From the IMG/VR virus record IMGVR_UViG_3300009285_002916, positions 1 to 23,380 of that record: 23,380 bases of DNA; one strand, 5' to 3'. The stretch is from a virus. A program made the position numbers and the translations under genes. Of this stretch, positions 1-23,380 are shown in pieces (the stretch's first letter is position 1; every line of letters starts with the position of its first letter). Under the pieces are notes generated by a model, which saw only the letters and a program-made list of their open reading frames with translations, did no database searches and was not told the DNA's origin.

Positions 1-185
1 ATAGAACTATCAATCTCGTTATAAAAAAAAGTCTTGTGCTTGTGAGATTTGTTTTTCAGCATGTAGTGAGTAACGGAAAACCCACCACCGAATAGATCAT
101 AAAAATTATCCGCACTAGGAAAATTCAGCGCAAGAGACGCGATAATATCAGACTTTGAACCCATAAAGGGAATGCCGTAGCTCAT
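1..185 (-). CDS. DNA adenine methylase, D12 class (Dam-like), N-terminal fragment
   Basis: The reading frame starts with ATG at 185 and runs off the left edge, giving about 61 residues. Seen: an N-terminal YGIPFMGSKS segment followed about 20 residues later by FYDLFGGGFSVTHYML. Known: D12-class N6-adenine methyltransferases begin with a PFxGxK-type segment and a DxFxGxG-type S-adenosylmethionine-binding motif; the catalytic DPPY motif would lie off the window, so activity cannot be judged. The ATG overlaps the stop of the ParB-like gene as ATGA, so the two are very probably translationally coupled. Inferred role: methylation of phage DNA, for protection against host restriction or for control of replication or packaging. 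Confidence 0.85.
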   Translation of the reverse strand, partial: MSYGIPFMGSKSDIIASLALNFPSADNFYDLFGGGFSVTHYMLKNKSHKHKTFFYNEIDSS

Positions 186-727
186 ACCTTTACCTTGTAA
201 CCACGATCGCGAAGCTCGATGAACAATTCCTGTTGCGAAGCCTCATCATTGAGCAAAACTCTGAGGGCAAAGCTTGAGTTTCCTTCCTCACCGTCCTGCT
301 TCAATGAATCCTCATATTGCCCACAATTGAACTTGTCCCTTGATGTGAGAAGCTCCAAATCTTTCTCATCAAACCCAATCTCTGTTAAGTCAAACTCTTC
401 CTGTAGAGACCTTAGAGTTTCCGAAAGAACATCGTCATCCCAGGAAGACAGTTCCGACGTCCGGTTATCAGCTACGGAAAAGGCCGTCCTATCGGTTCCT
501 GTCAACTCAGAACGGACGATACGGATTTCCGTCCAGCCAAGCTCCCTAGCAGCCTCAAGCGTTCCATTTCCTGCGATGACAACGTTATCAGAACCTACGA
601 CGATCGGCTTTTGCTGACCGAACCGAGCGAGAGACCCTTTGATCGCCTCTAAGTTTTTCTTGTCATGTTTGCGAGCGTTGGACGGATCAAGGATCAACGA
701 GGAAATCGGAACGACTTCAGTCAACAT
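182..727 (-). CDS. ParB/Srx-like nuclease-fold protein
   Basis: 181 residues from the ATG at 727; this start is preferred over in-frame starts further upstream because AAGGCGGTG lies about 5 bases before it. Seen: a ParB N-terminal-like domain with SNARKHDKKNL at about residues 16-26, and VVIAGNGTLEAARELG at about 49-64, matching the G-x-G/R-AA-LG box of the ParB/sulfiredoxin fold. A stretch reading LTEIGFDEKDLELL follows, and the C-terminus (ALRVLLNDEASQQELF, then RDRGYKVKV) resembles a small module often found at the end of phage ParB-methylase proteins. Known: phages often carry this domain beside or fused to a DNA methylase. Here the methylase is a separate, coupled downstream gene. Whether it binds DNA, cleaves it or hydrolyses nucleotides cannot be told. 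Confidence 0.8.
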   Translation of the reverse strand: MLTEVVPISSLILDPSNARKHDKKNLEAIKGSLARFGQQKPIVVGSDNVVIAGNGTLEAARELGWTEIRIVRSELTGTDRTAFSVADNRTSELSSWDDDVLSETLRSLQEEFDLTEIGFDEKDLELLTSRDKFNCGQYEDSLKQDGEEGNSSFALRVLLNDEASQQELFIELRDRGYKVKV

Positions 728-823
728 AAAAACACCGCCTTCTATAAAATCAAGAATTTCTAATAGAATTCTCACATATTTTTGTTTATAAAGCATTGAA
801 ATTATTTTGAAAGGAATTGACGG
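728..823. promoter_or_regulatory. Divergent control region between methylase and recombination operons
   Basis: This AT-rich 96-base gap separates the leftward ParB-like/methylase genes from the rightward ribbon-helix-helix operon and must hold signals for both unless transcription enters from outside. A TATAAA at 787-792 could be a rightward -10 element, but there is no convincing -35 at 16-18 bases. AAAGGA about 8 bases before the ATG at 824 is the likely ribosome binding site. No clear leftward promoter was identified. Confidence 0.5.
753..772. promoter_or_regulatory. Candidate operator: tandem AGAATT repeat
   Basis: AGAATTTCT and AGAATTCT follow each other with starts 12 bases apart, separated by AAT; the second copy is a perfect palindrome and the first is nearly one. 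Ribbon-helix-helix repressors typically bind tandem short sites at about one-turn spacing, and such a protein is encoded immediately to the right. Autoregulation is an inference. Confidence 0.4.
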
Positions 824-1075
824 ATGTTAAAACACAACCAAAATGGAAGAAAATTCGCAACACTCACAACGTCAATCGAGATCGACAAATTTAAGGATGT
901 GCTGAAGCTCTGCCAACAAAGGCAGTTCAAAACAATATCCGAATTTCTGCGCTTTGCCGTCTTCTCCACACTAGAAACCCCACAGGAGAAAAAGAAGAAA
1001 TTCAGAACAAAAAAATCACGGAACAAAACCATCCAGGAGCTTCTTGCTGAAATCGAAGCCCCATCGCTTCTGTGA
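824..1075 (+). CDS. Small ribbon-helix-helix (CopG/Arc-type) DNA-binding protein
   Basis: 83 residues. Seen: a short strand-like TLTTSIEID at about residues 13-21, a first helix around DKFKDVLKLCQQR, and a second helix starting KTISEFLRFAVFSTLE, which is the strand-helix-turn-helix order of ribbon-helix-helix dimers. The tail is very basic (QEKKKKFRTKKSRNK). AAAGGA upstream is the ribosome binding site. It is the first gene of the rightward early operon and faces the ParB-like gene across the divergent control region, a usual place for an autorepressor. No family name beyond the fold is supported, and target genes are inferred from position only. Confidence 0.65.
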   Translation: MLKHNQNGRKFATLTTSIEIDKFKDVLKLCQQRQFKTISEFLRFAVFSTLETPQEKKKKFRTKKSRNKTIQELLAEIEAPSLL

Positions 1076-1088
1076 AAAAAGGATTTTG

Positions 1089-1340
1089 ATGGATAAAACG
1101 GAAGAGTTTACAAAAATATTGATTTACTTTGCCGAACGGATTCTCGGGTATAGTATTGGTGGTGCTTTTGATGGCTGTTTATTTGACAAAGATGGCAAGG
1201 CAGTTAGCAAACAGCAAGTGGTGAAATTATTCCGTGAATGGTTAAAGAAAGACCCACCCGAGAAAGCACTCGAAATTCTAAAATCGGAAGCTGGTAAGAA
1301 TTTTGAAAAAATAAAGGCTACACTGATTTCGAAATGCTAG
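1089..1340 (+). CDS. Hypothetical small protein, weakly Rap1a/Tai-like
   Basis: 83 residues from the ATG at 1089, chosen because AAAGGA sits 6 bases upstream and this start clears the preceding gene; an in-frame ATG at 1044 would overlap it. Seen: ILGYSIGGAFDGCLFDKDG followed by VSKQQVVKLFREWLKKDP and an Ala/Lys-rich helix. The order GY-x-x-G-x-x-D-G-C, then Q-V-V and W-L-x-x-x-P, resembles the Rap1a/Tai family of small proteins, but those normally carry a signal peptide, which is absent here, and the second cysteine pattern is not clear. The function is unknown; the fold match is only a suggestion. Confidence 0.6.
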   Translation: MDKTEEFTKILIYFAERILGYSIGGAFDGCLFDKDGKAVSKQQVVKLFREWLKKDPPEKALEILKSEAGKNFEKIKATLISKC

Positions 1341-1361
1341 AAAATATACTGAAAGAAAAAA

Positions 1362-1583
1362 ATGCACGAAGACATCTTCATCGAACTGACAAGAGAAGAT
1401 GGCAGAACCATTTTTATCAACGTCAGCTTTATAAGAGCATTCGAGAGATTCAATGGCATCAAGCTCAAGAGTGAGTCAAGAATATTTATCAACATCGACA
1501 ACGAAGAAACAGCACTACTCATACAAGAACCTATAGATGCCATCATCGATCTGATAAGAGAAGCCTATGGATGGGATAAATAA
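1362..1583 (+). CDS. FlbD-like small phage protein
   Basis: 73 residues. Seen: an alternating-strand N-terminus FIELTREDGRTIFINVSFI, a middle strand SRIFINIDNE, and a C-terminal helix IDAIIDLIREA. This order (I-x-L-T-x-x-D/N-G, I-N, then a conserved C-terminal V/I-rich helix) is that of the FlbD family, first named from flagellar operons but also met as small orphan genes in phages. Nothing ties it to flagella here. It overlaps the next gene by 17 bases, pointing to one mRNA. The upstream GAAAG before the ATG is a modest ribosome binding site. The specific role is unknown. Confidence 0.6.
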   Translation: MHEDIFIELTREDGRTIFINVSFIRAFERFNGIKLKSESRIFINIDNEETALLIQEPIDAIIDLIREAYGWDK

Positions 1584-1953
1584 AGGCAAACAGAAACTTC
1601 CGTGCGAAATCTGCAAAGGGAAATGCTGTACCTTTCCCGCAATGTCAAAACGTGAATTCAAGACAATCCGAAAATACTACAAGATTCCAGACGGAACAGT
1701 CTTTTTAAAAACAGAATATTTTGTAGGACAAATCACACCCGTATCAGAACGTGACCTGAAAACATGCACGTTTTTAGATAAAAATGGACGCTGCTCTGTG
1801 TATCAACATCGTCCATTAACATGCAAAAGCTACGGAGAAGTCAAACAATTGCCATGCCAGTATCTCTATCCAAAAGAAGCAGACAGGCAGACAGAAATAT
1901 TGATCGAAAATAATAAAAGGAAAAAAAATGATCGACTACACACTACCCTTTGA
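1567..1953 (+). CDS. YkgJ-type CxxC metal-binding protein
   Basis: 128 residues. Seen: an N-terminal cluster CEICKGKCC (Cys 13, 16, 20, 21), then TCTFLDKNGRCSVYQHRPLT, CKSYG and PCQY. This is the YkgJ/UPF0153 signature: a CxxCxxxCC-type start, a C-x-F-L-x-x-x-x-x-C-x-I/V-Y-x-x-R-P core and later cysteines, thought to bind zinc or an iron-sulfur cluster. The tail after about residue 105 is basic and low in motifs. It overlaps the FlbD-like gene by 17 bases and the exonuclease gene by 26, so it is firmly in the recombination operon. The family has no settled biochemical function; a link with the exonuclease is inference from overlap alone. Confidence 0.8.
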   Translation: MDGINKGKQKLPCEICKGKCCTFPAMSKREFKTIRKYYKIPDGTVFLKTEYFVGQITPVSERDLKTCTFLDKNGRCSVYQHRPLTCKSYGEVKQLPCQYLYPKEADRQTEILIENNKRKKNDRLHTTL

Positions 1954-2746
1954 CGCCTATTTGAGACTAGACGCAGTATCCTCATCGGAACTGAAACACA
2001 TCCTCGTCAGTCCAGCAGAATATTATCAGCGCAAATATTTTTCCGTGAAAGAAGATACGCAAGCGACACGGCTCGGCACGGCCATTCATGCGGCAATCCT
2101 CGAGCCTGCGAAATTCGACGAGACCTACGTTTGGGAAACGGAGCCGATCGAAAATAAAGTCGCAGGCGAGGGACGAAAAAAGTGGGACGCCTTCAAGAGG
2201 GAAAACTCAGGCAAACATATTTTGTCCTACGAGGACGGTCTACGAGTCCAAATCCTGCGTGAGAAAGTATTAAAGGAAAATCCTCTCCTCGCCGAAATTC
2301 TGAGCCAAGGCGTGGCAGAAGTTTCCGCAACGGCAGACCTAGAGGGAATATCCTGCAAAGCACGAACTGATTTCCTGACGCTTGATAACTGCATGTGGGA
2401 CATCAAAACCACGTCCGAGGATATTACCGACGGTGACGACTATAAGCTCCAACGTTTTATCGCCCGATGGCGATGTTATCTGCAAATGGCTCACCACATG
2501 GCGGTGTTTGAGGCGAACGGCGTGGCGGTGAAATCCTACGGCTGGATTTTCATCACGACGACGACAGCAGTACCATATATTCGTATCGTCAAAGCGTCCG
2601 AAACCCTTGTCCAGTACGGGAAAGAAGAGCAACAAAACTGTTTAAAAATCCTCAAAAATTGTATAGAATCTAAAACCTGGCCAGGAGTCAGCCAAGAGGA
2701 AATCGCCGAGATTTCCCTTCCGCCGAAACTTCTGGAAAGTTTCTGA
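1928..2746 (+). CDS. RecE-like exonuclease, PD-(D/E)xK fold (DUF3799 type)
   Basis: 272 residues, with AAAAGGA directly upstream of the ATG. Seen: LGTAIHAAILEP with His 54, AEVSATA with Glu 131, KARTDFL with Asp 148, WDIKTTSE with Asp 158 and Lys 160, and a helix with WRCYLQMAHHMAV carrying Tyr 184 and Gln 186. These match the H...E...D...DxK...QxxxY set of RecB/RecE-type nucleases, and all catalytic positions appear intact. Expected role: 5'-3' digestion of one strand of linear double-stranded DNA to expose a 3' tail for the annealing protein encoded just downstream. The pair forms a SynExo-type recombination module. The N-terminal SSSELKHILVSPAEYYQRK is typical of the family. Confidence 0.88.
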   Translation: MIDYTLPFDAYLRLDAVSSSELKHILVSPAEYYQRKYFSVKEDTQATRLGTAIHAAILEPAKFDETYVWETEPIENKVAGEGRKKWDAFKRENSGKHILSYEDGLRVQILREKVLKENPLLAEILSQGVAEVSATADLEGISCKARTDFLTLDNCMWDIKTTSEDITDGDDYKLQRFIARWRCYLQMAHHMAVFEANGVAVKSYGWIFITTTTAVPYIRIVKASETLVQYGKEEQQNCLKILKNCIESKTWPGVSQEEIAEISLPPKLLESF

Positions 2747-2770
2747 CAAACAAACAACATTGAGGAAAAA

Positions 2771-3577
2771 ATGGGCAACGAACTAGTAGTAAGAAGTAGG
2801 ACTGATCTAATCATGCAACCCGCAACGTGGCAAACGTTACGGGAACAAGGCTCCGTACTAGTCAAGTCGGGGTTTCTTCCGGTGAGTGTTAAAACCCCCG
2901 AACAAGCAATCGCAATTATGATGAAGGGCTACGAGCTTGGAATGCAACCCATGCAAGCTTTTTCCAGCATAAACGTGATTCAAGGAAAACCGACTCTCTC
3001 GGCGGAAGGAATGCTAGCACAAATCTGGAAGTCCATTCCGAATGCGTTCATTGATTTCGTGCGAATTGAGGATGACTATTGCGAAATCCATGCGGCACGA
3101 CCAGGTCGCACCCCTCGCAAGTTTATCTTCCAAAAGTCGGATGCCGAGAAAGCGGGACTGCTCAAAAAAGACAACTGGACAAAATATCCAAGAGCAATGC
3201 ACAAAGCACGTTGCATTTCCGAAATGGCACGGACAATATTTCCCGACGCGCTCATGGGATGCTCTCACACAGCAGAAGAATTAAATCCCGATATCAACGT
3301 AAGCGAAGAAGGAATCATCATTGACGTTGAACCCGAGAAAAAGAAGGATGGCGATAACCCACCAGCTCCCCCACCAGCTCCCGATGAGGAGCCATTTTCG
3401 CTGGAAAACGAGGATAAAGTTAAGCGAATGAAAGCGTGGCTCGTAAGCAAGGGTATCTCAAACGAAGCTCTTGACCCGCTCCTCGAGCGCCTGGTCGGAG
3501 CAAAGAAAAGCGAAATGCCAGCGATTATCAAGAAATTTCAAGCTGAAATCGAACCATTTCCGGCGGACGAGCTTTGA
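2771..3577 (+). CDS. RecT-family single-strand annealing protein
   Basis: 268 residues, GAGGAA before the ATG. Seen: MKGYELGMQPMQAFSSI at about residues 51-67, GKPTLSAEGMLAQI at about 72-85, and the diagnostic NWTKYPRAMHKARCISE (135-151) followed by ARTIFPDALMG (153-163). These are hallmarks of RecT-family recombinases. A Pro-rich linker (about 196-206) joins a C-terminal helical segment of about 50 residues ending in an acidic tail, plausibly a single-strand-binding-protein interaction end. Expected role: it coats and anneals single strands made by the exonuclease, in replication-linked recombination. It is the last gene of the rightward operon and its 3' end overlaps the convergent zinc-ribbon gene by 40 bases. 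Confidence 0.88.
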   Translation: MGNELVVRSRTDLIMQPATWQTLREQGSVLVKSGFLPVSVKTPEQAIAIMMKGYELGMQPMQAFSSINVIQGKPTLSAEGMLAQIWKSIPNAFIDFVRIEDDYCEIHAARPGRTPRKFIFQKSDAEKAGLLKKDNWTKYPRAMHKARCISEMARTIFPDALMGCSHTAEELNPDINVSEEGIIIDVEPEKKKDGDNPPAPPPAPDEEPFSLENEDKVKRMKAWLVSKGISNEALDPLLERLVGAKKSEMPAIIKKFQAEIEPFPADEL

Positions 3578-3765
3578 GGTAGCGAGAACGGAATAAAGAG
3601 CGTCGAATGGCAAACAGGACAGTCAACGTATAAGCCAGCCAATTTCGGCTCATAGGAAATCCGGTACGAAAAAGCAAGGCGAATGTGATATCCGCACGAA
3701 CAATCCCTGTCGATGAGAATCGGTAAGCCCTCATTATTGATTGCGATTAAAGGTTCTTTAGCCAT
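3538..3765 (-). CDS. Small zinc-ribbon-like protein
   Basis: 75 residues from the ATG at 3765, preceded by a strong GGAAGGAT; a longer in-frame version from 3813 has no good ribosome binding site and would enter the neighbouring gene. Seen: DRDCSCGYH and, about 25 residues on, VDCPVCHS, giving two C-x-C / C-x-x-C knuckles of a probable zinc ribbon. The C-terminal 15 residues are Ser/Pro/Gly-rich and are coded over the tail of the RecT gene on the other strand. It is the last gene of the leftward early cluster. The function is not recognised. Confidence 0.6.
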   Translation of the reverse strand: MAKEPLIAINNEGLPILIDRDCSCGYHIRLAFSYRISYEPKLAGLYVDCPVCHSTLFIPFSLPQSSSAGNGSISA

Positions 3766-3781
3766 TTTATCCTTCCGAAAA

Positions 3782-4153
3782 CTATAAGCCTGCCTCCGTG
3801 AAACAACGATCATAAACGCCTTCTGCTATGAGAATATCAACCACAGTGCATGTGTAGTCAAAAAAATCGTCATAGGTAAACCTGTAGCTGATATCGTCGA
3901 TTAAACAATTGCATACAGTACGGGCGTTATCAGGTGTCCAAGTCACCGCTAAGTCAAGCGATAGATGTAGGCAGCTATTGCTTGACGAGGGTGAAGGCTC
4001 AAGAACATCTTTGACACAAGCGTCTTTATTGAGTTTCAGCTTCAATTCCGTCCAGCCTTCCTTCCGCGCTGGCTCAGACGAGCCACCACCATCATCTCCG
4101 CCACATCCAGACAATCCTAATGCCAGGACAAATATTATTGAAAAAAGTTTCAC
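3782..4153 (-). CDS. Small phage lipoprotein (GTG start)
   Basis: 123 residues from a GTG at 4153 with GAGGTG four bases before it. Seen: a signal peptide KLFSIIFVLALG and lipobox LSGC with the modified Cys at 17, then a Gly/Asp-rich linker GGDDGGGSS typical of an envelope-tethered lipoprotein. The mature part has about five further cysteines (ACVKDV, SCLHLSL, VCNC, DYTCTVV, RCFTEA), suggesting disulphides in the periplasm. It follows another small lipoprotein by 8 bases. Known: phage early lipoproteins can act in superinfection exclusion (such as Llp of T5), while small outer-membrane lipoproteins can also be o-spanins. Neither role is shown here; early-cluster position favours the first weakly. 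Confidence 0.72.
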   Translation of the reverse strand: MKLFSIIFVLALGLSGCGGDDGGGSSEPARKEGWTELKLKLNKDACVKDVLEPSPSSSNSCLHLSLDLAVTWTPDNARTVCNCLIDDISYRFTYDDFFDYTCTVVDILIAEGVYDRCFTEAGL

Positions 4154-4161
4154 GACACACC

Positions 4162-4338
4162 TCACTTCCACTTGCAGGCAAGGCCATCGTCCGTTGCGTA
4201 GCAAATGACCTCGCTGTTTTCGCAACGCCTAAACTCCCAGGCGTTCAGAATTTCGCACTCAATTTCCGCTGGGTCGGAAGCTCTAGTCTCAGCAAAACAA
4301 CAGCCGGAAAGTAGCGCAAGTAAAATCAAGATTCTCAT
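4162..4338 (-). CDS. Very small lipoprotein or secreted protein, 58 aa
   Basis: 58 residues from the ATG at 4338, with AGGAG about 7 bases upstream. Seen: MRILILLALLSGCCFAETRA, which is a short hydrophobic signal with lipobox LSGC (Cys 13); a signal peptidase I cut after CFA is the alternative. The mature part is about 40-45 residues with four spaced cysteines (IECEI, RRCENS, VICYAT, LACKWK), so two disulphides are plausible. It lies between the DUF3768 gene and the 123-aa lipoprotein with 8-13 base gaps, and its strong ribosome binding site supports it as real. The function is unknown; the partner lipoprotein suggests a paired envelope role. Confidence 0.68.
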   Translation of the reverse strand: MRILILLALLSGCCFAETRASDPAEIECEILNAWEFRRCENSEVICYATDDGLACKWK

Positions 4339-4351
4339 GTGTTTTCTCCTC

Positions 4352-4690
4352 TTAGTATTCCCGACTATTCATGATCGTCATAACAAACGTATGAAAACCA
4401 AACCGTTCAAGAGATTCGTCATAGTAGTCAATCTTGAAATACCACTTTTCGCCTGCAACCTCGACCATCCCGAAATCATGCTCTTGATGTGGGTCGTTAT
4501 CTTCATCGAAGTAGTTATCGGGCATTTCCCGTATCGCTGTTACTATCTCTTCACAGTAAGGAGATAGCAAAACCCCTTGAGTCATCACAATTCGTCGGCT
4601 CGGAGACCGAAGCATTGTCGTTCTCATTAAGTCATTAATTTTCCGTATATCCTCTTTTGGCATAGGATTATCTTCATTATATTTTCGCAT
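4352..4690 (-). CDS. DUF3768 family protein
   Basis: 112 residues from the ATG at 4690, behind a GGGGGA. Seen: IRKINDLMRTTM near the N-terminus, RIVMTQGVLLS, then NDPHQEHDFG (65-74), EKWYFKIDYYD (81-91) and TFVMTIMNSREY at the end. The DPxxEHDFG, FKIDYYD and V-x-T-I-M blocks are the signature of DUF3768, a family of small proteins found widely in Alphaproteobacteria and their phages and plasmids. The biochemical role is unknown. It overlaps the preceding gene by 14 bases, so it is co-translated with it. The acidic DE-rich middle and aromatic core look like a compact beta domain. Confidence 0.8.
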   Translation of the reverse strand: MRKYNEDNPMPKEDIRKINDLMRTTMLRSPSRRIVMTQGVLLSPYCEEIVTAIREMPDNYFDEDNDPHQEHDFGMVEVAGEKWYFKIDYYDESLERFGFHTFVMTIMNSREY

Positions 4691-5123
4691 TTGCCGTCCC
4701 CCCTTTCTTTTGGTCTAACGACAACGCATCATCATCACGAAAAATTTTCTTAAGATCATTGTCCCAGACAACCCACGTTTTGGTTTTGATCAGTCGTTTC
4801 AGTTCCTCAGCGATAGCATCGAGGTTTTTCGACTGTGGAGTAATAAACTCAGTTTCCCTCAAGAGCAGTCCTAACGGGAGAAACCCAGATGGTTTCTTAG
4901 CCGACTTCTTAAGATCGGGGTCATTGAAAATCAATCGTGGTAGTCTGAACCATCCTTCCGCCCAATAGTGCAGCTCACAGCGCCTCATAGGACGTTTCGC
5001 GTGAAATTCCTTCACACGAAATCGCGCCAGCGCTTCGCGAATGCTCTCCCCATCGGTTAATTCAAACGGGTTTGTGATCTCAGTTCCATCGCTCCATCGA
5101 GCGTAAAATTTTGTAGTCATCAT
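4677..5123 (-). CDS. Hypothetical phage protein
   Basis: 148 residues; two ATGs in tandem at 5123 and 5120, with AGGGAAGGGAA directly upstream; the first overlaps the stop of the HTH gene as ATGA. Seen: an N-terminal strand pattern FYARWSDGTEI, a basic middle (RVKEFHAKRPMRRCELHYW), a Lys-rich stretch (DLKKSAKKPSG), and WVVWDNDLKKIFRDDDA near the end. No signal peptide or membrane segment. It is not recognised as a named family. It lies in the tightly packed leftward early cluster, so an early host-interaction or regulatory role is possible but unproved. Confidence 0.6.
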   Translation of the reverse strand: MMTTKFYARWSDGTEITNPFELTDGESIREALARFRVKEFHAKRPMRRCELHYWAEGWFRLPRLIFNDPDLKKSAKKPSGFLPLGLLLRETEFITPQSKNLDAIAEELKRLIKTKTWVVWDNDLKKIFRDDDALSLDQKKGGTANAKI

Positions 5124-5326
5124 TTCCCTTCCCTCTCTTTAATCCACTTGTCAAGCGTAGCTCGATCAAACCGAATCGAGCCGTGTTCCGTGATTCGAAT
5201 CGCCGGCGGTCCTTCGCCATCCGCAACGAGTTTAACTAGCGTCGAATAGCTCACGTTGAGATACTGCGCCGCTTCAAACATTTTCAGCAAGTGCGGAACA
5301 TCCGCTTGTGTCCGTTTTTTAGTCAT
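5120..5326 (-). CDS. Excisionase/MerR-type helix-turn-helix protein
   Basis: 68 residues, with AAGGAAGG five bases before the ATG. Seen: FEAAQYLNVSYSTLVKLVAD (17-36), the winged-helix recognition unit, then GPPAIRI, SIRFDRATLDKWI (50-62), the typical wing and closing helix of the excisionase (Xis/AlpA, HTH_17) group. Such proteins bend DNA in excision complexes or act as small activators or repressors. No integrase is in the window, so a regulatory role is at least as likely as excision. It overlaps both neighbours by 4-8 bases. It is a candidate binder of the inverted repeat in the control region at 6247-6410, but this is only position-based. Confidence 0.8.
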   Translation of the reverse strand: MTKKRTQADVPHLLKMFEAAQYLNVSYSTLVKLVADGEGPPAIRITEHGSIRFDRATLDKWIKEREGK

Positions 5327-5588
5327 CGCCTTCCTTCTCCTTTATGAACATTATCCAAACACGCTCAGAAAATAGCGTCCAGTACACCACATGGTTTAAT
5401 CTCTTTAAGCAAAATACTCGCTCAAGCGACGACATAACTGTTTCAAACTCGTAGGCGGTTAAGTAAGTTAGCAGCGGTGCATACAGATATCCTTCTGGAA
5501 CCCCTTTATCGCCAAAATCACGGATAGTCTGTAGAATAGCTGCTGATATCGTTGCCACGGGCGGCATTTCTGATAATTCCTTTGTCAT
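5319..5588 (-). CDS. Small winged-helix-like phage protein
   Basis: 89 residues from the ATG at 5588, chosen because GAGGTGGGAA precedes it and the ATG overlaps the upstream stop as ATGA; an in-frame start at 5621 lies inside the upstream gene. Seen: ATISAAILQTIRDFGDKGVP, EGYLYAPLLTYLTAYEFETV and CLKRLNHVVYWTLF. The order helix, G-V-P-E-G-x-L-Y-A, helix, then a beta hairpin ending in YWT, is that of small phage winged-helix-like proteins, where the hairpin forms the wing. DNA binding is inferred. A Lys/Glu/Asp tail overlaps the HTH gene by 8 bases. Confidence 0.65.
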   Translation of the reverse strand: MTKELSEMPPVATISAAILQTIRDFGDKGVPEGYLYAPLLTYLTAYEFETVMSSLERVFCLKRLNHVVYWTLFSERVWIMFIKEKEGDD

Positions 5589-6076
5589 TTCCCACCTCGT
5601 TTCTTCGTTTCTTTTGGCCAACAGTCATCGCACAACATGAGCGGCATATACACGGGTTCACACCCACATCGCTCACAACGTTCCCACAGCTGACCTTCTT
5701 GTTTCGGGACTCCGCTCGAATCGGAGTCGATCAAGTCGGCGTCTAGCCTTTCGCGAGCCAGCCGTTTCAACCGATCTTGCACCGGTGATCGTTTGTCGGC
5801 GCCCCACTCGTGCATCCAGGCCTCGAATTCGGCGTCAGAACACCCGTCCGCTCTCTGTTGTTTGTGATGATCTCTCAGCGCCTTAACCATTGAGTTGTCA
5901 AATTCGGCCAGAAATGTTGCTGGATACTGATCTCTGTTAGGAAATACAAATAGCGCCAGATCCCCTTGCTGCAAGATCGGACCGACAACGCCCACTCCCT
6001 CAACGTCGGCGGTATACTCTCTTATCGCCCAGAGTCCGATCTGATTAGTGCGTTTGCGCAGTATTTGAATTTTCAT
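5585..6076 (-). CDS. Hypothetical protein with C-terminal zinc ribbon
   Basis: 163 residues, GAGGTGGGAA upstream of the ATG. Seen: an N-terminal domain of about 60 residues (RTNQIGLWAIREYT, GVGVVGPILQQGDLALFVF) that looks beta-rich, a helical middle with SDAEFEAWMHEWGAD, and a C-terminal CERCGC and LMLCDDCWP pair giving a C-x2-C...C-x2-C zinc ribbon. It ends in KKRGGK, whose codons hold the ribosome binding site of the next gene. No named family is recognised. Both ends overlap neighbours by four bases as ATGA, so it is part of one translation-coupled chain. Confidence 0.62.
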   Translation of the reverse strand: MKIQILRKRTNQIGLWAIREYTADVEGVGVVGPILQQGDLALFVFPNRDQYPATFLAEFDNSMVKALRDHHKQQRADGCSDAEFEAWMHEWGADKRSPVQDRLKRLARERLDADLIDSDSSGVPKQEGQLWERCERCGCEPVYMPLMLCDDCWPKETKKRGGK

Positions 6077-6246
6077 TTCCCACCTCTCTGTTGTTTGTTT
6101 CGTTTGCTGAGGACACGGACACGGTTTTCGCTGACTCCGGTTTCAACCCTCGACCCGATTCGCACAGTCACATTTCCGTAGCGGTCACAGGTAACGATCA
6201 GGGTCTCTCCGTGTTTCCTGTGCTGCCGTTTGTCTCGAAATCTCAT
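6073..6246 (-). CDS. Short basic protein, 57 aa, first gene of leftward early cluster
   Basis: 57 residues from the ATG at 6246, preceded by a purine-rich ribosome binding site (GGAGAGAGGGAC). Seen: a basic N-terminus RFRDKRQHRKHG, then alternating-strand segments ETLIVTCDRYGNVTVRIGSR and NRVRVLSKRNK. It ends in QQRGGK and its stop overlaps the next start as ATGA. No family is recognised; the small beta-rich basic character would suit a nucleic-acid-binding protein. The excellent start signal and the coupling to the next gene argue that it is real. Confidence 0.65.
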   Translation of the reverse strand: MRFRDKRQHRKHGETLIVTCDRYGNVTVRIGSRVETGVSENRVRVLSKRNKQQRGGK

Positions 6247-6298
6247 GTCCCTCTCTCCTCTCTCCTCTCTATATATAGTAATTCGGCATTTTTGCTAA
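6247..6298 (-). promoter_or_regulatory. Leftward early promoter with purine-rich leader
   Basis: On the leftward strand TTAGCA (6298-6293) and TATATA (6275-6270) are separated by 17 bases and form a sigma70-like promoter with 4/6 matches in each box. The short leader that would follow is three near-copies of GAGAGG before ATG 6246, an extended Shine-Dalgarno tract. The -35 box lies inside the inverted repeat at 6291-6312. The remainder of the gap to 6410 is the leader and presumed rightward promoter of the NlpC/P60 gene; TATGAT at 6340-6345 is a possible -10 with no good -35. Confidence 0.5.
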
Positions 6299-6312
6299 TA
6301 AACTTTAGCAAA
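6291..6312. promoter_or_regulatory. Perfect 8-bp inverted repeat, candidate operator
   Basis: TTTGCTAA, six bases (TAAACT), then TTAGCAAA: both arms match perfectly. It overlaps the proposed -35 box of the leftward early promoter and lies upstream of the rightward NlpC/P60 gene, so one bound repressor could affect both directions. The arms are AT-rich and no T-run follows in a way expected of a terminator. Confidence 0.5.
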
Positions 6313-6410
6313 TTTTATCATTATTTTATAACCTGTTAATATGATAGAGGTATCTTTGGACTTGGAAAACCGCCAGGCGAGATATAAGGTAGAGGTTGGA
6401 GATCAGAAAA

Positions 6411-6827
6411 ATGGACCAAGAAAAACTGGCTCTTATGCTCAGCTACGCCCGAGCATTCATCGGTGTCCCGTACCGCTGGGGTGGCGAGCATCCGAGTGAG
6501 GGTTTTGACTGCTCAGGTTTTGTCCAGGCGGTGCTAGCATCGGTCGGTCTCGACCCACCAGGAGATCAGACAGCTCAGACGCTCTATGTGAATCTCAAAG
6601 CGTCATTGGTTTTCAAGCCGGAACCAGGAGCGGTTCTTTTTTTCGGGAAAAAATTGGAAAAAATAACTCACGTTGCCCTTGCCATCGACGAACTGCACAT
6701 GATCGAAGCGGGTGGTGGGGATCGAACAACGAGAACACTCAAGCGAGCAATCGAACAAAAAGCGTACGTGCGGATTCGTCCCATAAAGAGCCGACACGAT
6801 CTTATTGAGTCAATCGTGATAACCTGA
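6411..6827 (+). CDS. NlpC/P60 family cysteine endopeptidase (probable lysin)
   Basis: 138 residues from the ATG at 6411, with TTGGAG 8-9 bases upstream; a TTG five codons earlier is in frame but has no better signal. Seen: VPYRWGGEHPSEGFDCSGFV with catalytic Cys 34, the KPEPGAVLFFG loop, and ITHVALAID with catalytic His 87, followed by MIEAGGGD that carries the usual third polar position of this fold. Known: these enzymes cut gamma-D-glutamyl-diamino-acid peptide bonds in peptidoglycan. There is no signal peptide, so it is either a holin-dependent endolysin or a virion lysin. It is the only rightward gene in this part of the genome and converges on the late operon, overlapping it by 18 bases. 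Confidence 0.85.
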   Translation: MDQEKLALMLSYARAFIGVPYRWGGEHPSEGFDCSGFVQAVLASVGLDPPGDQTAQTLYVNLKASLVFKPEPGAVLFFGKKLEKITHVALAIDELHMIEAGGGDRTTRTLKRAIEQKAYVRIRPIKSRHDLIESIVIT

Positions 6828-7058
6828 TTTTTTGCAGTATTTACAGATATAAATCTCATATTCTTTTTCGATACCAATTTTTTTCCATGAATGAACACAT
6901 TTTTTATCATCGTCGGCAGATATATTTTTTTTTGTATTCTGTTCTATTAACACTTTAATTTCTGATAACGTCTCTGCAATAAGACTAAGCTGCCGAAAGA
7001 CGATGTACAAATTAATGTTGTTGCTGTCTTCGCTCAATTTCAATTGCTCTTCTATCAT
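6810..7058 (-). CDS. Hypothetical protein with C-terminal zinc knuckle
   Basis: 82 residues, AAAGGT about 6 bases before the ATG. Seen: a helical N-terminal half (VFRQLSLIAETLSEIKVLIE), likely coiled coil, and a C-terminal CVHSW...ICKYCKKSGYH which could bind one zinc through Cys/His. It overlaps the preceding membrane-protein gene by 47 bases in another frame, a large overlap that argues for coupled translation. It is the last gene of the late operon, and its end overlaps the NlpC/P60 gene. Not recognised. Confidence 0.55.
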   Translation of the reverse strand: MIEEQLKLSEDSNNINLYIVFRQLSLIAETLSEIKVLIEQNTKKNISADDDKKCVHSWKKIGIEKEYEIYICKYCKKSGYHD

Positions 7059-7266
7059 CCATGACCTTTGGTTTACGCTTTGGCTTATTGGTAAACCCCA
7101 TCAAAGTAGCAACTACATTATTTGACTCTTTTTTCTTACTTCGTGAAACTCGATTCGTACCGTATAGATGTTTCATAAGCACATATGTGAACCCACACTG
7201 CATAAGAAACGACAAAAGAAAGCAAAGGGCAATAAAACAACCAATTTCCAATAAAAAATATGTCAC
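7012..7266 (-). CDS. Small single-pass membrane protein (GTG start)
   Basis: 84 residues from GTG 7266, with AAGGA 6 bases upstream, set across the stop of the GNAT-like gene. Seen: one N-terminal hydrophobic helix at about residues 4-30 (LLEIGCFIALCFLLSFLMQC), then a strongly basic soluble tail (SRSKKKES, NKPKRKPK, RRAIEIERRQQQH). The shape, a short N-terminal membrane anchor with a charged tail, would suit a pinholin, i-spanin or other lysis accessory, and an endopeptidase gene is close by. No family is recognised, so the lysis role is inference. Confidence 0.58.
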   Translation of the reverse strand: MTYFLLEIGCFIALCFLLSFLMQCGFTYVLMKHLYGTNRVSRSKKKESNNVVATLMGFTNKPKRKPKVMDDRRAIEIERRQQQH

Positions 7267-7275
7267 TACATTTCC

Positions 7276-7833
7276 TTAAGCAAGAAGTTTTAAATTCGGC
7301 GCACTGTCAATCCATGAAACATCATTTGTAGAGAAAATAGAGGTGTTATAGTATCTGCAACCATAAAGCCGCGATTCTGATTTCTTACCACAAATCTGCA
7401 TCCCCATTTCGGTAAAAAATTTATGGTTCGGGTCATCCTCTTCAAGCTCACAATAAATCCTGTGAAACCCATAGCCATTGAAAAAATATTTCATCATCAG
7501 ATCAAAGAACAATTTTCTAGTGTGTTCATTTTTGCACAAAAAGTTGAAATGTGCATTGCGGTTTGTAAAATCAATTTGAAACAAATAGCACATACCATAA
7601 ATTAAGTTTCTATCAGGCTTGGAATTTTCTTTAGAGACTGTAAACCCATCAAAAACAAATGAATGAGAAGAGTCCATCCGTCTAATTGACTCGTCTGTAT
7701 GAAATTTATGGGATAAATCATAACGCCAGGAATCATAATCTCTCAACAGAGACATGATTGCCTTTGCATCATTAGCCAATGAAAATGGCCTAAGTTGAAG
7801 AACCATTTGTGTTTCTTTTTTTTCTTTACTCAA
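7276..7833 (-). CDS. GNAT-like acetyltransferase fold protein
   Basis: 185 residues if it starts at the TTG at 7833, which overlaps the upstream stop as TTGA and has AGGAG about 9 bases before it; an ATG at 7806 is the alternative. Seen: LQLRPFSLANDAKAIMSLL at the start, IYGMCYLFQIDFTNRNAHF in the middle, RKLFFDLMMKYFFNGYGFHR with IYCELEEDDPNHKFFTEMGM, in the order of GNAT strands and helices. The acetyl-CoA loop usually reading R/Q-x-x-G-x-G/A is not evident (NEHTRKLFF instead), so binding may be altered. Such proteins occur in phage late regions; the target is unknown. Confidence 0.6.
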   Translation of the reverse strand: MSKEKKETQMVLQLRPFSLANDAKAIMSLLRDYDSWRYDLSHKFHTDESIRRMDSSHSFVFDGFTVSKENSKPDRNLIYGMCYLFQIDFTNRNAHFNFLCKNEHTRKLFFDLMMKYFFNGYGFHRIYCELEEDDPNHKFFTEMGMQICGKKSESRLYGCRYYNTSIFSTNDVSWIDSAPNLKLLA

Positions 7834-8057
7834 AACTTAGGACTCCTGTAAAAAAGCTCTGTCGGATCAAGTACCGTAATTCTTACAACAGACTGACCCT
7901 TGGTTAAATCATGCAAGAGTTGTGAAACTTCCAAAGACGGTTTTACCTTAACTTTCTTGTATTTTAAATGGTAAGCAAGAAATAAATTGAAGAACAATGA
8001 TACCAAAAGAAGTAATAAAATAAAGGATAGTACGAAAAAATGGATTTCAAATACCAT
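7830..8057 (-). CDS. Small single-pass membrane protein of the late operon
   Basis: 75 residues. Seen: a hydrophobic N-terminal helix at about residues 5-29 (VLSFILLLLLVSLFFNLFLA), a Lys-rich stretch (KYKKVKVK), then PSLEVSQLLHDLTKG and VVRITVLDPTELFYRSPKF. The C-terminal LHDL and V-x-R-I/V-x-x-x-D-P-x-x-x-F-x-R-S-P pattern looks like a conserved phage module I have seen beside tail or lysis genes, though I cannot name it. The ribosome binding site is poor, so translation may depend on the fibre gene just upstream. A holin-like or spanin-like role is possible. Confidence 0.6.
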   Translation of the reverse strand: MVFEIHFFVLSFILLLLLVSLFFNLFLAYHLKYKKVKVKPSLEVSQLLHDLTKGQSVVRITVLDPTELFYRSPKF

Positions 8058-8069
8058 ACATAGCTTATA

Positions 8070-8909
8070 TCACCTTCGGCGTCTTGCACGCAACACAGAA
8101 CCGCTTTTAAAGACAGCACTGCCAAGAGTTGTATAGGTTAGCTGTCCCACAAGATAAACCGTAGTCGTCGAGGAAATAAGTATACGTCGCATTAGACAAC
8201 TATCTCGATGTGTTCCCGTATTAGTGGTGAAAATAACTTGTAAAGATTCGGCTGTAGTTGAGTCAAAACCACCCGACGTAGTTGAAATGCCGTAATCAAT
8301 TTCGGTCAGACCTGAAATCGTACCGCCCGCAAACATCACTGACCCGTAAACATCCCAATCGCCAGCAGTAAGAGAAATAGACGTTATGTTAACATTTGAG
8401 CCAGATGCCGCAGGTGTAACGTCTCCGCCAGGGGATCCAGTTATGTACTCTCCAACATAGCCAGCAGTCGGCTCATTGGCTGCTGATGTTCCTAAAATTT
8501 CAGTTCCCGATGTGAAACCACCGATCGTTAAAATTGTTCCTGCCGCATTTGATTTTATGTACTCAGTTGTTCCACCATCGAAATAAACAGCACCGCCGTC
8601 TGTGGTGGTATTGTCAAGATAAAGCGCTCTCCATGTTTGTGTAGCATCTCCAAAATCATTCGTAGCAGCCGTTTTTGGATCAAGATCAGAAGCAAATCGT
8701 CCGGTAACCGTTATATCGTCCCCCGTAGCATTGCCAAGCGTTACAGCACCGTTAAATGTGCCTGTTCCGGCCACAGTCAAGGCTGAAATCGACAAATCCT
8801 TCGTACCGTCCGAAATACCGTCCAGTAGATCATTCAAATTCTGCATCACCTGATCGGCGTCTGCCGTGGTAGCGTTAGTAAGGGTGTAGGTTAGTGTTGG
8901 TGCGGCCAC
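8070..8909 (-). CDS. Tail fibre / receptor-binding protein candidate
   Basis: 279 residues from a GTG at 8909, with AAGGAG 5 bases upstream. Seen: an N-terminal helix ADADQVMQNLNDLLDGI, a repetitive Thr/Gly/Ala-rich beta stretch (LTVAGTGTFNGAVTLGNATG), then a C-terminal domain from about residue 160 including SLTAGDWDVYGSVMFAGGTI and TTTVYLVGQLTYTTLGSAVF, ending in RARRRR. The GDWDV block and small-residue strands are typical of trimeric phage fibre tips or jelly-roll appendages. It follows the ejection proteins and precedes the membrane-protein genes, the usual place for a podovirus fibre. The receptor cannot be predicted. Confidence 0.65.
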   Translation of the reverse strand: MAAPTLTYTLTNATTADADQVMQNLNDLLDGISDGTKDLSISALTVAGTGTFNGAVTLGNATGDDITVTGRFASDLDPKTAATNDFGDATQTWRALYLDNTTTDGGAVYFDGGTTEYIKSNAAGTILTIGGFTSGTEILGTSAANEPTAGYVGEYITGSPGGDVTPAASGSNVNITSISLTAGDWDVYGSVMFAGGTISGLTEIDYGISTTSGGFDSTTAESLQVIFTTNTGTHRDSCLMRRILISSTTTVYLVGQLTYTTLGSAVFKSGSVLRARRRR

Positions 8910-8918
8910 GTTAGCTCC

Positions 8919-10952
8919 TTACGGGTTCATTCGACGCCTCATGGCGTCTCTTTCGTTTCTCTCAAAGTCAAGGCGTGAGCCAACTTGGCTCACTTTCAAT
9001 ACTATATCAAGAGGCGTTCTTTGAGGGATCATACTTTGGGGAATAGTCTTTGGGGATAAAACCAACCCTTTTCTAGCTCTGGTTTTGAGTGCTTCTATAA
9101 ACGCCTCATTTGTAACTCCTTGATTGGTCGCTTTCAACAGTTCACGAAAAGCGTTACCGGCAGAGGTTCCCGATGAGGAAAGAACTGCTGGGCCGAATTT
9201 ATCGCCCAAATTAACAAGCTCCAAAAATTCAGTGGCTTCCGTGTCGTCCAATAGCTCGCGAAAGACATTACTTTTATTTCGTAGGCTATTTCGTACTTGA
9301 CGAAATGAAAAAGAAAAATCATCTCCACGCTTAATTATAGAGTTCAAAGCAGCACCTTTGATAATCGCCATGTCATCGGGGTTTAAAACGTCTCGCAATG
9401 ATTGAATCTTTTTGGAATCGCCTGATAAGACAAGCGAGCGAAAAACAGTCTCATCAGAAAGATTCTTGTTACCCAGGATTCGATCGAGAGGCGAAGACTC
9501 TTCTATAAATTTATGGATGATAAGATTGTTATCCTCAAGCCGTTTTGCAAGAGCCTTTCCACCCTCAACACTATCTCTTATAGTTCCAATTACACTGTTA
9601 CGAAGGCTGCCATAAAGTCCGCGTAGTTTGACAACGTCGGGCGGATCAAGGGCTAAAGTATTTGATTTTTTGAAAGCAGCGTCCCCAACGTTCATGAGAA
9701 CATCAATCGTTTGCGAAAAACGACCCTTTGTATTTTTCACGGACTCAATCGCACCCAATAGCTGTTTGGCTTGCGATTTTTGCTGAGAAGAAACACCAAG
9801 GCGTAGCCTTTTCTTGGCAAAAGAAGTCAATGACTCAAGAGTATTTTTAAGCTTGACTTTTTCTTTCGCGGAAAGCATTAACCCTGGTAGACTTTCGGAC
9901 ACCGTTCGATAGGTATCGTCCATCCCACCAAGCAAATCATCCAACGACGCATCGTAGGCTTTGCGGATGTAGGCTCCGGCCTCCGCTTCATTGAGAGGAA
10001 CACCACCAGAGATGTTTATGATTTTCTTATCAACACTTTCACGAACTGCCCTAAGACCATCTTCAAATTTATTTAGCGCTGCCTCACCTAGGACAGATTC
10101 TCTTTGTTGTCTGACAGCACGAGAAATAATTGACCTTTCCCCAAATTCAACGGACTCAGGAAGAATATTGACATCAATGCCGTTTTTCTCGGCAACCTGT
10201 TTCAATGCGGTGAAATCATCGGCGACTTTCGGGTTGAAAAGATTATTGAACGCAGTTTTTATACCCTCAGCGGTATTTTTTGCGACAGTTATGGGAACCT
10301 CTCCTGCAACCGTGCGAACTGCAAATTCCGCTCCCTTCCCAACCCCTTTGGCTGCTAAGCTAGCAGTTTTTCCCAAACCCTTTGCTGCGAGTTTGGCAGT
10401 ACCCACAACAGGGATAAAGTTTGAAACGTCACCAACAACATCAACTGCCAACCCTAACACTCGTGACGGAGATACTTCAATCTCCGTAAATTTCTTGCCA
10501 GGCTCAGCCACGCGCCTCATAATCTGCGATTCTCGATCCCTAAACCCTGGCGATAACGTCAATCCAAGAGGAAGTTTTATTTTTGTGTCCCGTGGCACAC
10601 CTGCGGCCTCGACAATTTCTTGACCACTAGGAGCCTTCTCAGGAGCTTCAGCAAACTGCGTCCCAAACGAGCGCACCGATTCTAAAAGACCGCCACCTTT
10701 CTGAAGTGTTCTAATTGCCGCACGAGTGGGAGCGCCAGTAATAGAGTCAACGGCACGCCCGAAGTCAACAACTGCTTTGATTGCTTTTTGACCAAGTGAA
10801 GGTTCATCATTTATTTTCTCGACAATTGATTGCCTGTGAAAATTTATTAAATCTTTTGTTGAAAACGATGAAAAATCATCCCGTACAGACTGTGGCTGCG
10901 TTAATGATCGGTGTTTTTCTATCAATTCCTTTGTTGATATCTCCTGCGGCAT
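8919..10952 (-). CDS. Large helical virion protein, probable ejection protein
   Basis: 677 residues, starting two bases after the stop of the preceding gene. Seen: a duplicated N-terminal motif STKELIEKHR (6-15) and STKDLINFHR (31-40); an Ala/Gly/Lys amphipathic stretch at about 186-217 with repeated AAKG-type units; then long helical regions with no enzyme motif recognised (no transglycosylase Glu motif or zinc protease motif found). Its position between the nozzle/coiled-coil genes and the fibre and its composition fit an internal (ejection) protein of a podovirus, of the kind released into the host envelope before DNA. The assignment is by context. Confidence 0.6.
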   Translation of the reverse strand: MPQEISTKELIEKHRSLTQPQSVRDDFSSFSTKDLINFHRQSIVEKINDEPSLGQKAIKAVVDFGRAVDSITGAPTRAAIRTLQKGGGLLESVRSFGTQFAEAPEKAPSGQEIVEAAGVPRDTKIKLPLGLTLSPGFRDRESQIMRRVAEPGKKFTEIEVSPSRVLGLAVDVVGDVSNFIPVVGTAKLAAKGLGKTASLAAKGVGKGAEFAVRTVAGEVPITVAKNTAEGIKTAFNNLFNPKVADDFTALKQVAEKNGIDVNILPESVEFGERSIISRAVRQQRESVLGEAALNKFEDGLRAVRESVDKKIINISGGVPLNEAEAGAYIRKAYDASLDDLLGGMDDTYRTVSESLPGLMLSAKEKVKLKNTLESLTSFAKKRLRLGVSSQQKSQAKQLLGAIESVKNTKGRFSQTIDVLMNVGDAAFKKSNTLALDPPDVVKLRGLYGSLRNSVIGTIRDSVEGGKALAKRLEDNNLIIHKFIEESSPLDRILGNKNLSDETVFRSLVLSGDSKKIQSLRDVLNPDDMAIIKGAALNSIIKRGDDFSFSFRQVRNSLRNKSNVFRELLDDTEATEFLELVNLGDKFGPAVLSSSGTSAGNAFRELLKATNQGVTNEAFIEALKTRARKGLVLSPKTIPQSMIPQRTPLDIVLKVSQVGSRLDFERNERDAMRRRMNP

Positions 10953-10953
10953 T

Positions 10954-11964
10954 CTAAGGCCCTGCCCCTAATTTCAACAGTTCGTTAAGGTATAAAATAG
11001 CGTCTCTATCACCAGACTCTGCACGAGCTTTAAGATCGGCGAACGCTGAAAGAGCCTCTTTTTGTGAAGTGTTTGGTTTTCTGACATTGAGCGACTCAAA
11101 ACCAAGATCAAGAACTACGCTAGATGGATCAATGCCACCCTCGTCGGCAAGTCTTCTGAATTCTGCATCAAGGCGTTTTTGACGCGACAAGTGAACAGTC
11201 CATAAGTCCTCGGCACGACTTACAAAATCTTCGCGCTGCTTATCCCCTAACCTCTCCCCAGTCAGAGCTTTATTGTAACTACGCCGAATCTGCTCAGGTA
11301 TTCCTGCCGTATTTTCAGCCGTTGCAAATTCACCTTCTCTAACCGTTGATCCTGGATCGAGTAGTTTGACGTAATTGAAAATCAAACTCATGTCACCAGC
11401 CGCCGACGGATCGGACGTACCTATGTCTCTAATTTTTCCAGCAGCTACAGAAACAAGCTGGGTCGTTTTTGTTTCTGGATTGGAAAGCCACTGCCTGCGA
11501 AGATCGTCTGCGATCTTGATTTTGCCAACCTTGTCAGTAGGAGCTTTAAATTTTGCTATCGCCTTTCCCGTCTTTGGGTCAACAAGTAAAGTCGTTTTCT
11601 GACCTCCTTCTTCCGTATCAATTTTTATTCCAGCCTCTTTGTCCTTTCGTACCATTAGATAAAGAGGCTTGTCGCTTCCAACTTCGCTAACTTTAAAAGA
11701 GCCAAGAGACGGAGTTTCCGAGCTTTCAAAATCCTTTGAAAACCCTAGAAGCTCAGGTTTTGTAAACTTACCTTCTCGTAGCCTTGTTCGTTCACTTTCT
11801 TTGAACTTAGTTTCCTTTGTCTCTTGCTCTCGCTTTATTTTAAAATCCTCTAGTTGAGCAATATTCGTTTTGATACCATAAATATTACTTGCGATTTGCA
11901 AGCCTTTCATGATCGTAGTCAGGGGATCATCTTTTCGCCTTGCTGGTAAAATGACCTGTGCCAT
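10954..11964 (-). CDS. Internal virion / ejection-type protein
   Basis: 336 residues; AGAGGA about 7 bases before the ATG, which shares one base with the upstream stop. Seen: a charged helical N-terminal region (about 1-66), a beta-like middle (about 85-145), and a conserved block DMSLIFNYVKLLDPGSTVRE (191-210), GEFATAENTAGIP (211-223), IRRSYNKALTGERLGDKQRE. The D-M-x-L-I-F-x-Y-x-K-x-L-D-P-G-S-x-V-R-E-G-E-F-A-T-A pattern recurs in phage internal virion proteins; a catalytic function for it is not known to me. It is one of four consecutive genes likely to form the ejection set. Confidence 0.65.
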   Translation of the reverse strand: MAQVILPARRKDDPLTTIMKGLQIASNIYGIKTNIAQLEDFKIKREQETKETKFKESERTRLREGKFTKPELLGFSKDFESSETPSLGSFKVSEVGSDKPLYLMVRKDKEAGIKIDTEEGGQKTTLLVDPKTGKAIAKFKAPTDKVGKIKIADDLRRQWLSNPETKTTQLVSVAAGKIRDIGTSDPSAAGDMSLIFNYVKLLDPGSTVREGEFATAENTAGIPEQIRRSYNKALTGERLGDKQREDFVSRAEDLWTVHLSRQKRLDAEFRRLADEGGIDPSSVVLDLGFESLNVRKPNTSQKEALSAFADLKARAESGDRDAILYLNELLKLGAGP

Positions 11965-12347
11965 TAGACTAATCCTCTCCGTTGCTCTTCAAGATACCTC
12001 GCTCTCATGATTGCAGGAGCATATTCCTGCCGCAAATCTTCAGGAAGATACGTCAAATTCTGCTCAGCGGATTTCAATGTCGCCAGATTATCTTGAGCAA
12101 TCTGCTGTTGTCGTCTCATGAGAGCCGTTGATTTTGATTCACTGCCGCCAGCCCTAGGTGTTTCCTTGGGCGGTTCGACGATATTTCCGACCATCCCACC
12201 AAGAGAACTGCCACCTGCTGCGCCAGCGATCGCACCAGGAGTGCCACCCGCTGCACCACCTGCAATTCCACCCGCGATGCCTCCACCTATTTCCAAAAGT
12301 TCTGCTAATTTGCTGCGCTTTGGCGGTGGCCTATAAACGTCTGCCAT
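11964..12347 (-). CDS. Glycine-zipper internal virion protein
   Basis: 127 residues, AAGGGG before the ATG. Seen: a basic, Pro-rich start (YRPPPKRSK), then a long run of small residues at about 20-57 with G-x-x-x-G and G-G-x-x-G-G spacing, the pattern of membrane-inserting glycine zippers, followed by a polar helical tail (RRQQQIAQDNLATLKSAEQN, YLPEDLRQEYAPAIMRARYL). Between the coiled-coil and ejection-type proteins this suggests a small component that enters the host membrane during DNA delivery. Function is inferred from composition and position. Confidence 0.65.
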   Translation of the reverse strand: MADVYRPPPKRSKLAELLEIGGGIAGGIAGGAAGGTPGAIAGAAGGSSLGGMVGNIVEPPKETPRAGGSESKSTALMRRQQQIAQDNLATLKSAEQNLTYLPEDLRQEYAPAIMRARYLEEQRRGLV

Positions 12348-12356
12348 AAAAACCCC

Positions 12357-13175
12357 TTAAAACCATCTTTTAAAAGTTTCCTCGACAAACGAACCGACTT
12401 TTTGTTGAACCGGAGTCAGGATCGTCTCGATCAAATCTTTTTCGCTCAATACTTTCTCGGCAAACTCGATATTTTTGTTATTGATTCTCACTTCTTCGGC
12501 GAATGTTCGGTCAAACTGATCTTGGGAAACATCAAATTGTTTTCTTGTCAAGTCAAATTGTCTTGCAAATTGCGACGCTTGTTGAGCCTGAGCCTTTGCA
12601 GTCTCTTGAGAGGAAAAAGCCTGGGCTGATCCTCGTTCCCGTGCAGAAAAATCTTGTGCTTCCCTTCTCTCGCCTGTTGCAAATCGTCTGCCAATTTCAG
12701 CTTGTGCCGCTCCAAATTCTCGCCCTGTTTTAGCCTCACCGCTCGCAAACCCCTGAGAGCCTAAACGCTCGCTCGTTGCAAATCTTCTTCCCAAGGCAGC
12801 CTCACCGCTCGCAAACCCCTGAGAGCCTAAACGCTCTCCGGTTGCAAACCGTCTTCCCAAAGCAGATTCCCCGCTCACAAACCCCTGAGAGCCTAAACGC
12901 TCACTTGTCTGGAACTGTCGTTGTTCTGCTAATTCCCTACGTCGTCTCAGTTCCTGCCTCTCTGCCGCGTTTATCCCTTCCCTGACATCACCGAGGGCTT
13001 GGCCTTCCTCTTGCTCGGCAAGACTTGCTTGCTTCAGTTGTATGCCCGAATCAAGATTTCCAAGAGAAGCAAATCGTCGCTGCAAAGCATCTTGTCTTGT
13101 TTGCAGTCTTACCTTGCTTTCTCGTTCGGCTCTCTTTCGTGCAAGTTCAAATTCGTCTAAGTCGGTGAATGCCAT
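12357..13175 (-). CDS. Hendecad-repeat coiled-coil virion protein
   Basis: 272 residues, GAGGG 7 bases before the ATG. Seen: a charged helical start, then ten successive 11-residue units from residue 88 to 197, each beginning with Phe (FATGERLGSQG, FASGEAALGRR, FATSERLGSQG and so on; the last is FSSQETAKAQA), then 7-residue units FDLTRKQ, FDVSQDQ, FDRTFAE at about 208-228, and a short C-terminal helix rich in hydrophobics. Eleven-residue periodicity suits a right-handed or nearly straight coiled coil. No enzyme motif. It directly follows the nozzle gene, so an internal tail or ejection-channel role is inferred. Confidence 0.68.
   Translation of the reverse strand: MAFTDLDEFELARKRAERESKVRLQTRQDALQRRFASLGNLDSGIQLKQASLAEQEEGQALGDVREGINAAERQELRRRRELAEQRQFQTSERLGSQGFVSGESALGRRFATGERLGSQGFASGEAALGRRFATSERLGSQGFASGEAKTGREFGAAQAEIGRRFATGERREAQDFSARERGSAQAFSSQETAKAQAQQASQFARQFDLTRKQFDVSQDQFDRTFAEEVRINNKNIEFAEKVLSEKDLIETILTPVQQKVGSFVEETFKRWF
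12717..12914 (-). repeat. Three tandem 66-bp repeats within the coiled-coil gene
   Basis: Three in-frame copies of a 66-bp unit (22 codons, two 11-residue blocks). A core of 24 bases is identical in all three, beginning at 12746, 12812 and 12878, exactly 66 apart; elsewhere the copies differ at a minority of positions. Identity at silent positions points to recent duplication. Confidence 0.85.
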
Positions 13176-13176
13176 A

Positions 13177-15081
13177 TCAAAACCCTCTGATATTATAGTA
13201 GAACGAAAGCCAATGGATTTTAAACCGTTGATTCACTACATTCATATTATCAAATTTAAATTTTATGCGCTTGCCGTAGGTTTGCCCCAAAGAAATCTGA
13301 AACATCTGTTGGTTGCGTCCCCCTCCCCACGAGTCAATCCCAAAACGCATCGTACCCCAGAGAGACCCACCAGGGTTAAGACTCACCGTTTTGGTTTGCC
13401 CTACACCGGAATCACTATCGACAATCCAACTTATCTTCATTGGATAGTTACCTGCTAAGTCTGCAAGAAAAACAAGCTGCGTGAAATCTTTTATGAAGTC
13501 TTCATGACCTCTTTCCCCTGTAAATTCTTTTGTCCAAAAATATGAATCAATCGCTGTACCATCATCACTGTAGGCCGATGTTTCAAGCCGGTAAATAAAA
13601 CCGTTTGCCGTAGAGCTGCCGTAGTAGAGCTTTCCGTCATAGATGGTGAATTGTGCTGCTTTAATCCCTGTAAAAGGGGTAAACGAAAATTTCTGATTGT
13701 TACTAAGTTTCTCAGTTGCGAAGTCGAAAAGATAAATTCTATTGTTCGTTGTATTCCCTGAATTATAGGTCACTGTGATATAAGCCTTGTTCTTGAAAAC
13801 AATCGAGCTTATGTTTTTGACATACGCTTCTTGGATGTTGAAAATGTCTGGCTCAATTCTTTCGCTCAAAAGATCGCTCGCAATAGAACTTGTCGTGAGA
13901 AGCGTTGCCGTAGGCTCAATGGCAATTCCCGAAACAGATGCAAAGCCAACCATCTTGGAATCTTGAATCGCAGGAAACCCAAGCCTGTTTCTCCATTTCC
14001 AAATGCCAAAGGTTGACTTGCAGCCGAAATTTGAACTGACTTTCCTCTGAAGCCATGTTGAGGCATCGCTAGACGGCATATAGTTGATGAAAATAGAATC
14101 GTCACAGAAGACCGTTAGCGTATCGTCAACAATCCCAAAACCTCTCACAAGATCGCTTGAAGCGTCTCCGACCTTGAAAAAGTTGGTGGAAGGAAACGTG
14201 AAAGGCTCTCCTAGTGCTGAGTACCAGACGTAATTTAAATTGGTCGAATCATTTACGAAAAGCCTGTTTTGATGATAAATACAAGCCGTAAACTTCGGAG
14301 GAACTCCGTTATCCGTCGGAGGTGCAGCCCCAAGAGTTGCCACCGTGTCATCATATGTTGTTGTCGTGTTATCGGCTAACGTCGTAACAAGCCCGTATGT
14401 CGTTCCCCCATTGTCTGATCTATAAATACGCCTAGATGCTACACCCCACGACTGAAGCCCTGTTGGAATGCTATTAATTCGTGCCGTAACATTTGCAGAC
14501 CCGAGAACAAGTGTTATTCCAGTGGATACATCACTTTCTGCTGTGTAGGAATTTCTAAAGCTGAATTTGTAAATTGGTGTTGTCGTTCCAATCGAACCTT
14601 GAGACGACCAACTAGCAAAACTTGCCGTGTTATTTGGCGAATAAACGCCCATTCTGGTAAACGCTGCACCATTCCACTTGTAGCCGATGACAGAGCTTGC
14701 CCCGACGAAAATGTTATCCCGATACTGTGCGGCAGCTATCCTTTCTCCCGCTGTAAAAACGCTTTCAGCGGAAGAAATCGTCACAAAGGTCGAACCAGTC
14801 AGTCCGTGCATACTGCCACCATGAAAGGCAATCATGGTTTCGGAACCGCCATCGTCTCGTCTTGTATAAAGTCCGTCACATACCGATGAGCCTACAAGAG
14901 TCGTGTTTAGCTTGGTACTTCCTAGACGTGTCGCTACAGAGCCAGCAGAGAAAACGACGTTAAGGCAGTCCGTACTTTCGGCACCATCAATAATCGAGCT
15001 TTCAAATTTCGAGTTAAGCCCTCCATCAAGTCTCTGGGGAAAGCCTCGTGGGTGCTTGATGTTGTAACGTGAGCTTGACAT
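13177..15081 (-). CDS. Tail nozzle / stabilisation protein
   Basis: 634 residues, GGAAG 8 bases upstream. Seen: an N-terminal GGLNSKFESSIIDGAESTDC and GSVATRLGSTKLN, the usual start of podovirus tail hub proteins, then repeated beta-strand units with short aromatic strands (RIYRSDNGGTTYG, NRLFVNDSTNLNYVWYSALG, DDTLTVFCDDSIFI, KLYYGSSTANGFIYRLE), consistent with a beta-propeller-like body, and a C-terminal beta domain. Length and position directly after the adaptor gene match the P22 gp10 / T7 gp12-type protein that closes the portal channel and carries the tail tip. Exact family cannot be fixed by eye. Confidence 0.78.
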   Translation of the reverse strand: MSSSRYNIKHPRGFPQRLDGGLNSKFESSIIDGAESTDCLNVVFSAGSVATRLGSTKLNTTLVGSSVCDGLYTRRDDGGSETMIAFHGGSMHGLTGSTFVTISSAESVFTAGERIAAAQYRDNIFVGASSVIGYKWNGAAFTRMGVYSPNNTASFASWSSQGSIGTTTPIYKFSFRNSYTAESDVSTGITLVLGSANVTARINSIPTGLQSWGVASRRIYRSDNGGTTYGLVTTLADNTTTTYDDTVATLGAAPPTDNGVPPKFTACIYHQNRLFVNDSTNLNYVWYSALGEPFTFPSTNFFKVGDASSDLVRGFGIVDDTLTVFCDDSIFINYMPSSDASTWLQRKVSSNFGCKSTFGIWKWRNRLGFPAIQDSKMVGFASVSGIAIEPTATLLTTSSIASDLLSERIEPDIFNIQEAYVKNISSIVFKNKAYITVTYNSGNTTNNRIYLFDFATEKLSNNQKFSFTPFTGIKAAQFTIYDGKLYYGSSTANGFIYRLETSAYSDDGTAIDSYFWTKEFTGERGHEDFIKDFTQLVFLADLAGNYPMKISWIVDSDSGVGQTKTVSLNPGGSLWGTMRFGIDSWGGGRNQQMFQISLGQTYGKRIKFKFDNMNVVNQRFKIHWLSFYYNIRGF

Positions 15082-15726
15082 TTATATGCTTCCGATATCA
15101 AGCTGGTGGATGATATCAACTGATTTAACAAATGAGAACGCATCTCCTCTATGCCTCTTTCTTGAAAAGCGTTTTGCCCGCTCCATGTCCTTTTCCCACA
15201 GGTTCCAATAATAGGAGGCTCCCTCGTAGTTTTTGTCCTTTGCCGACATTTTAGATAGCAAGAAATTCACAATCGACATGTGAAAAAGCGTTGGTATGTC
15301 CATCACTGACGTAGCACTTACTGTTGATGGTTCGGTGAACGCCCAAACTTTTAGCGTTTTAGCTGCGTTTGGAACCGGACGAAGGTAGAAAACATCATCA
15401 AAAAAGGCATAAGATGACGGCGTCCCTGTAGTGCTTACTGTTTGATTGAGTACTGTTAGAACATCATCTTCACGGAAGGAAATTGGAGAAAGTTTTGTGC
15501 CGTTATAGGTTACACGCTTGACGGCAATGGCTCGTGTCGGGAAATCATACTCTTGGGTTGAAGCAACGGTTGTCGTAGAAAGAACGGCTTCGATCAAAAA
15601 CGCTTCGTTAGCAAGATCAAGCTGGGCTGCATAAATCAAATCATAAAGTTCAAGATCGGAGTATCTCGAATCATTTACGGCATTATATTGCTGCCGTGCT
15701 GCCGTATTGATTTGAAGAGGTGTCAC
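15082..15726 (-). CDS. Head-tail adaptor protein
   Basis: 214 residues from a GTG at 15726 with GGAG 7-8 bases upstream. Seen: an N-terminal helical part (YSDLELYDLIYAAQLDLANE), a beta hairpin region beginning TTTVASTQEYDFPTRAIAVK and continuing RVTYNGTKLSPIS, DVFYLRPVPNAAKTLKVWAF, then a helix with FHMSIVNFLLSKMSAKDKNY and YYWNLWEKDMERAKRFSRKR. This helix-beta-helix order with the Y-x-L-P/F-x-x-x-x-x-V-K-x-V strand is typical of podovirus adaptor (T7 gp11-like or P22 gp4-like) proteins that dock under the portal. It sits immediately before the nozzle gene. Confidence 0.75.
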   Translation of the reverse strand: MTPLQINTAARQQYNAVNDSRYSDLELYDLIYAAQLDLANEAFLIEAVLSTTTVASTQEYDFPTRAIAVKRVTYNGTKLSPISFREDDVLTVLNQTVSTTGTPSSYAFFDDVFYLRPVPNAAKTLKVWAFTEPSTVSATSVMDIPTLFHMSIVNFLLSKMSAKDKNYEGASYYWNLWEKDMERAKRFSRKRHRGDAFSFVKSVDIIHQLDIGSI

Positions 15727-15729
15727 CTG

Positions 15730-16116
15730 TCAACTCCATACGCTAGAGCCTGCCACTTGTGACGTGTACGTCGTAGAACCTGCTGCCTGTGACGTGTAGG
15801 AAGCAATGTCTCGCTCCTCTCCTTGGGTCGTGTTCGATTGGAAAACATGAAAATACCCCTCAGAATCTTGTAGGGTCTCGGATGAGAGATTGCTCGTTGG
15901 GGATACTGAGTCACTTATCCTAGCGTCAGGATTTCCCTTTATCTCATCCGACAACCCTTGAGTCGCGTCAGAAACTAGTGAGTCGTCTTCGGTTTTGACC
16001 TTGTTGGTTCCCTCACCCCAAAGGAACGATCCCCAATTATATTGATTCCATTTGTTTGAGGGTGCTACGCCCCAAACATTAATGTTTTCTGAAATCGTCG
16101 TTTCAAGGTCTGCCAT
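15730..16116 (-). CDS. Hypothetical virion protein with W-rich N-terminus
   Basis: 128 residues. Seen: near the N-terminus WGVAPSNKWNQYNWGSFLWG, with four tryptophans in twenty residues, a middle of acidic/Ser-rich sequence (SDSVSPTSNLSSETLQDSEG), and a C-terminal two-fold YTSQAAGSTT / YTSQVAGSSV repeat of ten residues. The Trp-Gly pattern is seen in small phage structural proteins next to adaptors. The ribosome binding site is weak, so expression may need the upstream gene, which ends one base before the ATG. Function unknown. Confidence 0.58.
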   Translation of the reverse strand: MADLETTISENINVWGVAPSNKWNQYNWGSFLWGEGTNKVKTEDDSLVSDATQGLSDEIKGNPDARISDSVSPTSNLSSETLQDSEGYFHVFQSNTTQGEERDIASYTSQAAGSTTYTSQVAGSSVWS

Positions 16117-16117
16117 T

Positions 16118-16597
16118 TCAACTTAACGTCACCTGATAGACGGCAGTTAAAACATCACCTGCCGCTTTGTTAATCACCGATTTTGTCACGCGAGATACAA
16201 GAACACCTGCTGAGTTGCTATTGAACAACCCATATTCCACAATAGCGCCAGTGCCATAGCCCGTGACAAAGGTTGCCGAGACCTTATAAATTTGATTACT
16301 GACGTAAGAGACTGTGCCTGTGTGACGAGCCGATTCGGTTCCCATCACCGTATTAGAGGACGCTGCTGCCGTTGAGTCCGTACCGATCGCAACGTAGCGA
16401 GCCGAAAATGTAGAAGCCGCTGCGGCAGCGGAATTAAGGAACGCGGCTAACCACTCAAGGCCACCGCTTGTGATGACGTTCTCTGAAATTTCTTCCTGCT
16501 TTAGATGACCATCAGGCCCATAAAGACGAACAATGTAGAGACCCTTAAGGCGAATTGAATTGTTCTTTTCAGGATCGGCTTTATAGACTCGCTCCAT
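16118..16597 (-). CDS. Phage structural protein with fibre-like beta domain
   Basis: 159 residues from the ATG at 16597, behind AAGGT. Seen: RLKGLYIVRLYGPDGHLKQE, SENVITSGGLEWLAAFLN, an Ala-rich linker, then YVAIGTDSTAAASSNTVM and GAIVEYGLFNSNSAGVLVSR with VTKSVINKAAGDVLTAVYQV. The last two blocks, E/V-x-G-L-F-N followed by L-x-R and a final D-x-L-x-x-x-Y-x-V strand, are typical of a domain common in phage virion proteins near the tail. It overlaps the upstream gene by 17 bases. Confidence 0.62.
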   Translation of the reverse strand: MERVYKADPEKNNSIRLKGLYIVRLYGPDGHLKQEEISENVITSGGLEWLAAFLNSAAAAASTFSARYVAIGTDSTAAASSNTVMGTESARHTGTVSYVSNQIYKVSATFVTGYGTGAIVEYGLFNSNSAGVLVSRVTKSVINKAAGDVLTAVYQVTLS

Positions 16598-17039
16598 CAA
16601 CTAACCTTTTTGACATCATTTTTTCAATCTCAGCCAAACGCTCTTCCATCCTCTTGTTTTGCTTTTTAAGTTCCAGGTTTGTCTTCTTTACTTCTTCTCG
16701 GTTTTCAGCCTCGGCCTTTTCGTCTTTTACGATCATGTGAGCAAAATCGGAAAGTACATCCTTAAGCTCCGAGGCTGAGGCAACCTTTTGACCGTTCGCG
16801 TGACATACCAAAGGGTCTTCCTGTGCCACTCGCTTTGGTTTGTCAATGCGAATTCGTTTAAAAAAAGCAGGATCGGGCAAGCCCTCCCCATTTTTCACGG
16901 GGAACGTAAACGTCCCCTTGAAATATTCGGCCTCATCCTCATCCATTTCGATGAACTGCTTGGCTCCAATCGTGATCTCTTTTCCACGAAACTTTTCGGT
17001 GTAAGGATGAACGTTATCATTAAAAACTTTGACTTGCAT
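16581..17039 (-). CDS. Hypothetical phage protein with C-terminal coiled coil
   Basis: 152 residues, AGAGGA 5 bases before the ATG. Seen: an N-terminal beta domain (MQVKVFNDNVHPYTEKFRG, EITIGAKQFIEMDEDEAEYF, KGTFTFPVKNGEGLPD) and a long Lys/Glu-rich coiled coil at about residues 98-145 (EVKKTNLELKKQNKRMEERL). A beta head with a coiled-coil stem suggests a trimeric decoration or fibre-base protein. It lies in the late operon between paired small proteins and the fibre-like gene. Not recognised further. Confidence 0.62.
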   Translation of the reverse strand: MQVKVFNDNVHPYTEKFRGKEITIGAKQFIEMDEDEAEYFKGTFTFPVKNGEGLPDPAFFKRIRIDKPKRVAQEDPLVCHANGQKVASASELKDVLSDFAHMIVKDEKAEAENREEVKKTNLELKKQNKRMEERLAEIEKMMSKRLVDGASL

Positions 17040-17049
17040 AAAATCCTCT

Positions 17050-17382
17050 CTAAGAAGCTAATATGGACATAGAAACACCACCAGAAACTACTGCTGCTGC
17101 TACCACTTTCATGTGCTGAAAGCCTGAAGGAATGGGAACAATCGTGTTGGCATAGACAGCTTGAATGATATAAGTCACGAAACTTACCGTTGCTGTGTCG
17201 ATTCGGTTGTGAAGAATCCTAAGATTAGACGCATCTTGTCCACCGTAAACAGTCAGCGCTGCCGTTGTAGACATGGAACCTATGTCAAGATAAACCTTTG
17301 TCCATCCGTGATCCAGGTTAAAAACTGCCGAATCACCACCTGAAGCTATGTTTGATGTGTAGATACTGACAGGTCTTGACAT
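17050..17382 (-). CDS. Small beta-rich virion protein, paralogue 1
   Basis: 110 residues. Seen: IASGGDSAVFNLDHGWTKVY, IGSMSTTAALTVYGGQDASN, IPSGFQHMKVVAAAVVSGG, ending VSMSILAS. Aligned by eye with the next gene to the right, it shares the frame of S-G, W-K-V-Y-x-x-I, M-S-T, V-Y-G, F-x-x-x-x, and a closing AAVVSGGVS stretch. Beta-strand-rich with no signal peptide or membrane helix. Position after the capsid and DUF115 genes suggests a head-outer or tail-associated decoration protein; this is inference. Confidence 0.65.
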   Translation of the reverse strand: MSRPVSIYTSNIASGGDSAVFNLDHGWTKVYLDIGSMSTTAALTVYGGQDASNLRILHNRIDTATVSFVTYIIQAVYANTIVPIPSGFQHMKVVAAAVVSGGVSMSILAS

Positions 17383-17383
17383 T

Positions 17384-17731
17384 TCAGTCCCCGCAAATCA
17401 CGTTAAAGGAAACTCCTCCCGATACAACAGCAGAGCCACGAAACTGCACGTACCTGAACCCAAGTTGAGGTAGTTTTGCAATTCCGTTTCCAAGAAGACT
17501 CGAGAGAATTACGCTCGCATAGCTTATTACATTCGTATTTACACGTTCAAACACCTGGCGAAACGATACGTTATCAGATGAGCCGTACACGGAAAAACCA
17601 ACGTTGGTGGACATTGTAGCAATTTCGACATAGACAGACTTCCAAAGCTTTCCCGTATCCACTGACGTAAGAGTTGATTCACCAGAAGCAACCATGCCGG
17701 AAAAAACCTTGTAATTTCCTTTAAAGGCCAT
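17384..17731 (-). CDS. Small beta-rich virion protein, paralogue 2
   Basis: 115 residues, AAAGGGG upstream. Seen: VASGESTLTSVDTGKLWKSV, IATMSTNVGFSVYGSSDN, RYVQFRGSAVVSGGVSFNVI. The blocks M-S-T, V-Y-G-(G/S), and VVSGGVS match its left-hand neighbour at equivalent positions, so the two arose by tandem duplication and have diverged considerably. A heteromeric assembly or specialised decoration pair is possible. No named family is recognised. Confidence 0.65.
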   Translation of the reverse strand: MAFKGNYKVFSGMVASGESTLTSVDTGKLWKSVYVEIATMSTNVGFSVYGSSDNVSFRQVFERVNTNVISYASVILSSLLGNGIAKLPQLGFRYVQFRGSAVVSGGVSFNVICGD

Positions 17732-17743
17732 CGAAGTCCCCTT

Positions 17744-18019
17744 TTATCGTCCATAGACCGTCATAAAGAAGTCATCACCGTTGGTAAACCCCGTGCAGCC
17801 TAACACGCCGTTACTGGCAGATCCGCAACATGTCGAGTTAGGAGAAATCGTAAAGCTGTAGACGTTAGATGTCATGGAAATTTCATGAGGGCCAGAAAAA
17901 GATTCGATGTAGGACAGTCCTGGACGAACGTTAAAAGTAGTAGCGTCTGCTGTAATCTTCATCTGCACGACTCTTTTATTGCCAAAAACGCTTTGATATT
18001 TCGTTATCGTCCATGCCAT
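17744..18019 (-). CDS. Small phage protein of the MAWTITK type
   Basis: 91 residues, AAAGGG before the ATG. Seen: MAWTITKYQSVFGNKRVVQM, GLSYIESFSGPHEISMTSNV, YSFTISPNSTCCGSASNGV. The N-terminal W-T-x-T-x-(Y/F)-x-x-x-x-G-N-K-R-V is a recurring start of short phage structural proteins with a beta fold, usually next to the capsid genes. Vicinal cysteines (CC) and LGCTGFTNGDD follow. The exact role is not known to me. Confidence 0.6.
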   Translation of the reverse strand: MAWTITKYQSVFGNKRVVQMKITADATTFNVRPGLSYIESFSGPHEISMTSNVYSFTISPNSTCCGSASNGVLGCTGFTNGDDFFMTVYGR

Positions 18020-18030
18020 CGCAGTACCCT

Positions 18031-19065
18031 TTAAAATAGGATTCTAATGTCTTTACTTTCTTTATCGTCAATCACTGGCTTAATGTTATCAGTTAAACTA
18101 AATCTCTCCAAGACGCACTCTAAATCCATCTGTTGAATGGTTCGGATATTTCCCTCGTTGTAGGCGCCTAAAATGCCCCCTTCTGTGCAATTTATATACT
18201 CTCCTGGAACCTTCATCGTTACAAACTCAAACCAGCACTTGAAATTGAAATAACTCTGCCATGTTGAGACTTTATTTCCAAAAATATCTGTAATTCTTAG
18301 TGCCTGCGCTCCTGGGTTGTCGTCTAAATCAGTTTTCCAGCCGTAGAACTTTTTATCATATGAGAAACTAAAATCCGCTCCCAAAAAGATCGTGGTAGAA
18401 CACCCAAGAAAAGCCTTTGCAATGTAAAGAGAAGCACCTAGGACGTTTCCACCAGAGGAAACATAGTAGGGGAATCTCTCAAGGGCATCGTGCGCTTCCT
18501 TGATCTTTTCGTCTGGAACGGGAGCGTTGAAAAAGTAAAGATTTCCCTTCCATTTCGTGAGAAGATTCGGATAAGAGCCTGTGTAGGTGAGAAGCGTTTG
18601 CCCTTTCGTTGCTTCCCAATACTCTTCAGGTGCCCTCGTGCCACCTTCCGAAACTTCTTTAATCGTAACTTCTCCCGCGTCAAGATTAACCCAATAGTCG
18701 ACCTTGACACCGAGATCATGCAAGAAGCCAAAATTGTGCAAGCAAGAGATCACAAGTAGGCCACGGTTTTCCTTCAGAAGATGGGCATTCTTTTTTAAAG
18801 AAGGCCCTGATCCCAAAAGTACGCATGGCCTGTGAAGCTCCTTCTTGAAAAGAAGTGCAATTGAGCGATCAGAAAACGGCTTAAAAACGGCATGATTCGC
18901 CTGTATTTGCCTGATCCACTGCTCCCGCCAAAACTCCAGGGTCGTCTTATCATTGCTGCAAGCCGTTTGATAGAGAACATCAGGGGGAACAGGAACGCCC
19001 TCGAAGTATGGTTGATAGACCAGGGGAACAACTGCCGTTTTAACCGTCTTCTGCTGTACAAACAA
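18031..19065 (-). CDS. DUF115 / MptE-like (Maf-type) family protein
   Basis: 344 residues from a TTG at 19065; an in-frame stop lies about six codons upstream and AAAGG is 7 bases before, so TTG is the only good start. Seen: PCVLLGSGPSLKKNAHLLKE (80-99), VDYWVNLDAGE (122-132), SSGGNVLGASLYIAKAF (203-219) and TIFLGADFSFS (225-235). This G-S-G-P-S-L plus G-x-V-x-x-x-A/L-A and L-G-x-D pattern is that of the DUF115 group, which includes archaeal MptE (pterin pyrophosphokinase-like) and bacterial Maf glycosyltransferases acting on flagellin. In this phage it sits among head genes, so a virion or host glycan target is possible. No substrate can be inferred. Confidence 0.75.
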   Translation of the reverse strand: MFVQQKTVKTAVVPLVYQPYFEGVPVPPDVLYQTACSNDKTTLEFWREQWIRQIQANHAVFKPFSDRSIALLFKKELHRPCVLLGSGPSLKKNAHLLKENRGLLVISCLHNFGFLHDLGVKVDYWVNLDAGEVTIKEVSEGGTRAPEEYWEATKGQTLLTYTGSYPNLLTKWKGNLYFFNAPVPDEKIKEAHDALERFPYYVSSGGNVLGASLYIAKAFLGCSTTIFLGADFSFSYDKKFYGWKTDLDDNPGAQALRITDIFGNKVSTWQSYFNFKCWFEFVTMKVPGEYINCTEGGILGAYNEGNIRTIQQMDLECVLERFSLTDNIKPVIDDKESKDIRILF

Positions 19066-19088
19066 AACACAACCTTTCCAACATCAAT

Positions 19089-19559
19089 TTAGTACATGAA
19101 AACCCAAGCCCCCGTAGAAGCTCCACTAGCCACAGCCGTCATCACTTCTGCCTGAGCATGATTGCCAGAAACCGCAGAAACTTCCTTGAACGTGCCGTTA
19201 ATCGCTGCACACACAAGAAGGCCAGCGGCAGCACTTTCAGTGGCTCCCATCTCGATTTGAGAAAAGCCCTTCGTCAGAAGCCATCCGTAAGCTCCTGTCG
19301 TGATTGTCGAGTGTTTCACCACACCGACAAAACGGCCGACTTGACATACGGATGAGATCGTCACGGAATATCCTGAGACAGCCGAGTTTAGCCGTGCTGC
19401 GTAGCTCGGAGAAATCTGCTCTCCTCCATCATTGTAAACGTAGATGTATTCATCGTTTCCTTCTCTTCGTCTCGTTCCAATCTCTACGCTAGGAGTAGCC
19501 GTAACAGCAGAAACGGACTCGAAGAAGTGAATCGGTGAATTTGTATAGGGACCAGCCAT
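19089..19559 (-). CDS. Capsid-adjacent small beta protein, possible decoration protein
   Basis: 156 residues, AAGGAG 8-9 bases upstream. Seen: VEIGTRRREGNDEYIYVYND, FVGVVKHSTITTGAYGWLL, LTKGFSQIEMGATESAAAGL, LVCAAINGTF. The G-V-V-x-x-x-T-I-T-T-G-x-Y-G-W-L motif with G-x-x-x-(V/I)-x-x-(G/S) is like small beta proteins placed just after the capsid gene in many tailed phages, often decoration or minor head proteins. There is no signal peptide. It directly follows the major capsid gene by 15 bases. Confidence 0.65.
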   Translation of the reverse strand: MAGPYTNSPIHFFESVSAVTATPSVEIGTRRREGNDEYIYVYNDGGEQISPSYAARLNSAVSGYSVTISSVCQVGRFVGVVKHSTITTGAYGWLLTKGFSQIEMGATESAAAGLLVCAAINGTFKEVSAVSGNHAQAEVMTAVASGASTGAWVFMY

Positions 19560-19574
19560 TTTGGTTACTCCTTG

Positions 19575-20498
19575 TTATGCGGTTAAGCCTGAAAATTTTC
19601 CGAACATCCTCGCATTTGACGTACCGAGGTTTCCCATCCAAAAGATTTTTCCGCTCTTAGCGTCCTGATTAGACGACTTGATGAACGGATCAAACACGAA
19701 GTTTCGTTGAGGATGGTAGTAGAGATGCAAAAACTCCTCGTTGAGCCAGAAGAAATGATTCGCAGCTGCTTTACTTGAAACCACGATGGGAACCCCGTTA
19801 AGCATAATGCTTTGAAAGCCAGCTTTTGCCGTTTGGGAATCAACAAAGCGTTGCTGAGGTTGCAAGAGGTTGTAAATTCGGTTGTAGTTTGCCCGTGTTG
19901 CAACGCCTACCGTAGGAGTTTTGCCACCGATCGAGATTGCGTTGAACTGTGTCTGAAGGTCTCCGATGGAAAGAACTGTCGTCGTCGAATCTTCTTGGGA
20001 TTGCCACCAGGAGTAATCTGCCTGGGCGATGGCTCCTACGGTATTTCCTGCATCGACGATGAGGCGAAGCCCTCCGATGTCTGTCGAAGGTGTGCCTGTG
20101 CCGTGGATTCCGTCTCCGATTTTGTCCTTTAACGTAAGCTCGGCTGCCATGACTTTTTGTTTGACAAAATCAAGAACCCGTGCGGCTCCTGTGTTTTTCA
20201 TTTCGTCAGGACCCGAGACAGTTAGGTTTGCGTAGTAGAATTTCCACGCATACTCTGCCGATGTGAAAGTGTCGTTATCGTCTGTGTCTAGTGTTGCTCC
20301 TGCTGCGTAGCTGCCTGCTGAGGTCAACGACGCATACATGAGCGGCTGAAAAATTGATGTTCCCCCGTCAATGGGCGTGTACCAACCCTTCGCTTTTGCC
20401 CTCTGCAAAAGAGGATCAGAGTCAAAAATATTGTCTACCATTTTGGGGATGTATCGGCGTTGAGTCACCGCCGTGATTTGATCGTATGTAAGTGCCAT
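19575..20498 (-). CDS. Major capsid protein, HK97-like fold
   Basis: 307 residues, GGAG about 8 bases before the ATG. Seen: IPKMVDNIFDSDPLLQRAKA at the N-terminus, YTPIDGGTSIFQPLMYASLT, LTVSGPDEMKNTGAARVLDF, GGLRLIVDAGNTVGA in the middle, FQSIMLNGVPIVVSSKA and a C-terminal KSGKIFWMGNLGTSNARMFG. This order is that of short capsid proteins (about 300-330 aa) of podoviruses with a separate scaffold, and no protease gene is visible, so no delta-domain cleavage is expected. It follows the scaffold gene by 30 bases, as expected. Confidence 0.85.
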   Translation of the reverse strand: MALTYDQITAVTQRRYIPKMVDNIFDSDPLLQRAKAKGWYTPIDGGTSIFQPLMYASLTSAGSYAAGATLDTDDNDTFTSAEYAWKFYYANLTVSGPDEMKNTGAARVLDFVKQKVMAAELTLKDKIGDGIHGTGTPSTDIGGLRLIVDAGNTVGAIAQADYSWWQSQEDSTTTVLSIGDLQTQFNAISIGGKTPTVGVATRANYNRIYNLLQPQQRFVDSQTAKAGFQSIMLNGVPIVVSSKAAANHFFWLNEEFLHLYYHPQRNFVFDPFIKSSNQDAKSGKIFWMGNLGTSNARMFGKFSGLTA

Positions 20499-20528
20499 TT
20501 TCTTGCTCCGTTACTTGATTGTTAGAAG

Positions 20529-21389
20529 TCATGCCAGATTGAGATCACGCAAGGCATCTTGGTGAACATCGTTCCAGCTTTTTCCTCTGACACTATATGG
20601 CTCATTGGACGGAGCGAATGGAGATTGACTTACGTCAACTATTCCAAGCTTTTTCCTTTTTGCCGCTTCTTGTGACAGAGATTCTTTTCCCCTTCTTTCC
20701 GCAAGTTTTTCAAGCTCGTCGTGGTAGTAGTCATGGAAAGCAGAGCGAAAATTAGGCATGTTCATTCTAACGCCATGCTCAATAACTCGCTGCTCTAGTG
20801 ACTGACCAGACTCGTCTTTTGCGCTGAAATCAAGGGTTTTGTAACGCTCCTTGATCGAAGAAATTTCTCGATCAAGAGCTTGGTCTTCCTCTCTTGTTTT
20901 CTGCTCTATTTTTTCTCGTTGGTAATCGTTAATGAAGCTCTTAATTTGCGAGTAGTCCTTAACGATTGGTTCCATATATTGTTTCAACTCTGGGGAGACT
21001 TCAGATAAAGCGTCATCAGAGCCAAAAGTTTGATGGCCAGGGGCTTCTCTTTGCTCGTACTGCTGTCTAACGTAATCCCACCAAGTCGGATTCGATTTTG
21101 CGTAAGTGTCAATCTCTCGGTATGGTGCTAAATCGTTCTCCCACTTATTTTTCTCTTGCTTAAACTGATTCATGTTTTGCGAGTAATCGTAGCCAAGTTG
21201 TGCCCACGTCTTTAACTTGTCCTCATCGGCTGTGATCTTTTGACCCTTCCAATTAAGCTCGTATGTCCTAGAAGCTTCTTGGACGGGTTCAGGTTGCGTG
21301 GAAATTGACTCGGCTGCACCATCAGACTTGCCACTGTAGGCATCCGTGATAATCTGATCCACTTGCTCATCTGTAATATCTTGATCCAT
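20529..21389 (-). CDS. Scaffolding protein
   Basis: 286 residues, AAAGGA before the ATG. Seen: an acidic, disordered N-terminus (DQDITDEQVDQIITDAYSGK), a TYELNWKGQKITADEDKLKT block, then long charged helices (NMNQFKQEKNKWENDL, SQIKSFINDYQREKIEQK, DDYYHDELEKLAERR-like region) and a basic C-terminal stretch (AAKRKKLGIVD). High Gln/Glu/Lys/Arg content, helical character and position just before the capsid gene are those of podovirus scaffolds, which guide capsid assembly and leave before packaging. Confidence 0.78.
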   Translation of the reverse strand: MDQDITDEQVDQIITDAYSGKSDGAAESISTQPEPVQEASRTYELNWKGQKITADEDKLKTWAQLGYDYSQNMNQFKQEKNKWENDLAPYREIDTYAKSNPTWWDYVRQQYEQREAPGHQTFGSDDALSEVSPELKQYMEPIVKDYSQIKSFINDYQREKIEQKTREEDQALDREISSIKERYKTLDFSAKDESGQSLEQRVIEHGVRMNMPNFRSAFHDYYHDELEKLAERRGKESLSQEAAKRKKLGIVDVSQSPFAPSNEPYSVRGKSWNDVHQDALRDLNLA

Positions 21390-21397
21390 AGTTTCCT

Positions 21398-21733
21398 TTA
21401 AAACGCTTGTTGGGCTTGCCTTCCGCCTGTTTCAGACGGAGCTTGAGAGGGTGGGGCTTGCCTTTGCCCACCTTTTTGCTTGTCGATGAAATCGCTGATG
21501 ACTTGACGGAACTGCTCTCCCAATGCGTTTAGAGCAGAACCGTGTTCAAGACTCGTCTTTCCAACAACTTGTGCCACTTTCGTAAGTGCTTGATCTATCG
21601 AGGTTATCATCTGAATAAGAGGATTTTCACCTTGCCTCTGTCCAGCTTCTCCTTGCGGCACAGTCTCGGATTGCGACGGCGGTTGTTGCTGCTCTTGGCC
21701 TCGTCTCGCCATTGACCCACTCAGATCGGGCAT
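21398..21733 (-). CDS. Small protein between portal and scaffold
   Basis: 111 residues from the ATG at 21733, chosen because AGAGGT lies about 6 bases upstream and it avoids overlap with the portal gene; an in-frame start at 21793 would overlap it. Seen: a Gln/Pro/Gly-rich N-terminus (RRGQEQQQPPSQSETVPQGE), a helical core IQMITSIDQALTKVAQVVGK with HGSALNALGEQFRQVISDFI, and a Gln/Pro-rich tail. A helix flanked by disordered ends suggests an assembly cofactor. Not recognised as a named family. Confidence 0.6.
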   Translation of the reverse strand: MPDLSGSMARRGQEQQQPPSQSETVPQGEAGQRQGENPLIQMITSIDQALTKVAQVVGKTSLEHGSALNALGEQFRQVISDFIDKQKGGQRQAPPSQAPSETGGRQAQQAF

Positions 21734-21761
21734 GTAAAACCTCTTTTGTATTATTTTCCTA

Positions 21762-23380
21762 TCATGCTGATGGAATTGGTTCTTGTTTGTCAAGAGCCTT
21801 TTGTTTCATTCTATCAGCAATTAGCTCCCAATTGGGATACTCCATGCTTTTTAGAACCTCTTCAGAGTCTATAATCCCTCGGTCAAATAGTTGGAAAAGC
21901 TTTTGTTCTTGTTCACTTTTTGCGAAAGGTAAAGATGAAGAGGTGGTAACTGTAACGTCAAGGTTTCCTTTAAGTTCAATTTCTTTGATTCCTGGAAGAA
22001 TCATCCCGTCATCACTGTAGCCTTGCACGACGGCACGATGTGAGTTTTCTCCTTTTTCGATGTGCATCTTGAAAAACTTCTTGCTTCCGTCCTTATTCGT
22101 GAGCCGGAATACTCGTGGGGCATCGTAGAATTGCAAGACTCGTGAAACATAGGTTTGTCCGAAATCCTGAAGGTAGGCGTCCATGTTTCTGATTTTAAGT
22201 CGTAGCCTTGTCTGAGCTGCGTTTTGCAAATTCTCAATCGCACTGGCTGCCGTGACTCCTCCGGTGGGAAGTCCTCTCGTTATATCTTGTGAGCCTGCAA
22301 TCTGATCGAACCATTCTCGAAGCCTATCAATGAGAGAGAGGACATAGGGCTGAAGTGCTACGCCTGCTTCCCTTCTAACCTCGGAACCAGGCTCTTTTTC
22401 GACGATGAGTCCAGGTTGATTTGTGAGATTATCGGTATCAATGCCCGATGTAGAATCTACGATCCATATAGGGTTTCCCGTCAAATAGAGCGTGTCAAGA
22501 ATATAGGAAAGAAGCTTGTTAAATATCCTCTGAGGTCCTTCCAAGGGTTCCAGATCAGATATCCCCCAGAACTGCCTTGATAAAATGTAGTTAGTAAAGA
22601 CTTGGTAGGGATAGACCTTATCATCCTCGTAGCCTGTTTCGTCGTTGTAGAGAAGCATTTCATTGACGACGACCGCTTTTCTGCCGTTAGGAAATTTCTT
22701 TTTTCGGATGAACTGCTTTTGCCCGTTCTCGTCTTCTTCTTCAATGGAAAGTGTTGATTCGTCTTTGATGTAAAACGTTTTTACCAAAACTTCTTGTTGA
22801 TCGTGGTTATCCATGCCAGAGGTTTCAACGTATAGCTGATCGGAACTTGGGGAATGGTATTTGACAGCGCTCAACTCGATTCTATTCTGTGCCGTGAAAT
22901 CTGTAATGTCTGCTCTTACAGCGTGTCTTTTATGTTCAGGAGCCTTTTCTCTAATCTTTTCTACGGGTTCAGGCTCTGCCACGCATGTATAGCCACACTT
23001 GTAGCTTAGCTTCTCTGCGTCGGGGTCTGGGAAGAAGTAGAACGGGTCAATGGATTTATAGACGATCTCATTCTCTTCAGGCGAAAACGTTAGAGAGGAA
23101 AGTCCCGTGCCTAGAATGTTGGCATCGTAGATTACCTCGTGGAGCGTGTAGAGCCATTTTTTAGATTGCCAATCTGAAGCTGCAACTTCGTTCATTAGCT
23201 CGGCAAACTCTCTATCAGACGGTTCTTTTGGTGAAAACTCAAACTTTGGCTTAGCATCCGTGAGAATGGGAACACTCGACTGGATGGATTGCCAAATGAT
23301 ATTGATGACCTCAGAAGATCGGTAGCTTGGTCGTTGCTCCTTCCATTGCCGTCCGCGAAAGAGCTTGTAATAATCAGGCC
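21762..23380 (-). CDS. Portal protein, P22-like, N-terminus beyond window
   Basis: The frame stays open from 21762 to the right edge, giving about 538 residues without a start; an internal ATG at 23195 is not the true start because clear portal sequence continues upstream (PDYYKLFRGRQWKEQRPSYR, SSEVINIIWQSIQSSVPIL). Seen: PFYFFPDPDAEKLSYKCGYT, the wing/stem region ISDLEPLEGPQRIFNKLLSY, ILDTLYLTGNPIWIVD, DITRGLPTGGVTAASAIENL, AAQTRLRLKIRNMDAYLQDF. The G-x-x-x-x-G-V-T-A-A-S-A-I-x-x-L stretch and the R-rich stem helix are typical of P22-type portals. It forms the dodecameric DNA gate at one capsid vertex. Confidence 0.87.
   Translation of the reverse strand, partial: PDYYKLFRGRQWKEQRPSYRSSEVINIIWQSIQSSVPILTDAKPKFEFSPKEPSDREFAELMNEVAASDWQSKKWLYTLHEVIYDANILGTGLSSLTFSPEENEIVYKSIDPFYFFPDPDAEKLSYKCGYTCVAEPEPVEKIREKAPEHKRHAVRADITDFTAQNRIELSAVKYHSPSSDQLYVETSGMDNHDQQEVLVKTFYIKDESTLSIEEEDENGQKQFIRKKKFPNGRKAVVVNEMLLYNDETGYEDDKVYPYQVFTNYILSRQFWGISDLEPLEGPQRIFNKLLSYILDTLYLTGNPIWIVDSTSGIDTDNLTNQPGLIVEKEPGSEVRREAGVALQPYVLSLIDRLREWFDQIAGSQDITRGLPTGGVTAASAIENLQNAAQTRLRLKIRNMDAYLQDFGQTYVSRVLQFYDAPRVFRLTNKDGSKKFFKMHIEKGENSHRAVVQGYSDDGMILPGIKEIELKGNLDVTVTTSSSLPFAKSEQEQKLFQLFDRGIIDSEEVLKSMEYPNWELIADRMKQKALDKQEPIPSA

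Follow-up and report, generated by a model that had tools for sequence, protein, structure and literature searches.

The protein of 272 amino acids encoded at positions 12357-13175 of a short-tailed phage of uncultured bacteria carries ten consecutive 11-residue blocks (hendecads), each opening with phenylalanine. On a modest balance of probability it belongs to the ejection (pilot) protein cassette of a P22/SU10-type podovirus, where it would form a long helical stalk within or alongside the conduit for DNA translocation. The DNA analyzed, referred to as the window, is the whole stretch of 23,380 nucleotides of IMG/VR record IMGVR_UViG_3300009285_002916, and this F-hendecad protein was also found in at least 20 relatives.

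The phenylalanine array

The ORF listing and its translation delimited the gene, within which the following features were recognized:

12357..13175, minus strand: F-hendecad protein, 272 aa (ORF; relatives with the same neighbours in at least 20 IMG/VR contigs)
13032..13097, minus strand: N-terminal turn motif RQDALQRRFASLGNLDSGIQLK, residues 27-48, between helices 5-38 and 43-117 (conservation; AlphaFold2 helix-turn-helix)
12585..12914, minus strand: ten-unit aromatic hendecad array, residues 88-197 (Phe spacing; predicted helix except for low-confidence residues 117-142)
12732..12902, minus strand: 66-bp tandem DNA repeat inside the array (22-residue unit, 2.6 copies, 90% match; repeat detection)
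12501..12569, minus strand: phase-shifted coda with Phe 203/214/225 (spacing 11) and 207/214/221 (spacing 7) (Phe positions)
12438..12503, minus strand: C-terminal segment FAEEVRINNKNIEFAEKVLSEK, residues 225-246, conserved in the closer relatives (alignments)

Phenylalanine occupies residues 88, 99, 110, 121, 132, 143, 154, 165, 176 and 187, ten at an exact 11-residue spacing, and in 5,000 shuffles of the protein the longest equally spaced Phe run, at any spacing from 2 to 39, was 6. The first-pass annotation had described ten Phe-initial blocks of 11 residues from residue 88 to 197, a description that proved accurate. The blocks follow the pattern F-A-[ST]-[GS]-E-R/A-x-x-G/S-Q/R-x. Part of the array is a young duplication, since three double blocks form the 66-bp tandem repeat. 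The repeat copies show both synonymous and non-synonymous differences, and the blocks outside the repeat have diverged and retain the Phe.

Phage type and gene neighbourhood

Pfam searches of the window gave matches to P22_portal (E=1.2e-27), SU10_adaptor (E=5.2e-20) and SU10_portal, and a weak match to SU10_MCP. Judged by these portal, adaptor and capsid matches, the phage is a P22/SU10-type podovirus. The genes around the F-hendecad gene are:

13177..15081, minus strand: putative nozzle-type tail protein, 634 aa, upstream neighbour (named from its place after the SU10-type adaptor and a weak 'phage stabilization protein' match)
11964..12347, minus strand: companion Gly-zipper protein, 127 aa, next gene downstream in relatives (11 GxxxG; synteny; 15-member alignment)
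10954..11964, minus strand: third cassette gene, 336 aa, phrog_13634, function unknown (E=1.1e-28; 17 relatives aligned)
8919..10952, minus strand: fourth cassette gene, 677 aa, helical (fold resembles injection and transglycosylase-fused phage proteins)
8070-8909: separate tail-fibre gene (phrog_11393)

The cassette thus runs from the 272-aa gene through those of 127, 336 and 677 aa, with the largest last. It lies directly downstream of the tail genes, and its order is conserved in relatives. The Gly-zipper protein combines its 11 GxxxG motifs with two hydrophobic Gly-rich segments and a weak Gly-zipper Pfam match (E=0.0085). The AlphaFold2 model of the 677-aa protein was confident over about residues 310-545, and a Foldseek comparison gave 19 matches at E<=1e-3, which include 'Injection protein', 'LT_GEWL domain' and 'Peptidase M15B'. 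Nothing was matched by this model in the PDB with Foldseek. At the sequence level the 677-aa protein had no PHROGs match, and its comparison with P22 gp16 was not significant (E=0.078).

Two other genes were noted in the window. An MptE-like/DUF115 gene (18031-19065, minus strand; PF01973, E=4.8e-22) is placed within the virion module, with the capsid genes on one side and the tail genes on the other, and its synteny holds in those relatives whose contigs extend that far. A GNAT acetyltransferase gene (7276-7833, minus strand; Acetyltransf_4, E=2e-5) adjoins the tail-fibre end of the structural module.

Family, synteny and unit number

Relatives were gathered by homology scans of IMG/VR and by a blind pattern search for four F-x3-E units set 11 residues apart, which was used instead of an earlier blind pattern (seven Phe at spacing 11) that returned mostly antisense or low-complexity frames. 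The F/E scan yielded 94 stretches, many with the same phage module: portal, scaffold, capsid, MptE-like gene, adaptor, nozzle, F-hendecad, Gly-zipper, 336-type and 677-type genes, as far as each contig extends. The order nozzle, F-hendecad, Gly-zipper, 336, 677 was present in at least 20 contigs and was recovered both by homology and by the blind pattern. No relatives were found in 84,980 bacterial and archaeal genomes, and therefore no host or prophage could be named.

The 22 family members have between 3 and 12 exactly spaced aromatic units, and 154 of the intervals from one aromatic to the next measure exactly 11 residues. In many members the start of the array lies 53 residues beyond a conserved N-terminal Phe; therefore, the unit number varies between fixed flanks.

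Predicted structure and helix packing

The AlphaFold2 model of the 272-aa protein, a monomer built from a shallow 20-sequence family alignment, has helices at residues 5-38, 43-117 and 137-271 (mean pLDDT 77, pTM 0.33). The helix that had been expected across residues 88-228 was accordingly predicted, as it was over nearly the whole protein, with the exception of residues 117-142. This stretch, made of Gly-rich blocks in the most repetitive part of the array, had a pLDDT below 50, and its prediction is unreliable. If it were one continuous helix, the region from residue 43 to 271 (229 residues) would measure about 340 A. The predicted turn at residues 39-42 falls on a conserved RRFAxxGxxxSGA motif. 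Within residues 27-48, G39 and G44 are invariant across 20 sequences and A30, R33, F35, A36 and S43 nearly so. A Foldseek search of the model against viral structures gave no match at E<=1e-3, as expected for long helices. The sequence had only a chance match in the PDB and none in Pfam or PHROGs.

Across 146 distinct blocks, position 1 is F/Y/W in all, position 4 (d) mostly G/S, position 5 (e) mostly E/Q, position 8 (h) a mixture of A/K/G/L and position 10 mostly R/Q. The canonical hendecad core, with hydrophobic residues at a, d/e and h, is absent: only a, always F/Y/W, is strongly hydrophobic. The array is rich in Gly and has a mean hydrophobicity near zero. Its amphipathic moment reaches or slightly exceeds the 95th percentile of shuffles in about half of the members, stays below that level in the others, and drops, by about half in most members, when the aromatics are replaced. 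The moment scan is no proof of helix, as a peak at 98 degrees (and at 65) arises with any 11-residue repeat. With a single strong hydrophobic residue per 11, and small or polar residues at d and h, the array is not a standard hendecad coiled coil.

A candidate ejection protein

Several lines of evidence point to the ejection cassette. Its synteny is conserved in at least 20 contigs, and the portal, adaptor and capsid neighbours set the phage type. The SU10 products gp20-24, whose genes come immediately after the tail genes, belong to the virion but are missing once the genome has been released (PMC9509320). By fold, the 677-aa model resembles 'Injection protein' as well as LT_GEWL-fused and peptidase-fused phage proteins, and the 272-aa protein is predicted to be helical. 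In addition, the Escherichia phages PTXU04 and Bas95 encode a protein with five aromatic hendecads that matched the family profile with 94% (PTXU04) and 90.6% (Bas95 gp27) probability, and Bas95 gp27, with an array of the same kind, matches phrog_917, the P22 gp20 family (E=1.8e-8). Three family members matched phrog_34374, 'pilot protein for DNA ejection', over their arrays (best E=8.4e-11). Matches that rest on the array alone may reflect convergent composition. When the F-hendecad family was compared by hhalign with P22 gp7, gp20 and gp16 and with SU10 gp20-23, none was significant (best E about 0.06). There is no aromatic hendecad array in the P22 and SU10 ejection proteins, and no description of aromatic hendecads in ejection proteins was found in the literature searched.

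We infer the following course for the 272-aa protein. It would be carried in the head, leave through the portal and tail channel before or with the DNA, and refold in the envelope into a long helical stalk, its N-terminal helix-turn-helix (residues 5-117) nucleating assembly. The aromatic hendecads would form a Phe ladder, one Phe per about 16.5 A of helix, along which several copies could pack side by side with the large Phe against the small G/S at position d. The Gly-zipper neighbour may supply the membrane-inserting segment, anchoring in a membrane, and the 336- and 677-aa proteins might make up the remainder of the conduit. The length of the array (3-12 units, or about 50-200 A) would then be an evolvable parameter. 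The decameric tube of Sf6 gp12, a P22 gp20 relative, with its 25-A channel (PMC4755594), is a plausible working analogue.

The position of the gene counts against this assignment, because it sits directly after the nozzle gene, in the slot of the tail needle in SU10 and P22 (gp18 after gp17 and gp26 after gp10, respectively). Given this position, the strongest rival is a tail needle or plug, that is, a coiled-coil trimer with which the nozzle is closed and the outer membrane pierced, like SU10 gp18 and P22 gp26. The long predicted helix would suit such a protein, and no other needle candidate is evident within the window. However, tail needles have dense heptad cores, whereas the array offers one strong hydrophobic residue per 11 and much Gly. 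A C-terminal beta knob was not predicted, the C-terminus of the model being all-helical, and hhalign gave no match to P22 gp26 or SU10 gp18. The array, moreover, recurs in the P22-gp20-like protein of Bas95 (gp27). We regard a needle as unlikely.

It seems more improbable that the protein forms a hendecad coiled-coil stalk in a tail fibre or baseplate fibre. Hendecads are common in phage fibres, and F-hendecads of the FxxNExxR type occur in large fibre-like proteins (L168, L185 and L216), in one of which NExxRxx heptads follow. Yet, these arrays differ in consensus, having R at position 8, and are parts of large multidomain proteins, the model of the 272-aa protein has no receptor-binding or beta domain, and the window phage has its separate tail-fibre gene.

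An 11-mer amphipathic helix lying on the membrane, of the perilipin, synuclein or apolipoprotein type, that would disturb the host membrane at entry was suggested by the 11-residue periodicity and the adjoining Gly-zipper protein, but was rejected as highly improbable because the moment, at or barely above that of shuffles and about halved without the aromatics, is too weak and the mean hydrophobicity is near zero.

Aromatic spacing after the array

The least probable of the alternatives is the one originally put forward, a single fibre or channel whose coil passes from right-handed hendecad to left-handed heptad packing. Past residue 187 the first Phe is at 203, a gap of 16 (11+5), followed by 207, 214, 221 and 225. 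The segments FDLTRKQ, FDVSQDQ and FDRTFAE do start at 207, 214 and 221, as the first-pass annotation had noted, and phiX174 H offers a precedent in its three hendecads, transition and eleven heptads (PMC7354561). However, the 7-residue spacing covers two intervals only and does not follow directly on the array, and Phe 203/214/225 are 11 apart after a 5-residue phase shift, so the coda is read equally well as further hendecads. Runs of at least three aromatics after the array had spacing 11 in 6 of the 22 family members and spacing 7 in 3, with other spacings in 0-1; the heptad reading is hence not a family feature, and a handedness switch shared by the family was rejected on these spacings. 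Positions d and h, as described above, are not hydrophobic. The observation of the repeat was thus largely right, and the interpretation as a coil switch is not supported. Of the proposed virion fibre or channel, the location comes close to what the gene context indicates, namely internal or ejection proteins of a short-tailed phage. A cleaner hendecad-to-heptad change than that of the window was seen in a large fibre-like protein (L185:7765-10437), where five FxxNExxR hendecads lead directly into NExxRxx heptads.

Aromatic hendecads in other phages

The only match of the 272-aa protein in phage records at E<=0.01 was the DNA-pilot protein of a microvirus (E=3e-3), in which a Gly-rich segment precedes aromatic hendecads. 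Among the phage records searched there was no close relative in culture. We looked for such arrays in 120 microvirus pilots collected by an unrelated motif. At least three aromatics at spacing 11 were present in 8 of them (four aromatics in 4); at other spacings the number was 0-2, and shuffling gave a mean of 1.1 with a maximum of 6. The enrichment is real, though a minority trait. In the clearest cases an N-terminal Gly-rich segment adjoins the array. One microvirus homology scan gave no match, and convergence is as likely as common descent to account for the likeness.

Five microviruses (L237, L254, L297, L340 and L217) have DNA-pilot proteins with at least four aromatic hendecads just upstream of an MSxTxxQRxxxDxxxAGxNP motif. 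After a motif similar to that of the window family, gp18 of Bacillus phage Pony (L233:9255-10508) has eight F/W at 11-residue spacing in a Q/N-rich, helix-like region; its gene lies three genes after that of a nozzle-like protein. Since Pony infects a Gram-positive host, the aromatic-hendecad pattern does not depend on an outer membrane. Unrelated phages also encode proteins in which, as in the window protein, an N-terminal 'RG..(G)..SS/SG' module precedes aromatic hendecads; the module may mark a wide class of internal virion proteins. It is carried by the following:

L145:10615-11742
L166:3247-4281
L177:1615-2916
L183:5334-6725
L186:2-880
L201:652-2169
L112:185-1867

Significance of the aromatic signature

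Ejection proteins of short-tailed phages evolve fast, and most are unrecognizable by sequence. The spaced aromatic signature can be read from raw DNA; it found the cassette in many uncultured phages without a homology search and flags possible ejection proteins in other phages. A broader idea, which we hold doubtful, is that aromatic hendecad helices beside a Gly-zipper membrane segment could be a recurring modular design of viral DNA-translocation conduits, set out over two adjacent genes in dsDNA short-tailed phages and within one pilot protein in some ssDNA microviruses, with unit number setting conduit length and with an aromatic-on-glycine packing perhaps unseen in solved coiled coils. 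If the stalk lines or braces the conduit, the natural variants of 3-12 units would allow a direct test of conduit length against the host envelope. A helix packing with a single Phe and a single small residue in every 11 would likewise merit a structure of its own if the stalk reading is true.

Comparison with known systems

The cellular hendecad coiled coils of the F-h-E-h type (RFxxhExxhDx proteins) came up with the same F/E pattern and resemble the phage array in having F at position 1 and E at position 5. They also have hydrophobic residues at d and h, as a hendecad core needs, whereas the phage array has G/S and A/K/G there.

With the P22 ejection proteins gp7/gp20/gp16 (Sf6 gp11/12/13; T7 gp14/15/16) the window cassette shares a cluster downstream of the tail genes, a P22-like portal, the largest protein in last place, one small Gly/hydrophobic protein and a helical character. 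However, the P22-type cassette has three genes instead of four, its proteins have no aromatic hendecads, and there is no significant sequence match.

SU10 (Kuravirus), with its gp20-24, is linked to the window phage by the SU10-type adaptor, portal and capsid matches. The motif LAQQFAGQQGSGAR is present in SU10 gp22, which also ends in a Gly-rich C-terminus; hhalign aligned that motif alone, which was not significant. SU10 differs in having no aromatic hendecads and many more genes; no transglycosylase gene was seen in the window cassette.

The pilot proteins of microviruses (VP2), including phiX174 H, share with the 272-aa protein the presence of hendecad helices, in their case in a DNA-pilot protein. 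The phiX174 H hendecads, with Gln at positions 1 and 8 and hydrophobics at 4 and 7 (PMC7354561 Table 1), have no Phe, and this is an ssDNA phage. The long heptad region that follows the hendecads in phiX174 H is absent from the 272-aa protein, in which two 7-residue intervals occur and the 11-residue spacing continues. Finally, microvirus pilots hold the Gly-zipper within one chain, whereas in the window phage it is encoded by the neighbouring gene.
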